Source: Lachnoclostridium sp. An169 (GTDB taxonomy: Bacteria; Bacillota; Clostridia; Lachnospirales; Lachnospiraceae). Taken from it: 64,000 nt of DNA. A program made the position numbers and the translations under genes. Location of the stretch: contig NZ_NFKT01000006.1 of NCBI RefSeq assembly GCF_002160525.1, positions 62,001-126,000 of the forward strand, given 5' to 3'. Of the stretch, positions 1 through 64,000 are shown piece after piece; the stretch's first letter is position 1; every line of letters begins with the position of its first letter. The notes beneath the pieces were generated by a model. That model made no database searches, was not told the origin of the DNA, and saw only the letters and a program-made list of their open reading frames with translations.

Positions 1-2577
1 ATCAACGGTTCCACGGAACCGCTCACGGACGAACAGGTCAGGGAACATCAGGAAAAATATGGTCCCAATGAGCTCGTGGAGGGAAAGAAGAAGACAACAC
101 TTCAGATTTTCCTTGAGCAGTATAAGGATTTCCTTGTGATCATCCTTATTATCGCCGCTATTGTCTCCGGAATTCTCGGAGATGCGGAGAGTGCAATTGT
201 TATTCTTATCGTTATCACGATGAATGCGATTCTCGGAACCGTTCAGACGGTCAAGGCAGAACAGTCTCTGGCAAGCCTGAAGAAGCTCTCCGGACCGGAG
301 GCAAAGGTGTTAAGAGGCGGTTCTGTTGTGCAGATTCCTTCTTCCGAGGTGACGGTAGGAGATGTGGTCATGCTGGATGCGGGAGACTATATCCCGGCGG
401 ACGGACGTATCATCGAATGTTCAAGCATGAAGGTCGATGAGAGTGCGCTGACAGGTGAAAGTCTCGGCGTAGAAAAGACAACGGATACGATTGAGGGCGA
501 AGTGGCGCTTGGAGACCGTATCAATATGGCATACTCCGGAAGTTTCGTTACATACGGAAGAGGATCTTTCGTAGTAACAGGCATCGGTATGGACACAGAG
601 GTCGGGAAGATTGCAAGTCTTCTGAAAACGACTTCCGAGAAGAGGACACCGCTTCAGATCAATCTGGATCAGTTCGGTCAGAAGCTTTCCATCCTGATCC
701 TCATCTTCTGCGGAATTCTCTTTGGCGTCAGCATTTTCCGTGGAGACAATATCGGAGATGCGTTCCTTTTCGCAGTGGCACTGGCTGTTGCTGCCATCCC
801 GGAAGCTTTAAGTTCCATCGTTACCATCGTTCTCTCCTTCGGAACCCAGAAGATGGCGCGGGAACATGCGATCATCCGGAAGCTGCAGGCAGTGGAAGGC
901 CTTGGAAGTGTGTCGGTTATCTGTTCGGACAAAACAGGTACGCTGACCCAGAACAAGATGACAGTGGAAGACTACTATGTGGATGAGAGGTCCATCCGCG
1001 CAGATGATATCGACCTGGACGATGCGTCCCAGGCGAGACTGCTGATCAGCAGTATGCTCTGCAACGACTCCACCAATGAGGACGGAGTGGAGATCGGCGA
1101 TCCGACAGAGACAGCACTGATCAACCTGGGTGTGAAGTTGGGACTTAAGACATCTGACGTCCGGGCAAAATACCCGAGGGAGAGCGACAATCCCTTTGAC
1201 AGCGACAGAAAGCTGATGTCAACAAAGCATACAATGGAAGAGATCCCGACCATGATTGTAAAAGGGGCCGTGGATGTGCTTCTCGACAGAATGAACAAGA
1301 TCTGTATCCGGGGAGAGGTACGTCCCATGACGGATCAGGACAGACGCAACATCGAGGAACAGAACCAGAAATACTCACGGGAAGGACTGCGTGTTCTTGC
1401 CTTTGCATTCAAGGAAGTATCCGACGAACTGGAGCTTTCGGTGGAAGATGAGTATGACCTGATCTTCCTGGGTCTCATCGCCATGATGGATCCGCCGCGT
1501 CTGGAATCCCAGGCTGCAGTTGCGGAATGTAAGAGAGCGGGTATCCGCCCGATTATGATCACCGGAGACCACAAGGTTACGGCTGCGGCGATCGCCAAGA
1601 GAATCGGAATCCTGAACGATGAATCCGAGGCCTGTGAAGGTTCTGTCATCGACAATATGTCGGACGAAGAACTGAAGGACTTCGTGGAAGGCATTTCCGT
1701 ATACGCCAGGGTTTCACCGGAACATAAGATCCGTATCGTGCGCGCATGGCAGGACAAAGGCAATATCGTTGCAATGACAGGAGACGGAGTCAACGACGCT
1801 CCGGCCCTGAAACAGGCTGACATCGGCGTGGCTATGGGCATTACGGGAAGCGAAGTATCAAAAGATGCGGCTTCCATGGTCTTGACAGACGATAATTTTG
1901 CGACTATTGTAAAAGCAGTGGAGAACGGAAGAAACGTATACCGGAACATCAAGAATTCCATCCAGTTCCTGCTCTCAGGAAACTTCGGTGCGATCCTTGC
2001 CGTGCTGTATGCTTCGATCACGGCTCTTCCGGTACCGTTTGCACCGGTTCATCTGCTCTTTATCAACCTGCTGACAGACAGCCTTCCGGCAATCGCGCTG
2101 GGACTCGAGCCGCACTCCAAGGACGTGATGAATGACAAGCCTCGTCCGAAGAATGAATCGATCCTGACGAAGGATTTCCTTATTAAGATCGGAACAGAGG
2201 GACTTTCTATCGGTGTCACGACGATGATCGCGTTCCTGATCGGATATCACGGGGAGAACGAGCTCCTCGGAAGCACCATGGCGTTTGCAACACTGTGCTC
2301 GGCGCGTCTGTTCCACGGATTTAACTGTAAGTCAGACAAACCGGTTGTATTTACAAGAAAAGTGTTTAACAATATTTACCTGATCGGCGCATTCCTGCTC
2401 GGCATCGTGCTTATCACCTCAGTAGTCATGATTCCGGCCCTGCACGATATGTTCAAGGTACAGACGCTGACATTTACCCAGCTTCTTATCGTGTACGGAC
2501 TTGCGGCAGTGAACATTCCGATCATCCAGCTTTTGAAGGCAGTCAGACTGGCATTAAAGAAGAAAAAAGACAGATAG
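1..2577 (+). CDS. Cation-translocating P-type ATPase (P2A, Ca2+-type), 5' end outside window
   Basis: The frame is open from base 1 and continues upstream, so the N-terminus is missing; a GTG at 76 is internal, because the residues before it (KYGPNEL) belong to the usual cation-ATPase N-domain. An integral membrane pump that exports a divalent cation, most likely Ca2+, using ATP. Visible motifs in order: TGES actuator loop near 449, PEAL in membrane helix 4 near 798, the phosphorylation site DKTGT at 928, GDGVNDAP near 1782, and NLLTD in helix 6 near 2068, which supplies Ca2+ ligands in SERCA-type pumps. The ten-helix C-terminal half is complete. It lies 76 bases before ftsH and could share its transcript. 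Family assignment is secure; ion specificity is inferred from the helix motifs. Confidence 0.93.
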   Translation: MNGSTEPLTDEQVREHQEKYGPNELVEGKKKTTLQIFLEQYKDFLVIILIIAAIVSGILGDAESAIVILIVITMNAILGTVQTVKAEQSLASLKKLSGPEAKVLRGGSVVQIPSSEVTVGDVVMLDAGDYIPADGRIIECSSMKVDESALTGESLGVEKTTDTIEGEVALGDRINMAYSGSFVTYGRGSFVVTGIGMDTEVGKIASLLKTTSEKRTPLQINLDQFGQKLSILILIFCGILFGVSIFRGDNIGDAFLFAVALAVAAIPEALSSIVTIVLSFGTQKMAREHAIIRKLQAVEGLGSVSVICSDKTGTLTQNKMTVEDYYVDERSIRADDIDLDDASQARLLISSMLCNDSTNEDGVEIGDPTETALINLGVKLGLKTSDVRAKYPRESDNPFDSDRKLMSTKHTMEEIPTMIVKGAVDVLLDRMNKICIRGEVRPMTDQDRRNIEEQNQKYSREGLRVLAFAFKEVSDELELSVEDEYDLIFLGLIAMMDPPRLESQAAVAECKRAGIRPIMITGDHKVTAAAIAKRIGILNDESEACEGSVIDNMSDEELKDFVEGISVYARVSPEHKIRIVRAWQDKGNIVAMTGDGVNDAPALKQADIGVAMGITGSEVSKDAASMVLTDDNFATIVKAVENGRNVYRNIKNSIQFLLSGNFGAILAVLYASITALPVPFAPVHLLFINLLTDSLPAIALGLEPHSKDVMNDKPRPKNESILTKDFLIKIGTEGLSIGVTTMIAFLIGYHGENELLGSTMAFATLCSARLFHGFNCKSDKPVVFTRKVFNNIYLIGAFLLGIVLITSVVMIPALHDMFKVQTLTFTQLLIVYGLAAVNIPIIQLLKAVRLALKKKKDR

Positions 2578-2653
2578 GCAGCCGGCTACTGAAGAAGAAA
2601 TTCCGGACTGCGGGATAATGCTGAGACTGTATGCCCTGTGAAGGAGGAATTGA

Positions 2654-4501
2654 ATGAAACAGGTACAGAAACCCAAAAAACCGCTTATTTTTTATTACGT
2701 GATTGTCATCGTCATACTGCTTCTGCTGAACTGGTTCCTGATTCCGATGTTTACACCGAATCATATTACGGAAGTCGATTACGGAACATTTCTGACGATG
2801 GTGGAGAACAGAGAGGTTTCCAAGGTTGAGCTTCAGGGGGAGACAATTTATTTCACGGATAAGAGTGAAACAGCAAACTATTACGAGACTACGACTTTCG
2901 AGGACCCGGATCTGGTAAACCGTCTGGACGAGGCCGGATGCGAGTTCGGAAGAGTTGCGGAGGAACAGATGAACCCGATTCTGTCCTTCATCCTGTCATG
3001 GATTCTGCCGCTCCTGATTTTCTGGGGACTGGGACAGCTCCTGACAAGACAGCTCATGAAAAAGATGGGCGGGGGCGGCGGAGGCAATCCGTTCATGCAG
3101 TTCGGAAAGAGCAACGCAAAAGTATATGTACAGTCCACGACCGGAATCACATTTAACGATGTGGCAGGAGAGGACGAAGCGAAGGAACTGCTGCAGGAGA
3201 TCGTCGATTTCCTGCACAATCCCGGAAAATATCAGGAGATCGGAGCAGTCTGCCCGAAGGGCGCTCTTCTGGTAGGCCCTCCGGGAACCGGAAAGACGCT
3301 GCTTGCAAAGGCAGTGGCAGGAGAGGCGGGAGTGCCGTTCTTCTCCATCTCCGGTTCCGAGTTTGTGGAGATGTTCGTCGGCATGGGTGCGTCCAAGGTG
3401 CGTGACCTGTTCAAGCAGGCGAACGAGAAGGCACCCTGTATCGTGTTTATCGATGAGATTGATACCATCGGAAAGAAGAGAGACAACCAGGGTTACGGCG
3501 GCAATGACGAGCGCGAGCAGACGCTGAACCAGCTCCTCACGGAGATGGACGGATTCGACGCCTCCAAGGGCGTTGTGATCCTGGCGGCAACCAACCGTCC
3601 GGACAGCCTGGATCCGGCTCTGCTGCGTCCGGGAAGATTTGACCGGAGGATTCCGGTAGAACTGCCGGATCTGAAGGGAAGGGAGGAAATCCTCAAAGTT
3701 CATGCCCGGAAAGTGAAACTGGGAGATGATATAGACTTTAATGCGATTGCAAGGGCGGCGTCCGGAGCTTCCGGCGCGGAACTTGCCAACATGGTCAATG
3801 AGGCTGCGCTGCGGGCGGTGCGGGAAAACCGCAAGTTCGTGACACAGTCTGACCTGGAGGAGAGTATTGAAGTCGTGATCGCGGGATATCAGAAGAAGAA
3901 TAAGGTCCTTTCCTCCAAGGAGAGGCTGATCGTGTCCTACCATGAGATCGGGCACGCCCTTGTGGCGGCGCTCCAGACCCATTCCGCGCCGGTTACGAAG
4001 ATCACGATTATTCCACGTACCTCCGGCGCTCTCGGGTATACCATGCAGGTGGATTCCGAGGAGAGAAACCTGATGTCGAAGGAAGAACTGGACAACAAGA
4101 TTGCCACTCTGACCGGCGGAAGATGTGCGGAGGAACTGGTATTCCATTCCGTGACCACCGGCGCGTCCAACGATATCGAGCAGGCCACCAAGCTGGCCAG
4201 AGCAATGATCACCCGTTATGGAATGAGTTCCGAATTCGGAATGGTGGCCATGGAGACAGAGGTCAACCCCTATCTGGGCGGGGACAGCAGCTTAAGCTGT
4301 TCGCCTGAAACTGCGTCCGAGATCGACAGGATGGTTGTGGACACAGTGAAGAAAGCCTATGACAGAGCAATGAAGCTTCTGGAGGAGCATACGGCGAAGC
4401 TTCATGAACTGGCAAAATATCTGTATGAGAAAGAGACGATTACCGGCGAGGAGTTCATGATGATCCTGAACCGGCAGGAGCGTCTGGAAGATAAAAGTTA
4501 A
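2654..4501 (+). CDS. ftsH: ATP-dependent zinc metalloprotease FtsH
   Basis: A 615-residue membrane AAA protease that extracts and degrades membrane and short-lived cytosolic proteins. Two N-terminal membrane helices (about residues 11-32 and 107-130) bracket the extracytoplasmic domain. Walker A GPPGTGKT lies near residue 207, Walker B VFIDEID near 263 and the arginine-finger segment RPGRFDRR near 326. The zinc motif is HEIGH near 430, where most FtsH proteins have HEAGH; both histidines and the glutamate are kept, so activity is expected. A six-glycine linker follows helix 2. The start ATG at 2654 is preceded by GGAGG. Lying between two P-type ATPases, it may be an accessory FtsH rather than the housekeeping copy next to hpt/tilS; this is inference. 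Confidence 0.96.
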
Positions 4502-4575
4502 GACTCTCGAAAGAAATCCAAAGATTTTCTTAGGATACTGGAAAATGAGGAGAAAGACTGATAAAATGTAGGAAA

Positions 4576-4597
4576 TGCCCCGTGGAAGCACGGGGCA
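4576..4597 (+). other. Strong hairpin in the leader of the second P-type ATPase
   Basis: A perfect 9-bp inverted repeat, TGCCCCGTG and CACGGGGCA, with a GAAG loop lies 36 bases before the ATPase start at 4633. No T-run follows, so a simple terminator is unlikely. It may be an mRNA-stability or leader regulatory hairpin, or the stalled end of the ftsH transcript. Confidence 0.5.
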
Positions 4598-4632
4598 GGA
4601 CTGTTTCATACAGAAAGGGAAGTTAGACAGAT

Positions 4633-7089
4633 ATGCCGGGAAGAAAGTTACAGAAGAGTACAGAAGAAACGAGAGACAGAAGGCTTCCGACGACGCGCTA
4701 CAATCCGGATTACCGGAGCGGTCTTACCACACAGCAGGTGCAGGAGCACCGGCTTCACGGATGGACGAACCGCTCTGTGGATCCGCCGTCGAAGACCGTG
4801 CAGGAGATTGTCAGGGAGAACGTATTCACCTATTTCAACCTGATCTTTGCCATTCTGGCGGTCCTTCTGATTGTGGCAGGCTCGTTCAGGGATCTGACGT
4901 TCCTGCCCATTATCATAGCGAATACACTGATCGGTATCGGGCAGGAGGTGCGGGCAAAGCAGGTACTGGATAATCTGACCATGCTGAATGCGCCTCACGC
5001 TACGGTTGTGCGTGACGGGAAGAAGTCTGTTGTGGATGCGGAGGATCTGGTCATCGATGACATTGTGATCTTTAAGGCGGGAAACCAGGTCTGCGCAGAT
5101 GCGGTTGTCTGCGCGGGCGAGGTCCAGGTGAACGAGTCTCTCCTGACCGGTGAGGCGGATGAGATTACGAAGCGCAAAGGTGCAAAGCTCATGTCCGGAA
5201 GTTTTATTGTCTCCGGACAGTGCCATGCACGTCTGGATAAGGTCGGGGAAGACTCCTATATCTCGAAACTGACTCTTCAGGCAAAGGAGATGCAGGAGGG
5301 GGAGCAGTCGGAGATGATCCGTTCTCTGGACAAACTGGTCAAGTGGGTCGGTATTGCTATCATCCCCATCGGGCTGATCCTCTTTTCCCAGGCATATTTC
5401 CTGCAGGATGAGACATTCCGCTCCAGCATCACCTCCATGGTGGCGGCAGTGATCGGCATGATCCCCGAGGGACTTTACCTTCTGGCAAGTGTGGCACTGG
5501 CAGTCAGCTCTGTCCGTCTTGCCCGGAAGAAAGTACTTCTCCACGATATGAAGTGTATTGAGACTCTGGCGAGGGTAGATGTACTCTGTGTGGACAAGAC
5601 CGGTACGATCACGGAAAATACCATGAAAGTGCAGAAGGTCATAGAGACGGAGGAATATGATTCTGCAGAAATGCCTCCGCTGAACGAGATGATCGGCGAT
5701 TTCGCCGCAGCCATGACGCGGGACAACATCACCATGGCGGCTGTGAAGGAATATTTTACAGCGGCTTCCGGAAAAAAAGCAGTTTCAAAAACCGGATTTT
5801 CCTCAGCTACAAAATACAGCAGCGTCACTTTTGAAGACGGGGTCTGTGTGATGGGCGCTCCGGAATTTGTGTTAAAGGAAAACTACGGGAACTATCAGGA
5901 GAAGATCACAGAACTGGCGGCTACCGGCGCCCGGGTCCTTGTGTTCGGGACTTACGACGGCGTAGCGGACGGCAAGCCTCTGAAAAAGCCGGTTACTCCG
6001 CTGGGATACATTCTTCTCGCCAATCCGATCCGGGAAGCGGCTCAGGAAACTTTCCGCTATTTTGCAGAGCAGGGCGTGGAGGTCAAAGTTATCTCCGGAG
6101 ATAATCCGCTGACAGTATCAAGAGTTGCCTCACAGGCGGGGATTGAGAATGCAGACAGATATGTGGATGCTTCACAGCTGGATGACGGGACGATCGAGGA
6201 CGCTGTGCTGAATAATACGGTGTTCGGGCGCGTGACTCCGGACCAGAAGCGGAAATTCGTGCGGATTCTAAAGGATGCGGGACATACGGTGGCTATGACG
6301 GGAGACGGAGTCAACGATGTGCTTGCCCTGAAGGATGCGGACTGCAGTATTGCCATGGCGTCGGGCAGCGAGGCTGCGGCGCAGGCGTCCCAGCTCGTCC
6401 TTCTGGAATCGGATTTTTCCTGTATGCCTAAAGTCGTGCTGGAGGGAAGACGGGTGGTCAACAACATTCAGCGTTCGGCAAGCCTGTTCCTGGTGAAAAA
6501 TATATTCTCCCTGCTGCTGAGCCTGCTGTCGCTTGTGTTCATGTTTACGTATCCGTTGGAGCCGTCCCAGATCTCACTGATCAGTATGTTCACCATCGGT
6601 GTGCCGGCCTTCTTCCTGGCCATGGAGCCCAACAAGAACATTATCCGGGGCCATTTCCTTACCAATGTGTTCCTCAAGGCGCTTCCGGCGGCAATCACAG
6701 ACGCACTGGCAGTTGGGGCGCTGGTAAAGTTCGGGGAGACGTTCGGCGTGGATTCTGCGGATATCTCTGTGGCAGCCACCATGCTTCTGGCAATTGTGGG
6801 ATTCATGATCCTCTATAAGATCAGTGCCCCGATGAATGTGGTGAGAACAGTGATCCTGGGCGGATGCATTGCAGGGCTGATTTTCTGCAGCATCTTCTTA
6901 AATGACCTGTTTGCCATCACGGGAATGACCAGAGAATGTGTGATGCTGTTCGTTGTCTTTGCCATCGCCACAGAGCCGGTACTCCGGTATCTGACGCTCC
7001 TGGTGGGGAAGCTCCGGGAGCTTTATGTGAAGCTTAAGACAGAGGGAAAGGCAAAGATGTCAGAAGGGAAATTTGACTTTTTCGCATAA
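4633..7089 (+). CDS. HAD-IC family cation-translocating P-type ATPase (CtpE-like)
   Basis: An 818-residue integral membrane cation pump. It has a TGEA actuator loop (the family more often has TGES), IPEGL in helix 4, the phosphorylation motif DKTGT near residue 321 and GDGVND near residue 557. The overall shape, with a short nucleotide-binding domain and about ten helices, resembles the CtpE-type calcium/magnesium ATPases rather than the P2A pump at the window start. The ribosome-binding site before ATG 4633 is weak (GGAAG), and a stable hairpin lies just upstream, so translation may be controlled. A strong terminator follows at 7107. Substrate is not settled by sequence. Confidence 0.88.
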   Translation: MPGRKLQKSTEETRDRRLPTTRYNPDYRSGLTTQQVQEHRLHGWTNRSVDPPSKTVQEIVRENVFTYFNLIFAILAVLLIVAGSFRDLTFLPIIIANTLIGIGQEVRAKQVLDNLTMLNAPHATVVRDGKKSVVDAEDLVIDDIVIFKAGNQVCADAVVCAGEVQVNESLLTGEADEITKRKGAKLMSGSFIVSGQCHARLDKVGEDSYISKLTLQAKEMQEGEQSEMIRSLDKLVKWVGIAIIPIGLILFSQAYFLQDETFRSSITSMVAAVIGMIPEGLYLLASVALAVSSVRLARKKVLLHDMKCIETLARVDVLCVDKTGTITENTMKVQKVIETEEYDSAEMPPLNEMIGDFAAAMTRDNITMAAVKEYFTAASGKKAVSKTGFSSATKYSSVTFEDGVCVMGAPEFVLKENYGNYQEKITELAATGARVLVFGTYDGVADGKPLKKPVTPLGYILLANPIREAAQETFRYFAEQGVEVKVISGDNPLTVSRVASQAGIENADRYVDASQLDDGTIEDAVLNNTVFGRVTPDQKRKFVRILKDAGHTVAMTGDGVNDVLALKDADCSIAMASGSEAAAQASQLVLLESDFSCMPKVVLEGRRVVNNIQRSASLFLVKNIFSLLLSLLSLVFMFTYPLEPSQISLISMFTIGVPAFFLAMEPNKNIIRGHFLTNVFLKALPAAITDALAVGALVKFGETFGVDSADISVAATMLLAIVGFMILYKISAPMNVVRTVILGGCIAGLIFCSIFLNDLFAITGMTRECVMLFVVFAIATEPVLRYLTLLVGKLRELYVKLKTEGKAKMSEGKFDFFA

Positions 7090-7106
7090 AAAGGAATATA
7101 ATAACT

Positions 7107-7166
7107 TACCGGGATAGTATAATCGGCAGAGAAGCAGGTTATAACTATCCCGGTATTTGTTTTATT
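7107..7166 (+). terminator. Rho-independent terminator after P-type ATPase
   Basis: A perfect 12-bp inverted repeat, TACCGGGATAGT (7107-7118) and ACTATCCCGGTA (7144-7155), is followed by TTTGTTTTATT. It closes the ATPase-ftsH-ATPase block 18 bases after the stop codon. Confidence 0.85.
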
Positions 7167-7238
7167 ATCATGAACTTGAAAATACAGGCTTAAGATCCTT
7201 GCAGCTTTGCCTGGACAAGAAAGAGAGGATGATGGAAG

Positions 7239-8021
7239 ATGATAGTAGAACACGGACTGATTTCTTTTTTACAGAAGTTTGACGAACAGCCGTTCCTTGT
7301 GAAACTGGGCGGCAAAGAGTACAGAATCGGCGAAGGAGAGCCTACATTTACAGTAAAATTCAACCGGGAGATCCCGTTGGGCGATCTTCTGAAAAGTACA
7401 TCCATTGCCCTGGGAGAGGCTTATATGAACGGGGATCTGGAGATCGAAGGAGATTTATACGAGGCACTGGATCATTTCCTCGGCCAGATGGGGAAATTCT
7501 CTACCGACCAGAGCGCCCTGAAGAAACTGATGTTTACCTCCACCTCCAAAAAGAATCAGGAGAAAGAAGTGCGCAGCCACTATGATATCGGAAATGATTT
7601 CTGCCGGCTGTTCCTGGAGTGCGCCGACAAGGTGCTGAAAAAGGGCGGAGTATTCCTTCTGCATTTCATCAGCGCACTGAAGGAAAATCCGGGCGATGCG
7701 TGGATTAAAAAATATATCTTCCCCGGCGGAACGATACCGAGCCTGAGAGAAATGATCACTGCCATGGCAGATTACAATTTCCATACAATCGATGTGGAGA
7801 ACCTGCGTCTTCACTATAACCGGACGCTGAGGTGCTGGAGGAAGAATTATCTGGAACACCTGGACGAGGTGAGAAAGATGTTCGACGAGAAATTCATCCG
7901 CATGTGGGAACTGTATCTGGCAGCATGCGCAGCTACCTTCCACAACGGGATCATCGACCTGCACCAGATTCTGATGACGAAAGGGATCAACAATGAACTG
8001 CCGATGGTGAGATGGTATTGA
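7239..8021 (+). pseudogene. Cyclopropane-fatty-acyl-phospholipid synthase with the SAM-binding core deleted in frame
   Basis: The 260 codons are open from ATG 7239 (RBS AGAGGAT) to the stop, but the protein is about 130-140 residues shorter than normal members. The N-terminal part ends at SHYDIGNDFCRLFLE (about residue 127) and runs straight into KVLKKGGVFLLHF, which in intact enzymes lies beyond the whole Rossmann core (DIGCGWG, the SAM loop and the active-site glutamate-histidine strand). The C-terminal lipid-binding part is complete. Without the SAM site it cannot catalyse methylene transfer to membrane lipids. The reading frame is otherwise clean, so the deletion is recent, or the remnant keeps some non-catalytic role. 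Confidence 0.8.
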
Positions 8022-8169
8022 TGACAGAATATAAGTCGCCACAGGTAACTTTTCTGAAAAAGAAACAGACGTGGGAAATTGCAGGCGGCGGAAAGATTGT
8101 CTAAAATATAACAAAGATAGGTACTATCAAACTAAAGAGAATTCAGATTATTTAAGGAGGACAGTCAGA

Positions 8170-10557
8170 ATGTCAGATCAAAACATTGTTGAAAAGCAGC
8201 CGATCACAGAAGACTATCTGAAAAAGATGGACGCATACTGGCGCGCTGCCAACTATCTTGGTGCAGCACAGCTGTACCTGCTGGACAACCCGCTCCTTCG
8301 CGAGCCGCTGACCATGGATCATGTAAAGAAGAAAATAGTTGGGCACTGGGGAACTGTTCCGGGACAGAACTTTGTCTATGTACACCTGAACAGAGTCATC
8401 AAGAAATACGACCAGGACATGATCCTGATCTCAGGACCGGGACACGGCGGAAACTTCTTCGTTGCAAATACTTATCTTGAGGGAACTTACAGTGAAGTTT
8501 ATCCGAATATCGGAGAGGATATGGACGGGCTGAAAAAGCTCTGCAAGCAGTTCTCATTCCCGGGCGGAATCTCAAGCCACGTGGCTCCGGAGACTCCGGG
8601 ATCCATCAACGAGGGCGGTGAGCTCGGATACTCCATGGCTCACGCATTCGGAGCAGTATTTGACAATCCGGAACTGGTTGCTGCCTGTATCGTGGGAGAC
8701 GGCGAGTCAGAGACAGGACCGCTTGCCACATCCTGGCAGTGCAACAAGTTCTTAAATCCGATTACAGACGGTGCGGTTCTTCCGATCCTTCACCTGAACG
8801 GATACAAGATCAGCAACCCGACGATCCTCGCACGTATCACACATGAAGAGCTGGAGCACTTCCTTGACGGATGCGGATGGAAACCGTATTTTGTAGAGAT
8901 TGAGGATGACGGAAGCGATCACATGGCAATGCACAGAAAGATGGCGGATGCCCTTGACAAGGCCATGGACGAGATCAAGGCAATCCAGAAAAACGCGAGA
9001 GAGAACAACGATGCCACAAGACCGAAATGGCCGATGATTGTCCTGCGCACACCGAAGGGATGGACAGGCCCGAAGGTAGTGGACGGACAGCAGATCGAAG
9101 GTTCCTTCCGCGCACATCAGGTGCCGATCATGATGGACAAGCCGGAGCACCTTCAGATGCTGAAAGACTGGCTGATGAGCTACCATCCGGAAGAGCTCTT
9201 TGACGAGGACGGAAAACTGATTCCGGAACTCAAAGAACTGGCACCGAAGGGAGACAGAAGAATCGGATCCAATCCCCATGCGAACGGCGGAAAGCTTCTT
9301 CGCGACTTAAGGCTTCCGGATTTCCGCGACTATGCGGTAGACGTTCCGACTCCGGGTTCTGTGGAAGCACAGGATATGATCGAGCTTGGCGGATTCGTAA
9401 GAGATATCTTCAAACTGAACGAGGATGCGCATAACTTCCGTATCTTCGGACCGGATGAGACAATGTCCAACCGTCTCGGCAAAGTATTCGAGGCGACAAA
9501 CCGTGACTGGAACAATGAGAAATATGATACAGACGAGTTCCTTGCACCGGATGGAAGAGTTATGGACTCTATGTTGAGCGAGCATATGTGTGAAGGATGG
9601 CTGGAAGGGTATCTGCTGACAGGACGTCACGGATTCTTTGCAAGCTACGAGGCATTTATCCGCGTGGTTGACTCCATGTGCGCACAGCATGCAAAATGGC
9701 TGAAGATCTGCAACCAGCTCCCGTGGAGACAGTCCATCGCATCCCTGAACCTGATCCTCTCCTCCAATGTATGGCAGCAGGATCACAACGGATTTACCCA
9801 TCAGGATCCGGGATTCCTGGAGCATATTGCAAACAAGAAAGCAGATGTGGTACGCCTTTATCTGCCGCCGGATGCAAACTGTCTGCTGTCCTGCTTCGAC
9901 CACTGTATCCGCAGCAGGAACTATGTAAATGTCATCGTTGCATCCAAACATCCGAGACAGCAGTGGCTGACGATGGAGCAGGCTGTGAAGCACTGCACCC
10001 AGGGCATCGGTATCTGGGAGTGGGCAAGCAACGACCAGGGAGAGGAGCCGGACATCGTTATGGCATGCTGCGGCGACACACCGACCCTTGAGACCCTTGC
10101 GGCAGTGACGATCTTAAGAGAAGCGCTTCCGGAGCTGAAGATCCGTGTGATCAACGTGGTTGACCTGATGAAACTGCAGCCGAGCACAAAGCATCCGCAC
10201 GGACTGACAGATGCAGATTATGACGCTCTGTTTACAAAGGACAAACCGATCATCTTCGCATTCCATGGATATCATACACTGATCCATGAGCTGACATACA
10301 GAAGGACAAACCGCAATATCCACGTATACGGATATCAGGAAGAGGGTACGATCACAACACCGTTCGATATGCGTGTCCAGAATGAGATCGACCGTTTCCA
10401 TCTTGTAAAGAACGCGATCAAATACCTTCCGCAGCTTGGAAACCGCGGCGCTTATCTGATCCAGAAGATGAACGACAAGCTTGTAGAGCACAAGCAGTAC
10501 ATTCATGAGTATGGTATTGACATGCCGGAGATCAGAGACTGGAAGTGGAATTTATAA
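8170..10557 (+). CDS. xfp: Xylulose-5-phosphate/fructose-6-phosphate phosphoketolase
   Basis: A 795-residue thiamine-diphosphate enzyme that splits xylulose-5-P (and usually fructose-6-P) with phosphate to acetyl-P plus glyceraldehyde-3-P or erythrose-4-P, the key step of the phosphoketolase shunt for pentoses. Recognisable blocks are SGPGHGG near residue 90, the ThDP/Mg motif GDGESETG near 180, and [12 protein letters not shown] near 485. The start ATG at 8170 follows AAGGAGG; an upstream in-frame extension to 8071 has no ribosome-binding site. A TATAAC-like -10 sits in the 148-base leader. It converges with an AraC-type gene whose stop is 1 base away. The high-expression look (codon choice, strong RBS) fits a central metabolic role. 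Confidence 0.97.
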
Positions 10558-10558
10558 T

Positions 10559-11623
10559 TTATTTCTTAACCTTTTTACGGAACTGTGCCGGAGTAATCCG
10601 GTGCCGTTCCGTAAATATTTTATAGAAATATCCCTTATTGTGATAACCGATCTCGCGGGCAATCTCATCAATGGAAAGATCCGTGGAAAGAAGAAGGAAT
10701 TCTGCCTTCTCCAGCCGCAGCGACTGGACGAACTCCGTGTAGGTGAGCCCGGTATGTGATTTCAGAAGCCGGTTGAAGTAGTCATCCTGAAAATGAAACT
10801 CATCGGAAAGCATGCGGATTGAGATGTTCCTCAGATGGTTCCTGATAAATCCTGAAATCTCCTCGTAGAGGATCCATGTCATCTCTTTTTTCAGTTTTTT
10901 TGACAGCGAAAATTCATACTGTGTGCTAAGAATTCTGAAAATACGCAGCAGAAGACCCTGACAGATCAGAGCGGAAGCCTCGTCGTGGCGGGAGAGCTCT
11001 TTTAAAAGAAAGGTCAGTGTCTGTTCCATCAGAGTGTCTGCGCCGCTTTCCTGGCGGGGGCGGAAATGGAGATACTGCTGAACGTTTTTCTGTGTCAGAA
11101 GGGCGGTATTAAAGAAAGAAGTGATGCCCTCTGTCCCGAGCCGGTTTTTCATCACATCATCGAAGATGTCAGGCGTAATCCCGAGAAATATAATCACGGC
11201 GGAAGAACCGTCAAGAATTTCCTGATGCAGACAGTTGCGGTCGATCAGACACAGTTCCCCCTGTGTAAATGTAAATTCATTTCCGAGTATCTTCTGACGG
11301 TATTCTCCCTCTGCGATATAGAAAAGCTCCAGGTATTCGTGGGAATGCATCTGAGTGCGTGTCACAGGAGAATACTCCGCGTAAAAAGTATAGGGGTATT
11401 CCCTGGGGACGATCGTGGCGGAGAGAGCGTGCGTTCCGTCGGTATCGTGGAGATCCCAGAGCAGTGCAAAGAGGTGTTCTCTTTCCGGCATGGGCCATGG
11501 TTTGCGTTCTTCATCCAGTGCGGAGTACTCCGGACAGAGGATGCGGAAACGGGATAATATTTCCGGCAGGTGGTCTGTATTGCCGGTATTGATAAGTTTA
11601 CGGCTTAAATTCAGCAGTTCCAT
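10559..11623 (-). CDS. AraC-family transcriptional regulator with N-terminal cupin sensor
   Basis: 354 residues. An N-terminal cupin-like effector domain is suggested around residues 75-170 (HSHEYLELFYIAEGEY pattern). The C-terminal 100 residues form the double helix-turn-helix of AraC proteins, ending with the signature segment IAREIGYHNKGYFYKIF. Such regulators usually respond to a sugar and control neighbouring catabolic genes; tail-to-tail placement with xfp makes control of pentose use plausible but not shown. The start at 11623 follows a GGAG-type site. Confidence 0.9.
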   Translation of the reverse strand: MELLNLSRKLINTGNTDHLPEILSRFRILCPEYSALDEERKPWPMPEREHLFALLWDLHDTDGTHALSATIVPREYPYTFYAEYSPVTRTQMHSHEYLELFYIAEGEYRQKILGNEFTFTQGELCLIDRNCLHQEILDGSSAVIIFLGITPDIFDDVMKNRLGTEGITSFFNTALLTQKNVQQYLHFRPRQESGADTLMEQTLTFLLKELSRHDEASALICQGLLLRIFRILSTQYEFSLSKKLKKEMTWILYEEISGFIRNHLRNISIRMLSDEFHFQDDYFNRLLKSHTGLTYTEFVQSLRLEKAEFLLLSTDLSIDEIAREIGYHNKGYFYKIFTERHRITPAQFRKKVKK

Positions 11624-11689
11624 AATTGAATCTCTCCTTAATTCCTTTCTGGCTGTTACGGGAAAGAGCAGCCGACTCTGTAAAAGTTC

Positions 11690-12937
11690 TTACAGAAGAG
11701 AAAACAGGTTTTCAAGGCTGAATTTCGTTTCATTTCCCAACAGTTTTTCCATTTTGTATTTGTTGAAGTCCGAGTGTTCTACCTCCCGGGCATAACGGCA
11801 TGCCGCATCCGTCAGAAGAACCGGACACTTTTCCGGGGACTCTGCCGGACACTCTCCCGGGATTTTCTGCACCGGTGTTCTGTTCGCACCGTCCGCAGCG
11901 CTTTTTTTCAGGCTGAGCAGAAAACGGGCGCGGGCAAGCTCGCGGATGAGCACGGTTCCGGCAAAGGAAAATTTCATCTTGCCATAAGCATTGCGGCTGT
12001 ATACTGCGCCGCAGAAATAGGTAAAGATGAAATAGATCATGAGCTGTTCTGCCGTAATATCGGTGAAAATTTCCCGGAATGAATCCTCCTGCACCTGCAG
12101 GTCCGGGTCTGCTTCCGGGGAAGCTGCTTCCGCTTCCCAGAGAGCGGCGCGGGATTCCCGGAGATAAGCCTTCCAGTCCGGCTGCAGGACTTCCATCTGA
12201 TTGAGGATCACGAACAGGCTGCCCAACGTTTCATCCCTCCGTGTATTCTGTCCGCTTTTTGCAGCTTTTTTTCCCAGCAACCGGAGACGGTCTGAGAACC
12301 AGGTCCAGAGCCTGGGGGAAGAATACCGCTCAAACAGGCTGTCTGCATCAAAAAGAGCGTTGCGGTCAATCCTCTCCTGCAGATCGTGGGCAAGAGAGAG
12401 TACTGCAGCCATACGGACTTTTATGGAATGCTCCCGGTTCTGCAGAATATCGATCATCAGGGAACGGGCGTCCGCCAGTTTGGTGAACAGAAGGAAGTCG
12501 AATTCCGGGTAAGTCTCATTTTTTCGCGGATTCTCCGCATGGAGAAAACGCACCGGCTCCCTGCATCCCAGGATCAACTCTGCTGCGGCAGGGCAGGAGA
12601 GCGAAAGAGAGATCTCCCGGAGCCCTTCAAACTCCTCAATATGCCGCGGGTAGGTTCGACATGTGCGGCAGAATGCCTTTTCTCCGCCGCCCTCCAGGTA
12701 GAGGTCGCAGAGGTTGTCCTCGTTTAAGAATGCACAGCGCCCGCCATACTGGCGGAATCGCTTTTCACTCCAGACGATCTCATTTTTCAGGCGGCTGCCA
12801 AGCGGACCTTTCGCAAGAGCGTAACGCCGCAACGAGGCGGGATCGATCTGGATCTGCCAGCCTGCACAGCAGGTTGCGGGACAGTCCTTGGCAAGACAGT
12901 GGAATTTTTTATAGTAATGCGGAACAGTATATTGCAT
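11690..12937 (-). CDS. FliB-family protein (flagellin lysine-N-methylase-like, Cys-rich)
   Basis: 415 residues from ATG 12937 (RBS AAGGGG); a 20-residue upstream extension has no ribosome-binding site. The N-terminal third is the Cys-rich FliB/YkgJ-type region: CPATCCAGW near residue 18, then CAFLNEDNLCDLY and CRTCRTYPR, which are likely Fe-S or zinc ligands. The middle is helical, and residues 325-350 are a low-complexity linker. In Salmonella FliB methylates flagellin lysines; no flagellar gene is in this window, so the target here is unknown and the FliB name is a family label only. Confidence 0.82.
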   Translation of the reverse strand: MQYTVPHYYKKFHCLAKDCPATCCAGWQIQIDPASLRRYALAKGPLGSRLKNEIVWSEKRFRQYGGRCAFLNEDNLCDLYLEGGGEKAFCRTCRTYPRHIEEFEGLREISLSLSCPAAAELILGCREPVRFLHAENPRKNETYPEFDFLLFTKLADARSLMIDILQNREHSIKVRMAAVLSLAHDLQERIDRNALFDADSLFERYSSPRLWTWFSDRLRLLGKKAAKSGQNTRRDETLGSLFVILNQMEVLQPDWKAYLRESRAALWEAEAASPEADPDLQVQEDSFREIFTDITAEQLMIYFIFTYFCGAVYSRNAYGKMKFSFAGTVLIRELARARFLLSLKKSAADGANRTPVQKIPGECPAESPEKCPVLLTDAACRYAREVEHSDFNKYKMEKLLGNETKFSLENLFSLL

Positions 12938-13117
12938 GGATAAACCCCTTCTTTGATTTGATATACCTATTATAGAGGGAAAACGAAAGAAATTCAATGT
13001 GCAGGGAAACGCTTGTAAAGAAATTGAAGCGTCATATTAAATAATTAACGTAAAACATTAAATATTTATTGCACTATTAGAATGACTGTGATATCTTAGA
13101 ATCAGGAGGTGAGCTGT

Positions 13118-13744
13118 ATGAGGAGAATACATAAACTTGTCAATGAGAGGTATGCGAAGGCGGCTGCCGGATTTATGCGGTACGTCTGTTATGTAGTGAT
13201 GGCGTTCTTTGTCGTGTGTCTTGTGCTGAGTATTATGGGGCGCCAGACCTTTCGGCTGCAGACCAGTACGGGATTTTATGAGCGGGCAATCTGTGCGGAG
13301 GAAGATCATGACTACAGCCTGCGGGGATTTACCGTGTCTTCTGATGATGAGATCTATGTCCGCGCCGATGCAGATGACCGGGTCGATCTGGCAACACGGA
13401 TTGGTATCTCTCTTATGTATGCGTTCAAACTGATTCCGCTGTTTCTGGGATACCTGTATCTGAGCCGGGTCTTCAGGAACATAAACCGGGGAGAGATCTT
13501 TACCGGAGAGAATTCTTCCTGTCTGCTCTACTACGGACTGGTTCAGATTTTTGTGGCACTCTTTGTCCCGTTCATCAGCATGCTGATCTGTTCTGTCTCT
13601 AATCTTTTCTCCGGAAGTCTGCTGTCGGTTTCAACAGGCTCCAATGTGCTGAACGGTCTGTTCCCGGGCATTGCCTTTGTTGTTGCGGCTTACATTATTC
13701 ACTATGGAATCTATTTGCAGGATGAGGTGGATCATACGTTATGA
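13118..13744 (+). CDS. DUF2975 family four-helix membrane protein
   Basis: 208 residues from ATG 13118, eight bases after AGGAGGT. Four hydrophobic segments (about residues 19-40, 95-117, 137-160 and 178-200) with a polar extracytoplasmic stretch after the first. DUF2975 proteins are nearly always followed by a small YozG-type regulator, as here, with the next gene overlapping by four bases (ATGA). The biochemical role is unknown; co-translation suggests the pair works together. Confidence 0.85.
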   Translation: MRRIHKLVNERYAKAAAGFMRYVCYVVMAFFVVCLVLSIMGRQTFRLQTSTGFYERAICAEEDHDYSLRGFTVSSDDEIYVRADADDRVDLATRIGISLMYAFKLIPLFLGYLYLSRVFRNINRGEIFTGENSSCLLYYGLVQIFVALFVPFISMLICSVSNLFSGSLLSVSTGSNVLNGLFPGIAFVVAAYIIHYGIYLQDEVDHTL

Positions 13745-13986
13745 TTATTATTCGATTGGACAGAGTTCTGGCGGACCGGAAAATGCGTCTCAATGAGCTT
13801 GCAGCGAAAGTGGGAATATCCAATGTGAATCTTTCCTATCTGAAAACAGGAAAGGTAAAGGCAATCCGCTTCAGCACCCTGGATGCAATCTGCAGGGTAC
13901 TCAGATGCCAGCCGGGCGATATCCTGGAATATGCGGACGATGAGACAGAAGACCAGAGGGAAGAAGAGACAGGAGCACCGCAGTAA
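13741..13986 (+). CDS. YozG-like XRE/Cro helix-turn-helix regulator
   Basis: An 81-residue single-domain DNA-binding protein. The HTH occupies residues 7-60 (LNELAAKVGISNVNLSYLK is the recognition part), with CQPGDILEY typical of the YozG/HTH_26 group and an acidic tail. It overlaps the DUF2975 gene by ATGA, so the two are translationally coupled. Likely autoregulatory. The inverted repeat over the promoter just downstream (14005-14053) is a possible target. Confidence 0.88.
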   Translation: MIIIRLDRVLADRKMRLNELAAKVGISNVNLSYLKTGKVKAIRFSTLDAICRVLRCQPGDILEYADDETEDQREEETGAPQ

Positions 13987-14004
13987 AGTATAAAACAGTA
14001 AATT

Positions 14005-14053
14005 TTGACATAAAATAAAGCACGTTGTATAATAGGCAGCGTGCTTTATTTTA
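14005..14053 (+). promoter_or_regulatory. Perfect consensus promoter embedded in a 14-bp inverted repeat
   Basis: TTGACA (14005-14010), a 17-base spacer and TATAAT (14028-14033) match the sigma-A consensus exactly. TAAAATAAAGCACG (14011-14024) in the spacer and its perfect complement CGTGCTTTATTTTA (14040-14053), beginning at the expected +1, form an inverted repeat centred on the -10 box. This suits a repressor operator for the MFS gene that follows; the same repeat could also end the DUF2975/HTH transcript. Confidence 0.75.
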
Positions 14054-14104
14054 TGGGGAAGCCGTGGCAGGATATACATACGGAACATATATATGTGAAA
14101 AGAG

Positions 14105-15367
14105 ATGGAAAACATGAAAAAATCTTCCTATTCAAAAGATATTATACTGGTCCTGACGGCCAGTTTTTTCTATATGGCAAGTCCGATGCTTGTCACGCCG
14201 CTGATTACCGGATTTACAGAAAGCATCGGAGGAAGCGCGGGGCTTATGGGAATTGTGGGAGGCATGATGAATCTGTGCTCCCTTGTGTGCCGCCCCCTGG
14301 CGGGCAATCTGGCAGACCGCATCAGCAAATACAGGCTGTCCCTGATCGGTGCTGTGCTGATGACTGCTGCCTGTGGAGGATATATAGCGGCTCCGAACGC
14401 TCTGATTGTAGTCGTTTCAAGGATTATAAACGGGGTGGGATTCGCCTGCTGTTCCGTGTGTATGGCTACCTGGGTATCCAATATGCTCCCAAGAAATAAG
14501 ATCGGCTCCGGAATGGGGTTCTACGGGATGATGAATGCCCTTGCCATGGCGGTGGCTCCGGCCATTGGAGTCAGCGCGTTCCAGAGATTCGGATACCGGA
14601 TTTCTTTCTGCATTGCCCTGGTATTTTCCATTGCGGTGATGATTGTGATCCAGTTCGTGGGAGATAAGGGGGAGCCGGAAAAGGCGGCAGATATGAAAGC
14701 GGGTCTGAAAGAGCAGGAGCAGGAAAGCGATGCGGGACTAATCATGGAAAACGCTGCAGGATTAATCAGGAAAAGCGGGAAACAGTTGCGGAAGGAAAAC
14801 GGAATTCAGTTAGTCGATGTCAGAGTTCTGCCCATTGCCCTGATCATTATGCTCTTTGCCATTCCCTACTGCGCAACCCAGTCGTTTCTGGTGACCTATG
14901 CGTCTGTCCGGGAGATCAACGTTACGGTAAGCTTTTTCTTTCCGTCTTATGCGGTTATACTTCTGCTTTTGCGCCTTGTGCTGAAAAATTATTTTGACAA
15001 GCTGCCTTTCAAAGTATTTCTGGCAGGAAGCTCGGCATGTATGCTTCTGGCGATTTTGTGCCTTACGGTGATGAACAGCAATATTGTCATGTTTACAGGG
15101 GCATTCTTCCTGGCGGGCGGCTACGGAATCATGAGTTCTGTGTGCCAGTCCACTGCAATGCTCCTTGCAGGAAAAGAGAATCGGGGACTGGCAAACAGCA
15201 CCTACTATATCGGCCTGGATCTGGGAATGGCCCTGGGACCGATGATCGGCGGCGCGCTTTACGGCGGTCTGGATATCCGGTGGTTCTACCCTGTTCTGAT
15301 GCTGACTGTTCCCCTGGCGGTGCTGGTCTATCTGGCAGCAGGGAAACAGCTGCGGCAGAAGCAGTAG
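14105..15367 (+). CDS. Major facilitator superfamily transporter (exporter type)
   Basis: 420 residues with twelve predicted membrane helices. It has the MFS loop 2-3 motif region RPLAGNLADRISK (about residues 64-76), a polar central loop at about residues 190-235, and PMIGGALYGG in helix 11. The layout resembles drug or metabolite efflux pumps of the DHA1/YwfA kind. It sits alone behind the palindromic promoter at 14005, so expression is probably repressed until a ligand appears. Substrate cannot be told. The start at 14105 is the first ATG; a second in-frame ATG lies at 14114. Confidence 0.88.
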   Translation: MENMKKSSYSKDIILVLTASFFYMASPMLVTPLITGFTESIGGSAGLMGIVGGMMNLCSLVCRPLAGNLADRISKYRLSLIGAVLMTAACGGYIAAPNALIVVVSRIINGVGFACCSVCMATWVSNMLPRNKIGSGMGFYGMMNALAMAVAPAIGVSAFQRFGYRISFCIALVFSIAVMIVIQFVGDKGEPEKAADMKAGLKEQEQESDAGLIMENAAGLIRKSGKQLRKENGIQLVDVRVLPIALIIMLFAIPYCATQSFLVTYASVREINVTVSFFFPSYAVILLLLRLVLKNYFDKLPFKVFLAGSSACMLLAILCLTVMNSNIVMFTGAFFLAGGYGIMSSVCQSTAMLLAGKENRGLANSTYYIGLDLGMALGPMIGGALYGGLDIRWFYPVLMLTVPLAVLVYLAAGKQLRQKQ

Positions 15368-15378
15368 ATATAGAGCTG

Positions 15379-16431
15379 TCAAAGATGTTTGAGCGTCTGT
15401 TCCAGTTCCGCGTATTCTTCTGAGCTGCGCAGGAAGGCGAAATCCCCATCTTCTGTTATCATCTCTTCTTTGAACAGGGCAAGAAGACGGTCTGACAAAA
15501 AGCCGGAATCCTCGCCGGAGAGATGACGGTAGAGCGGGGAATCCTGAGGCTTCCAGCGCCTGTTCATGAGAGGGAGCATTTCTTTTAATATTTTGATACA
15601 TTCCCGGGAATCCTTACGGATAACGGAAAGCTGAAGCCGGGCGTTTAAGGGAATCCACTCTGCAACATGAAACAGACGGGAAACCTGTTCGTAGACGTCT
15701 GCAAAATAGCCGGCGTCTTTTTCCTCTCCGTTTTCTTTGAGGGCAGTTTCCATCATATACATGAGGGCGGTCTGGATTTCCGTGACGCTGTTCAGAACCT
15801 GACGTTCCCATAGTTTCTGTGACTCTTCATATTTCTCCTGACGGAAACAGAGGATTGCGAGCTGTTCGTCCACATTGATGGAAGAGGTCGGGAGAGAGCG
15901 GATCAGTTCTTCCGCCCGGGCAAAATCACCCCGGTTCCTGCTGCGGGAGATCAGCATCTGCAGGGCAAAATCCCGAATCTGCGGCTCGTGGCTTTCGGCA
16001 AGCTGCCCGTAATATTTCTCAAATGTATTCCTGTATACTGCCTCGTCATCCTTAATACCGTAGAGATACATAGCCCCTTCCAGATAAGAAATGACAGAGT
16101 AGATCAGTTTTTCGCAGCGCGGATACTCCCGAATCTTATCAAGACCTGCCTGATAAGCGGCTTCATAACCCTCTGACTCTGTGAGGGCGCCGAGACTGTC
16201 GACAAAATTCCGGATCTCCATATCTGACAGGTCCTCATTGAATGACATCAGCGTATTCAGGTCTGTCTTCAGCAGACGTGCAAGAGCGGGAAGAAGTGTG
16301 ATGTCCGGATAGGCAGAGCCTTTCTCCCACTTGCTGACCGCGGGCGCGGATACGCCCAGATAATCTGCCACCTGTTCCTGTGTAAGTGATAATTCTTTCC
16401 GTTTTTCCCGGATAATCTGACCGATTTTCAT
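15379..16431 (-). CDS. XRE-family regulator with helical-repeat C-terminal domain
   Basis: 350 residues. The N-terminal HTH (residues 4-58) is a clear Cro/CI type with LTQEQVADYLGVSAPAVSKW. The remaining ~290 residues are all-helical and look TPR-like (repeated E-rich helices), the usual sensor of this Clostridial regulator family. It converges on the MFS gene with a gap of 11 bases. Upstream DNA to 16533 has no further gene. The effector is unknown. Confidence 0.88.
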   Translation of the reverse strand: MKIGQIIREKRKELSLTQEQVADYLGVSAPAVSKWEKGSAYPDITLLPALARLLKTDLNTLMSFNEDLSDMEIRNFVDSLGALTESEGYEAAYQAGLDKIREYPRCEKLIYSVISYLEGAMYLYGIKDDEAVYRNTFEKYYGQLAESHEPQIRDFALQMLISRSRNRGDFARAEELIRSLPTSSINVDEQLAILCFRQEKYEESQKLWERQVLNSVTEIQTALMYMMETALKENGEEKDAGYFADVYEQVSRLFHVAEWIPLNARLQLSVIRKDSRECIKILKEMLPLMNRRWKPQDSPLYRHLSGEDSGFLSDRLLALFKEEMITEDGDFAFLRSSEEYAELEQTLKHL

Positions 16432-16533
16432 TGTAAACCTCCTGTTAGAATATATGATGATATGTCGGCTTAAAAGGTGCCGTGTGGTATGGCTTTATGA
16501 TAGCAGAAAACGAGCGGATGGGGCAATAGAGGG

Positions 16534-16970
16534 ATGGTTAAGGATGGGGGAGAGAAAATTAACCGGGGGTTAACAGGTATTCTTCCAATTCAGAGGCAGG
16601 TGCAGTATAATAGTGCCAGTGACAAATCGGAACTGGTGGAGAAAAAGCGCAGCAGGCTTATTAGCGAGAAGTTCAAATATGAAAAAGATAAGAATAAAAA
16701 TACTCAGCCGAAAGAGATCCGGCTGCAAAAAGCAAGGCAGTGGTTACTGAACTATAATGGAACACGGAAATACATGGTCAGGCACTACCGCAAGCTTTCG
16801 ATGGTTTTTCGGATGAACGTTTTGCTTTTATAGCAGGGTATACGGAGGGCGGTGCTCCTTATGGAATCACATGGGAGGAACTTGGTCTGGAACCGTATGC
16901 CTCTGATGAGGAGCTGATGGAGGCTTATGAGCGTATGGATAGAAAGAGGGAGCAGAGGGTTGATACTTAA
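16534..16970 (+). pseudogene. Decayed small gene (two pieces in different frames)
   Basis: The first piece (to about 16790) carries KARQWLLNYNGTRKYMVRHY; the second, in another frame (16758-16970), reads ALPQAFDGFSDERF followed by IAGYTEGGAPYGITWEE and ends at TAA 16970. From memory these two motifs occur in order in one ~150-residue family of unknown function common in Clostridia, with a middle segment that is absent here. A deletion plus frameshift is therefore likely. The second piece has no start codon of its own. Confidence 0.55.
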
Positions 16971-16986
16971 GAGGGCGTGATAGAAC

Positions 16987-18195
16987 ATGAAATATAATTT
17001 TTCAGACGAATCTCTTCCGGAAATCTTTATCAGAAACGGACGGAAATGTTATCTCGATCCGGTAAGAAAGAGGCTGATTTTTGTTACTCCGGAGGAAACT
17101 GTGCGTCAACAGACGATACATTATCTTATAGATAAACTGCATGTGCCGGAAAACATGATCCGGGTGGAAGAGCATTTATCCCATTATGGGATCAGATCCA
17201 AAAAACGCGCGGATATTATCATAGAGAGATATGAAAAAGCAGATCATACAATCCGTCCGCTTACATTAATCGAATGCAAAGCACCGGGGGTACTGCTCGG
17301 AGAGAAGACGGCAGAGCAGATGTTTATCTATGCTGATCTGATTGGCTGCGATTATGCGGCGATGACAGACGGAAGAGAACTGTTCTGTTACTACTATGAT
17401 AAAGAAAGCGAAAGTTATAAAAGCCTGCGGGACATGCCGTCCTATCAGGAACAGCTTGGAGGCAGATATTCGGAAGAAACGGCAGCGACCATGCCTCCCA
17501 GACTGGAGTTAGCTGAAATTGACAGTAAAGATAAATGGAAAGAATATGGCGGGGCAGACATCGGGCTCAATACACCGAAAAGAATTGCAGTTCCCGCGGT
17601 GAACCTCTGGGAGGCGCTTCTGTATACGGAACATAAAATACGGACCGGTGAGTATGGGATCTTCCGGATGATCAGGGACTGCGGGATACGCCTGCTCTCT
17701 TATGGAAATGCATCCGGCGGGGGGTTCGCAGGACCGTACCGGTCGTTTTTGATCGAATACAAAAACAGTACGGAATTTGTTTCGCTGGGGATATCGCCTT
17801 ATTTTACATATGCGCATCCGGAGATAGAGAAAACAATGTTGTGCGTGGGAATAGACAATGAGAAGACGACACATCATGCCCTGCAGCTCGTGCTTGATGA
17901 TAATGTGGTCGTTGCAGGGACGAAGTGCATTTTCTATCACAGCGGAAAAATGGCAGTCGGTAAAATCGGCTCAGGGCGGCTGGATGAACTGAGGCTGTTT
18001 GTGGAAGAGCAGTACCCGGAAATCGCAGACGGAAGCCGTTATAATTTGGGGACACTGGTCAATGACCATCTGTGGAACCTGGATGAGGCGGACATGGAAA
18101 AATTCGTGGAAAATGTGATATCTTATGCACTGGTCCGGGATGAGTACAGAGAGTTTGTGAAGAACAAATATACGCGGGTTACATTGGATGAGTAG
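16987..18195 (+). CDS. Stand-alone type I restriction HsdR_N-like (PD-(D/E)XK fold) protein
   Basis: 402 residues. The N-terminal ~130 residues match the HsdR N-terminal nuclease fold: acidic D76 in RADIII, then E96-x-K98 in LIECKAPG, and a following EQMFIYADLIGCDYAAMTDG helix-strand pair. There is no helicase motor and no HsdM/HsdS nearby, so it is not a working type I restriction enzyme. The C-terminal 250 residues are unassigned. It lies among broken accessory genes and is the only intact one in the patch. It may be a nuclease of unknown target or a defence remnant. Confidence 0.75.
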   Translation: MKYNFSDESLPEIFIRNGRKCYLDPVRKRLIFVTPEETVRQQTIHYLIDKLHVPENMIRVEEHLSHYGIRSKKRADIIIERYEKADHTIRPLTLIECKAPGVLLGEKTAEQMFIYADLIGCDYAAMTDGRELFCYYYDKESESYKSLRDMPSYQEQLGGRYSEETAATMPPRLELAEIDSKDKWKEYGGADIGLNTPKRIAVPAVNLWEALLYTEHKIRTGEYGIFRMIRDCGIRLLSYGNASGGGFAGPYRSFLIEYKNSTEFVSLGISPYFTYAHPEIEKTMLCVGIDNEKTTHHALQLVLDDNVVVAGTKCIFYHSGKMAVGKIGSGRLDELRLFVEEQYPEIADGSRYNLGTLVNDHLWNLDEADMEKFVENVISYALVRDEYREFVKNKYTRVTLDE

Positions 18196-18259
18196 CAAAC
18201 AGGGAAAAGCTGTGGTATACTGGATGAAATGAAAGGACCATAAACGGAGGTGACTGACA

Positions 18260-18728
18260 TTGGCAATTAAATCGATAGAAATTTGTAATGGTATTTTACG
18301 AAAGTTTTAGGTTGGACTTCTGTGATGGGATTAATGTTCTGATTGGTGAAAATGGAGTTGGAAAGACAACAGTTTTAAAAATGCTTTATGCGGCATCTCA
18401 ATGGTCGAACGAAACAGTTGATCGGACCAGGAAAAAACGCCTGCTTCAATTATTATTGGCACTGCAGAAGAACGGCATGCAGATTTTTATTGCTACGCAC
18501 ATTTATAATTTTGCCAAATATCTTGAAATACGACGTACGGATAAAGAGCAGGTTATGTTTCATAATTTGTATAAAAAGTATGAAGATGAAAACATGAGTT
18601 CCTCTTTGGATTACAGCGGACAGGATGATGCGATATACAGTCAGTCAGCATACCGGATGGAGGAGATTGAGAAAAATCACATTATGATCGCAGATAACAG
18701 GCTGCTTGATGAAGTATACGATATGTGA
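18260..18728 (+). pseudogene. AAA/ABC-type ATPase, frameshifted and internally deleted
   Basis: A good ribosome-binding site (GGAGG) precedes TTG 18260, giving MAIKSIEI, but that frame stops at 18309. The following sequence resumes in another frame as FYESFRLDF and the Walker A motif GENGVGKTT. About 15 codons after Walker A the reading jumps to a segment with FIATHIYNFAKYLEI, the region that follows the D-loop/H-motif in such ATPases. The ABC signature and Walker B are missing, so ATP hydrolysis is lost. It is paired with the equally damaged gene at 18738. Confidence 0.75.
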
Positions 18729-18737
18729 GGATAAAGT

Positions 18738-19074
18738 ATGAGCGGTAGAAGAAAATGGGATCTACGGTATTGATTGTACAAAAGCTGTATGGGCGACGGA
18801 CAGGATACATGAAGATTATCACGAAGCAGGAGTTCATCTTAAAGATGTCGATTTTTTGATTGAATATCCAAACGGAGATGTTACAACGCGAAAAAGACTG
18901 CGCAACAAGATTAAGACAGAACTTCCGTTTGTCCTGCAGGAGAATATAGGAGATGGCAGGAAACTTATTGAAAAAATAGATGTTGTCTCAATTCAGGAAT
19001 GGAATGAGAACAAAGGCTATGGAGCATATCCGATAAGGAAACTGCCGGAAAACAGGAGTGATGTTACCGAATGA
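18738..19074 (+). pseudogene. Partner of the AAA ATPase (possible PD-(D/E)XK-type protein), frameshifted and deleted
   Basis: ATG 18738 opens MSGRRKWD, then the frame shifts; the continuation reads IYGIDCTKAVWATDR and GVHLKDVDF, then abruptly IEYPNGDVTTRKRLR to the stop at 19074. In intact relatives as I remember them, a nuclease-like core (VDF...EYKNA) and a linker lie between VDF and the EYPNGDV block, so that core is deleted. It ends with ATGA overlapping the MazG-like gene. Confidence 0.6.
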
Positions 19075-19421
19075 CACAGAAAACGATCAGACAGGTTTTA
19101 AAATTCCGGGACGACCGCAGCTGGAGTCAGTTCCACAATCCAAAAGACCTTGCGATCTCCATCAGTCTGGAGGCTGCGGAGCTTCTGGAAGTATTTCAGT
19201 GGAGCGCGGAGGATACCCGGTGCGAGGAAAAGATGGACAGGATCCGGGAAGAACTGGCGGATGTGGTGAATTACTGCATCCTGATGGCGGACGCCTGCGG
19301 CCTGGATCTGGACGAGATCGTCCGGGAAAAGTTAAAGAAGAACAATGAGAAATATCCGGTCGAGAAGGCATATGGGAGTAAGGAAAAATATACAGAGCTG
19401 AAGGAGAAAGGAAAAGCATGA
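19071..19421 (+). CDS. MazG-like nucleotide pyrophosphohydrolase (RS21-C6 type)
   Basis: A 116-residue all-alpha NTP pyrophosphatase expected to hydrolyse (d)NTPs to monophosphates as a pool-cleaning enzyme. The two metal-binding helices are visible: EAAELLEVFQW (about residues 34-44) and EELADVVNYC (about 61-70), giving the EExxE...ExxD pattern. The opening FRDDRSWSQFHNPKDLA is typical of the family. The start overlaps the broken upstream gene by four bases, and its own stop overlaps the next start (ATGA), so it heads a small operon with DUF6155, macro domain and mutM. Confidence 0.9.
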   Translation: MTQKTIRQVLKFRDDRSWSQFHNPKDLAISISLEAAELLEVFQWSAEDTRCEEKMDRIREELADVVNYCILMADACGLDLDEIVREKLKKNNEKYPVEKAYGSKEKYTELKEKGKA

Positions 19422-19981
19422 AACGGGAAATGACAATTCCGGCACTGAAAAAGAGACTGTCGGAAATGGAAAGGAAGGAACTGGAACAGCTGATCTGCAG
19501 TTTATATAAACATGTAGATCTGGCAGAGAAGAATATCAATTTGTACATACTGGGCAAAGATTATGGACGAAAACTGGTGGGACAGTATCAGGAAAAATTG
19601 GATGAAATTTTCTTTCCAAATAATATGATCCGTGCAGGATTTTCTGTCAGATGGGCAAAAAATGTGGTTTCAGAGTTTAAAAAGATATGCCAGGATCCGG
19701 AGCTGACAGCAGAATTAAAATTGTATTATGTCGAATGTTCTGTAGAATTCACCAATACATTTGGGGACATTAATGAATCTTTTTATGATACGGCATGCGA
19801 TATGTTCCATGATGTAATGGAGACTGTATCAGAAAACGAGGAGTTGTTTGAGCAATGGCGTGACAGAATCCGAAGAATTATAGATGAATCCGACGGCATC
19901 GGTTGGGGATTTCATGATTTTCTTGTAGATGAATATTACAGGATTCCATGGATAGAAGAAATGGAGGAAGAGGAACAGTGA
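19418..19981 (+). CDS. DUF6155 family protein
   Basis: A 187-residue, highly charged helical protein. The opening [18 protein letters not shown] and the later [15 protein letters not shown] are recognisable from DUF6155 proteins, which have no known function. It overlaps both neighbours by four bases (ATGA in, GTGA out), so it is co-translated with a MazG-like hydrolase and a macro-domain protein. Base composition here is more AT-rich than in the flanking genes. Confidence 0.7.
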
Positions 19982-20559
19982 CAGATAAACTATATTCATC
20001 TGTTCGTTTTGAAACAGAGTTTCGTGCCATTCCCGGTGATATCACAAAGATCACAGACGTTGATGCTATTGTAAATGCGGCAAACACGAGTCTTCTGGGC
20101 GGCGGAGGTGTGGACGGAGCCATCCACAGGGCAGCAGGGCCCCAACTTCTTGCGGAGTGCCGCACCCTTCATGGCTGCAGGACGGGAGAGGCAAAGATCA
20201 CGGGCGCTTACCGTCTGCCCTGCCGGTATGTGATCCATACGCCGGGGCCGGTCTGGCACGGGGGAGACAGAGGCGAGCGGGAACTTCTTGCATCCTGCTA
20301 CCGCTCCTGCCTGGAACTGGCTGTGCAGAATGGGATCCACAGGATCGCATTTCCGTCGATCGCCACAGGCGTCTACCATTTTCCACTGAAAGAGGCGGCA
20401 GAGATCGCTGTGGCGACGGCAGAAGAGTTCGTGAGGACGCATCCGGACAAACTGGATCTCATCGAGTGGGTTCTCTTTAGCGACAGTTCTCTGCAGGCAT
20501 ATGCAGAAGTAATCTGCGGGGATGCGAAAACGGAAGCAGAAAGAAAAGCGGAAAAATAA
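19978..20559 (+). CDS. Macro domain protein (O-acetyl-ADP-ribose/ADP-ribose hydrolase)
   Basis: 193 residues from GTG 19978, which overlaps the previous stop as GTGA and is preceded by GGAGG; a longer ATG start at 19948 would overlap the upstream gene more and lacks an RBS. The macro-domain hallmarks are all present: [31 protein letters not shown] and a [12 protein letters not shown] loop. These bind the distal ribose and diphosphate and make this the MacroD-type, able to remove ADP-ribose from acidic residues or hydrolyse O-acetyl-ADP-ribose. Cytoplasmic. It sits between nucleotide-pool and DNA-repair genes. Confidence 0.93.
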
Positions 20560-20583
20560 GAAGCAGGAAAAGGGAGGAACATT

Positions 20584-21477
20584 ATGCCGGAATTACCGGA
20601 AGTGGAAACTGTAAAATCGGTGATCGCGCCGCAGATCACAGGCTTGAAGATTAAAGAAATCTGTGTCCGGACTCCGGGGATCATCGCACATCCCGGTCCG
20701 GAAAAATTTGTCAGGAGGCTGACAGGACAGAAGGTCTCTGGAATGTCGCGAAGAGGGAAATTCCTGACGATCCGGACAGAGTGCGGTGACCGGATCGTTC
20801 TCCATCTGCGGATGACCGGATGCCTTCTGGTGACTCCGGGAAAGGCTGCAGAAGAGTGCGGTGAGAAGGACAGGAAAAAGTATTGCGAAGAATATCCGGA
20901 AGAAAAGCACACACATCTTATTTTCCGTCTCAGTGAAGAGAAAGAAGGCGTACAAAAAGAACTGCGTTTTTCGGATATGAGGCGCTTTGGACGGTTCTGG
21001 CTGTTAAGAGACGGGGAAGAGGATACATATACAGGGATGGAAAAACTGGGACTGGAGCCGGAGGACAAGGAGCTGACGGCTGAATATCTGCGCGCACATT
21101 TTGGGAAGAGCAGAAAAGCGGTGAAGACATGCCTGCTGGATCAGAGTGTGATCGCCGGCATTGGAAATATTTATGCCGATGAGATTTTATTTACAGCAGG
21201 GATCCATCCGGCACGGCCGGCGAACAGTCTGCTGGCAGATGAGTGGGAGAGTCTTGCTGAGGTTATCCCGGAGCGGATCGCATATTTTATCGAAAAGAAC
21301 CGGATCACACCGGAAGAATATCTGGAGACAAAGGGACAGGACTACCGGAACACTCCGTATCTGCAGGCATACGGACATGAAGGAGAGCGGTGCCCGGTCT
21401 GCGGAAATGCATTCTGCCGGATGGTGGTGGGCGGAAGAGGGAGCACCTGCTGTCCCCGGTGTCAGAAAAGTGAATGA
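20584..21477 (+). CDS. mutM: Formamidopyrimidine-DNA glycosylase
   Basis: A 297-residue base-excision-repair glycosylase/AP-lyase removing 8-oxoguanine and FapyG. It begins PELPEVETV, with the catalytic proline 2 and glutamate 3. The H2TH segment (DQSVIAGIGNIYADEIL) lies near residue 185, and the C-terminal zinc finger (CPVCG...CCPRC) at about 271-294 is complete. The insertion at residues 80-118 is charged and longer than usual. GGAGG precedes the start. It follows the macro-domain gene by 24 bases. Confidence 0.96.
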   Translation: MPELPEVETVKSVIAPQITGLKIKEICVRTPGIIAHPGPEKFVRRLTGQKVSGMSRRGKFLTIRTECGDRIVLHLRMTGCLLVTPGKAAEECGEKDRKKYCEEYPEEKHTHLIFRLSEEKEGVQKELRFSDMRRFGRFWLLRDGEEDTYTGMEKLGLEPEDKELTAEYLRAHFGKSRKAVKTCLLDQSVIAGIGNIYADEILFTAGIHPARPANSLLADEWESLAEVIPERIAYFIEKNRITPEEYLETKGQDYRNTPYLQAYGHEGERCPVCGNAFCRMVVGGRGSTCCPRCQKSE

Positions 21478-21567
21478 TATAAAAGAAGATTACAGGAGTG
21501 CGATACAGAAGTAAAAGCCTGCAGGAAAACTTCGTGCAGGGAATGGGGCGGGAAGGAGAAAAATGAT

Positions 21568-22497
21568 ATGGAAAATACAGTTAGCAGGAAAGAAAAGATA
21601 CGATTCAGGAAACTGACTGCCATTCAGCCGGTTTCACTGCTTCCTGAGACGAAAGAAGCAGTGAAAGAGTTCTGCGAAGAAGCAGTATTTTATGATACGG
21701 AACCGGTAAGCGATGACGAGGTTATAGAGCGGATCGGAGATTCGGACGCCATATTTGTCAGCTATACCAGACCGATCGGGGCAAATGTGCTCTCAGAGTG
21801 CCCGGATCTGGAATATATCGGGATGTGCTGCAGTCTCTATTCAGAGGCAAGCTCCAATGTGGATATCGCCTATGCGCGGGAACACGGCATCAAAGTAACT
21901 GGGATCCGGGACTACGGCGATGAGGGGGTGGCTGAATATGTAATTTCAGAACTGATCCGCAGGCTTCACGGGAGCGACGGGGAAGCGCCTCTCATGGGAG
22001 AGATATCTGAGGTGTCCGGGATACGGGCGGGGATGCTCGGGATGGGAGCAAGCGCCCGTGCTGTGGCGAAAGGTCTATCGGCATTCGGAGCAGACGTCCG
22101 CTATTACAGCCGTACAAGAAAGCCGGAACTGGAGGCGGAAAAAGGATATGTTTATCAGGAACTTCATGACCTTCTGAGGGAATGTGACGTGATCTGCAGC
22201 TGCCTGAGCAAAAATGTGACGCTTCTCTACGAGCCGGAATTTGAGATCCTTGGAGAAAACAAGCTTCTCTTCAATACAGCGCTCAGTCCCTGCTTTGAAC
22301 TGGAGGCTATGGAAAAGTGGATGAAAAAGAAAAATACGTGGTATTTTTGTGATACCTTGATGGGACTGGGAGATGAGAGACTTTTACAATACAAAAACGT
22401 GCGGTGCCAGAAGCGCTCTTCCGGTATGACACGACAGGCTGTGAAGAGACTGAATGAGAAGGTGCTGGAGAATCTGAAAGAATATCTCCGGACATGA
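21568..22497 (+). CDS. NAD(P)-binding D-2-hydroxyacid dehydrogenase family protein
   Basis: 309 residues. The catalytic-domain half (1-100) is followed by a Rossmann domain with the modified glycine motif GMLGMGASARAVAKGL (about 153-168). D-isomer-specific dehydrogenases normally keep an R/E/H triad; R (TRPIGAN loop) and the later acidic region are present, but the terminal histidine is not obvious, so catalysis is uncertain. The opening FRKLTAIQPVSLLPE resembles phosphoglycerate-dehydrogenase-like proteins of Clostridia. Substrate unknown. Confidence 0.75.
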   Translation: MENTVSRKEKIRFRKLTAIQPVSLLPETKEAVKEFCEEAVFYDTEPVSDDEVIERIGDSDAIFVSYTRPIGANVLSECPDLEYIGMCCSLYSEASSNVDIAYAREHGIKVTGIRDYGDEGVAEYVISELIRRLHGSDGEAPLMGEISEVSGIRAGMLGMGASARAVAKGLSAFGADVRYYSRTRKPELEAEKGYVYQELHDLLRECDVICSCLSKNVTLLYEPEFEILGENKLLFNTALSPCFELEAMEKWMKKKNTWYFCDTLMGLGDERLLQYKNVRCQKRSSGMTRQAVKRLNEKVLENLKEYLRT

Positions 22498-22527
22498 TTT
22501 ATAAAAAATTATGAAGGAATAAGACGA

Positions 22528-23937
22528 ATGAAAACCAAACCAGACAACAAAACCGAAGTATTTGAAACGCTCCCCATCCCCCGGGCGCTCCGGGTGATGA
22601 TCTTCCCGGCAGTAATCAGCCAGCTTATCGTGCTGATCTACAATATGGCAGATACGTTTTACGTGGGACAGACGAACAATCCCTATATGGTGGCTGCCAC
22701 ATCTCTGATCCTGCCTGTATTCAACATTACACTCTGTCTGGCGGGACTTGCCGGAGTGGGCGGCGGCGCTTTGATTTCCAGACTGCTCGGGGAACGAAGA
22801 GAAGACGAGGCGCGCAGGGTGAGTGCCTTTTCCCTGTATCTGGGGATACTGATTGCAGCGGTATTTTCCATCGGGATGGGCGTGTTTATGCGGCCATTGC
22901 TGGAACTGCTCGGAGCAGGGGAAAATACATATGAATATGCCAGTCAGTATGCGCTCTGTGTGATTGTGGCAGGCGGAATACCGACTGTGCTCTCAAATGT
23001 ACTGTCGAATCTGATCCGCAGCATCGGCCGTTCGAAAGAGGCAGGCGCGGGAATTATCCTGGGCGGGGTTCTGAACATTATCCTGGATCCTCTTTTTATG
23101 TTTGTGCTTCTTCCGGACGGATATGAAGTGCTTGGCGCGGGAATCGCAACGTGCCTGTCAAACTGTATCGCCTGTATGTTTTTCTTTTTTGTACTGTTCC
23201 GGATGGGGAGGCAGTCCGGACAATCAACGATCACCTTCAGCCTGCGTGCAGGAAAGCCGCAGAAGGAGAGCGTCACAGCCGTGTTTGCAGTAGGGATTCC
23301 CTCTGCTATAGCGACACTTCTCTTTGACCTGGATTATGTGGTGATCGATAAGTTGATGGTTTCCTATCACGATCTGGCGCTTGCGGCTGTCGGGATCGTC
23401 CTGAAGGTGGAGCGTTTCCCTCTGAATGTGGGAATCGGGATCTGTCAGGGAATGATGCCCCTTGTGGCATATAATTACGCGGCAAAGAACCGGAAAAGGA
23501 TGGAGGATACAGTCCGCCTTTCCAGAATGACCGGACTGGTGATCGCGGGAATCAGCATAATTCTGTATGAAATATTTGCTGCTCAGTTTATCCGCATCTT
23601 TATTTCGGATGCACAGACGATAGATCTGGCAACGAATTTCCTGCGGATCCGGGTTCTCGCCACGCCGCTGATGTTCTTAAGCTTTTTTACCGTGTATCTT
23701 TTCCAGGCTTTTGGAAAAGGAAAGATTTCTCTGTTTCTGGGAGTGATGCGCTGGCTGGTGTTTAATATCCCCATGCTCTTTATTTTAAACGGGATTTTCG
23801 GAATGTACGGGATTGTCTGGTCACAGGTTACCGCAGATATTCTGACTGTAGCGCTGTCGTTCTATGTGTATCACAGGTTTGGACCGAGATGGGATGATGA
23901 AAAAGAACGACATAGGATGAAGAAAAACATAAGATGA
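22528..23937 (+). CDS. MATE family efflux transporter
   Basis: A 469-residue integral membrane antiporter (Na+ or H+ driven) with twelve helices arranged as two related halves. The N-half motifs MIFPAVISQLIVLIYNMAD and YVGQTNNPYMVAA match NorM/MepA-like MATE proteins. A charged linker occurs at about residues 225-250. It would export cationic drugs or metabolites. It follows the dehydrogenase by 30 bases in the same direction. Its last codons run into a small tandem repeat. Confidence 0.92.
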   Translation: MKTKPDNKTEVFETLPIPRALRVMIFPAVISQLIVLIYNMADTFYVGQTNNPYMVAATSLILPVFNITLCLAGLAGVGGGALISRLLGERREDEARRVSAFSLYLGILIAAVFSIGMGVFMRPLLELLGAGENTYEYASQYALCVIVAGGIPTVLSNVLSNLIRSIGRSKEAGAGIILGGVLNIILDPLFMFVLLPDGYEVLGAGIATCLSNCIACMFFFFVLFRMGRQSGQSTITFSLRAGKPQKESVTAVFAVGIPSAIATLLFDLDYVVIDKLMVSYHDLALAAVGIVLKVERFPLNVGIGICQGMMPLVAYNYAAKNRKRMEDTVRLSRMTGLVIAGISIILYEIFAAQFIRIFISDAQTIDLATNFLRIRVLATPLMFLSFFTVYLFQAFGKGKISLFLGVMRWLVFNIPMLFILNGIFGMYGIVWSQVTADILTVALSFYVYHRFGPRWDDEKERHRMKKNIR

Positions 23938-23967
23938 AGAAAAATATAAGATGAGAACATAAGATGA
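23910..23967 (+). repeat. Short tandem repeat, 11-bp unit, four copies
   Basis: Units of the form A(C/T)ATA(A/G)GATGA start at 23910, 23927, 23944 and 23957, with periods of 17, 17 and 13 bases. They span the end of the MATE gene and the gap before recQ. Such slippage-prone repeats can vary between strains and here would change the MATE C-terminus or the recQ leader. Confidence 0.7.
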
Positions 23968-23990
23968 GAAAATGAGAAGAACATACATGA

Positions 23991-26399
23991 ATGGAGAGGA
24001 AAAATCAGCAGATGTCAGAAGAAAGATACAATGCCATAGACCGGAACAACGATATAGATCAAAACAAAATAGTACAAAGCGAAAAGATTCTTAAGACATA
24101 TTTCGGCTACGACTCCTTTCGTCCCGGGCAGGAGGAGATTATCGGCCAGATCCTCTCCGGCAGGGATGTCCTGGCAGTCATGCCTACCGGTGCGGGAAAA
24201 TCGCTATGCTACCAGATTCCCGCGCTTCAGATGCCGGGGATCACGATCGTTGTGTCGCCTCTGATTTCTCTGATGATGGATCAGGTCAAGGCGCTCAATG
24301 AGGCGGGAGTCCATGCAGCTTATATTAACAGCTCACTGACGGAAACACAGACGGCAAAAGCTCTCGAACTGGCAAAAAACGGGAGATACAGGATCGTATA
24401 TGTGGCACCGGAGCGGTTGGAAACGCCACGGTTCCTTGATTTTGCCTGTCATGCGGAAATATCCATGATCACGGTGGATGAGGCACATTGTATTTCCCAG
24501 TGGGGGCAGGATTTCCGGCCCAGTTATGTGAGGATTCTTGATTTTATCAGATGTCTTCCTGTTCGTCCGGTCGTTTCCGCCTTTACGGCAACGGCGACGG
24601 AGCGGGTCCGGAAAGATATCCGTTCCTCCCTGGGACTGGAGCATCCGTTTGAGACAGTGACGGGATTCGACCGGGAGAATCTTTACTTTGAAGTACAGAG
24701 GACGAAGGATAAGAAAAGCAATATTCGCAGCTATCTGGAGAATCACAGAGAGGAGAGCGGCATTATTTACTGCGCCACGAGGAAAGGTGTGGACGAGCTT
24801 TATCTGTATCTGGAAAATGAAGGATTTTCTGTGGGGCGTTATCATGCGGGCATGGGCGCGGATGCGAGAAAAACAAGCCAGGAAGATTTTATTTACGACC
24901 GGGTGAAGGTGATGATTGCCACCAATGCGTTCGGTATGGGAATCGATAAATCAAATGTGCGCTATGTTCTTCATTACAATATGCCCCAGAGTATGGAAAA
25001 TTATTATCAGGAGGCAGGACGTGCGGGACGCGACGGGGAGCCTGCAGAGTGTATCCTGTACTATTCGCCTCAGGATATTGTGATTAACCAGTTCCTTCTG
25101 GATAATAAAGAAAATTATCAGGAGTATACAGGCGAGGAACTGCGTGTGATTCAGGAGCAGGATGCGCTGCGCCTGCGGAGAATGGAAAACTACTGTACGA
25201 TGACGAAATGTCTGCGCCGGTACATTTTGAACTATTTCGGGGAAGAGGCACAGGAGACATGCGGAAACTGTTCCAATTGTCTGACAGAATTTGAGGAGAT
25301 GGATGCCTCGGAAGCAGCAAAAGATGTGATCCGTTGTGTGAAAACCAGTGGACAGCGCTTCGGACTGAACATGATTGCCGGCACTCTGCTTGGTGAGAAT
25401 ACGGCAAAGATCCGGAACTACAGGATGGATGGAAATCCCGTTTATGCAAGGCAGAGCAAACTGGGGCAGACGCTGGTCAAAGAAGTGATCCGCACCATGC
25501 TGGAACAGGGATTTCTTACGCAGACAAAGGACAAGTATGCACTTCTGAAACTGACAGGAAAATCTGAACAGCTTCTGGAATCGGAAGAACCGTTCCCGAT
25601 CTCTTACAGGAAAGAAGAGGAGAAGAATTTCGCCAGATCATCGAAGAAGAAATTCGCCCAGACAGCAGATCTGACGGAGAAGGGGAGAGAACTGTTCGAG
25701 GAACTGCGAAAACTGCGGGCTGAGCTTGCAAAGAAGAGGTCTGTTCCGCCCTATGTAGTAGCTTCCGATAAGACGCTGCGGGACATGTGTCTGCGAATTC
25801 CGCTTACTGAGGCGGAAATGCTGAATGTAAACGGGATGGGCGAGAAAAAAGTAAAGCAGTACGGCGCGGTGTTCATGGAAAAGCTGATGGAGATCACCGG
25901 AGGAGACAGAGAAGCCTGGGGAGCGGATATGACGCTCATAGAGGAAAACGGTACAGATGCGGCAGAAGCGGGTGGCAGAGAGGGGCAGACGGATGGATCT
26001 GAAGGCGGTCTTTCTCCACTGACGGAAAAGAAGAGAAAAGGGAAGAAAGAGGCATTTCACCTGACGGAGGAGATTCTGGCAGGGATTACTTACTCTTCTG
26101 AAACCACGATCAGTGATTTCGTTGCCATGATCAATGAACTGCGGGACGATAAGCAGATGAAACGGCTGACCATCAAATCCCTGACGGAAGAGCTTCTGGG
26201 AGAAGGAATCCTGGAGAGAAGGTATGAGGACGGTTATACAAGAACGGTTCTGACAGAGAAAGGGAAAGAAGCCGGGATCCGCGTGGATGTGAGGATGAGT
26301 GCAAAGGGGAATCCTTATGAGGTGATGATGTACTCGGAGAAGGGGCAGAGACATCTTGTGGAGCTGATGAAAAAAGATGAAAGAGCAAAGAAGAAATAA
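23991..26399 (+). CDS. recQ: ATP-dependent DNA helicase RecQ
   Basis: An 802-residue 3'-5' SF2 helicase for recombination repair. Walker A MPTGAGKS lies near residue 67, the DEAH box near 165, and motif VI QEAGRAGRDG near 342. The zinc site CGNCSNC is at about 425, followed by the RQC winged helix and an HRDC domain (about 575-640). The C-terminal ~150 residues, after a low-complexity linker, form a helical extension seen in Clostridial RecQ proteins. The start could be 23991 or ATG 24012, which lies 12 bases after GAGAGGA. TraX follows with a 1-base gap. Confidence 0.95.
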   Translation: MERKNQQMSEERYNAIDRNNDIDQNKIVQSEKILKTYFGYDSFRPGQEEIIGQILSGRDVLAVMPTGAGKSLCYQIPALQMPGITIVVSPLISLMMDQVKALNEAGVHAAYINSSLTETQTAKALELAKNGRYRIVYVAPERLETPRFLDFACHAEISMITVDEAHCISQWGQDFRPSYVRILDFIRCLPVRPVVSAFTATATERVRKDIRSSLGLEHPFETVTGFDRENLYFEVQRTKDKKSNIRSYLENHREESGIIYCATRKGVDELYLYLENEGFSVGRYHAGMGADARKTSQEDFIYDRVKVMIATNAFGMGIDKSNVRYVLHYNMPQSMENYYQEAGRAGRDGEPAECILYYSPQDIVINQFLLDNKENYQEYTGEELRVIQEQDALRLRRMENYCTMTKCLRRYILNYFGEEAQETCGNCSNCLTEFEEMDASEAAKDVIRCVKTSGQRFGLNMIAGTLLGENTAKIRNYRMDGNPVYARQSKLGQTLVKEVIRTMLEQGFLTQTKDKYALLKLTGKSEQLLESEEPFPISYRKEEEKNFARSSKKKFAQTADLTEKGRELFEELRKLRAELAKKRSVPPYVVASDKTLRDMCLRIPLTEAEMLNVNGMGEKKVKQYGAVFMEKLMEITGGDREAWGADMTLIEENGTDAAEAGGREGQTDGSEGGLSPLTEKKRKGKKEAFHLTEEILAGITYSSETTISDFVAMINELRDDKQMKRLTIKSLTEELLGEGILERRYEDGYTRTVLTEKGKEAGIRVDVRMSAKGNPYEVMMYSEKGQRHLVELMKKDERAKKK

Positions 26400-26400
26400 A

Positions 26401-27165
26401 ATGCAGTTAAAGTGCCTGGACTTAAGGGTTCTGAACCGGGACGTCATCAAATATATTGCCATGTTTACCATGCTGTTAAATCACATTGCGAACATATTTC
26501 TGACGCCGGGAACCATCTCACATATGCTTCTTGTGGATATCGGATATTTTACAGCACCGGTGATGTGCTTTTTTCTGGTGGAAGGGTATCGTTATACTCA
26601 TTCTAAAAAACGTTATGCCCTGAGGCTTTTCACTTTTGCTGTTATCTCAGAGTTCCCATTTTGTCTGGCATTCTCAGAGACATTTAACGGAGTGAGGGGA
26701 ATCTCTTTCTGCGGGTTCAACATGATCTTTACTCTGTTTCTTTGTTTCTGCATCCTGCTTGTCCGGGAATATGTTATGGATGTGGGGATGAAAATGCTTC
26801 TGATTGCCGGACTGGTGATCTTTTCCCTGTTTTCTGACTGGGCGCTCCTGGCTCCGGTGTTTACCCTGCTTTTCGCATGGGCAGGGCAGGATCGGGAGAA
26901 GATAAAGCGGGCCTTTGTGATCGGTACGGCTTTGTTTGCGTTTTCCAGGTTTATGCCGGGAGCGGACGGGGCGGAAACACTGGCCAGTCTCGGAGAAGCG
27001 CTGTTGGCAGCAGGCGGCGTTGCCCTGGCGGGAATTGCGATTGTCTGTTTCTACAACGGGAAAAGAATGGAGAGAGGCAGGCTGTTTTCCAAGTGGTTTT
27101 TCTACCTGTTTTATCCGGGACATCTGTTGGTACTGGGGATGATCCGGATATGGGGACTTGTATAA
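26401..27165 (+). CDS. TraX family membrane protein
   Basis: 254 residues with about eight membrane helices. The opening LNRDVIKYIAMFTMLLNHIA and the pair YRYTHSKKRYALRLF are diagnostic of TraX proteins, named after the F-plasmid pilin N-acetyltransferase. In Firmicutes these occur far from conjugation genes and their substrate is unknown. The start is taken at ATG 26401, right after the recQ stop; the upstream ATG at 26377 lies inside recQ without an RBS. Confidence 0.85.
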   Translation: MQLKCLDLRVLNRDVIKYIAMFTMLLNHIANIFLTPGTISHMLLVDIGYFTAPVMCFFLVEGYRYTHSKKRYALRLFTFAVISEFPFCLAFSETFNGVRGISFCGFNMIFTLFLCFCILLVREYVMDVGMKMLLIAGLVIFSLFSDWALLAPVFTLLFAWAGQDREKIKRAFVIGTALFAFSRFMPGADGAETLASLGEALLAAGGVALAGIAIVCFYNGKRMERGRLFSKWFFYLFYPGHLLVLGMIRIWGLV

Positions 27166-27168
27166 AAT

Positions 27169-27215
27169 ATTCATATTTTTATATATATTTTTAAAATATA
27201 GACAAAAATATGAAT
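27169..27215. promoter_or_regulatory. AT-rich 12-bp inverted repeat upstream of satD
   Basis: ATTCATATTTTT (27169-27180) and AAAAATATGAAT (27204-27215) are perfect complements separated by 23 A/T-rich bases. It lies just before a plausible promoter for satD: TTGATT (27221), a 17-base spacer and TATATT (27244). It could be a regulator site or the terminator of traX. Confidence 0.45.
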
Positions 27216-27270
27216 AAAACTTGATTATTCGTTATTTCTGCTATATATTATAATTGTAGGAGGAGCGGAT

Positions 27271-27951
27271 ATGAGAGAGACAGGAAGCGTTAGTTTGTTT
27301 GTGGCCATCATCGCAGATATTAAGGATTCGAGGCACCTGGAAGAGCGAAAGAAAGTTCAGGAAAAACTGCGGGAAATACTGGATTCTTTGAACAGAAAGT
27401 ACGAAAATGATATTGCAGCAAAATTTCTTATCACACTTGGAGATGAATTTCAAGGGCTTCTGCGCGGAGGCGAAAATGTTCTGAATATCATAGAGGAAAT
27501 TAAGATGAATCTGTATCCGGTCAGGATGCGTTTTGGAATCGGAATCGGAAGCATCATAACAGATATCAATGAAGAAATGGCTCTGGGAGCGGACGGACCG
27601 GGATATTATTGCGCAAGGGAAGCTGTTGAGGTCCTGAAAGAGCGGGAAAAAAAGAACAAGGCGGTTCCGGCGGATATCTGCCTGAGAACGGAAGAAAATG
27701 ATCACGGAAAAGAAGTGTTAGTTAATACAGTTTTTGAGCTGATGTATGTGGTAGAAAACGGTTGGACGAAACGGCAGAGAGAGATTATATGGGACATGCT
27801 GCTGTATCAGGATGGACAGAGGAATACAGCGGCCAGGCTCCAGGTTTCACAACCCACGGTTCAGAAAGCTCTTGCATCAGGAAACTATTATACTTATGAA
27901 AACGCCCTGAAAAATGTAGCAGGAATACTTGGAGATATACGAAATGATTAA
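27271..27951 (+). CDS. SatD family protein
   Basis: 226 residues. The N-terminal two-thirds (AIIADIKDSRHLEER, TLGDEFQGLL, MRFGIGIGSI) resembles a nucleotide-cyclase-like fold typical of SatD. The C-terminal ~60 residues form a sigma-region-4-like helix-turn-helix (RNTAARLQVSQPTVQKALASG). SatD was named in the Streptococcus acid-tolerance sat operon; its molecular role is not established. The next gene, DUF3307, is its usual partner but is broken here. The start ATG at 27271 follows AGGAGG. Confidence 0.85.
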   Translation: MRETGSVSLFVAIIADIKDSRHLEERKKVQEKLREILDSLNRKYENDIAAKFLITLGDEFQGLLRGGENVLNIIEEIKMNLYPVRMRFGIGIGSIITDINEEMALGADGPGYYCAREAVEVLKEREKKNKAVPADICLRTEENDHGKEVLVNTVFELMYVVENGWTKRQREIIWDMLLYQDGQRNTAARLQVSQPTVQKALASGNYYTYENALKNVAGILGDIRND

Positions 27952-28553
27952 ATCAGTCTTTCTTATTCTATTAGGTGTGCATCTCCTTGGAGATTTTTAT
28001 TTTCAGACGCAGAAAATGGCGGGCAGAAAGCGGATCAGGTTTTCGGGTACGCTCTTTCACAGTGCAGTATATGCCGTAACTGCGTGGATACTTTGCGCTG
28101 TTTTTATACCGGGGATGCAGTGGTCATATATCCTGGCGTATGAGGAATCTGACGATGACGGAATTCTGCAATACAGGGATCATCGCACTGTTTGAGGCGT
28201 TTGATCTACCGGGGATGACGGTTGTCAGATGGGCTGTGATTCTGCTGCTGATCCATAAACCGGCGAATATCCTGATTTCCAATATTCTTTCCGGATACAG
28301 GCCTTCGGACAAAATGAATCCTGATGTAAACGACAGAAATGCAGGGAGGATGATCGGAACACTCGAAAGAATTATTATGACGATTTTTCTTTCCATCAGC
28401 CAGTATTCCGCAGTAGGACTTGTGCTGACGGCAAAATCAATTGCCCGGTATGACAGGATATCAAAGGATCAGGCATTTGCCGAATATTATCTGTTGGGAA
28501 CGCTTTTGAGCACGATTGTTTCCATAGTTGTCTCTCTGTTATTTCTTGCGTGA
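27944..28553 (+). pseudogene. DUF3307 membrane protein with internal deletion and frameshift
   Basis: ATG 27944 overlaps the satD stop and gives MIKSVFLILLGVHLLGDFYF, the DUF3307 opening, up to about 28135. That frame then drifts into a stop at 28195. The C-terminal part (28155-28553: IHKPANILISNILS, IGTLERIIMTIFL) continues in a different frame. The conserved middle (the His/Asp-rich helix pair that normally follows) is missing at the joint near 28135-28155. The two halves cannot form one protein. Confidence 0.75.
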
Positions 28554-28615
28554 AATCCGGTGCGGCATTTGAGAAACGCTGTACCACAATCCGATCACAG
28601 GTCTGTTGACATAGG

Positions 28616-28640
28616 GGTGCGTCGTCTGATGCACCTTTTT
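28616..28640 (+). terminator. Rho-independent terminator after the satD/DUF3307 operon
   Basis: GGTGCGTC (28616-28623) pairs with GATGCACC (28628-28635), one G-U pair, loop GTCT, followed by TTTTT. It separates the satD operon from the ECF sigma operon. Confidence 0.8.
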
Positions 28641-28740
28641 CTATTGTATCCATTAATTTTGAAATGTTTAAAAATTTTTATGGATTTTTTGTAACATTAA
28701 GCAATTACGTGAGTTAATAAGGTGAAGGGGGGTGAAAGGC

Positions 28741-29289
28741 GTGGACTTTGAAGAAATCTACCGCTCCTGTTTCCGGGATGTTTTCCTCTATCTGCGGGGG
28801 CTTGCCCGGAATAAGGAGACTGCCGAGGAGATGGCTCAGGAGACGTTTCTGAAAGCGATGCGGGCTCTGGATACATTTGACGGATCAAAGGATATTAAGG
28901 CATGGCTGTTTACGATAGCGAGAAATACTTATTACACATACCGCAGACGTCAGAAAATCTATGTGGATGAAGAGCCGGACGAGAATACTGCGGATCCCAG
29001 GGCGGACTTTACAGAGAAACTTGCGGATGAAGAGAGCGCCTTTCGTGTCCACCGGTTTCTGCACGCCATGGAGGAGCCATATAAGGAAGTCTTCACTCTG
29101 CGCGTGTTCGGGGAGATGCCCTTTGAGCGGATCGGGCTCCTGTTCGGGAAAAGCGCCGGTTGGGCACGGGTGACATTTTACCGGGCAAAAAAGCAGATCC
29201 AGGAATATATGGCGGAGGAAGAGCCGTCAGGAGCAACGGAGAGAAGCATGGAAAAACAGAAATGCAGGAAAGAAGGTGACAGATCATGA
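28741..29289 (+). CDS. ECF-type RNA polymerase sigma factor
   Basis: About 182 residues from GTG 28741, ten bases after AAGGGGGG; a GTG at 28732 is too close to that site. Region 2 (ETAEEMAQETFLKAM, DIKAWLFTIARNTYYTYRRR) and region 4 (PYKEVFTLRVFGEMPFERIG) are complete. It directs polymerase to stress-type promoters and is held in check by the anti-sigma factor encoded by the overlapping next gene (ATGA at 29286). GTAAC at 28691 and CGT near 28708 in the leader could belong to an autoregulated promoter, but their spacing is shorter than usual. Confidence 0.93.
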   Translation: MDFEEIYRSCFRDVFLYLRGLARNKETAEEMAQETFLKAMRALDTFDGSKDIKAWLFTIARNTYYTYRRRQKIYVDEEPDENTADPRADFTEKLADEESAFRVHRFLHAMEEPYKEVFTLRVFGEMPFERIGLLFGKSAGWARVTFYRAKKQIQEYMAEEEPSGATERSMEKQKCRKEGDRS

Positions 29290-29969
29290 AAAAAAACACT
29301 TGTAATATTATCCGGGATATTCTTCCACTTTATCTGGATGAGGTGGTGAGTGAGGATACCCGGGAGATGGTAGAAGAGCATCTGCAGACATGTGAAGCCT
29401 GCAGGCGGGAGGCAAAACTGATGAAAGCAGATGTGGTGCTTCCGGTCAATCCGGATGTGAGAATGAGCGAGAAGAAAGAACTGAAAAAATTCCGCTCCCT
29501 TTTCCGCCGAAAAAAGGTTATCGTTTCGCTGTTGTCGGCTGCGGCGGTTCTGGCCGTGATAATTGGAGGATACAGCTGGATGAATCTGAAGACAACGGTG
29601 ATTCCCTACAGCAGTTCTCAGATTGCAGTGAAGGAAGTTGACGGCGAACTCTATGTATACTACCGGGGGGAGATTATGAAAGGAACAGTTGGATTTGACC
29701 CCCAGACGGTAACCATCGACGGGGAAAAGAAGACCATTGCGGCGTTCTATTTCTATTCTACTCCATGGTCACAGTATGTGGAGCCTTTCTTTTCCCGGAT
29801 CATTGGAGAAAGAGGAGGCGAAAACCAGAGTACACTGGTACAGGTACTTGGAAGGGCAGACGAGATCGATGCGGTGTATTACGGGGAATTTGAGATGAAT
29901 ATGAATGAGCCCTGGAAGGAGATAATCCGTTCTGTTACAGAGGAATGTGAAGTGATATGGGAGAGGTGA
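29286..29969 (+). CDS. Anti-sigma factor (zinc-binding zf-HC2 type, membrane-anchored)
   Basis: 227 residues. The anti-sigma zinc domain at the N-terminus has HLQTCEACRRE (about residues 32-42). A basic stretch precedes a single membrane helix at about 77-97 (VSLLSAAAVLAVIIGGY). The extracytoplasmic ~130 residues resemble the sensor part of Clostridial anti-sigma proteins. Co-translated with the sigma gene by a four-base overlap. The signal it senses is not evident. Confidence 0.88.
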   Translation: MKKNTCNIIRDILPLYLDEVVSEDTREMVEEHLQTCEACRREAKLMKADVVLPVNPDVRMSEKKELKKFRSLFRRKKVIVSLLSAAAVLAVIIGGYSWMNLKTTVIPYSSSQIAVKEVDGELYVYYRGEIMKGTVGFDPQTVTIDGEKKTIAAFYFYSTPWSQYVEPFFSRIIGERGGENQSTLVQVLGRADEIDAVYYGEFEMNMNEPWKEIIRSVTEECEVIWER

Positions 29970-30151
29970 GCCGGTATGGCAAAGGCGAAGTATATTCTTT
30001 CTTTTTCTGGGACTGTGGGTCCAGAGAGAATATTATGATGCATCTGAACTCATAAGATCTATAGTACCCCTTTTGCCGGTTCTGTGTTATATTAATTATC
30101 AGGTGTTAGACAAAAACAGAAACCGGTCCAACCGGGAAAGGAGTACTGACC

Positions 30152-31324
30152 ATGAAGTTTTTTCATCTTTCCGATCTGCACATCGGCCTCCGGCTGATCA
30201 ACCGGGATCTTCGGGAAGACCAGGAATATATACTGAACCAGATCACAGAGGCGGCATGCCGGGAGAAGCCAGACGCCATCGTCATTGCAGGGGACATTTA
30301 CGACAAAGCGGTTCCTTCCGCAGAGGCGGTGGAATTGTTCGATCATTTTATCGCAGGATTGAGAAAGAACCTGCCGAATACGGAGGTGATGCTGATCAGC
30401 GGGAACCATGACAGCGGACCGCGGGTCAATTGTTTCCGCAGTGTTCTTTCAAAGCAGCAGGTTCATATGATCGGACTGCCGCCCCAGAGGGAGGATGAGT
30501 TTATTGAGAAAGTCACGCTGCAGGACGAATACGGCGGCGTGAATTTCTACCTGCTCCCCTTTGTGCGTCCTTCCATGATCAAGGCGGTGGTGGGCGTAGA
30601 TGAAAACGGCAATAATCTTTCCTACAATGATACCGTACACCGCATGATTGAACGGGAGGGAATCGACCGGTCTCAGAGAAATGTGCTTGTGAGCCACCAG
30701 TTTTACCTGCCTGTAGGAAAACAGGCGGAGGATGTAGAACGGATGGATTCGGAGATCCGCACCGTAGGAAATATTGACGAGGTAAGCGGAGATATTCTGC
30801 AGCAGTTTGACTATGCGGCTCTTGGGCATATCCACAAGCCCATGAAAGTAGGGGATGAGTTCCACCGCTACTGCGGGACGCCCCTTGCATGCTCGGTGAG
30901 CGAGGCGGGACAGCAGAAAGGCATTGTTATGGTGGAAATGCGGGAAAAAGGAAATGTCACCACCTGTGTCCTTCCCCTGACACCCCTGCGGGAAGTAAAG
31001 GTTATCCGGGGAAACATGCGGGATGTTCTGGAGGAAGCGTGCGACGATTATGTGACTGTGGTGCTGACAGACCAGGTGGATCTGGATGTATTTGACATGC
31101 AGGACCGGCTGCGCAGCGCATTTCCCCATCTTCTGGAGATCCGCAGGGAAACGCTGCGGAAAGCGGACTACTCCAGAGAGTACAGCGTGCAGCAGGAGCT
31201 GGATCCCTTCGAGCTGTGCTGTGCATTTCTGAAAGACATCGATGAAGAGGAAAAGGCGGTTCTCCGGGATGTGATCAACACGATTCAGGAAACAGACGGC
31301 GGACAGGAGGTGGCAAAGCGATGA
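30152..31324 (+). CDS. sbcD: Exonuclease SbcCD, subunit D
   Basis: A 390-residue Mn2+-dependent nuclease of the Mre11 family. Motifs in order: HLSDLHIG (residue 5 on), AGDIYDKA, SGNHDSG, and ALGHIHKP near 228. It partners SbcC to cut DNA hairpins and blocked double-strand ends. AAAGGAG precedes ATG 30152, and the stop overlaps the sbcC start (ATGA), ensuring equal synthesis. The 180-base gap before it holds only a 20-codon open frame and no convincing gene. Confidence 0.96.
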   Translation: MKFFHLSDLHIGLRLINRDLREDQEYILNQITEAACREKPDAIVIAGDIYDKAVPSAEAVELFDHFIAGLRKNLPNTEVMLISGNHDSGPRVNCFRSVLSKQQVHMIGLPPQREDEFIEKVTLQDEYGGVNFYLLPFVRPSMIKAVVGVDENGNNLSYNDTVHRMIEREGIDRSQRNVLVSHQFYLPVGKQAEDVERMDSEIRTVGNIDEVSGDILQQFDYAALGHIHKPMKVGDEFHRYCGTPLACSVSEAGQQKGIVMVEMREKGNVTTCVLPLTPLREVKVIRGNMRDVLEEACDDYVTVVLTDQVDLDVFDMQDRLRSAFPHLLEIRRETLRKADYSREYSVQQELDPFELCCAFLKDIDEEEKAVLRDVINTIQETDGGQEVAKR

Positions 31325-34300
31325 GACCGGTCAGACTTACCATGCAGGCATTCGGCTCCTACGGAAGACAGACGACCATTGATTTTGAGGCGGCAGATCA
31401 GAATCTTTTTCTTATCACCGGGGATACCGGGGCTGGAAAGACCACGATCTTTGATGCCATCGTCTTTGCTCTTTACGGGGAAGCAAGCTCCAGTACGAAT
31501 AAGAAAGACGGCACGGAACTGCAGAGCCAGTATGTGGACAGCAGTGTACAGCCATTTGTGGAGCTTACATTTACAGAAGGACGGGGAGAAAATATCCGGG
31601 AATACACAGTCCGCCGGGTGCCCAGACATATCCGCCCTCTGAAACGCGGCAAGGGAGAGAAGGAGGAGAGCGAATCCGTTTCTCTGATCATGCCGGATGG
31701 AACGGAGTATCCGCCCAAAGAAACGGATCAGAAGCTGGAGGAGATCATCGGGCTTACCAAGAATCAGTTCATGCAGGTGGCCATGATCGCCCAGGGGGAA
31801 TTCATGGAGCTTCTGCGGGCAAAATCGGATGACAAGAAAGTGATCTTCCGCAGGCTCTTCCATACGGAACTCTATCAGAAAATCGTGGAGGAACTGGCAG
31901 GGCGTAGGAGAGAAAAACAGAAGGATATCGCGCGGATCCGGACGGAATGCCAGACCGAGGCAGGACATATCGTGATACCGGATATGAGCGATACTGAAGA
32001 AAATTTCACCTGCGAAAACGCCGCGCGCCTGGAAATGTTGAAGAAGCGGATCATTTCCTCGGACAGGCTGTCCGTCTCAGACATGGAACAGCTTCTCGGA
32101 GAACTGCGCAGACTGTGCGATTTTCTGAAAAGCCGTACAGATAGTATTTCCCGGGAGTACGACGGGGCAAATAAAGAGTATCTGGAAAAGCGCGACGCTT
32201 ACAACAATGCCCTGCAGCTTATCCGCCGTTTTGAGGAACTGGAACAGGCGGAGAAGGATCTTGCGGAGTGCGCGGATCTTGCGGAGAAAATGAAAGAGAT
32301 TGGGAAAATAATTGCAGAGATCCAGGCGGCGTATGAGATTCAGGCAGTTTATGTGCGCTTTGAGGATGCTGAAAAGACCGTTTGGGAGATGAAGAAAAAC
32401 CTGGAAGAACAGGAAAAGCAGATCCCCGGGCTTGAGGCATCTTATCAGAAAAATGCAGAAAATGAAATACATGCGGCAGAACTGCTGGAGCAGGAGAGCC
32501 AGTCTTTTACCCGGATTTCAGAGCGCGTGGAGAAAGCTCTGGATGTACTCTCAAGGATACGGAAGGCTCAGGAGCAGGTGAAAAAATCTGCCCGGGCACT
32601 GGATAAGGCAGAAGCGGAAAATAAAAGCGCTTCGCAGGCGGTCAAATCATTGGAGGAAAATGAAAAAATGTGGCGTGCCCAACAGGAAAGGCTTGGGGAC
32701 GCGGAGGCACAGCTTGTCCGCTGGCAGGCGAAAAACGACAAGGCTTCAGAGATCGCCGGGGAGATTGCGGAGACGGAAAAATTGCAGTCCGAAGCAGAAG
32801 TTCAGCGGCGGAAGGCGGAGAAGGCCGGACAGATCTTTGTCCGTGCCAGTGAAGCATATGAGAAGAAAAATGAAGAATATGAAAATGTGCGCAGGATTTT
32901 CCTGAATACCCAGGCAGGATTCCTTGCCAGAGAGCAGCTCCGGCCCGGAAAGCCCTGCCCGGTCTGCGGTTCTCTGGATCACCCCCATCCCTGTGAGCTT
33001 TCGGAGGAACACCGGGATCTGAACCGCGAGACCGTGGATTTACTTGGAAAAGAAGCGGAGACATACCGGAAAGAGCAGGAGAAAGCGGCGGCAGACTCCC
33101 GGGCTGCTGCAGAGCTGCTCAAAGAGAAAGAGACGAATCTGAATACAGCCCTGGAGAAACTGAAACTCAGAATGAAAAACGGGGATGAGGAAGAATTTTC
33201 TCTTGAGAGGATGAAGGAAAAATTATCTGTCTGGAAACAGTCTCTGGTAAAGGAAGGATCTGTTATTCAGGAAAATGTCCGTGCCTTCCGGCAGCTTCAG
33301 AAGCAGCTCCGGCAGGTGGAAGAGGAAAAATCCCGCCGGAAAGAAAAGGCGGATCAGGCAGCACAGAATCTGATGCAGGCACAGGCTGAACTTGCAGGTG
33401 CCCAGGCAGAACTGAAAAGCCTGGAGAGTTCCCGGGACTTTGCGACAGAGGCGGAGGCATCCCACGTTCTGGCAGAGGCAAAACAGAAGAAAGATCAGGC
33501 GCAGGCTGCTTATGACCATGCAAAGAAAGCAGAACAGAGTGCAAAATCAGCTCTGGAAAATGCCCGTACACTGACAGAGCGCTATAAAAAGGAGCTTCCC
33601 CTGCAGGAGGAGACATGCGGGAAACGCCGGGATGAATATGAAAGTGTGATGACAGAGAAGGATCTGACTGAAACAGAGTGGAAAGATCTGACGGAGAAAT
33701 ATGAACGAAGTGAGACGGAGCGCCTGCAGAAGAAGATCGACGCTTACAACCAGAAGAAAACGGCTGCAGAGAGCCGGAAAGCCCTGGCAAAAGAAGCGAT
33801 TGCTGATCAGAACCGCCCGGAACCGGAAGAGATCCGGGCAGCGAGGGATGCTGCGGAAAAACGTATGAACAGTCTGAAACAGGAACTGGAGACTGTCAGA
33901 ACAGACTATAAAGCGGACGAGAACGTTTACCAGGCGCTTGCGCCGAAGATGGAAGAACGGGCAGAGATTATGGCAGAACACAAACGTCTGGATGACCTCT
34001 ACAGCCTGCTTTCCGGAAACGTCACCGGTGCCCGTATGGATATCGAAACCTATGTACAGCGTTATTATCTTCAGCGGATTCTGTATGCGGCAAATGCAAG
34101 ATTCCTGGACATGTCGGCAGGACAGTTTGAACTGCGGATGAGGGATATTGAAACAGCAGGAGCCGGGAAAAACAGGGGGCTTGACCTGATGGTTTACTCC
34201 AATGTGACCGGGAAAGAGCGGGAAGTGCGCACTCTCTCCGGCGGCGAATCGTTTATGGCGGCGCTGTCCCTTGCCCTTGGAATGGCTGACCAGATCCAGG

Positions 34301-34527
34301 AGAGCGCAGCGTCTGTGAACCTGGACGTCATGTTCATCGATGAGGGCTTCGGTTCTCTGGACGAGCACTCCCGGGATAAGGCAGTGCGGGTGCTCCAGGA
34401 GATGGCGGACGGTTCGAAGCTGATCGGGATCATCTCCCATGTGACGGAGCTCAAGCAGGAGATTGAGGATCAGCTGATTGTACGGAAGGATGAGGAGGGG
34501 AGCCATGTCAGGTGGCAGATCAGTTGA
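31321..34527 (+). CDS. sbcC: Exonuclease SbcCD, subunit C (SMC-like ATPase)
   Basis: 1068 residues. Walker A GDTGAGKTT lies at about residue 36, and the QFMQVAMIAQGEFMELL segment near 157 is the Q-loop. Two long coiled-coil arms (about 190-535 and 570-890) flank the zinc hook CPVCG near 546. The C-terminal ATPase half has the signature LSGGE near 975 and Walker B MFIDEGFGSLD near 1005. With SbcD it forms the DNA-end processing complex. Confidence 0.96.
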   Translation: MRPVRLTMQAFGSYGRQTTIDFEAADQNLFLITGDTGAGKTTIFDAIVFALYGEASSSTNKKDGTELQSQYVDSSVQPFVELTFTEGRGENIREYTVRRVPRHIRPLKRGKGEKEESESVSLIMPDGTEYPPKETDQKLEEIIGLTKNQFMQVAMIAQGEFMELLRAKSDDKKVIFRRLFHTELYQKIVEELAGRRREKQKDIARIRTECQTEAGHIVIPDMSDTEENFTCENAARLEMLKKRIISSDRLSVSDMEQLLGELRRLCDFLKSRTDSISREYDGANKEYLEKRDAYNNALQLIRRFEELEQAEKDLAECADLAEKMKEIGKIIAEIQAAYEIQAVYVRFEDAEKTVWEMKKNLEEQEKQIPGLEASYQKNAENEIHAAELLEQESQSFTRISERVEKALDVLSRIRKAQEQVKKSARALDKAEAENKSASQAVKSLEENEKMWRAQQERLGDAEAQLVRWQAKNDKASEIAGEIAETEKLQSEAEVQRRKAEKAGQIFVRASEAYEKKNEEYENVRRIFLNTQAGFLAREQLRPGKPCPVCGSLDHPHPCELSEEHRDLNRETVDLLGKEAETYRKEQEKAAADSRAAAELLKEKETNLNTALEKLKLRMKNGDEEEFSLERMKEKLSVWKQSLVKEGSVIQENVRAFRQLQKQLRQVEEEKSRRKEKADQAAQNLMQAQAELAGAQAELKSLESSRDFATEAEASHVLAEAKQKKDQAQAAYDHAKKAEQSAKSALENARTLTERYKKELPLQEETCGKRRDEYESVMTEKDLTETEWKDLTEKYERSETERLQKKIDAYNQKKTAAESRKALAKEAIADQNRPEPEEIRAARDAAEKRMNSLKQELETVRTDYKADENVYQALAPKMEERAEIMAEHKRLDDLYSLLSGNVTGARMDIETYVQRYYLQRILYAANARFLDMSAGQFELRMRDIETAGAGKNRGLDLMVYSNVTGKEREVRTLSGGESFMAALSLALGMADQIQESAASVNLDVMFIDEGFGSLDEHSRDKAVRVLQEMADGSKLIGIISHVTELKQEIEDQLIVRKDEEGSHVRWQIS

Positions 34528-34612
34528 GATGTATTAGATATATAGGTTGGAGACTGGACGAATGTACGGAGTTGGAAATATTTGATTTTACATAGGAGGA
34601 ACTGAAAAGCTG

Positions 34613-35152
34613 ATGGGACATTTTTATTTTATCAGACATGGTCAGACGGTATGGAATGTTGAAAACAAAATCTGTGGCGCCACAGACATTCCGCTGACAC
34701 AACTGGGACATGAACAGGCGATTGAAACTGGGAAAAAGATTGTTGAGGAAGGAATAACAGCAGATGAAATACTCTGCTCACCTCTCATCCGCGCGTCGGA
34801 AACAGCAAGACACATTTCGGAAATTACAGGGATCCCGATGCGTGTGGAACCGCGACTGAAAGAGCAGAATTTTGGAAAATGGGAGTCCACGCCGAGAGAT
34901 GGCGCGGAGTTCAAAAAGGCAAAAGAATATTTCGCATGCAGTCACGGCAACGGCGAGTCCACTCTGCGTCTGGCACAGAGAATTTATAATCTTCTGGATG
35001 AACTGAAGGCAGAATCAGATGAAAAAACGTATATACTCGTAGCCCATAACGGAATTGCAAGAGTTGTGCAATCCTATTTTACAGATATGACCAACGAGGA
35101 ATATGCTGCTTTCGGGGTGAAAAACTGCGCGGTAGTACGATACGATTTTTAG
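34613..35152 (+). CDS. Histidine phosphatase family protein (phosphoglycerate mutase-like)
   Basis: A 179-residue cytoplasmic phosphatase. The catalytic RHG motif is in FIRHGQT (H8), with the paired acid/histidine region VAHNGIAR near residue 144. The CGATDIPLTQLG stretch is typical of GpmB/CobC-like enzymes. Substrate cannot be told. TAGGAGG precedes the start. It lies between sbcC and the WYL genes without clear functional linkage. Confidence 0.88.
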   Translation: MGHFYFIRHGQTVWNVENKICGATDIPLTQLGHEQAIETGKKIVEEGITADEILCSPLIRASETARHISEITGIPMRVEPRLKEQNFGKWESTPRDGAEFKKAKEYFACSHGNGESTLRLAQRIYNLLDELKAESDEKTYILVAHNGIARVVQSYFTDMTNEEYAAFGVKNCAVVRYDF

Positions 35153-35183
35153 AATAAACGAAGGAAGAAGTTGGAGGTACCCC

Positions 35184-36437
35184 ATGCCCTACAATGAACT
35201 TCTCAAAAATTTCAGCAAGATCCGCGATTACATGCGGGATTTCTACATTTACGGCTTCCGCACCCGTTCTGATTTCGGCGGGAAGATCAAAAGCGCGCGA
35301 AGCTACGACAATGAGCGCCGCCGGGTGGAGAGCTGGCTGGGCGGCGTTATGTCATTCCGGCGGGAGGCAGCGGGAAAGAGTGTGTTTCTGTCCGTGGACA
35401 ACCGCACGGTTCCTCACAATCCCCTTTATCGGGCGTTCCGGACGAAAAGTTTTACAGACAATGACATTATGCTTCATTTTTACATACTGGATATCCTGTC
35501 GGATGGAGAGGCGCTGTCTTTCCGGAAGATCGCGGACCGGATTGCAGGGGAATATTTGTCTTATTTTGATGCGGCAGAACCGCCGGATGACTCTACCGTG
35601 CGCAACAAGCTGAAGGAATATATCGCGCTTGGTTTGTTGAAGATGGAGCGCAAAGGCCGGGAAATGCTCTATTCAATAAATCAGGAAAAATGGAGTCCGA
35701 AAGCCTGGCAAGACGCCCTGGCGTTTGCTTCCGAGGCAATGCCTCTGGGGGTGGTCGGTTCCTTTCTTCTTGACCGGTATGAGAAGAACCCGGAGTATTT
35801 CAGCTTCAAGCACCACTATCTGTTCGGCGCACTGGATGCGGAGATCCTTGAGGAACTGATGCTGTGCCGGAGGGGGCGAAGGCGTGCAGAGATTACTTTC
35901 CGGGCAAGGAGGAGTGAAAAGGATATGCAGGCAGAAGTTTTTCCGCTGAGGATTTATGTCAGCACCCGCACCGGGCGGGAGAATCTTCTTGCCTATAATT
36001 ATCAGATCAGAAGACCGGGCATGTACCGGTTGGATCACATCCGGAAAGTGAAGGCGCTTGATTCGGAACCCGACTATGAAAGACTGGAGAGAGCAGGACG
36101 AAGTTTTGCAGAATATCTCTGGGGCACTTCATCCGGACCGGAAGGCAGCCGGGAGACCGAACACGTAGAGATGACACTGTACGTGGGAAAAGAGGAGCGT
36201 TTCATCGTGGACCGGCTGGAACGGGAGAAGAGAAACGGAACTGTGAGCAGGCTGGATGAAACCACGTATCTATACCAGACCGATGTCTATGACGCCCAGG
36301 AGATGCTTCCGTGGATCCGTACATTTACCGGGCGGATTATCCGTCTGGAATGTTCCAACGATTCAGTTGTCAGACGGTTTTATGACGATTATGCTCAGAT
36401 GCAGCAAATGTATGAAACGGAAGCGGCAGATATATAA
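35184..36437 (+). CDS. WYL domain-containing regulator 1
   Basis: 417 residues. A winged-helix-like region (DIMLHFYILDILSDGEALSF, about residues 92-111) lies in the N-terminal half. The WYL-type sensor follows at about 240-310 (EVFPLRIYVSTRTGRENLLAYN) with a C-terminal WCX-like extension. WYL proteins often bind nucleic acids or nucleotides and regulate defence or RNA-repair genes. The GGAGGTACCCC leader gives a strong start. It is followed by a second, divergent WYL protein, and both lie just upstream of DUF2828-rtcB. The pair probably controls that locus; this is inference from position. Confidence 0.83.
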   Translation: MPYNELLKNFSKIRDYMRDFYIYGFRTRSDFGGKIKSARSYDNERRRVESWLGGVMSFRREAAGKSVFLSVDNRTVPHNPLYRAFRTKSFTDNDIMLHFYILDILSDGEALSFRKIADRIAGEYLSYFDAAEPPDDSTVRNKLKEYIALGLLKMERKGREMLYSINQEKWSPKAWQDALAFASEAMPLGVVGSFLLDRYEKNPEYFSFKHHYLFGALDAEILEELMLCRRGRRRAEITFRARRSEKDMQAEVFPLRIYVSTRTGRENLLAYNYQIRRPGMYRLDHIRKVKALDSEPDYERLERAGRSFAEYLWGTSSGPEGSRETEHVEMTLYVGKEERFIVDRLEREKRNGTVSRLDETTYLYQTDVYDAQEMLPWIRTFTGRIIRLECSNDSVVRRFYDDYAQMQQMYETEAADI

Positions 36438-36465
36438 AGCGGGAAATGAAACGGAGGTGATTCCC

Positions 36466-37374
36466 ATGGTGTTTCATGAAATATACGGGACCTATTACCA
36501 GACAGTTTCCGATATTCTGAAGGAGGCAGTGCAGGGAGAGATAACCGCTGAAAAAATCCGCCGGATCATCCGCGACAGAGCTTTTGAGGAGAGCAGTATC
36601 ACAATCCCCCAGGCGCTGACAGACCAGTGGCACATTCTGACCAGTGACGGAAGAACACCGATCCGACATGTACCCCGGCTGCCGCTGACAGATCTTCAGA
36701 AGATGTGGATGAAAGCTCTCCTTCTGGATCCGAGGATCCGTCTGTTTGATCCGCCGCAGGATGAACTGGAGGATGTGGATCCTCTCTTTGAACCGGATTT
36801 CTTTTTCTGTTATGACCGGTATTCCGACGGGGATCCTTTTGAGGAGGAAGAATACATAGAACATTTCCGCCTGGTTCTTCTTGCTCTCCGGGAAAAAAGA
36901 AAGATGGAGATCGTGTTCCGCGGGAAGCAGGGAAGGCACAGACAGGTATATATCCCGGACCGGCTGGAGTACTCTTCCAAGGATGACAAGTTCCGGCTGG
37001 CCGCCCATACAGAGGGGCATGTTCCCTATATGATCAATCTGGCACGGATCCGGCAGATTGCCCTTCTGGAGGAGGTAAAGCCGGATGAAGCAGAGGCTCC
37101 CCCGGAGAAGAAAGATATGGTCATCATGGAGCTGACGGACGAGCGCAACTCCCTGGAACGTGCTATGCTTCATTTTTCAGATCTGGAAAAGGAAACGGTA
37201 AAACTGGATGATCTACATTACCGGATTACCCTTTCCTACCGGAGGGAGGATGAAACCGAGCTGCTGATCCGCATCCTCTCTTTCGGCCCGACAATCAAAG
37301 TGACGGCTCCGGATTCTTTTATCCGCCTGATCCGTCAGAGACTGAACAAACAGAAAAGTTACGGACTTAAGTGA
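36466..37374 (+). CDS. WYL domain-containing regulator 2
   Basis: 302 residues from ATG 36466, six bases after GGAGGTG; a longer frame back to 36256 overlaps the first WYL gene without an RBS. The N-terminal ~140 residues carry a conserved acidic segment (FDPPQDELEDVDPLFEPDFF), then the WYL core (about 145-200, KRKMEIVFRGKQGRHRQVYI) and the C-terminal extension. No obvious winged helix is seen, so it may act as the sensor partner of WYL 1. Its stop codon lies inside the terminator hairpin at 37354. Confidence 0.8.
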   Translation: MVFHEIYGTYYQTVSDILKEAVQGEITAEKIRRIIRDRAFEESSITIPQALTDQWHILTSDGRTPIRHVPRLPLTDLQKMWMKALLLDPRIRLFDPPQDELEDVDPLFEPDFFFCYDRYSDGDPFEEEEYIEHFRLVLLALREKRKMEIVFRGKQGRHRQVYIPDRLEYSSKDDKFRLAAHTEGHVPYMINLARIRQIALLEEVKPDEAEAPPEKKDMVIMELTDERNSLERAMLHFSDLEKETVKLDDLHYRITLSYRREDETELLIRILSFGPTIKVTAPDSFIRLIRQRLNKQKSYGLK

Positions 37375-37392
37375 GAGTTCGTAACTTTTTTT
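37354..37392 (+). terminator. Terminator overlapping the end of WYL 2
   Basis: AAAAGTTACGGACT (37354-37367) pairs with AGTTCGTAACTTTT (37376-37389), one G-U pair, 8-base loop, continuing into a T-run to 37392. It ends the WYL transcript, so the downstream RNA and DUF2828 gene need their own promoter. Confidence 0.85.
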
Positions 37393-37394
37393 CC

Positions 37395-37423
37395 ATGATA
37401 AGTCCCTTTTTAGCTGCTACAAT
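37395..37423 (+). promoter_or_regulatory. Extended -10 promoter for the RNA/DUF2828 transcript
   Basis: ATGATA (37395-37400, four of six to TTGACA), a 17-base spacer, and TACAAT (37418-37423) with an extended-10 TGC directly before it. The predicted +1 is A37430, the first base of the closing stem of the RNA described next. Confidence 0.65.
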
Positions 37424-37429
37424 GAAGTC

Positions 37430-37530
37430 ATCCCGAAAGGTACCGACAGCAGAAATAAGATTCAGGAAGATTATGGAATGTCTGCCGGTTATACCGCAGA
37501 GGAAAACGAAACGGTACCTTGTCACGGGAT
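37430..37530 (+). ncRNA. Candidate Y-RNA-like structured RNA upstream of DUF2828
   Basis: About 101 nt whose ends pair. ATCCCG (37430-37435) pairs with CGGGAT (37525-37530). A 1x4 internal loop (A / GTCA) follows, then AAGGTACCG (37437-37445) pairs with CGGTACCTT (37512-37520). An inner hairpin TCTG-C-CGGT-TAT-ACCG-CAGA lies at 37481-37500. Known Y RNAs have exactly this plan: paired ends, a lower stem broken by a small bulge that Ro60 binds, and an inner variable module. The 5' strand (CCCGAAAGGU) recalls the Y-RNA UCCGAAGGU strand, but the match is partial. No terminator lies between it and the DUF2828 start at 37563, so it may be processed from, or act within, that mRNA. A riboswitch-like leader is the main alternative. 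Confidence 0.55.
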
Positions 37531-37562
37531 AACGGAAAAAGAGCAGAAGAGGAGGAGTTTTG

Positions 37563-39080
37563 ATGTTGAACAGTCTGAAAAAAGAAGCGGGAATAACAAG
37601 AACAGAAAACGGGGCGGCGACATACCTGTCCACCGGATCCGAATGTCTGGATCTGTTTGCAGCAGCCGGAGCCCTCCGCTCTGCATCAGAAGAAGATATG
37701 ATCCGCCGTTTTATCCGTGCTTATGCCGAGGATGCTGCACTTGCGGTAAAAATACTGTTTTTTGCCAGAGATATCCGGGGCGGGCTTGGCGAGAGAAGAA
37801 CGTTCCGCGTGATATTCCGCTGGATGGCTGACCACGAGCCGGAGTCCGTCCGCAGGAATATTCCATGGGTTGCAGATTACGGAAGATTTGACGACCTGCT
37901 GGTTCTGTTGGGAACGGCGTGTGAACCGGATATGGTGTCCTACATAAAAGAACAGCTGAAAAATGACCTGGAGGTGCTGGAAGGAAACGGTCAGGTTTCC
38001 CTGCTTGGCAAATGGCTGCCCTCTGTAAATGCATCCTGCCGCAATACGGTAAAAACAGCAAAGAAACTTGCCCGGCTCCTGGGAATGAGCGAGGCAGAAT
38101 ACCGGAAAACATTGACAGTATTGCGCGCACGGATCCGGATTATTGAAAATAATCTCCGGGAGAAGGATTATACATTTGATTATGAGAAACAGCCGTCGAA
38201 AGCGCTGTACAAATATCGGAAGGCGTTTCTGCGAAACGACCGGGAGAGGTATGTCCAGTTCCTGGAAAAAGCGTCGGAAACATCCGGAACCATGCACACA
38301 GGCACACTCACACCGTATGATGTGATATCCCCGTTGATTTCTGCGTACGTTGGAACGGCATTTTGGGAAGAAAAGCGGCCGGAACCGGTATTTTCAGAAG
38401 AAGAGCGCCGTGCCATGGATGTGACGTGGAATGCGTTGGAAGATTTTACCGATGATGGAACAGGAAAAAGCCGGAACAGGAATGCCCTGGCTGTTGTGGA
38501 CGGTTCCGGTTCCATGTACTGGGGAGGAAAACCCCTCCCGGCGGCTGTGGCACAGTCGCTTGGAATTTATTTTGCCGAGCACTGCAAAGGTGTGTTTCAC
38601 AATCATTTTATCACGTTTGGAGCCAGACCGCAGCTGGTTGAGGTAAAAGGAAGGGACATTGTGGAAAAAGTGCGCTACTGTATGCAGTTTGACGACTGCA
38701 GCAATACGGATCTTATGAAGGTCTTTGAACTTCTGATCCGGACGGCGGTAAAATACCGGATTCCGAAAGAAGAGATGCCTGCAAGACTGTACATCATTTC
38801 AGATATGGAATTTGACTGCTGTCAGAATGTTTCCGTGACGAATTTCCAGGCTGCCCGGGAGCTGTTCCGGGAACATGGATATCAGATCCCGCAGATTGTT
38901 TTCTGGAATGTGCAGAGCCGGAACATTCAGCAGCCTGTCAGGGAGAATGAACAGGGCGCGGTACTGGTATCCGGGTGCAGTCCGCAGATCTTCGGCCTGC
39001 TGAAAAATGACCGGCTGGATCCCCGGCATTTTATGCTACAGGTGCTTTTGTCTGAGCGGTATGAGAAAATTACGGCATAA
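37563..39080 (+). CDS. DUF2828 family protein (Ro60/TROVE-like helical domain plus vWA)
   Basis: 505 residues. The N-terminal ~290 residues are helical, with RDIRGGLGERRTFRVIFRW near residue 68 and a following YGRFDDLL, as in DUF2828 proteins. The C-terminal half is a von Willebrand A domain with an intact MIDAS motif DGSGS (near residue 315), the ITFGARP strand, SDMEFD near 419 and PQIVFWNV near 444. The same order (helical ring plus vWA MIDAS) is found in Ro60, the RNA-quality-control protein that binds Y RNAs. It lies 33 bases after a structured RNA and 19 bases before rtcB, so a role in handling damaged or structured RNA is likely; this is inference. Start ATG 37563 follows GGAGGAG. Confidence 0.8.
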   Translation: MLNSLKKEAGITRTENGAATYLSTGSECLDLFAAAGALRSASEEDMIRRFIRAYAEDAALAVKILFFARDIRGGLGERRTFRVIFRWMADHEPESVRRNIPWVADYGRFDDLLVLLGTACEPDMVSYIKEQLKNDLEVLEGNGQVSLLGKWLPSVNASCRNTVKTAKKLARLLGMSEAEYRKTLTVLRARIRIIENNLREKDYTFDYEKQPSKALYKYRKAFLRNDRERYVQFLEKASETSGTMHTGTLTPYDVISPLISAYVGTAFWEEKRPEPVFSEEERRAMDVTWNALEDFTDDGTGKSRNRNALAVVDGSGSMYWGGKPLPAAVAQSLGIYFAEHCKGVFHNHFITFGARPQLVEVKGRDIVEKVRYCMQFDDCSNTDLMKVFELLIRTAVKYRIPKEEMPARLYIISDMEFDCCQNVSVTNFQAARELFREHGYQIPQIVFWNVQSRNIQQPVRENEQGAVLVSGCSPQIFGLLKNDRLDPRHFMLQVLLSERYEKITA

Positions 39081-39099
39081 AGTCAGAAAGGGAAAAATC

Positions 39100-40314
39100 A
39101 TGTTTGAGATAAAAGGGAAAGTAAACACTGCCCTCTGCTATGCGTCCCTGGTGGAAGAGGAGGCAGTGGAGCAGATCCGCCGTATGTGCGATTATCCCAT
39201 AACGGAGGGGTCGCGGATCCGGATTATGCCGGATGTACATGCCGGAAAGGGATGCACCATCGGTACTACGATGACGGTTCGGGACAAAGTTGTGCCAAAT
39301 GTTGTCGGCGTGGACATCGGATGTGGGATGTACACGGTGAAACTGGCGGAAAAAGAGATAGATTTTGAAAAACTGGACGAGGCGGCGCACTTCATCCCCT
39401 CCGGGAAAAAGGTATGGGAAGGAAGACAGGAGCGGTTTGATCTGCAGGAGCTTTGCTGCTACCGGTATCTGAAAGATTCCAAAAGACTTCAGCGGAGCCT
39501 GGGGACTCTCGGGGGCGGCAATCATTTCATCGAGGTAGACCAGGCTTCCGACGGGACGAAATATCTGGTGATCCATTCCGGCAGCAGGAATCTGGGAAAA
39601 CAGGTGGCGGAGCTGTACCAGAAGCTTGCCATAGATCTGGATAAGGGAATCGGCGAGTATCTCGAAGCCAGAGAGGAACTTATCCGTACCTATAAAGAGC
39701 AGGGGAGAAGAAAAGAGATCCAGAACGCCTTAAAAGAGTTGAAATGGGATCAGGAGCAGAAGCAGTCAGAGATTCCGGAAGACCTCTGTTTCCTTTCCGG
39801 AAAATATATGGAGGAATACCTGCATGACGTGGAGATCTGCCAGAGATTTGCCGCGAGGAACCGGGAGAAGATGGCGGAGATTCTCCTCTCACGGACCGGG
39901 CTTCATGCAGTGGAGGCGGAGGCGTTTCATACAATCCACAACTACATTGACACAGAGGAGATGATCCTGCGGAAAGGCGCAATCGCAGCCCATGCCGGTG
40001 AGAAAGTACTGATCCCCGTCAACATGCGCGACGGTTCCGTACTTGCTGTGGGAAGGGGGAATCCGGAGTGGAACTACTCTGCACCTCATGGGGCAGGAAG
40101 AGTGATGTCGCGGACGAAAGCGAAAGAGACACTGGACATGGAGCAGTACCGGGAGATGATGGAGGGAATCTATACTACATCTGTTAATGAGAAGACACTG
40201 GACGAGGCGCCCATGGCATATAAGGCGCTGGGGGACATTATTGATGTGATCCATGAGGCTGTGGATGTAATCGAGGTACTGAAACCGGTTTATAATTTCA
40301 AGGCATCAGACTGA
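39100..40314 (+). CDS. rtcB: RNA-splicing ligase RtcB
   Basis: A 404-residue GTP- and Mn2+-dependent ligase joining 2',3'-cyclic phosphate (or 3'-phosphate) and 5'-OH RNA ends. Metal-binding landmarks are present: PDVHAGKGC near residue 45, GVDIGCGM near 70, HSGSRNLG near 158, and APHGAGRVMSR near 330, whose histidine is the expected guanylylation site (SHGAGR in E. coli). ATG 39100 follows GAAAGGG; the longer frame from 39007 lies inside the upstream gene. No RtcA cyclase, archease or sigma-54 RtcR gene is nearby; instead it sits with DUF2828, WYL proteins and an AAA ATPase. Confidence 0.95.
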   Translation: MFEIKGKVNTALCYASLVEEEAVEQIRRMCDYPITEGSRIRIMPDVHAGKGCTIGTTMTVRDKVVPNVVGVDIGCGMYTVKLAEKEIDFEKLDEAAHFIPSGKKVWEGRQERFDLQELCCYRYLKDSKRLQRSLGTLGGGNHFIEVDQASDGTKYLVIHSGSRNLGKQVAELYQKLAIDLDKGIGEYLEAREELIRTYKEQGRRKEIQNALKELKWDQEQKQSEIPEDLCFLSGKYMEEYLHDVEICQRFAARNREKMAEILLSRTGLHAVEAEAFHTIHNYIDTEEMILRKGAIAAHAGEKVLIPVNMRDGSVLAVGRGNPEWNYSAPHGAGRVMSRTKAKETLDMEQYREMMEGIYTTSVNEKTLDEAPMAYKALGDIIDVIHEAVDVIEVLKPVYNFKASD

Positions 40315-40338
40315 AAGGTTTTTCGGAACTAAATAGAA

Positions 40339-40344
40339 TATAAT
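40339..40344 (+). promoter_or_regulatory. -10 box of the second structured RNA
   Basis: A perfect TATAAT lies in the rtcB-AAA gap. Its expected +1, seven bases downstream, is A40351, the first base of a 15-bp closing stem. No good -35 is seen, so an activator may be needed. Confidence 0.5.
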
Positions 40345-40350
40345 TGTTAT

Positions 40351-40439
40351 AAGAGCCTGTTATGTGATAGAATAGGTGTGGCAGTGAGGAGAAAGATTTT
40401 TCTCCTGCTGTCATAACATGAATTACATAACAGGCTCTT
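40351..40439 (+). ncRNA. Candidate end-paired small RNA between rtcB and the AAA gene
   Basis: About 89 nt. AAGAGCCTGTTATGT (40351-40365) pairs perfectly over 15 bp with ACATAACAGGCTCTT (40425-40439), followed by TTT. Inside are an 11/9-nt internal loop, an 8-bp stem (40377-40384 with 40408-40415, G-U pairs included), a 2x1 bulge and an 8-bp stem AGGAGAAA/TTTCTCCT closed by GATT. The transcript would start and end exactly at the stem. The CTCTTT of the 3' arm can also pair with AAAGAG just downstream (40446-40451), suggesting a switch. Y-RNA-like sRNA, attenuator and MITE-like insertion are the three readings; the first two fit the -10 placement better. Confidence 0.55.
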
Positions 40440-40475
40440 TTACGGAAAGAGAATAAGAAAACAGGGAGGAAATTT

Positions 40476-41960
40476 ATGCCGGTTTACGACTTTAACAATA
40501 CACCGGAGCCGTCGAAAGAGGCTCAGTGTACGTATGAAATATTTTTTACCAGTGAGCATCAGGCGTCGGCGGAGCATCCGATTCTGGTTCTGGACAACAG
40601 TGCCGGAGCATTGCGGCATCACACCAACGGGATATTTAGCAATCCCATACGAAAGACTGCATTTGAATGTAAAAGTGAGGAGGGCACGGTAAGCGCGGAT
40701 ATCCGGAAGATTGATGCAAGGTTCGTGAGCCTTTTAAAATGGCTCGGTGAAAACCACATCAATGTGCGGCTCTCCGGAGCGGACATGCCGGACGGATACG
40801 CGGTCTACAAGATCCGCGAGACGGCTTTCGGTACAGGCTCAAAGCTTTCGGCGGAGGATGGATTTCTGCAGTATATGATTGAGCGTCTGCTCTCAAGCGA
40901 CGCCCCGCCGGAAGAACTGCCGGACGAGGAAGAAGAGGAGAGCGGCGACCGGATGAAGATCACAAGCATCCAGAGCATTACGGATTTCCTCAACTGTGCG
41001 GGAAGAACTCTGCCTGACAACATCCGCCTCTGGGCCAGGAGAAATCTGGCAGTAGCCCGCTCCAATGAAGTGTCGGCGGAGGAGAGACGTCATGCTCAGA
41101 GAGCCCTTTCCATTATGCTGAACATTCAGTGGAAGGGCAATTATTTCCCGCCGGTTGACCCGGATGAGGCGCGCAGGATTCTTGACGAGGAGCTGTACGG
41201 GATGGAGCGGGTGAAACAGCGGATTATCGAGACGATTATCCAGATCAACCGGACCCATACGCTTCCTGCTTACGGACTGCTGCTTATCGGTCCTGCCGGG
41301 ACGGGAAAATCACAGATTGCCTATGCGGTGGCGCGGATTCTGAAGCTGCCCTGGACGACGCTGGACATGAGTTCCATCAGTGATCCGGAACAGCTGACCG
41401 GAAGCTCCCGGATCTATGCCAACGCCAAGCCGGGGATCATTATGGATGCGTTTTCCATGGCGGGAGAGTCCAACCTGGTGTTTATCATCAATGAACTGGA
41501 CAAGGCTTCTTCGGGAAAAGAACACGGGAATCCCGCGGATGTGCTCCTGACGCTGCTTGACAATCTCGGATTTACCGACAATTATATCGAATGCATGATT
41601 CCCACGGTGGGTGTCTATCCGATTGCCACGGCCAACGACAAAGACCAGATCAGCGCTCCGCTTATGTCGCGTTTTGCCGTGATTGAGATCCCGGATTATA
41701 CTGTGGAGGAGAAGAAAGTCATTTTCTCCAGATATGCGCTTCCGAAAGTGCTGGGAAGGATCGGCATGCGGGAGAACGAGTGCACGCTGACAGAAGACGG
41801 GCTTGATGCTGTGATAGAACTTCACAGAAATACAAGCGGGATCCGTGACCTCGAGCAGGCTGCTGAACATCTTGCGGCAAATGCACTGTACCAGATCGAG
41901 GTAAAACATGTGAAGAAAGTGGTGTTTGACCGGAAGATGGTGCAGGAGCTGTTAGGCTGA
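40476..41960 (+). CDS. Lon-like AAA ATPase without protease domain
   Basis: 494 residues. The N-terminal ~160 residues are unassigned, ending in an acidic run. A helical segment follows, then DEELYGMERVKQRIIETI, the typical Lon lead-in, and the AAA core: Walker A GPAGTGKS near residue 272, Walker B-like VFIINELDKA near 333, sensor-1 ATAND near 386 and an arginine finger in PLMSRF. No Lon peptidase (Ser-Lys dyad) follows, and the Walker B has IINE rather than LLDE. Likely a remodelling ATPase acting on the RtcB/DUF2828 machinery or its RNP; this is inference from position. GGGAGGAAA precedes the start. Confidence 0.82.
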   Translation: MPVYDFNNTPEPSKEAQCTYEIFFTSEHQASAEHPILVLDNSAGALRHHTNGIFSNPIRKTAFECKSEEGTVSADIRKIDARFVSLLKWLGENHINVRLSGADMPDGYAVYKIRETAFGTGSKLSAEDGFLQYMIERLLSSDAPPEELPDEEEEESGDRMKITSIQSITDFLNCAGRTLPDNIRLWARRNLAVARSNEVSAEERRHAQRALSIMLNIQWKGNYFPPVDPDEARRILDEELYGMERVKQRIIETIIQINRTHTLPAYGLLLIGPAGTGKSQIAYAVARILKLPWTTLDMSSISDPEQLTGSSRIYANAKPGIIMDAFSMAGESNLVFIINELDKASSGKEHGNPADVLLTLLDNLGFTDNYIECMIPTVGVYPIATANDKDQISAPLMSRFAVIEIPDYTVEEKKVIFSRYALPKVLGRIGMRENECTLTEDGLDAVIELHRNTSGIRDLEQAAEHLAANALYQIEVKHVKKVVFDRKMVQELLG

Positions 41961-42011
41961 AGTTTAAAATAGCAAATGAAGATAGTAATAGAATCAGAGA
42001 AGGAGAAAAAA

Positions 42012-42941
42012 ATGAAAATCGCAGTAACTTATGACAATGGAAATGTATTTCAGCATTTTGGAAGAACGGAGTTTTTCAAAGTATACGAAGTTGAGGACAA
42101 TAAGATTGTTTCCAGTGAGATAATTGGTTCCAACGGCACCGGACACGGAGCTCTGGCCGGGCTTCTGGCGGACCAGTCTGTGGATGTGCTGATCTGCGGC
42201 GGTATCGGCGGCGGAGCCCAGGCAGCTCTCGCTGAGGCGGGGGTAGAACTGTGTGCCGGGGCACAGGGGAATACGGACGAGGCAGTAGAAGCCTACCTGA
42301 AAGGGGAACTGGTATCTTCCGGAGCGAACTGTGATCATCATCACGGGGAAGGACACTCCTGCGGGGATCATGAGGACGGACACGGCTGTGGAGGCCATGG
42401 AGAGGGACATTCCTGCGGAGGACACGGAGACGGACACTCCTGCGGCGGTCATGGGGAAGATCACTCCTGCGGAGAGAATAGCGGAGAAAACGACAGCTCC
42501 CACGCAGCCCTGACAGGACGCAATGTGGGAAAAACGTGCCGTACCCATTACAGAGGTACATTTAATGACGGCACACAGTTTGACTCTTCCTATGACCGCG
42601 GAGAGCCGCTGGAGTTCGTCTGCGGTGCCGGTCAGATGATCCGCGGGTTTGACGCTGCGGTGGCTGACATGGAAGTGGGGCAGGTAGTGGATGTTCATCT
42701 GATGCCGGAGGAGGCTTACGGCATGCCGGATCCCAATGCGGTCTTTACAGTAGAGATCGCGCAGCTTCCGGGCTCGGAGGATCTGACAGTGGGGCAGCAG
42801 GTCTATCTGTCCAACCAGTACGGACAGCCTTTCCCGGTCAAGGTAACGGCAAAGGAAGAGAAGACAATCACCTTTGACGCCAACCATGAGATGGCAGGAA
42901 AAGAGCTGAACTTCCGCATTGAACTGGTGGAAGTGAAATAG
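42012..42941 (+). CDS. NifX/NifB-like domain fused through a His/Cys/Gly-rich linker to an FKBP-type prolyl isomerase
   Basis: 309 residues from ATG 42012 (RBS AAGGAG). Residues 1-105 match the dinitrogenase Fe-Mo cofactor-binding (NifX/NafY) fold: FQHFGRTEFFKVYEVE, then GHGALAGLL and CGGIGGGAQ. Residues 108-155 are a metal-binding stretch built of repeats like GHSCGGHGEG. Residues about 173-309 are an FKBP domain with the SlyD-style IF insertion (FDSSYDRGEPLEFVCGAG, PEEAYGMPDPNAVFTVE). SlyD proteins carry His/Cys-rich tails for nickel; here the metal region sits in the middle. Probably a metal-carrying chaperone. No nif genes are in the window. Confidence 0.88.
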   Translation: MKIAVTYDNGNVFQHFGRTEFFKVYEVEDNKIVSSEIIGSNGTGHGALAGLLADQSVDVLICGGIGGGAQAALAEAGVELCAGAQGNTDEAVEAYLKGELVSSGANCDHHHGEGHSCGDHEDGHGCGGHGEGHSCGGHGDGHSCGGHGEDHSCGENSGENDSSHAALTGRNVGKTCRTHYRGTFNDGTQFDSSYDRGEPLEFVCGAGQMIRGFDAAVADMEVGQVVDVHLMPEEAYGMPDPNAVFTVEIAQLPGSEDLTVGQQVYLSNQYGQPFPVKVTAKEEKTITFDANHEMAGKELNFRIELVEVK

Positions 42942-42942
42942 T

Positions 42943-43683
42943 ATGGCACTCTATGCACTGGGTGATCTCCATCTCAGTTTTCAGGTGGATAAACCAATGG
43001 ATGTGTTCGGCAGTGTCTGGAAGCATCACGAGAGGAAGATAGAAAAATATGTCAGGAAAACGGTAAAGGACGAAGACACTCTCGTCCTTACCGGAGACCA
43101 TTCCTGGGGCAGGAAACTTCCGGAGTGCCGGGAAGATCTGGCTTTCATCGAAAATCTTCCCGGACGAAAGATCCTGCTCCGCGGGAACCATGACATGTTC
43201 TGGGATGAAAAAAAGACACCGGTTCTGAATAAGGAATATGAAGGGCGGCTTTTTTTTCTCCAGAATAATTTTGCCGTCTATAAGGATTATGCTCTGGTGG
43301 GGACGAAGGGGTTCACTTTTGAAGGACCTTTCTACCTGGACCGATGGGGGAATATTACGGGTTGGGATGAGGAGAGGGAAGCGCATGCAAAAAAACTGGT
43401 GGACCGGGAAATGAAGCGCCTCCGGGAGTCTTTCCGAAAGGCAGAAGAGGCGGGATACCGGAAATATATCATGTTTCTCCACTATCCGCCTACGAATATC
43501 CTGGAAGATACATCTCCGTTTACAGAGATCGCGGAAGAGTACCATGTCCACACGGTTGTGTATTCCCACTGCCATGGGGAAAGCCGGTTCGGAGACAGCA
43601 TCCGGGGCGAATACCGGGGCGTGCGTTATATGCTCGTGTCCGGGGATTATCTGAACTTCCGCCCGGCGTTGCTTCTCGAGTAA
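42943..43683 (+). CDS. Metallophosphoesterase family protein
   Basis: A 246-residue calcineurin-like phosphoesterase. The metal ligands are in order: GDLHLS at residue 6, GDHSWG near 49, GNHDMF near 81, HYPPTN near 185 and HCHG near 208. It starts one base after the NifX-FKBP stop, so the two are co-translated. Substrate is unknown. It converges with the DHHW gene, 8 bases away. Confidence 0.9.
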   Translation: MALYALGDLHLSFQVDKPMDVFGSVWKHHERKIEKYVRKTVKDEDTLVLTGDHSWGRKLPECREDLAFIENLPGRKILLRGNHDMFWDEKKTPVLNKEYEGRLFFLQNNFAVYKDYALVGTKGFTFEGPFYLDRWGNITGWDEEREAHAKKLVDREMKRLRESFRKAEEAGYRKYIMFLHYPPTNILEDTSPFTEIAEEYHVHTVVYSHCHGESRFGDSIRGEYRGVRYMLVSGDYLNFRPALLLE

Positions 43684-43691
43684 AATTCAGC

Positions 43692-44780
43692 TTATTTCAG
43701 CGTGGAACTGTTATTCAGCAGCAGGGTACTGTAGAGCATCAGTACATCCTTTCCGGAGAAATCTACGAACTGCCCCAACAGTTCCGGGCTGATATAGCGG
43801 ATGTCAATGAGCGTCACCCGGGAATAATCGCGGACGAGCAGTGGGATAATACTGCTTCCGAAAGAATCCCGGAAGACGATCAGCTCTTTCCCTTCAGGGG
43901 CATCCGGATTCTCGACGATCTGGAGCGCGCGGGCGCCGGAGAGAAACACATCGTACAGATCTTTGCTGTCCAGTTTGCTCATGTCATAGACTTCCGTGTA
44001 TTTTTCGCTTTCGCAGTCATATACCCTGCATTTGTCAAGAAGATCATTTTTCAGAACTGTGATATGATCCGGCTCCAGGGGCAGAGCCGCCTGTCCGCAG
44101 TACACGCCGTAGAAAGGGCGTGAGAGTGTGACAGGGGTAAAATCTTCCTCCGCAGGAGAAGCAACGCCAAGCGCCTCGCAGAGCCGGGATGCCGCAGGGA
44201 ACAGGGACTCCTGTTTCCAATGGGTATCTGTCCGGTAATAATCGTCTGCAGAGAGGACGTCCGTCAGGTCAATGTGCTCTGCCCAGGGCACTCCCTTACG
44301 TACCATGGAAAAGAGCGTTCCGTAATCCATGGAGAGCTGCCCGCAGGTTTCCGCCAGGTAATAATTCTTATCCGGAATAACTGCCATATAGACCCGGGAA
44401 TCCGCAAGATAAGAGTCATGCAGATATTCAAACCGTTCCAGGGCGTAAGAAACAGAGCCTTCCCGAAGCGGATATTCCTGCCGGGATGCCTGCCCTTTGG
44501 AAAGATAAATGCCGTTGTTGTCCTTCTGCCCCAGAACATAATAAGAAACCTCTGCCTTGACAGAGCGGAAGGCGTCACGCAGAGGAAACTGATCCACGGC
44601 ATATGCTTCAAAATCACTGATAAATTTTCCGCTTAAGAAACTCTGTGCCGTAAAATCGGGCATCTGCGCCAGAGAGCGGCGCTCTGCATCGGAAAATTCC
44701 CGGGACGGAGAGAACCAGACCGCTCCGGTAAGAACTGCCCACAGTATCATCACAGGGACAGCGTACCATATCTTTTTCAT
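43692..44780 (-). CDS. DHHW family protein (AlgX/AlgJ-like O-acetylation partner)
   Basis: 362 residues from ATG 44780 after GGAGGTGC. An N-terminal signal-anchor helix (residues 3-22) exports the rest. The SGNH-like catalytic signature appears as RTDTHWKQE near residue 180 (the DHHW motif), and FRDSFGSSIIPLL near 305 carries the likely serine. Such proteins accept acyl groups from an MBOAT partner and transfer them to polysaccharides or teichoic acids outside the membrane. The MBOAT gene is directly upstream in the same operon. Confidence 0.85.
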   Translation of the reverse strand: MKKIWYAVPVMILWAVLTGAVWFSPSREFSDAERRSLAQMPDFTAQSFLSGKFISDFEAYAVDQFPLRDAFRSVKAEVSYYVLGQKDNNGIYLSKGQASRQEYPLREGSVSYALERFEYLHDSYLADSRVYMAVIPDKNYYLAETCGQLSMDYGTLFSMVRKGVPWAEHIDLTDVLSADDYYRTDTHWKQESLFPAASRLCEALGVASPAEEDFTPVTLSRPFYGVYCGQAALPLEPDHITVLKNDLLDKCRVYDCESEKYTEVYDMSKLDSKDLYDVFLSGARALQIVENPDAPEGKELIVFRDSFGSSIIPLLVRDYSRVTLIDIRYISPELLGQFVDFSGKDVLMLYSTLLLNNSSTLK

Positions 44781-44833
44781 GCGCACCTCCTCGAAAAATT
44801 TCCCATGAAATATCTCATATTAAAACAGACGAT

Positions 44834-46270
44834 TTAAAATCTGAAATACAGAAACGGACTGAAAGATCCGTCTGCCAGATATCCGGTGCAGACGATCAAC
44901 AGTCCTGCCATGGCGAGCATCTGCAAAATCCCTGAAAATACCGATGCCGTCCCTTTTAAAATCCGCAGGGCGGACTTCCGCACAAGCGGAGTGGAGCCGA
45001 TGACGCCCAGGAGAAAAAGCAGGGCATAGCTTCTCAAGTAGTACAGTGTTTCACCGGAAACGACAGGCAGTCCGCCGAACCCGAACATACAGGCAAAATC
45101 CGATCCCGCCTGGGAGAGGCTCCCGGCATTGAAGAGCACAAATCCGAGCATCACTGCCAGCAGTACATAGCAGTGGCGGAGACAGGAAGTGATTATCTTT
45201 GCTGCCGTTTTTTTATCCGGATTTACAGGCGGATTTACAGTAAATCTTTCAGCAAATTTCTCAATCAGGAGCAGCACGGCGTAAAACAGCCCCCACAGTA
45301 CAAAATTCCAGGCTGCTCCATGCCAGAGCCCGGTGAGCATCCAAACCACAAGGATGTTGAACACCCATCGTTTTCTGCTGACCCTGCTGCCGCCAAGAGG
45401 AATGTACACATAATCCCGAAACCAGGTGCCCAGACTGATGTGCCAGCGGCGCCAGAATTCAGTGATGCTTCCGGACAGATAGGGATAGTTGAAATTCTCC
45501 AGGAACCGGAAGCCGAGAATCCGTCCGAGTCCGATGGCCATATCCGAGTAACCGGAAAAATCAAAATAGATATTCAGGGTAAATGCTGCGGCATACATCC
45601 AGTAAAAGAGCACAGAAGGCTCGGAACTTTCGCGGAACAGGCGGATCAGCAGGGCAAAGCTGTCTGCCAGGATGACCTTCTTTCCCAGGCCCGTCAGGAA
45701 ACGTTGAAGTCCCAGAGCCGCATCTTCCCAGCTGTGCGTGCGTCTGTCAAGCTCCCGCGCCACGTCCACATAGCGGACAATGGGACCGGCGATGAGCTGT
45801 GGAAAGAGGGAGACATAAGTGCCGAAGCGGATCAGATTTCGCTGTGCCGGAACCTCTCCCCGGTAAACGTCGATCGTATAACTTAATGACTGGAAAGTAT
45901 AGAAGCTGATGCCGACAGGAAGGGCGATTTTCAGCAGCGGAAGCCCCAGACCGGCGACAGTGTTAAAACTGCTGATGAAGAAATCTGCATATTTGAAGAT
46001 TCCCAGCAGCCCCAGACCGACCGCAGCAGAAAGGATCAGCCAGAATTTCTTCTGCCCCTGCGCCGGTGCATGTTCTATGGCAAGTCCGCACAGATAAAAT
46101 AAAAGGATGGTAAATACCATCAATGCAAGAAGACGCGGTTCTCCCCAGCCGTAGAAGAACAGGCTGGAGAGAAACAGAACCACATTTTTCCATTTCCGGG
46201 GACTGAGAAAATAGATCAGCAGTACCCCGGGAAGAAAATAGTATAAGAACGGGATGCTTGAGAAAACCAT
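44834..46270 (-). CDS. MBOAT family O-acyltransferase (AlgI/DltB-like)
   Basis: A 478-residue polytopic membrane protein. The conserved core SGYSDMAIGLGRILG and the segment FWRRWHISLGTWFRDYVYIP (about residues 270-290) are diagnostic, with the active-site histidine in MLTGLWHGAAWNF near 323. It carries acyl (usually acetyl) groups across the membrane for O-acetylation of a cell-surface polymer, passing them to the DHHW protein encoded just downstream. GGAG precedes ATG 46270. Confidence 0.92.
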   Translation of the reverse strand: MVFSSIPFLYYFLPGVLLIYFLSPRKWKNVVLFLSSLFFYGWGEPRLLALMVFTILLFYLCGLAIEHAPAQGQKKFWLILSAAVGLGLLGIFKYADFFISSFNTVAGLGLPLLKIALPVGISFYTFQSLSYTIDVYRGEVPAQRNLIRFGTYVSLFPQLIAGPIVRYVDVARELDRRTHSWEDAALGLQRFLTGLGKKVILADSFALLIRLFRESSEPSVLFYWMYAAAFTLNIYFDFSGYSDMAIGLGRILGFRFLENFNYPYLSGSITEFWRRWHISLGTWFRDYVYIPLGGSRVSRKRWVFNILVVWMLTGLWHGAAWNFVLWGLFYAVLLLIEKFAERFTVNPPVNPDKKTAAKIITSCLRHCYVLLAVMLGFVLFNAGSLSQAGSDFACMFGFGGLPVVSGETLYYLRSYALLFLLGVIGSTPLVRKSALRILKGTASVFSGILQMLAMAGLLIVCTGYLADGSFSPFLYFRF

Positions 46271-46308
46271 GAAAGGCTCCTTTCAGACTATTGTCAGGTC
46301 GTGGTTTA

Positions 46309-46842
46309 TCAAATCACGAAAGCCAGTTCCGCGCCCACGACATTCTGGAAGGCGTCCACAAAAGACTGGGACGTAAGTCCGGTATTGCTGTCCAGCATGA
46401 TCAGCATGACCGCATTGCCATAGCCTGCAGCCTGCATTTCATCCGCTCCCACGCAGATCCACTTGCGCGGGTCAACGCCGTCTTTCATGGACTGGGCAAC
46501 GTCCTGGATGTCCGTATCGGCTGCCGTTTTCACCAGAACCAGGGAGAAAGCAATAGATCCGATCATGGGTTCATATACAGCAGCATCCGTGATAGCGTCG
46601 GCACTGTCCAGACCGGTAAAGCTTTTCAGAGTCAGAAGCCCCTGCTCACTGGTATCACTGAGATCCAGTACTGTAGTTGCCCCCATAAACTCCACCGGGC
46701 ATTCTGCGATGATTTTTTCTACAAGCTCTTCCGCCGTGCCATCTACGGTAGCTGCAGATGCATCTCCGGTTTTACTGCTGCAGCCTGTGACCAGAGCAGC
46801 GGTCATGACGAGAACCAAAATCGTTGAGATCAGTCGTTTCAT
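46309..46842 (-). CDS. DUF4358 lipoprotein
   Basis: 177 residues from ATG 46842 (GGAGG nine bases upstream). The signal peptide ends in a lipobox, LVTGC, at about residues 16-20, so it is expected on the outer face of the membrane. The mature part is a DUF4358 domain of unknown function. First gene of the MBOAT/DHHW operon; DUF4358 genes commonly accompany such acyltransferase clusters. Confidence 0.85.
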   Translation of the reverse strand: MKRLISTILVLVMTAALVTGCSSKTGDASAATVDGTAEELVEKIIAECPVEFMGATTVLDLSDTSEQGLLTLKSFTGLDSADAITDAAVYEPMIGSIAFSLVLVKTAADTDIQDVAQSMKDGVDPRKWICVGADEMQAAGYGNAVMLIMLDSNTGLTSQSFVDAFQNVVGAELAFVI

Positions 46843-47060
46843 ATATTTTTCCTCCAAATATCTGCCAGATTTTTCAGACCATAATCAGCAGGTCTGTCTG
46901 TGCCCGGAGAGATCATATACTCTGCGGGCTTTTCTATTATATGGGATTCCATGGAGGGAATCAAGGGAAATATAAAAGATTAAAGCTGATTGACTTTTTC
47001 CATTTCCTGGCGTATATTTATCCGTGGGAGTAAATGGGTAAATTAATAAGGAGGTCATGA

Positions 47061-47771
47061 ATGAAATCTCACACTTATTATGATATTTTAGGTGTTTCCA
47101 GAGATGCGACTTTAGAAGAGATCACGACTGCGAAAAATGCACTTGCCAAGGTGTATCATCCGGACGCGAATGTACATAAAGATATAGATACCACTGCTTT
47201 CATGCAGGAGATACTGGAAGCATATCAGGTGCTGTCCAATCCCGAGAAGAGAAAAGCGTACAATCAGGAGATTTTCGGTGAGACCAACCGGGTGTTCCGG
47301 ACGTTTACGCTGAAGCCGGAAAAAGAAGACGAGAGTGAGGCCTCTTTCGTCACATACTGGAATGCGGCAAACCGGCTCAATGAGACACTTCAGAAAAGTA
47401 TCCGCCTGATGGAGCGGGAGGCACAGAAAAAAACGCTTCCTCAGCGGATTTTCAGAAAAATGGGGAAGAAGGAGCGGGAAGAGACTTTCCGCACCCAACA
47501 GATCGAAGAACTTTCCATGCAGGCAATCCGCTGTATTACGGTTCTTAAGATGGCGGGAATCCCCATGGAATACTGGCAGCCGGATGCCATGAACTGGGTA
47601 CTGATCCGTTGGGGGCAGAAGCAGACAACAGATTTCCATATCCTTTTTTCACGGTATGACGCTTTTATTGAGCAGAATAAAACAAATGCGGAAAAGCTGA
47701 AACTTCGTTCCCGGTCCAGACAGTACCATAATAATTTAAAAAAACTGCTCTCCTACGCACTAGAGGCGTAG
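47061..47771 (+). CDS. DnaJ (J-domain) protein
   Basis: 236 residues. A full J-domain at residues 4-70 contains the HPD tripeptide in VYHPDAN, so it can stimulate DnaK ATPase. There is no G/F-rich or zinc region; the C-terminal ~165 residues are charged helices without a recognised family, probably the client-binding part. AAGGAGG precedes ATG 47061. Its end overlaps the convergent phosphatase gene by 12 bases. Confidence 0.88.
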   Translation: MKSHTYYDILGVSRDATLEEITTAKNALAKVYHPDANVHKDIDTTAFMQEILEAYQVLSNPEKRKAYNQEIFGETNRVFRTFTLKPEKEDESEASFVTYWNAANRLNETLQKSIRLMEREAQKKTLPQRIFRKMGKKEREETFRTQQIEELSMQAIRCITVLKMAGIPMEYWQPDAMNWVLIRWGQKQTTDFHILFSRYDAFIEQNKTNAEKLKLRSRSRQYHNNLKKLLSYALEA

Positions 47772-47774
47772 GAG
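47750..47774. terminator. Shared hairpin over the convergent stops of the DnaJ and phosphatase genes
   Basis: CTCCTACGC (47750-47758) pairs with GCGTAGGAG (47766-47774), loop 7. On the minus strand a run of Ts follows a few bases later (the A-run at 47737-47744 on the plus strand), so it can end the phosphatase transcript; on the plus strand there is no T-run. Confidence 0.55.
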
Positions 47775-48224
47775 ACATTCTTCCAGGAGGGCTTCACAGC
47801 CCTCTTTTACATCTCTGTAAGTGACGTCAAAATTTCCGGTGTACCACGGATCTGCGATGTCATCCCCTTTTCTGTCCGTAAAATCCAGAAGTTTCGATAC
47901 TTTTCCGTCAGGATCCCCGTTTCCGAGAATCCGCATGATGTTGCGGATATTCCATGAATCCATGCCGATAATGTAATCGAACCTGTCGTATTCCTCCGCG
48001 CGCATCTGGCGGGCACGGTGATCCCCGCATGGAATCCCCTCGTGACGCAGTTTCCTGCGGGTGCCGTGATGGGGCGGATTGCCGATTTCTTCCCGGCTGG
48101 TGGCCGCCGAGTCGATGTAGAATGAATCAGCAAGCCCGGCTTTGTTTACCATATTCTGAAAAACGTATTGTGCCATTGTTGACCGGCAAATATTGCCGTG
48201 GCAGACGAATAGTATTTTTATCAT
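47760..48224 (-). CDS. Low-molecular-weight protein tyrosine phosphatase
   Basis: 154 residues. The P-loop CX5R appears at once as VCHGNICRS (C8, R14), and the general acid is in the DPWYTG segment near residue 123. Cytoplasmic phosphatase, often acting on tyrosine kinases of capsule synthesis or arginine phosphorylation. The gene is intact but its first 7 codons and its leader lie in the attachment site of the mobile element on the right, so its promoter and ribosome-binding site (AAGGGA) now come from element DNA. Confidence 0.94.
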   Translation of the reverse strand: MIKILFVCHGNICRSTMAQYVFQNMVNKAGLADSFYIDSAATSREEIGNPPHHGTRRKLRHEGIPCGDHRARQMRAEEYDRFDYIIGMDSWNIRNIMRILGNGDPDGKVSKLLDFTDRKGDDIADPWYTGNFDVTYRDVKEGCEALLEECLLRL

Positions 48225-48265
48225 ATCTCTTATATCCCTTCAAAAGCCTTCAAACCTTGATATTT

Positions 48266-48395
48266 CGGGCTTTCCGGCGCTTTTTTCAATTTTTGTGTTT
48301 TGCCCCAAACCTACGCTATTCTTCGTAAATCTACGCAGATTTACGGGCAAATGGTGTAGTAAGTGGTGTAGTAACTTGGTGCGCTTTCAACCTGA
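48266..48395. repeat. Int-side arm, left copy of a 130-bp repeat with palindromic core
   Basis: 124 of 130 bases match 59941-60070. It contains the 9-bp palindrome CGTAAATCT-ACGC-AGATTTACG (48324-48345) and two direct GGTGTAGTAA copies, likely integrase arm sites, and reaches three codons into int. Confidence 0.85.
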
Positions 48396-49586
48396 TTTTC
48401 TCCGCTTTTCTGGCGTACCAATATTCTTGAAATCAATGATTTTCGCCATCTGCTCCGCCGCCCGGTCATAGCTGGCGTGGGTGTAGACATTCAGCGTTAC
48501 TCCCACATCAGAGTGTCCCATCACATACTGTAAGGTCTTTATATCCATACCGGCGTTTGCCATATTCGTACAGAAAGTATGACGGAACACATGAGGCGTG
48601 ATGTGCGGCAGCGGCTTATCCGGGTACAGCTTTTTATACTTTTTCATCGCCCAGCGCATTTCATTTTCGATATGTAACGCTACCTTGGGCTTGTCGTCCT
48701 TATCCAGCAGAAGAAAGCCGCTGTACCCGTCTACAATGATTTCCGTCTTTATCTTCTTGCGGCGTTCAAGGATATTGTTCAGACTTTGATAGACTTCCTC
48801 TGTCATGGGAATAAAGCGGCAGCCGCACTCCGTCTTGGTTTTCTCAACATAATACTTTCCGCCCCGTTCCCGGACAAGCTGGTGGTCTACCCGGATTCGC
48901 CGGTTTTCAAAATCCAAATCACTGTTTGTAAGGCCACAAAACTCACTGACACGCATACCCGTTCCCAGCAGCACGACAAATTCATCATAATACTTGGTAT
49001 AGGTTTTGTCCTCCCGGATAAAGCCCATCCAAATCTCCTGCTGTTCCTCCGTCATGGCAATCCGCTTCTGTGAGTCATTGGGAACCACGTCCACTAATTT
49101 GAAGTCAAAGGGATTTCGGCGGATAATATCCTCGTTGTATGCCATCTGAAAAGCGGGTTTCACAACGCCCCTGACGCTGGTAATGGTGCTGTACCCTTTC
49201 CCGTCACTGTGGAGCTTCATAATCCACTTTTGCGCGTCTGATACCCTAATATCCCTTATCTGCCGGTAGCCAAAATCTTCTTTCTTAATCAGGTTCAGAA
49301 CAAAATTGTAACCGACTTTGGTATTGTAGCGCACGCCCTGTTTCAAGCTGATATAGCGTTCCACAAGGGCAATCACGGTTGCCTTTCCAGCAGCATAGTC
49401 AATCCCTTCGTCAAGCTGCTTCTGGATTTCTTTTTCCTTTTCCCGCAGTTCCTTCAAATCAGAGGAATAGATGGTCTGTCGCTTACCTCGAATGTCTGTA
49501 TAGCGGTACTGATAAATCAGGTCTTTTCTCTGGCTCTCTCCCGTCCGCAGGATTCTTCCTTTATGGTCTTTGCGTTTCTCGGACAT
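48387..49586 (-). CDS. int: Tyrosine recombinase (integrase, Tn916/Tn1549 type)
   Basis: 399 residues from ATG 49586 (GGAAAGGAG upstream). An N-terminal arm-binding domain is followed by a SAM-like core-binding domain (about 75-160) and the catalytic domain. Catalytic residues: R in GTGMRVSE, HxxR in HVFRHTF, H in GHSDVG and the nucleophile in LNVYTH. It inserts and excises the element at the phosphatase start site. Its stop lies inside the arm repeat, 163 bases from the phosphatase start. The C-terminal block is close to Tn1549-like integrases. Confidence 0.95.
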   Translation of the reverse strand: MSEKRKDHKGRILRTGESQRKDLIYQYRYTDIRGKRQTIYSSDLKELREKEKEIQKQLDEGIDYAAGKATVIALVERYISLKQGVRYNTKVGYNFVLNLIKKEDFGYRQIRDIRVSDAQKWIMKLHSDGKGYSTITSVRGVVKPAFQMAYNEDIIRRNPFDFKLVDVVPNDSQKRIAMTEEQQEIWMGFIREDKTYTKYYDEFVVLLGTGMRVSEFCGLTNSDLDFENRRIRVDHQLVRERGGKYYVEKTKTECGCRFIPMTEEVYQSLNNILERRKKIKTEIIVDGYSGFLLLDKDDKPKVALHIENEMRWAMKKYKKLYPDKPLPHITPHVFRHTFCTNMANAGMDIKTLQYVMGHSDVGVTLNVYTHASYDRAAEQMAKIIDFKNIGTPEKRRKSG

Positions 49587-49776
49587 TGTCAAACTCCTTT
49601 CCGTGATGGAAAGAGCCTTGATATGACACAATGATTGTATCATATCAAAGGCCGTTTTCCCATCACAAATTTTCACGAAAGCTACGAGCCGGGGCGGATG
49701 GTAACGATATTGTCTGATGAGAGTTTACTCTCAAGCAGACATATATCGTTGCCAGACGTTAGGGCGACAGCCCGTG

Positions 49777-49801
49777 ACCTCACAGCCATTGGCTGTGAGG
49801 T
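49777..49801. other. Hairpin between int and xis
   Basis: ACCTCACAGCC (49777-49787) pairs perfectly over 11 bp with GGCTGTGAGGT (49791-49801), loop ATT. No T-run follows on either strand. It may set the relative expression of xis and int. Confidence 0.6.
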
Positions 49802-49811
49802 TCCCGGCACA

Positions 49812-50006
49812 TTAAATGGAATACTCCTGCTCAATGTATTGGTCGAACAGGCGGCGTTTTATCAACCGTTTGTTTCCTACCCACAAAACGAACCGGCAAT
49901 TCTGTTCACTGGTTAAATCACGCAGCTTGTTGATACCAATTCCCGAATACGCCGCAGCTTCTTCTAAGGTCAAATTACTCTTTTCCCAAATCGGGACTTC
50001 TTTCAT
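49812..50006 (-). CDS. xis: Excisionase (Tn916 Xis family)
   Basis: 64 residues from ATG 50006, preceded by AAAGGAG; longer readings run into the dnaC-like gene. A winged-helix DNA-bending protein: LTLEEAAAYSGIGINKLRDL, then the wing NKRLIKRRLFDQYIE. It steers the integrase toward excision. Confidence 0.93.
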   Translation of the reverse strand: MKEVPIWEKSNLTLEEAAAYSGIGINKLRDLTSEQNCRFVLWVGNKRLIKRRLFDQYIEQEYSI

Positions 50007-50020
50007 AGGCAATACTCCTT

Positions 50021-50863
50021 TCAGTCGGTAATCAGTTTCTTCATGCTCTCCATTTTCCGCTGCGCGGTTTCCTGCCGTAAGTTGTCGCCGGTAAAGCGTA
50101 CCGGGACGCACATGGAAAGCAGCCGGTCATAAATCCGGGAATGGGCGGTGTCCTCCGGGTTCCGCAGGTCGTCCAGCGTGAGGTTGGTCGTGACGATCAG
50201 CGGCTTACCGCTACGGTAACGGCTGTCAATCACATTGAAAACCTGTTCCAGCCCGTATTCCGTCCCGCGCTCCATGCCGAAGTCGTCAAGGATAAGCAGC
50301 GGGTAGCGGCAAAGGCGGGAAATGTACTCATTGCGGTTCTCGAAGCTGGCGGCAAGGTCGTTGAGGATAAGGGCAAAGTTCGTCATGTGGACGGGGATTT
50401 CCTTCTCCATGAGGGCGTTTGCGATACAGCCCGCAAGGTAGCTTTTCCCGGTTCCCACACCGCCCCAGAACAGGCAGCCGATATTGTCGGCTCGCATATC
50501 CTCCCAGTGTTCCACATACCGGCGGGCAATCCCGGCCTGCGGGTTCCTGCCGTTGTCGTTCTCAAAAGTCCAGTCCCGCATGGTGGGGTCGGTAAAGCCC
50601 CGGCGTTTCAGTTCTTCCACGGTGTCAAGGTGCCTGCGCCGCTTCTCGGCGGCCTCCCGTTCCTCGCGGGCGGCTCTCTGGCAGTCGCACTCTGCCGGGT
50701 GGCGGTCACGGCCAAAGATAGCGGCCTTATCCGGCGCAAAATAGGCTTCTTTCGGCTTGCGGCACTTGCCGCAGTACAGTAAACCGTCCTCGCCGGTGTA
50801 GTCCTCCGGCTCCGGGGTGCTGGTCGTCATATTCTCCAAAACAGCGTTGATTTCGTTTTTCAT
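50021..50863 (-). CDS. DnaC/IstB-like ATP-binding protein
   Basis: A 280-residue AAA+ helicase-loader-type protein. An N-terminal Cys cluster (YCGKCRKPKEA and CDCQ) resembles a zinc site. Walker A GGVGTGKSYLA lies near residue 133 and Walker B LLILDDFGMERG near 193. It loads helicase at the element's replication origin. Start ATG 50863 follows AAGGAGGG and overlaps the stop of the initiator gene. Confidence 0.9.
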   Translation of the reverse strand: MKNEINAVLENMTTSTPEPEDYTGEDGLLYCGKCRKPKEAYFAPDKAAIFGRDRHPAECDCQRAAREEREAAEKRRRHLDTVEELKRRGFTDPTMRDWTFENDNGRNPQAGIARRYVEHWEDMRADNIGCLFWGGVGTGKSYLAGCIANALMEKEIPVHMTNFALILNDLAASFENRNEYISRLCRYPLLILDDFGMERGTEYGLEQVFNVIDSRYRSGKPLIVTTNLTLDDLRNPEDTAHSRIYDRLLSMCVPVRFTGDNLRQETAQRKMESMKKLITD

Positions 50864-51591
50864 AAACTCTCGCCCTCCTTGCATGAGTAGTCTGGTATGC
50901 CCTTTTTCGGGGCTTCCTTTTTGTCGTTCCCCGCCCATATCCGCAGGGCGGCGGCATAGTTCTGATAACTTTTCCCGTTGGCGGCAAGGTAGCGGCTCAT
51001 TTCCTCGATGAACCGTTCCAGCCTGTCGGGGTACTCTGCCTGCAACTCGTCGTATTCGGTCTGTGACAGAAAAATATTCTGGTATCGGCCATAGGGCGCG
51101 GGCGGCTCCCCACTCACTCCCTTTGTTTGGCTCTCTGTAAGGTTGTTTATATTAGTTTGGTTAGGGGACGGTTTTCCGACCATCATAAGGTCGGTTTTCT
51201 GACCATTAGTAGGACGGTTTTCCGGCTCTATGAGGGTCGGATTTCCGGCCATCAGTTGGTCGGAAAACTGTACCTGTGGCACTCGCGGCACTTTGACATA
51301 AAGCCGGTTCGGTGCGGAGAAGCCGCCCCGTTCCCGTTCCAGCAGTCCCGCCATGTCCAGTTCATTAAGCGCCCCCTTTATGGTGGTGCTGCCTTTATCC
51401 AGTATTTCGGCTATCTCCGCGATGGGATAGATAATATATATCCTGCCCTCGTCGTCCTGCCACTTGTTCTTCTGGGAGAGTGTGGAACGGTCTAACAGCA
51501 GCGAATACAGCAGCTTGGCGGTCTGGGAAATCTCCATTTTCAGCAGGAAACGGGGGTAGGGCAGATAGATAGGCAGCGGCGTGTCTGCCAT
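50860..51591 (-). CDS. Replication initiator protein A (RepA N-terminal family)
   Basis: 243 residues from ATG 51591. The winged-helix RepA_N domain fills residues 1-105 (ICE-type opening LPIYLPYPRFLL, then AKLLYSLLLDR). A Thr/Asn-rich linker and a C-terminal helical domain (YDELQAEYPDRLERFIEEM) complete it. It probably initiates rolling or theta replication of the excised element. The best Shine-Dalgarno (GGAGGTGA, 51618-51611) lies 19 bases before this ATG, so a rare ATC start at 51606 may be the real one; an in-frame GTG at 51651 would lie upstream of that site. Confidence 0.82.
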   Translation of the reverse strand: MADTPLPIYLPYPRFLLKMEISQTAKLLYSLLLDRSTLSQKNKWQDDEGRIYIIYPIAEIAEILDKGSTTIKGALNELDMAGLLERERGGFSAPNRLYVKVPRVPQVQFSDQLMAGNPTLIEPENRPTNGQKTDLMMVGKPSPNQTNINNLTESQTKGVSGEPPAPYGRYQNIFLSQTEYDELQAEYPDRLERFIEEMSRYLAANGKSYQNYAAALRIWAGNDKKEAPKKGIPDYSCKEGESL

Positions 51592-51727
51592 GATATAATC
51601 AGCGATAGTATCACCTCCCTGTGTTTCGGGTTGATTTTTGGGTTTTGTCACGCCTTAGAACGGCGTTTCCGGGGGAAAAGGATAAATGTATCGCGTACCC
51701 TTTGACACCCTCGGAAAAAGCCTTGAT

Positions 51728-52116
51728 TTATGCGGGTTTGAAAGGCTCTAAAGCGTGACATCTCTGCCTTTGTTTCCGCTTTCTCTCGGCGGCTTTGATT
51801 TTCTTCATGCGTCCGGCGCAGTCGGGGCAGTATTTTCCCCGGTTGGATTTGGGGACAAATGACGCCCCGCAGACGGCGCAGCGTTTCCAGCTCCCCCCGG
51901 TACAAGAGGGCTGCGGCCAGCTCCCCGTCAAGGGGCAGGACAGCCACACGGAACCAGCGGCACATGAGGGAAAGGGAAATGCCTTGGACGCACACGCAAG
52001 GCTCCCCGTCGTCCAGCAGCAGGCAGTTCCCCCCCGTCGTAGTTACAGCACTCATGTACCAGCCGCCGCGCCCGCCGGTGCTGGCGGTAGTCCATGCGGG
52101 GCAGGTTATCGCTCAT
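51728..52116 (-). pseudogene. Cysteine-rich conjugative-element protein with two +1 frameshifts in G tracts
   Basis: Read from ATG 52116 (RBS AAAGGAG), the expected protein is split over three frames: MDYRQHRRARRLVHECCNYDGG, then after a seven-G tract near 52031 CLLLDDGEPCVCVQG, and after a six-G tract near 51896 KRCAVCGASFVPK and KYCPDCAGRMKKIKA. One G fewer in each tract restores one continuous cysteine-rich reading frame, ending at the stop at 51728. Either homopolymer sequencing errors or slippage-inactivated. Confidence 0.7.
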
Positions 52117-53740
52117 GGCTCTGCTCCTTTCTGCGGTGGGGTTCCTCCCGGCGCAAAATCTGGTCGATGTTCCGCTTGACGGTCTGCAACTCCTTGAACC
52201 GCTGTTTCTGTTCGTGATAGGTGTTATACAGGCCGTCTTTCTCGGAGATAAGCTGCTCGATCTCGGCCTGCAACGCTTTCCGGGCGGGCAGCTTGGTAAT
52301 GCCATGCGCCTTGAAATACCGGGCGGCGGCTTCGGCTATGATAAAGTCACTCTCATTTGCCTGTCGGTATGCGGCGCGGGCTTTCTCGGATTTCTGCGCT
52401 TTCAGCCCGTCGCGGGCGGGCTTAGTCTTGGCATAGGCAAGTACCTGTTGCTGCAACTCCTTTTTCCCTTGTAGCTTTGTTTCCAGCGTTTTCAGCTTGC
52501 CGCTGGTCTGGCACATTTCCTGATAGGCGGTATCGACGGCGGCTTCTAACTGCTCCGGGGAAGTGAAGCCGTATTCCTGATACACATTCAGCGTCGCGGC
52601 CATTTGTTTGAGGTTGTGCATGGTCGCCCAGCGTTCATAGCCCTGGCCTTTGCCCTCGGCCATTTTCTGCTCAATGTCCACAAGCCGCTGCACACCGTCC
52701 TGTTTCGGGGCGGTTTTTGGGGCTTTTGTGGGCTGTATGCCGGTTTTCCCATGCCGGGGGTATTCGGGTATGGCTGCGGCCTTTTCTGCGGCTCTGGCGG
52801 CGTTCTGCTCCAAAACGGCAAGGACGGCGGCGCGGTCAAAATCGTCGCCCAGCTTCCGGGCGGTAATGGGCTTCGTCCTGTCCGGCGTGAGGTAGGACAG
52901 CCGCCCCCGGCTCTCCTTGACGGTCACGCCCTCCCGCAGCAGCAGAGAGGAAAACTCGTCAAAGCTGGCGGCGGTGGCAAGGGCTTTCCGTATGACCTGC
53001 CGCAACTTCTCCTTGTTCGTTTCAAACTTGGTCTGCCGGGGCGTGATACCTCCTGCAATCATGGGGGCGTTCTGCTTGTCCAGCGCGGCCTGTCCCTTTT
53101 TCTGCGCCCAATACTCCCGGTCGGTTACGCGGTTCTTGCTGCCGTTCAAGAGGTCGATTTGGTAAAGCCCCTCCCGGTGGCACATCTCCATGACTTCGGA
53201 TTTGAAGTAGCGCAAAGCCGCGTCGGTACAGCGGTGCTTGCAATCGGCCTTTGTGTCGGCCGGCCTGTCCATGTAGGGCAGGAACGGCACTTCCTCAATC
53301 CGCAGGCTGTTAATGACGATATGCACATGAATGTTGCCGCTGTGGTTATGCCCGTCCGGATGGGTGCATACAAGGGCTTGGTGGCCGGGGAAATGCTCGG
53401 CGCAAAACTTCTCGCCCAATTCCTGCGCCCGGTCTACGGTCAAGCCATTGTCCGGGCCGTCCCGTGGGTCAAAGCTGATGATATAGTGGTGGCTTTTCAC
53501 ATCTTCCCGCCGCTGGTTCTTCCCATAGCGGAGATTTGCCCGCATACAGGCCACGGCAAAATCCTCCCCGCCGCAGTTCAGCGTGGACAGCCGGTAGTCC
53601 TCGCGGGGGATAAGCCTGCCGGTTTCATCAAGGACGGGCTTCATGGTAAACTCGTCATGCTCGAAAAGCAGGTATTGTTCGGCGGCTCCGTAGTCGGCGT
53701 TTTTAGAGTTGATATGCTTGAGTGTTGCCAACCGCGTCAC
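52106..53740 (-). CDS. Relaxase/mobilization nuclease (MobP-type, PF03432)
   Basis: 544 residues from GTG 53740, preceded by AGGAAAG. It nicks the transfer origin and pilots the DNA strand. The N-terminal ~250 residues are the relaxase: HHYIISFDPRDG near residue 83 and the metal-binding histidine triad in HSGNIHVHIVINS near 132; the catalytic tyrosine is probably in the first 20 residues (NADYG). The rest is a long coiled-coil rich in Gln, Lys and Ala. It overlaps mobC by 38 bases. Confidence 0.9.
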   Translation of the reverse strand: MTRLATLKHINSKNADYGAAEQYLLFEHDEFTMKPVLDETGRLIPREDYRLSTLNCGGEDFAVACMRANLRYGKNQRREDVKSHHYIISFDPRDGPDNGLTVDRAQELGEKFCAEHFPGHQALVCTHPDGHNHSGNIHVHIVINSLRIEEVPFLPYMDRPADTKADCKHRCTDAALRYFKSEVMEMCHREGLYQIDLLNGSKNRVTDREYWAQKKGQAALDKQNAPMIAGGITPRQTKFETNKEKLRQVIRKALATAASFDEFSSLLLREGVTVKESRGRLSYLTPDRTKPITARKLGDDFDRAAVLAVLEQNAARAAEKAAAIPEYPRHGKTGIQPTKAPKTAPKQDGVQRLVDIEQKMAEGKGQGYERWATMHNLKQMAATLNVYQEYGFTSPEQLEAAVDTAYQEMCQTSGKLKTLETKLQGKKELQQQVLAYAKTKPARDGLKAQKSEKARAAYRQANESDFIIAEAAARYFKAHGITKLPARKALQAEIEQLISEKDGLYNTYHEQKQRFKELQTVKRNIDQILRREEPHRRKEQSHER

Positions 53741-54101
53741 CTACTTTCCTGAGGACTTCATACTTGAGGGCGGCAAGGTCGGCTATGGCGGCGCGTACCT
53801 CGTCGGACAGCGCATGGTAGGGTGCGCCGTACTCGTTCAGATACCGGGCTATCTGGTTGAGGTTGCCGCCGATCCTGCCGTACTCGGCGGCCAGCGTCCC
53901 GACAGCGGAGAGCAGTTCGTCATTGACCGCCGACACATGGATAACGGGGCGTATGGTCGCCCGCCGTATTGCCTGCCGGAGAAATTCCGACTGGCTGATA
54001 CCATAGGGCGCAAGCCGCGCTGTGAAGTCAGCGTATTCATCTTCGGACAGCCGGGTTTTCACAACGCGGCTGCGGTGGAGTGTGTTGTATTTCTTTCGCA
54101 T
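53703..54101 (-). CDS. mobC: MobC-family relaxosome protein
   Basis: 132 residues from ATG 54101 after AAAGGAGG; the longer open frame to 54473 has no RBS and crosses the oriT candidate. A ribbon-helix-helix N-terminus (VKTRLSEDEYADFTARLAPY) is followed by the MobC signature GGNLNQIARYLNEYG. It opens or bends oriT for the relaxase. Confidence 0.92.
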   Translation of the reverse strand: MRKKYNTLHRSRVVKTRLSEDEYADFTARLAPYGISQSEFLRQAIRRATIRPVIHVSAVNDELLSAVGTLAAEYGRIGGNLNQIARYLNEYGAPYHALSDEVRAAIADLAALKYEVLRKVGDAVGNTQAYQL

Positions 54102-54595
54102 GGTCGTGACCTCCTTTCTTGCCGCATGAGTGCGGCGGGGATAAGCGGCGAAAGCCGCAAAGCAGGGTTTGGGGAAGGCACTCCCCAACAAGTTTCCCGC
54201 GAGGGGCAAAACCGCAGAATTGCGGATTTTGGCACCGTGGTAGAAACTTGCTCTTTGTAAGCCGCAGACTGCCCCTGTTCGGGTTTTCCGTACATAGAGC
54301 GAACGGGGCGGGGCTTTCAGCCCGCTGTTCGCGGCCTTTTTCTCTTTTCGCCAAAGATACAAATGAAAAGCCGCCGTCTGCCCGCTGGCCGGGAAAAAAT
54401 TCCCCCTTTCACTCCCTACAACACCGCGTTTTGAAATTTGCCAAATATCGGGGCAGAAAAAATTTCCCTTCACCCACTACTACACCCGGCAAGGGGGGGT
54501 AAATGGCCGGGAAGTCAAACAGGCAGAAAAAAAGCAGCAAATCTTTTCAGACTTACTGCTTTCGGTGTTCGCCGGTGACGGCTGGTATTTAATTT
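54102..54595. other. 494-bp non-coding region upstream of mobC, probable oriT
   Basis: No gene. It holds the perfect 7-bp inverted repeat TTGGGGA-6-TCCCCAA (54169-54188) 68 bases before mobC, a second weaker repeat CCCGGC/GCCGGG around 54484-54512, and a G-run. Placement directly ahead of mobC/relaxase and the palindromes suit an origin of transfer. The minus-strand promoter of the mob operon should also be here. Confidence 0.5.
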
Positions 54596-54808
54596 TTACG
54601 GCTTGTCCGGCGGATAGTCGAACCGAAACTTGAACAGCGCGGCAATTAACCGCTGCTTCACATAGTCCTCAACTTCGCCGTTGACCTGTCCATTCATTTT
54701 GGAGAAGTGGCAGATATATCCGGCGTAGTGGGACAGGACGGCGTTCACGGCTTCCGGGTCTCCCTCATGGGCTTTAACGATTGTTTCATAGGAGAGCGGT
54801 CTACTCAT
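54596..54808 (-). CDS. Helix-turn-helix conjugative-transposon protein (HTH_16 type)
   Basis: 70 residues. LSYETIVKAHEGDPEAVNAVLSHY and the ending RLIAALFKFRFDYPP are typical of the small HTH proteins paired with a sigma-like gene in Tn1549/Tn916 elements. It overlaps the sigma-like gene by 8 bases. A diverged scrap of the same gene's 3' end is found at 60670-60720. Confidence 0.85.
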   Translation of the reverse strand: MSRPLSYETIVKAHEGDPEAVNAVLSHYAGYICHFSKMNGQVNGEVEDYVKQRLIAALFKFRFDYPPDKP

Positions 54809-55025
54809 GGGAACGCTTCTCCATTATCCGTCGTAGCCGTTGCAAGCCAAGCTGGATATGCCGTCCTGCTGTACTGCGTGACCGGCCCATACACGCACCG
54901 ATCTCCCTTTGCGACTGGCGCAGGAAATAGTAACGGAAAATTTCTTCCTGCTCTTGCTCTGACAGACAAGAGAGGGCGGCAGCAAGTGCCTCGTCGCTTA
55001 ACAAGGCGGTCTGCTCGCAGACCAT
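54801..55025 (-). CDS. Sigma-70 region 4-like regulator, probably N-terminally truncated
   Basis: The 74 codons from ATG 55025 hold only a region-4 HTH (CLSEQEQEEIFRYYFLRQSQ, then MGRSRSTAGRHI). In-frame codons upstream (QHVDREIEEYLF) look like genuine protein but hit a stop near 55083 with no start codon between, so the gene appears cut at about 55085 where a VapE fragment begins. It may still be made from the internal ATG. Confidence 0.65.
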   Translation of the reverse strand: MVCEQTALLSDEALAAALSCLSEQEQEEIFRYYFLRQSQREIGACMGRSRSTAGRHIQLGLQRLRRIMEKRSHE

Positions 55026-55162
55026 AAAGAGATATTCTTCTATCTCGCGGTCAACATGCTGCGGAATAGTGGTCTGCTGTCTAATAAGTTCTTGTGTGTT
55101 ACTTTATGGCACATGAGCATTTACTCAAGGCACATATTTACCCACATACAACAAGCGACGAT

Positions 55163-55540
55163 ATTGAGATAGTCCCGGATGGGATGGTACTTGTTTTCAT
55201 TCGCTACAATCCCGATGGCGTTATCAATCTTTTTCTCATTGGTAAGCCCATAGGTTTCTTCCAGATAAAGAAGCAGATACTTCATGTCCGTATCGTTCAG
55301 GACTGTGCTTTCCCTGTGGAAGCCGATGGGCTTTATGATGTCCTTGCGGTCGGTCAGGATGTTGTATGCGATAGCCCCGGAAAGCAGCGGGTCACGCTGG
55401 AATACGGTCAGGCAGTTCCGTATGCTCTGACGGACACCGCCTTTCTCGGTAGTTTCCAGTCCCGCCTTGATTTCCTCAACGCTCTGGGGCGGCTGCATGG
55501 CGTTCATGGTGTTTTTTAGTTCTTGCTGCGTCTGCGGCTG
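55163..55540 (-). pseudogene. Internal fragment of a VapE/virulence-associated primase-like gene
   Basis: Minus-strand reading gives NCLTVFQRDPLLSGAIAYNI, GFHRESTVLNDTDMKYLL and ENKYHPIRDYLN, the N-side part of the VapE helicase/primase domain. Homology ends on both sides: after DYLN near 55163 and before QTQQELKNTM near 55540. Walker motifs are absent. The longer open frame to 55777 is chance antisense. Confidence 0.7.
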
Positions 55541-55931
55541 CAAGCTCTGCCATGAAATCATTGAACGGTATCGCCCCGGCGAAGATGACCCACATTTGAA
55601 GGTGCTGCAAGCTGCCCATATCAGCGATGATGAGTATTTCAGCCACATGGTTCTGGATGACCTCAACCGGATTATCCGGGATATTCGGGAAGCCCACAAA
55701 AAGGACAGTGAGAGTGCGCCCCAGACCACTGTTGCCGATGAACTGAAAGAAAATCTGGAAGCGGTCGAAAATTTCAAGGGCAGCCAGGATGAAAAGTTGG
55801 TTGTCCTTTACTGCAAGCAGCTCGGCATCAACTATAAAAATCTGTCAGACGAAGAATTTCGCTGGCTGATTCGGATTCTCAAAAAATCAAAGAAAATGGG
55901 AACGCCTATCAGCCAGAGGAAAAAAAGGTAA
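55540..55931 (+). pseudogene. C-terminal fragment of an unidentified mobile-element protein, opposite strand
   Basis: The only plus-strand coding stretch in the element. From about 55540 it reads HEIIERYRPGEDDPHLKVLQ, then LDDLNRIIRDIREAHKK and a basic end MGTPISQRKKR before TAA 55931. Coding quality is good, but no start codon or N-terminus is present; it abuts the VapE fragment head-on. Not recognised. Confidence 0.6.
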
Positions 55932-56027
55932 GGAAAAACCGCTGTTGCATGGTTTGTTGGCTCCCATGTAGCAGCGGTTTGTGCTGTGGTTATTCAGTTG
56001 AAAATCAGAATGGCAAACTGGAATTGT

Positions 56028-56573
56028 CTAAAATAGTAAAGCCGTACCGCTTACGATTTTTTCTTTTACTGCTGAAACAGTATCTTTGATTGAGTGCGCA
56101 GTTGTATCTATAACATTTAATTCATAGATTCCTAAATTAGAAAATTGTTTCCACATTGTTTCAACTAATTCAACATTTGTTTCTCTATCTAACTTTGAGC
56201 GTTCGATAGCTCGCTTCATAGTTTCTTCTTTACTTGCCCTTAAAACGATATAGTGTACTTCATAATGCTCTTGAACAATGTTGAGCCACGGCTCTAAAAA
56301 CCACGGTCCTACAATGCCATCTACAATTACATCATATCCACCACGAACATATCGCTTCGCAGCTTCTAAAAATGCTTCAATGACAACCAAATTTTGCTCA
56401 TTTGATTCTGGCAAATGTGGTGGTATTGCCCCTTTACTCAAATAATGGTAAAAGTCATCTGTGTGCATATGCACAGACTTTTCTAAATCTGATTCTTTTG
56501 CAACAGCAGATGCCGTTGTAGTTTTCCCTGTTCCCGGCGAACCTGTGATTACAATAATTCTACCTTGATTCAT
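56028..56573 (-). CDS. P-loop kinase/ATPase of unknown substrate
   Basis: 181 residues. Walker A GSPGTGKTT at residue 10, a lid-like RASKEETMKRAIERSK near 128, and HMHTDDFYHYL near 37, as in small-molecule kinases (shikimate or chloramphenicol-phosphotransferase-like). A substrate phosphotransferase or resistance enzyme is possible, not shown. First of three AT-rich cargo genes of similar composition; minus strand, 35 bases after the GNAT gene. Confidence 0.72.
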   Translation of the reverse strand: MNQGRIIVITGSPGTGKTTTASAVAKESDLEKSVHMHTDDFYHYLSKGAIPPHLPESNEQNLVVIEAFLEAAKRYVRGGYDVIVDGIVGPWFLEPWLNIVQEHYEVHYIVLRASKEETMKRAIERSKLDRETNVELVETMWKQFSNLGIYELNVIDTTAHSIKDTVSAVKEKIVSGTALLF

Positions 56574-56608
56574 CTATGTTTTACCTTCCCAACTTCTAAT
56601 TTTTTACA

Positions 56609-57118
56609 TCATATCCCAAAAGCCTTGTCGTACTCAATAACTCCATTTAATTTGTTTTGACTTCCGTTAAGATTAAGTGCCATAAAACTTTCATCGTCAA
56701 CTTCAAATGGCGCTTTTATTCCACACTCACTTGCCGGAATATATCCTGCCTTTGGATAGTATTTGGAATGTCCCAAAACAACTGAATATTCATATCCCAA
56801 TTTATGTGCTATACTGTGTCCTTCTTTCATCAAAGATAATCCGATTCCCCTGTTCTGATAATCGGGTAATACAGAAAGAGGGGCAAGCGCAAGAACCTCA
56901 ACCCCTTGAACAACTGCTTTTGTAAAAAGAATATGTCCTACAATTTTTTCGTCCTCGACAGCAACAAGAGAAAGTTCCGGAATAAACGATTTGCTTTTTC
57001 TTAACGCAGCAACTAAGTTCTGTTCATTTCCATCTGTATATTCAGCATTTTCAAATGCTTCTTTTACAACATGATATACCGTATCATAATCTTCTGGTCT
57101 TTCTTGTCTTATAATCAA
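56609..57118 (-). CDS. GNAT family N-acetyltransferase
   Basis: 169 residues from TTG 57118, which lies seven bases after GGAGGT; the ATG at 57133 is part of that ribosome-binding site and so is not the start. The acetyl-CoA loop is LPDYQNRGIGLSLMKEG (about residues 77-93), with the following AHKLGYEYSVVLGHSKYY typical of YhbS-like enzymes. The substrate may be a small molecule or protein N-terminus. Part of the element cargo. Confidence 0.88.
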   Translation of the reverse strand: MIIRQERPEDYDTVYHVVKEAFENAEYTDGNEQNLVAALRKSKSFIPELSLVAVEDEKIVGHILFTKAVVQGVEVLALAPLSVLPDYQNRGIGLSLMKEGHSIAHKLGYEYSVVLGHSKYYPKAGYIPASECGIKAPFEVDDESFMALNLNGSQNKLNGVIEYDKAFGI

Positions 57119-57178
57119 AATAGATACCTCCATAGTTTTAAGTTTTTTTACAATTACAGGAAATAGCAAATCTACTAT

Positions 57179-58363
57179 CTACCTCTCAATTTTTATGGCT
57201 CTGACAATGATAATATCCGGGATTTCTTTATTAAAATAGCATTCTTCGTAAAATCCGTCTATGACAAAACCAGTATCAAAACACAGATTAAAAATATCCT
57301 GTAAAGAACGATGATAATAACATTGTTTTTGTGGCTGTCCTTCAATCGCAATATCGTAATAGCTGTGCGGCGTCATATATTTTTCTGTAAGCGTTACAAA
57401 ACAGGGGTGCTGTGTCGCAAATACAAATACTCCGTTATCCTCAAGCAATTTATAAACAGAGGTAAAAAGCGGCTTAATGTCTGTAATATCCATGACCGCC
57501 ATGTTTGAGACTGCTTTTGTAAATGGCTTATTTCTTTTTAATGCCATCAGACTTGTTTCATTCGTAGCGTCTGCTACACAAAACTCAATGTGATCAGCAT
57601 ACCGTTTTTGGCGCTTTTTTGCCAGTTCCACCATTTTTTCACTATAATCAAAAGCCAAAACAGAGACAGCTTTTTCTGCAAGATATGCAGAATAATTTCC
57701 ATTCCCACAGGCAATATCTAAAATATAATCTGTTGGATCAGGATTTAGAAGCTCTGTTACTTTTGGACGGACAACTTCTCTGTGAAAATCATTTGATTCA
57801 TCCCCCATTGAACAATCCCAAAATTCAGCGTTCTGATTCCAGATTGCTTTACTTTCTTCTTTTGAATACTGTATAATATCCTCTTTCTGCAAAATTACTT
57901 TTTCCCCTTCGCCGCATGGCTCCTGAAATGCGTGATAATGATGTTCCAATATTTCATCTGTTATCACAAACGGCGAATTGGCATTTAAGACCTGATTTCT
58001 TTTATATAGTCTTTTTTGCAAAAGCTCCTTACTGGCTTTCATATAGACAAGTTCCGTTTCAGCGCCTGCTTTTTGGATCAGCTCTTTATAAAAATTCCGA
58101 TTTTCCTTACTCCAGAAACTAAAATCAATCACAACGTCTTTTCCCTGCTGAATCAGGGACAGCAGCTTTTTTTGAAGCGCAGCCTCCACCTGCTCTGACA
58201 ATTTTTCATATTGTTCTTCCGGATAATCAATTCCCTTTCTCCCATAAAGTTTCCACATTTCTTCATCAATGGAAAGTCTGATATATCCTTCCTGTTCTTT
58301 TTTCTTGGCGTAAGTAGTCTTTCCAGAACCACATACGCCGCACATCATAATAACTTTGCTCAT
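57179..58363 (-). CDS. Fusion of a P-loop kinase and a SAM-dependent methyltransferase
   Basis: 394 residues from ATG 58363 after AAAAGGAG. Residues 1-165 form a zeta-toxin/PNK-like P-loop kinase: Walker A GVCGSGKTTYAKK near residue 8, VVIDFSFW near 82 and an arginine-rich lid LLQKRLYKRN. Residues 170-394 are a class I methyltransferase with motif I YILDIACGNGNYSAYLAE near 210, the acidic end of strand 2 in VLAFDYSE, and NMAVMDI as motif IV. A single polypeptide carrying both activities suggests sequential phosphorylation and methylation of one small molecule, as in antibiotic modification. Target unknown. Confidence 0.8.
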   Translation of the reverse strand: MSKVIMMCGVCGSGKTTYAKKKEQEGYIRLSIDEEMWKLYGRKGIDYPEEQYEKLSEQVEAALQKKLLSLIQQGKDVVIDFSFWSKENRNFYKELIQKAGAETELVYMKASKELLQKRLYKRNQVLNANSPFVITDEILEHHYHAFQEPCGEGEKVILQKEDIIQYSKEESKAIWNQNAEFWDCSMGDESNDFHREVVRPKVTELLNPDPTDYILDIACGNGNYSAYLAEKAVSVLAFDYSEKMVELAKKRQKRYADHIEFCVADATNETSLMALKRNKPFTKAVSNMAVMDITDIKPLFTSVYKLLEDNGVFVFATQHPCFVTLTEKYMTPHSYYDIAIEGQPQKQCYYHRSLQDIFNLCFDTGFVIDGFYEECYFNKEIPDIIIVRAIKIER

Positions 58364-58406
58364 AAAACTCCTTTTCTTTTTCCGAAACGGCATCTATCAA
58401 TTTGCA

Positions 58407-58865
58407 CTACACAACAGAAAGTTCTTCAATCGCTTTATCTAAAAAAATCATACCGTCCAGATGTTCCAGCTCATGGCAGAAGCATTTTGCCATTTCATCT
58501 TCTCCGTCAACTATAATTTCCTCTCCATATTCATTGAGTGCCTGAATCGTGACCTTTTGTGGACGAATTGTTTTTACAAAACGGTTCGGGAAACTAAGGC
58601 ATCCCTCAACACATTCCTGCACACCGCTTTGGCTTATCATTTTCGGATTTACAAGTTTTAATCGTGTATCGTTAAAATCAATGACAACCAACCGTTTCAA
58701 AACGCCAACCTGATTTGCTGCCAGTGCAGCTCCATTTTCTGTTTCATGTAATGTATCAAGCATATCATCTAAGAGCTGCCTGATTTTATCATCAACTTTT
58801 AGGACAGCTTTACATTTTTTTCTTAATATAGGGTCGCTGTCATAACGAAGAAATCTTGTTGCCAC
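58407..58865 (-). CDS. def: Peptide deformylase (element-borne second copy)
   Basis: A 152-residue Fe/Zn hydrolase removing the formyl group from nascent proteins. The three motifs are present with changes: GAALAANQVG (motif 1, usually GxGLAAxQ), EGCLSFPN (motif 2) and HELEHLDG (motif 3, HExxH). Metal ligands Cys, His and His are kept, so it is probably active. Carried in mobile cargo beside an XRE regulator, it may act as a resistant copy against deformylase inhibitors such as actinonin; this is inference. Its start overlaps the end of the XRE gene by 26 bases. Confidence 0.88.
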   Translation of the reverse strand: MATRFLRYDSDPILRKKCKAVLKVDDKIRQLLDDMLDTLHETENGAALAANQVGVLKRLVVIDFNDTRLKLVNPKMISQSGVQECVEGCLSFPNRFVKTIRPQKVTIQALNEYGEEIIVDGEDEMAKCFCHELEHLDGMIFLDKAIEELSVV

Positions 58866-59103
58866 TTTTTACCTCCTGTCTGCTGCTGTCAGCTCTTGAT
58901 TTTCTCAAACTTACATCAAATAAAAATACCTCCTCAATGGCACACTCAAATACTTTAGAAATATCATATGCAAGCCAGATAGATGGTTCAAATTTTTCTG
59001 TTTCTATGGCATTTATCGCCTGCCTTGAAGCTCCAACCAGTTCTCCTAATTGCTCTTGCGTCAGCCCTCGCTGTTCTCGCAATTCTTTTATTCTGTTTTT
59101 CAT
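58840..59103 (-). CDS. XRE-family repressor of the deformylase operon
   Basis: 87 residues from ATG 59103, four bases after TTTTGGAGGA. The HTH KELREQRGLTQEQLGELVGA at residues 5-24 is followed by SRQAINAIETEKFEPSI, the short YozG/HigA-type form. Residues 60-87 are polar. It is translated just ahead of def, and its own promoter carries a large palindrome (59117-59171), so it almost certainly autoregulates. Confidence 0.9.
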   Translation of the reverse strand: MKNRIKELREQRGLTQEQLGELVGASRQAINAIETEKFEPSIWLAYDISKVFECAIEEVFLFDVSLRKSRADSSRQEVKSGNKISSL

Positions 59104-59116
59104 AGTTCCTCCAAAA

Positions 59117-59171
59117 GTAAGGTTAACATTACAACAATTATATATATTTTTTCTTGTAATGTCAACCTTAC
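59117..59171 (-). promoter_or_regulatory. Consensus promoter flanked by an 18-bp inverted repeat (operator)
   Basis: On the minus strand: TTGACA (59165-59160), 17 bases, TATAAT (59142-59137), an exact sigma-A consensus. GTAAGGTTGACATTACAA (59171-59154) covers the -35 and its complement (59134-59117, one mismatch) covers the start of transcription. Classic arrangement for repressor dimers bound on both sides of polymerase. Confidence 0.85.
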
Positions 59172-59251
59172 ACCCATTTTCTGTTACACAAATATTTATA
59201 AAAACAGGAAACGATACCATGTTTCAGATATCGTTTCCCTATATCATACCC

Positions 59252-59629
59252 TTATGAATAGATCATCTCATGCAGAACAATTTCTTCTGCCCGGTTACGG
59301 ATGTTATTGCAACGCTGCACCCATTCCATTTGAGAAGTACGCTTTAATTCCTCTGTCACGCCCTCGGTAGCTTTCATCTGCTCCATGATAGTGTCTAACC
59401 GTTCCTGTGCCTGTTCGTTCAGGTCTGCAAGATATGTCCACAATTCTCCGGTCAGTATCAGTGTGTTCAATCTGGCTGGGTGGACTTCTCTTAAATATTC
59501 CCGGTGCATCCGTCCGTACTTTCCGATAGGACGGTGTTCCTCCGGCAGCTTCAAATCTGGGATATAGTAATCTCCGACAAGGATATAATCAATTCCGTTT
59601 TCTGTTATTCTTGGTTTCAATTCGCTCAT
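59252..59629 (-). CDS. TnpV family transposon-encoded protein
   Basis: 125 residues from ATG 59629 (GAGGAG upstream). KPRITENGIDYILVGDYYIPDL and RPIGKYGRMHREYLRE are characteristic of TnpV, named from Tn4451. Helical C-terminus. Function unknown; a marker of Clostridial mobilizable transposons. Confidence 0.85.
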   Translation of the reverse strand: MSELKPRITENGIDYILVGDYYIPDLKLPEEHRPIGKYGRMHREYLREVHPARLNTLILTGELWTYLADLNEQAQERLDTIMEQMKATEGVTEELKRTSQMEWVQRCNNIRNRAEEIVLHEMIYS

Positions 59630-59763
59630 ATTTTTAATCTCCTCATTCTGGCTTATTTTTTGCAAGTCTGACTCTCCAGAAATATTGGTAAATCATTGGT
59701 AAAATTGAGAATGAAACATAAGAACTACTATTTATAGAAGTATTTAAGACGATTTGAGACTTT

Positions 59764-59814
59764 TTATTCTGAACAGTAAATCCTGCCATGACATACGAAT
59801 AGTATTTTTATCAT
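59764..59814 (-). pseudogene. 17-codon stub resembling the phosphatase N-terminus at the right junction
   Basis: The minus strand from 59814 reads MIKILFVCHGRIYCSE and stops. The first 10 residues equal those of the intact phosphatase; after the 24-bp core the DNA still resembles it for about 28 bases. It marks the right attachment site. Confidence 0.75.
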
Positions 59815-59940
59815 ATCTTTTATATCCTTTCCTCTTTTTTGGCGCTGTTCTTCAGCACATAAGGGATACCCAGGAGGGTGTTTCATAAGCCTTCAAACCT
59901 TGATACAATCGGACATTAGCAGTTCGATTGACATGTATTA

Positions 59941-60070
59941 CGGGCTTTCCGGCGCTTTTTTCAATTTTTCTGTTTTTCCCCAAACCTACGCTATTCTTCG
60001 TAAATCTACGCAGATTTACGGGCAAATGGTGTAGTAAGTGTTGTAATAACTCGGTGCGGTTTCAACCTGA
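59941..60070. repeat. Right copy of the int-side arm repeat
   Basis: 124 of 130 bases equal 48266-48395, including the palindrome (59999-60020). It is separated from the 24-bp core by extra bases not present at the left end and is not followed by an integrase gene, only by other DNA: a relic of a second element. The rest of 59630-60088 holds no gene. Confidence 0.85.
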
Positions 60071-60088
60071 CTTTTTCAGACTCACTAC

Positions 60089-60568
60089 TTAACTCAAATC
60101 AAAAAGAACGCTTTCATAGTCCTTTACGAAATACTTTATATTTGTGCGTCCTTTCTGAATAATTGTGTGCCCTTCTGCTTCTAGCTTTTCCTTCTGTGCT
60201 TCTACACCGCCGGGATATTTTGCGTTCAATTCCCCGTTTGCCTTTAAAGTTCGCCAATATGGGGTTTCATCTTCGGAACGCTGGTAACTCGCCCATGCTG
60301 CAATAGATACAAAAATCCCGGCTGTGATAGGCTCTGTGAAATCCGCCCCATTCAGTTCAGCAAAATATTCACGGATTTTTCCGACAGTGATTACTTTGCC
60401 ATAAGGAATTAGTTTCATCACCTTGTCATAGTCGATTGGTGGGGCAAAGTACATTCGGTTTCCGCCATATTTCTCAATGCTTTTCTGGTCGGTAATGGTT
60501 TGAAATTTAGGCATATCCTTGCTATCGTGTAGCATGGCATTAAAATCTTTTTTATCTTCATTCGCCAT
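60089..60568 (-). CDS. Alkyltransferase-like (ATL/MGMT DNA-binding domain) protein
   Basis: 159 residues from ATG 60568 after GGAGGTG. Residues 50-140 follow the DNA-binding fold of O6-methylguanine methyltransferases: LIPYGKVITVGKIREYFAEL, then TPYWRTLKANGELN and VEAQKEKLEAEG. The catalytic PCHR cysteine is absent, as in ATL proteins that flag damage for repair. The N-terminal 40 residues are unassigned. Last gene of the DUF2089 operon-like run. Confidence 0.65.
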   Translation of the reverse strand: MANEDKKDFNAMLHDSKDMPKFQTITDQKSIEKYGGNRMYFAPPIDYDKVMKLIPYGKVITVGKIREYFAELNGADFTEPITAGIFVSIAAWASYQRSEDETPYWRTLKANGELNAKYPGGVEAQKEKLEAEGHTIIQKGRTNIKYFVKDYESVLFDLS

Positions 60569-60605
60569 CTCTCAACACCTCCTGACCTAATTATAATGAT
60601 ATAGG

Positions 60606-61040
60606 CTATTTCATGCAATGAGACGGTTTGAAAATCAGCTTGAATTTTTTGCCTGATATTGGATATAACTCAACGGTCAAAGCGAAACTTGAATAGCACG
60701 GCAATTTTGCAAAAGGCATTGAATGTGTACTGGATATGCACTTTGGGTGGGCTACAATGTCTTTTGCTTTCATGCGTTCCATTTCCGCTTGTTTTATTTT
60801 TCGATATTTGTCTCGGCCTGTTCCCCAATCTCCGAAAAACAGAGTGTTTAAAATGACGAATGGGAACAAATATCTCGTTTCCAGGGGAATCCGACCACTG
60901 GCAAAAAGACAGATCGTTCCAACAAGAATTAGGGCGGGAATGATTCCGCCCCAAAGAGGGCTTTCTAATTTCGTACACAAAAGGTATTCAGCAATTAAAA
61001 GTATCGCAGCAACAATAAATCCAATAAGTAATTCAGACAT
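60606..61040 (-). CDS. Small membrane protein with an abnormal C-terminus
   Basis: 144 residues from ATG 61040 (GAGGAG). Four hydrophobic helices to about residue 75, then a basic helix ending MERMKAKDI, the same ending as its neighbour (EKMKAKDIN), so it is a paralogue of the 92-residue protein. The last ~50 residues after KAKDI run over a scrap of the element HTH gene (60670-60720, other frame). The natural stop seems lost by a junction at about 60750. Confidence 0.6.
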   Translation of the reverse strand: MSELLIGFIVAAILLIAEYLLCTKLESPLWGGIIPALILVGTICLFASGRIPLETRYLFPFVILNTLFFGDWGTGRDKYRKIKQAEMERMKAKDIVAHPKCISSTHSMPFAKLPCYSSFALTVELYPISGKKFKLIFKPSHCMK

Positions 61041-61054
61041 TTTCAAAACTCCTC

Positions 61055-61333
61055 TCAGTTAATATCTTTTGCCTTCATTTTTTCAATTTCTTTTTTCCTG
61101 GCTGCCATCTGACCTTCAATCCAAAACAGAATGAAAATAAGTGTCGGGAAAACAATCATTTTCCAGTCTTCACCGAAATTGATTTTCCCGTTGGAAAATA
61201 AGAAGATGAGCAGTGCGATCCACAAAAGCGGAATTATGCCGCCTAAATACCAGAATTTGGGGCTTCTTCGACACAACCAGACGTGAAATATGATGATAAT
61301 AATTGCAGCAATCAGTGTAATGACCGTATTCAT
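61055..61333 (-). CDS. Small membrane protein
   Basis: 92 residues, three hydrophobic segments (about 1-18, 24-48 and 57-74) and a basic C-terminal helix ending KMKAKDIN. It overlaps the DUF2089 gene by ATGA. Pairs of small membrane proteins after a DUF2089 regulator are common in Clostridia. Function unknown. Confidence 0.65.
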   Translation of the reverse strand: MNTVITLIAAIIIIIFHVWLCRRSPKFWYLGGIIPLLWIALLIFLFSNGKINFGEDWKMIVFPTLIFILFWIEGQMAARKKEIEKMKAKDIN

Positions 61334-61632
61334 GATGGTTTCTCCTTCTCCTGCTTATATTTTTCAATAATGATTTTCGCGGTTTCCAGATCAATCCGGG
61401 AGTCAACTGCCAATCCTTTGATGAATGCTGAAAATGGCTCTTCTTCCTTCTGGTCGCTCAGTTCAATTTTCTGAATGAGTTTATCCAGTCTGAGCCGGAC
61501 TGTCGGATAGGAAACTTCATACAAACGTGCAATCTCTTTCAATGAACCTGATTTCAAAACGAAGTTCTTTAGAAAGGCTGCGTCCTCTGGCTCCAATGCC
61601 AGTATCCACTGAGGGATTTTGTCTATTTCCAA
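61330..61632 (-). CDS. DUF2089 family regulator
   Basis: 100 residues from TTG 61632, seven bases after AAGGAG. ALEPEDAAFLKNFVLKSGSL then EIARLYEVSYPTVRLRLDKL is the helix-turn-helix of DUF2089; the zinc-ribbon seen in longer members is lacking. It heads a run with two membrane proteins, which it probably controls. Confidence 0.82.
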   Translation of the reverse strand: MEIDKIPQWILALEPEDAAFLKNFVLKSGSLKEIARLYEVSYPTVRLRLDKLIQKIELSDQKEEEPFSAFIKGLAVDSRIDLETAKIIIEKYKQEKEKPS

Positions 61633-61966
61633 ATCAATTCTCCTTTCTTATTGTTTTTAATAATATTAAATATAACATAAATAAAATTAAAGTCAATAGA
61701 AAAGTATAAATAATTTTTGAGAACGTCGATGATGTATTTATTGACATAAAGAAAGCGCCGATACTCCTTTATAAGAAGAATACTTTTCGTGTCTGCCAAA
61801 CGGCGGATTTTCGTCTTTTATCGTAATACAGCAGAATGTCCTGTTTTCTGGGCGTCTTTAGCAAAGCTGTTTTCTCCCTGTTTTCTGCGATTTACTGTTC
61901 GATGTCATAATGGGCAGTGCCGGATACTATATTAGTAACAGACGATTAGATTTGGGAGAGAGTGCA
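61633..61966. other. 334-bp intergenic region between the DUF2089 gene and dacA
   Basis: Strongly AT-rich near 61650-61720, which probably carries the minus-strand DUF2089 promoter. TTGACA at 61741 has no -10 at proper spacing. ATACTATATT near 61924 could supply dacA. No gene seen; the far end of the second, degraded element may lie here. Confidence 0.4.
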
Positions 61967-63175
61967 ATGAAAAAAGTTCTGGCATGGATTCTCAGCTTTG
62001 TCCTTATGTTCGGATGTATGGGAATTTATCCGCAGAAAGGAGCGACAGCATCTGCCGAAGGCGATGCAACTGAGGAGACGCAGGAGACATCCCCTGCGGT
62101 GGAAATCAGTGCTCCGTCCGCCATCCTTATGGAAGCTTCCACAGGCACGGTTCTTTATGAAAAGGATGCCGATACGCCCAGACCGCCTGCCAGTGTAACC
62201 AAAATCATGACCATGCTTCTGATTTTTGAAGCGCTGGAGCACGGGGATATCGGTCTTCAGGATGAGGTGACGACCTCGGAGTACGCGGCTTCCATGGGAG
62301 GATCCCAGGTGTTCCTGGAGCCGGGGGAAGTGCAGACCGTGGAGACGCTCCTGAAATGTATTTCCGTAGCCAGTGCGAACGATGCCTGTGTTGCCATGGC
62401 TGAGTACATATGCGGAAATGAAGAAGAGTTTGTACGCAGGATGAATGAGCGGGCAAAAGAACTGGGAATGGAAAATACGAATTTTGTCAACTGCAACGGA
62501 CTGGATGCAAATGGGCATGTGACCAGTGCCCGTGATATCGCCCTCATGTCCCGGGAGCTGATTACGAAACATCCGCAGATCCGGGATTACTGTATGATCT
62601 GGATGGAGAATATTACCCATACGACAGCAAAGGGAACATCTGAATTCGGTCTGACCAATACAAATAAACTGGTCCGTCAGTACGAGTATGCCACCGGACT
62701 TAAGACCGGTTCCACGGGAGAAGCAAAATTCTGTGTTTCTGCCACCGCTGAGAAGAACGGCGTGGAGCTGATTGCGGTGATTATGGCTGCGGAAAATTCC
62801 AAAATCCGTTTTCAGGACGCCGTCACTCTGCTGAACTATGGATTTGGAAAATGCCAGCTCTATGAGGACAGTGAAATGCCCCGGCTCGAAGAGGCAGAAG
62901 TGAAGGGAGGAGTAAGAGAGAGCGTCCCCCTGGAGTACAGCGGAACGTTTTCTTATCTTGACACATCGGGTGCCAACCTGAACCAGATCGAGAAGAAAGT
63001 GGAAATGAAGGAAGATATTTCCGCACCTCTGAAAAAGGGTGACGCAGTGGGGAGAATTGTCTACACACTGGAAGAAACCGAGCTTGGAAGCGTGGACATC
63101 ATTGCCGCAGAGGATGTGGATAAGGCGGGGTTTACGGATTATTTCAAGAAGGCGGGAGATGCATGGCGTCTGTAA
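61967..63175 (+). CDS. dacA: D-alanyl-D-alanine carboxypeptidase (penicillin-binding protein, DacA type)
   Basis: 402 residues from ATG 61967 after GGGAGAG; the GTG/ATG at 61910 has no RBS. A signal peptide of about 30 residues exports it. Active-site motifs: SVTK (S76, K79), SAN near 136 and KTG near 246. A C-terminal DacA-type beta domain follows (about 300-385), but there is no evident membrane-anchoring amphipathic helix. It trims the terminal D-Ala from cell-wall pentapeptides. Confidence 0.94.
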
Positions 63176-63185
63176 GAAAAACCTC

Positions 63186-63215
63186 TTGTCGCAGGCGGGG
63201 AAGATAGACTATAAT
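63186..63215 (+). promoter_or_regulatory. Promoter of deoC
   Basis: TTGTCG (63186-63191), an 18-base spacer and TATAAT (63210-63215), 37 bases before the deoC start. It overlaps the region just after the dacA stop. Confidence 0.6.
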
Positions 63216-63251
63216 AGAAAAAGTACAGCGGAGAATAAGAGGAGGAACAAG

Positions 63252-63914
63252 ATGGATTACGCAAAGATGATCGACCATACACTGCTGAAGCCTGAGGCTT
63301 CTAAAGAGCAGATACGGAAACTGTGTCAGGAGGCGGAAAAATATGGATTTCACTCGGTATGTGTAAATTCCAGTTACGTTTATTTCTGTGCACAGCTTTT
63401 GAAGGATACGGATGTAAAGGTCTGCACAGTGATCGGATTCCCTCTGGGGGCTGCTTCGACAGCGGCAAAAGCTGCGGAGGCAAGAGCTGCTGTCGATGAC
63501 GGGGCAGAGGAACTTGACATGGTGATTCATGTGGGCATGATCAAGAGCGGCGACTGGGATTATGTAAAGCAGGACATTGCCTCTGTTGTGGAGGCGGCGG
63601 GCGGCAAAGCACTGGTGAAAGTGATCCTTGAGACCTGTCTTCTGACAGATGAAGAGAAGGAGAAGGCGTGCCTGATATGCAAAGAGGCCGGAGCGGATTT
63701 TGTAAAGACGTCCACCGGATTTTCAACCGGAGGTGCAACGGAGGAAGATGTGGCGCTGATGCGGAAGACAGTGGGGGCGGATATGGGAGTGAAGGCTTCC
63801 GGCGGAATCCGTTCCATTGAAGATGCACAGCGCATGGTGCAGGCAGGGGCGGACCGGCTGGGGACGAGTTCCGGTATTGCCATAGCTGAAGCTGCCGGGA
63901 AAGAGGAAGCATGA
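63252..63914 (+). CDS. deoC: Deoxyribose-phosphate aldolase
   Basis: A 220-residue TIM-barrel class I aldolase splitting 2-deoxyribose-5-phosphate to acetaldehyde and glyceraldehyde-3-phosphate in deoxynucleoside catabolism. The Schiff-base lysine is in FVKTSTGF near residue 150; IDHTLLKP at the N-terminus and VIGFPLGA near 60 are family landmarks. GGAGGA precedes ATG 63252; a longer frame back to 63039 crosses dacA. The stop overlaps the next start (ATGA). Confidence 0.96.
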
Positions 63915-64000
63915 AGATCATTATTCTGACGGCGGTAATCGTTGCGGTACTTCTGGCACTGGTGTTGGAAATTCTGCGGGAACAGCATTTTTTCCGTGTC
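63911..64000 (+). CDS. Start of a membrane-anchored protein, probably a metallophosphoesterase (partial)
   Basis: ATG 63911 overlaps the deoC stop. The 30 codons present give a hydrophobic anchor ([18 protein letters not shown]) and [11 protein letters not shown]. From memory such openings belong to membrane-anchored calcineurin-like phosphoesterases; too little is visible to be sure. Confidence 0.45.

Follow-up and report, generated by a model that had tools for sequence, protein, structure and literature searches.

A divergent Ro60-type ribonucleoprotein is probably encoded with the RNA ligase RtcB in a WYL-DUF2828 locus

The closest described systems are the ribonucleoproteins (RNPs) of bacterial Ro60 (Rsr), which is encoded in an operon with YrlA/YrlB RNAs and RtcBA, for example in Salmonella, under the control of RtcR (extracts of PMC7790460 and PMC8394870). 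According to a 2015 review, about 5% of sequenced bacterial genomes encode Ro60, and no Y RNA candidates were then known in plants or fungi (extract of PMC4726728); a Vibrio jumbo phage carries a Ro60-related protein, and phages with YrlA have been reported (extract of PMC7765460). Among WYL regulators, the PafBC heterodimer is activated by single-stranded DNA in the damage response (extract of PMC11804915).

The locus analysed here lies in a 64,000-nucleotide stretch of the Lachnoclostridium sp. An169 genome (the window), and we consider that it probably encodes a divergent Ro60-type RNP coupled to RNA repair, the RNAs upstream of DUF2828 being its Y RNAs. The gene order given by the preliminary description was borne out, all features lying on the + strand: two WYL genes, a terminator-like hairpin, a promoter-like site, an RNA element, DUF2828, rtcB, a second hairpin and an AAA ATPase gene. 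The terminator-like hairpin (37354..37392, across the WYL2 stop and followed by a T run) was recognised by eye and is absent from the program-made list. The promoter-like site (37395..37423, ATGATA-17-TACAAT, its second hexamer preceded by TG) is a consensus match of a kind abundant in this area (19 sites found versus 8.4 expected).

The DUF2828 protein (37563..39080, +; the ORF opens with TTG at 37560, and the ATG at 37563 fits the relatives) combines a helical-repeat part with a vWA domain carrying a DGSGSM MIDAS motif. PF11443 (E 3.2e-34) and PF25043 (E 3.1e-41) were the only Pfam families to reach E<=0.1, TROVE (PF05731) giving no match at that threshold. The best 11 Foldseek matches to its AlphaFold2 model (pLDDT 83.8) were all Ro60/TROVE structures (top E 1.7e-7), and the first ten VIA-align rows were all Ro60 (Z 12.8-16.2; best 1yvp_A, Z 16.2, rmsd 4.9, 405 aligned), a vWA domain following the Ro60 rows at Z 10.2; the predicted model thus superposes on Ro60 across both the helical-repeat ring and the vWA domain. 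Profile comparison by hhalign gave 15% with only four TROVE sequences, and with a larger TROVE set 98.3% (E 1.8e-14, 397 columns, spanning both domains) versus 0.2% for the reversed decoy, indicating common descent; the DUF2828 profile run against PDB chain sequences yielded chance-level matches only (best E 0.24). By profile homology and predicted fold, DUF2828 is therefore a divergent Ro60 homologue, as the preliminary description had proposed, and by analogy with Ro60 it would bind a Y RNA on its outer surface and the ends of misfolded RNAs in its ring.

An RNA family is encoded beside DUF2828, in agreement with the earlier claim that the protein has its own RNA. Its members share a stem of 7 bp (AAGRYRC/GYRYCUU), an unpaired ACAGCAA, a variable module, in many cases shaped as a tRNA-like cloverleaf (acceptor, D-arm, anticodon-like arm and T-arm, in that order), and a terminal CUUGU; no counterpart of the family was found in Rfam 15. 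RNAs with an exactly pairing stem lie within 900 nt upstream of DUF2828 in 83 of 110 bacterial loci and are absent by the strict pattern from the remaining 27/110. The 5' motif occurs at 172 sites in 93/110 loci, 147 of these sites having an exact 4-nt complement before CTTG, against a mean of 30 and a maximum of 48 in 1000 permutations; with a stricter motif, 129/140 sites pair near DUF2828 versus 0/40 sampled from genomes that lack DUF2828. This pairing test is independent of the covariance model (R1). The structure, evaluated on 37 sequences, is paired at 95.2%, five covariation measures exceeding all 500 shuffles and all slides, and every helix, the short acceptor included, shows compensatory change. 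A tRNA-like T-loop is present on the coding strand in 67 of 109 upstream regions and on the other strand in 2 (shuffles: mean 4.9, maximum 10). The 110-locus set includes L040 and leaves out the duplicates L049 and L054, whereas the 109-locus counts also omit L040; L040, L044, L049, L054 and L092 belong neither to the training set of R1 nor to its held-out set of 72 loci, held-out meaning that no element of these loci entered the training alignment, some being close relatives of training loci. The matches of R1 over the held-out loci, given below, also lie mostly upstream of DUF2828 and support the link of the family to this gene.

The first of the two intergenic RNAs of the preliminary description is a real member of this family (37435..37523, +). 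It has the stem AAGGTAC/GTACCTT, an unpaired ACAGCA, a short inner hairpin and CTTGTC, and was the sole covariance-model match in the 64 kb up to E 10, with a modest score (23.9 bits, E 0.0061) for what is a short form lacking the tRNA-like module and the T-loop. The 5' pattern occurs at six sites in the genome, with the partner strand only at the window's own site; Rfam searches over the window, at gathering thresholds and at E<=10, returned nothing usable.

RtcB (39100..40314, +; the ORF opens at 39007, the start being inferred from relatives) matches PF01139 with E 6.8e-60, and its active-site motifs appear intact; the genome holds two RtcB genes. Within 5 kb of DUF2828, RtcB is present in 64/110 loci and absent in 46/110, and of the 56 loci flanked by 5 kb or more on each side 19 lack it, indicating that RtcB is a frequent but not obligatory partner. 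The nucleotidyltransferase RlaP (PF10127) lies within 5 kb in 10/110 loci, in some relatives directly behind RtcB; no copy was found near the window's DUF2828 gene. No RtcA was found anywhere in the genome (98.5% complete), extending the earlier statement that none lies nearby. The scanned neighbours included no adjacent RtcR: they are WYL proteins, and weak RtcR matches were confined to the AAA protein's ATPase part.

Both WYL calls, WYL1 (35184..36437, +) and WYL2 (36466..37374, +; the ORF opens at 36256, and relatives of about 302 aa suggest the start used here), the latter a WYL/WCX regulator, were below the Pfam cut-offs (WYL E 0.0025; WCX E 0.0023). The PADLOC profiles were clearer (2.7e-8, 3.8e-9); a WYL gene lies within 5 kb of DUF2828 in 86/110 loci, WYL1 homologues among them in many. 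The likeness to PafBC, in which two WYL regulators act jointly in a damage response, lies in the tandem arrangement of the two WYL genes; a comparable ligand is putative for the window pair.

The neighbourhood survey supports a widely conserved WYL-DUF2828-RtcB set with an upstream RNA, but the AAA gene and the second RNA, counted by the preliminary description among the parts of the system, do not recur. The AAA protein resembles Lon over its ATPase part (TIGR00763, E 8.1e-52, limited to residues 179-478), and its gene lies near DUF2828 in 2/110 loci, window included. Close homologues (55-84% identity) occur in at least 18 further genomes of the host's order; of these, G277 alone encodes DUF2828, on the contig of its AAA gene but at a distance of about 184 kb (read by hand). 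The seven of these loci examined, one of which ends at a contig edge, contained no cassette genes over flanks of up to 1.5 kb. The AAA gene thus behaves independently of DUF2828 and was rejected as a core part, and with it the proposed particle remodeller. The hairpin behind rtcB (40351..40441, +) is strong (-49 kcal/mol, z -8.9) and ends in a T run; it is present in single copy in the genome, and no counterpart was seen behind rtcB in the other loci inspected by eye. It was rejected as an RNA of the system and is probably the operon terminator.

DUF2828 was found in 31/295 genomes of the host's order, and TROVE in 4/291 of the host's class. The family also matched in 681 of 50,697 phage records; PHROG 850, 'RNA-binding protein', is the same family as the window DUF2828 (E 6e-123), and some members in phages already carry the annotation 'Ro-like RNA binding protein'. 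Among 84 DUF2828 loci of phages and viruses, the paired RNA is present in 39 and absent by the strict pattern in 45. The DUF2828 locus of Bacillus phage FADO (host given in its record: B. subtilis BEST7003) has three paired copies of the motif; three of four named phage records showed no such site, only weaker model matches with tRNAs among them, and none of the four records examined carried an annotation of the RNA family. RtcB-centred repair systems were reportedly surveyed by Burroughs and Aravind in 2016. Our literature search found DUF2828 named only in four papers on plants and no description of the linked RNA. The view of the system as largely undescribed consequently holds for the RNA, but less so for the phage proteins already annotated as Ro-like and for the RtcB-centred systems surveyed before.

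In the scheme we infer, for the substrates as for the order of events, DUF2828, predicted to fold like Ro60 into a helical-repeat ring closed by the vWA/MIDAS domain, is the protein of the particle, and the RNA just upstream and its relatives (one per locus, or two to four) would be its Y RNAs. DUF2828 would probably grip these RNAs by the 7-bp stem at their base, with its invariant ACAGC bulge and CUUG end, and the inner module, in many members a tRNA-like cloverleaf, would be the effector end. RtcB would join the 2',3'-cyclic-phosphate and 5'-OH RNA ends that the RNP selects or shields, after RlaP, in those relatives that have it, had restored lost nucleotides; the WYL regulators, replacing RtcR, may switch the operon on through nucleic-acid damage products, as PafBC is switched on by ssDNA.

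The same RNA elements could instead be cis-acting leaders of the DUF2828 mRNA, to which DUF2828 or a tRNA-binding factor binds, controlling its own translation or termination, with no free Y-like RNA made. Position agrees with such a leader: over the 72 held-out loci the covariance model gave 107 matches at E<=0.01, of which 92 (55 loci) lie within 2 kb upstream of DUF2828 on the same strand, and 40/110 loci have two to four paired copies upstream, often close together. However, 6 of the 107 lie directly downstream and 9 elsewhere, some of these nine being tRNAs (R1 also fires on ordinary tRNAs, such as a tRNA-Trp in L302 at 28.7 bits, so that some of the 107 matches may be tRNAs); phage loci spread their copies over several kb, the window copy has its own promoter-like site ending 12 nt before it, and a simple operator would hardly account for a cloverleaf module. 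We regard the leader explanation as unlikely.

That the tRNA-like modules are decayed, functionless tRNA genes carried along with a mobile repair cassette appears very improbable to us, even though some modules are identified as tRNAs by ARAGORN and by the Rfam tRNA model, ordinary-looking tRNAs stand between the elements of L127, and the DUF2828 gene of Felixounavirus wV8 stands at the head of a tRNA array that includes two tRNA-like pseudogenes. Against decay, the modules sit inside an outer stem that covaries, keeps its ACAGC invariant and also encloses forms without a tRNA module, the compensatory changes extend to all helices, and the predicted anticodons differ widely between loci. We give hardly any credence to a plain damage operon in which DUF2828 serves as a vWA co-chaperone of the Lon-like AAA protein, in the MoxR-vWA style, the RNA being incidental: pairs of AAA and vWA chaperones are a known theme (extract of PMC7824862) and an AAA gene does follow in the window, but the rarity of that gene near DUF2828 and the AAA homologues encoded apart from the cassette, both described above, speak against such a partnership.

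With the Ro60-type RNP as the preferred reading, DUF2828 and its RNA family appear to be a second version of the Ro60-Y RNA pair, one that has been little described and is found in many gut bacteria and some large phages. We put forward only tentatively that the unpermuted cloverleaf mimics of this lineage are decoys and damage sensors: anticodon nucleases or other RNases would attack the mimic or an RNP-held tRNA, the WYL pair would read the fragments, RtcB (with RlaP) would mend them, and phages would carry the RNP as counter-defence. If DUF2828 is indeed a Ro60 that has RNAs of its own, existing counts greatly underestimate how common Ro-type RNPs are; such RNPs would also be frequently linked to RNA repair and accessible in phages of laboratory strains. 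The RNA family, through its ACAGCAA/CUUGU stem, offers a sequence handle that binding tests can use. Plants would gain a missing Ro60-type RNP if their DUF2828 proteins descend from this second lineage.

Compared with known RNAs, the family differs from tRNA in lacking a free 7-bp acceptor with a 3' end for CCA, the acceptor having three modelled pairs that continue into the outer stem. It resembles YrlA (RF02553) in its large stem joining the 5' and 3' ends around an inner tRNA-like domain with a T-loop, an architecture found in the family as a whole, the window copy having the stem without the T-loop. Four YrlA-like RNAs beside TROVE genes in the host's class have the permuted order T-arm, acceptor hairpin, D-arm, whereas the DUF2828-linked RNA is unpermuted and has the invariant ACAGC/CUUG stem; with the YrlA model the DUF2828-linked elements reached about 18 bits at best among the matches listed and the TROVE-gene RNAs 42-51 bits, both below the gathering score of 69 bits. 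With respect to the Rsr-YrlA-RtcBA operon, DUF2828 escapes detection by Pfam TROVE, its RNA is distinct from YrlA, the window genome has no RtcA and WYL regulators stand in RtcR's place, but both systems unite in one operon RtcB, a Ro60-fold protein (predicted for DUF2828) and an RNA that mimics tRNA and has a basal stem.

The locus in the window comprises five genes on the forward strand: the called genes WYL1 (35184-36437) and WYL2 (about 36466-37374), whose WYL matches are below the Pfam cut-off and whose assignment is backed by PADLOC WYL profiles and by their conserved position; DUF2828 (37563-39080; PF11443, E 3.2e-34; PF25043, E 3.1e-41) and RtcB (about 39100-40314; PF01139, E 6.8e-60), both well over the Pfam cut-off; and an AAA protein (40476-41960), residues 179-478 of which match the ATPase part of Lon, the protease part being absent. 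The genome carries a second RtcB gene elsewhere, and the lack of a neighbouring RtcA in the preliminary description extends to the entire genome. Downstream, 41976-42941 encodes an odd fusion protein that starts with a dinitrogenase iron-molybdenum cofactor domain, continues with a segment rich in His and Cys and ends with an FKBP domain.

DUF2828 is a remote homologue of Ro60, and the relation spans most of the protein, including the MIDAS motif (DGSGSM in an alignment of the window protein with 15 proteins from genomes of the same order). The Ro60 domain order initially proposed is borne out by the predicted structure (pLDDT 83.8, pTM 0.80), which superposes on Ro60. In Foldseek searches of solved structures with this model, the top 11 matches were all Ro60/TROVE proteins (best E 1.7e-7), with vWA-only proteins ranking behind them (E 4.8e-3 and worse); VIA-align of the same model placed Ro60 at ranks 1-10 (Z 12.8-16.2), followed by a vWA domain (Z 10.2), and aligned 405 residues with 1yvp_A at 4.9 Å and 11% identity. 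The profile comparison of 186 DUF2828 with 50 TROVE proteins reached 98.3% probability (E 1.8e-14, 397 columns spanning both domains; reversed decoy, 0.2%), an earlier one with four TROVE sequences having given 15%. Since the structure and profile matches run through both domains and the Pfam TROVE model does not match the window protein, the relation is remote yet extends over most of the protein.

The RNAs linked to DUF2828 constitute a new family. The tRNA T-loop motif was present 5' of DUF2828 on the coding strand in 67 of 109 loci and on the opposite strand in 2 (100 shuffles: mean 4.9, maximum 10); elsewhere between the genes of these loci, with tRNA clusters retained, it was present in 19/291 stretches on one strand and 13/291 on the other. 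Reading the sequences revealed a shared frame of the upstream elements: AAG-RYRC-NN-ACAGCAA, a module, and GYRY-CUUGU. When pairing was not required, the 5' motif occurred at 172 sites no more than 900 nt upstream of DUF2828 (93 of 110 loci). At 147 of these sites (83 loci), a CTTG lying 35-200 nt further on is preceded by the tetramer that exactly complements that of the motif; when the tetramers were permuted 1000 times, the count averaged 30 and never exceeded 48. Paired copies numbered one in 43 loci, two to four in 40 and none in 27. A stricter form of the motif was paired at 129/140 sites upstream of DUF2828 and at 0/40 control sites in genomes without DUF2828 (part of the strict-motif sites listed for such genomes); by a hand tally, it lies within 2 kb upstream of DUF2828 in 22 of the 31 DUF2828 genomes of the order. 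None of the 49 TROVE loci from viruses contained the 5' motif. In unpaired form, this motif (AAGRYRCNNACAGCAA) occurs in 83 of the 295 genomes of the order and, by eye, is commoner than a reversed control pattern even away from DUF2828, the 40 inspected sites having no partner strand.

Thirty-seven tRNA-like members, picked from 43 candidates with outer-stem pairing as one requirement, were aligned and the structure was drawn on the same alignment, the inner helices being no selection criterion. The outer stem was 100% paired, and compensatory changes were found in the short acceptor, D-arm, anticodon-like arm and T-arm. In total 95.2% of cells were paired, a figure favoured by the selection on outer-stem pairing and by drawing the structure on that alignment (slid structures, 35-48%); double changes affected 17/23 pairs, and no shuffle out of 500 reached any of five covariation measures. 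The covariance model built from this alignment gave 107 matches (E ≤ 0.01) in 72 loci contributing no training element, an impure count because ordinary tRNAs are also picked up (about 29 bits): 92 within 2 kb upstream of DUF2828 on the same strand (55 loci), 6 just downstream and 9 elsewhere. The tetramer pairing test is independent of this model.

The sole model match in the 64 kb of the window is 37435-37523 (23.9 bits, E 0.0061), starting 12 nt past the end of a promoter-like site and reading AAGGTAC, CGACAGCAG, inner hairpin, GTACCTTGTC. This element has no T-loop, its identification rests on the stem and bulge, and it misses the strict motif solely through its ACAGCAG ending; Rfam 15 returned nothing usable on the window. 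Two structured RNAs had been described, and the model retrieves the first; the second (40351-40441, between rtcB and the AAA gene; -49 kcal/mol, z -8.9) is a very stable single-copy hairpin exceeding the needs of a terminator. In another locus (L127), family elements upstream of DUF2828 are separated at 5289-5555 by two tRNAs of ordinary appearance (Asp, Glu).

Gene neighbourhoods were compared in 110 distinct DUF2828 loci (genomes of the order, further genomes representing the best 80 of at least 569 matches, and the window). Within 5 kb of DUF2828 there was a WYL gene in 86 loci, RtcB in 64, RlaP (the Pfam name of an RNA-repair nucleotidyltransferase) in 10 and the AAA gene in 2; the conservation of WYL genes and RtcB asked about at the outset was found, and the AAA protein drops out of the system. 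In the 56 loci flanked by 5 kb or more on each side, tallied before locus L040 was restored, RtcB was present in 37 and a WYL gene in 47. In 34 loci, many from Lachnospiraceae, DUF2828 is preceded by just one WYL protein, of a divergent type (36 genes, the representative over the Pfam WYL cut-off). According to the record titles of the best 80 of at least 569 matches, carriers include Lachnospiraceae, Oscillospiraceae and Acidaminococcus, as well as bins labelled Desulfovibrio, Synergistaceae and Chloroflexi, where binning errors are possible. Several loci have peculiarities of their own: rtcB split by about 2.4 kb with a 599-aa frame, possibly an intron or intein (L039, 4913-8687); a pair of DUF2828 genes separated by about 21 kb of the same contig, both preceded by motif sites (genome G249; L037, L038); and, 3' of rtcB, long near-perfect palindromes with ACGGTTCT...AGAACCGT that resemble dispersed repeats (L071, 4352-4430, which triggers many microRNA models in Rfam; and L077).

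The DUF2828 family is also present in 681 of 50,697 phage records (PHROG 850, 'RNA-binding protein'). Among 84 phage and viral loci, including some near-duplicates, one or more paired RNAs on the strand of the gene were present in 39 and absent from 45; 71/108 motif sites were paired on the gene's strand and 0/4 on the other. Among four named records examined, Bacillus phage FADO alone had strict sites, and all three of them are paired; the records of the Mycobacterium, Listeria and wV8 phages had no strict sites and only weaker model matches, some at tRNAs. In the Listeria phage (L292, 3989-8870), DUF2828, an HD-domain protein, a tRNA splicing ligase starting 1.3 kb past DUF2828 and a NADAR protein form a phage repair module. 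In Felixounavirus wV8, DUF2828 precedes a tRNA array, in which two annotated tRNA-like pseudogenes (L294, 6042-6129 and 7355-7425) might be members of the RNA family.

In Rsr/YrlA, Rsr is held by the basal stem of YrlA, and PNPase is bound by the tRNA-like end (PMC8394870). By analogy, DUF2828 would grip its RNA by the ACAGCAA/CUUGU stem, and the tRNA-like end would recruit a tRNA-handling partner or mimic one. Cleaved RNAs would be joined by RtcB, and the WYL proteins would switch the operon on in response to a putative ligand; PafBC is a WYL heterodimer activated by ssDNA (PMC11804915), and in Salmonella damaged tRNAs, arising after DNA damage among other causes, activate the Rsr-YrlA-RtcBA operon (PMC7790460). 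Neither the AAA protein nor the hairpin 3' of rtcB is needed in this scheme.

The preliminary description of a largely undescribed system stands for the RNA, of which no description was found in the searches of Rfam 15 and of open-licence papers; the type of system (a Ro60-type protein, a tRNA-mimic RNA and RtcB) is already known, and the protein is partly known as Ro-like from phage annotation, several mycobacteriophage records bearing the label 'Ro-like RNA binding protein'. The 2016 survey of Burroughs and Aravind, reportedly on RtcB-centred repair systems, is the likeliest to mention the DUF2828-RtcB neighbourhood. RlaP occurs across several repair systems (PMC6514570). Rfam 15 sees merely the tRNA-like interior of the family (RF00005, 33.6-50.9 bits), in seven members (L043, L066 twice, L067, L089, L111 twice) from 16 listings giving most loci once. 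The YrlA model (RF02553) scored 42-51 bits in the regions preceding the four TROVE genes found in the class (4 of 291 genomes) and about 18 bits at best, among the matches listed, at DUF2828-linked elements. Both kinds of RNA have a basal stem, but the YrlA-like RNAs are permuted (T-arm, acceptor hairpin, D-arm), whereas those of DUF2828 retain the tRNA order. In vertebrates, the site for Ro60 consists of a bulged helix of seven base pairs (PMC4726728); the stem of the DUF2828 RNAs also has seven pairs and an asymmetric bulge, a parallel that is suggestive only.
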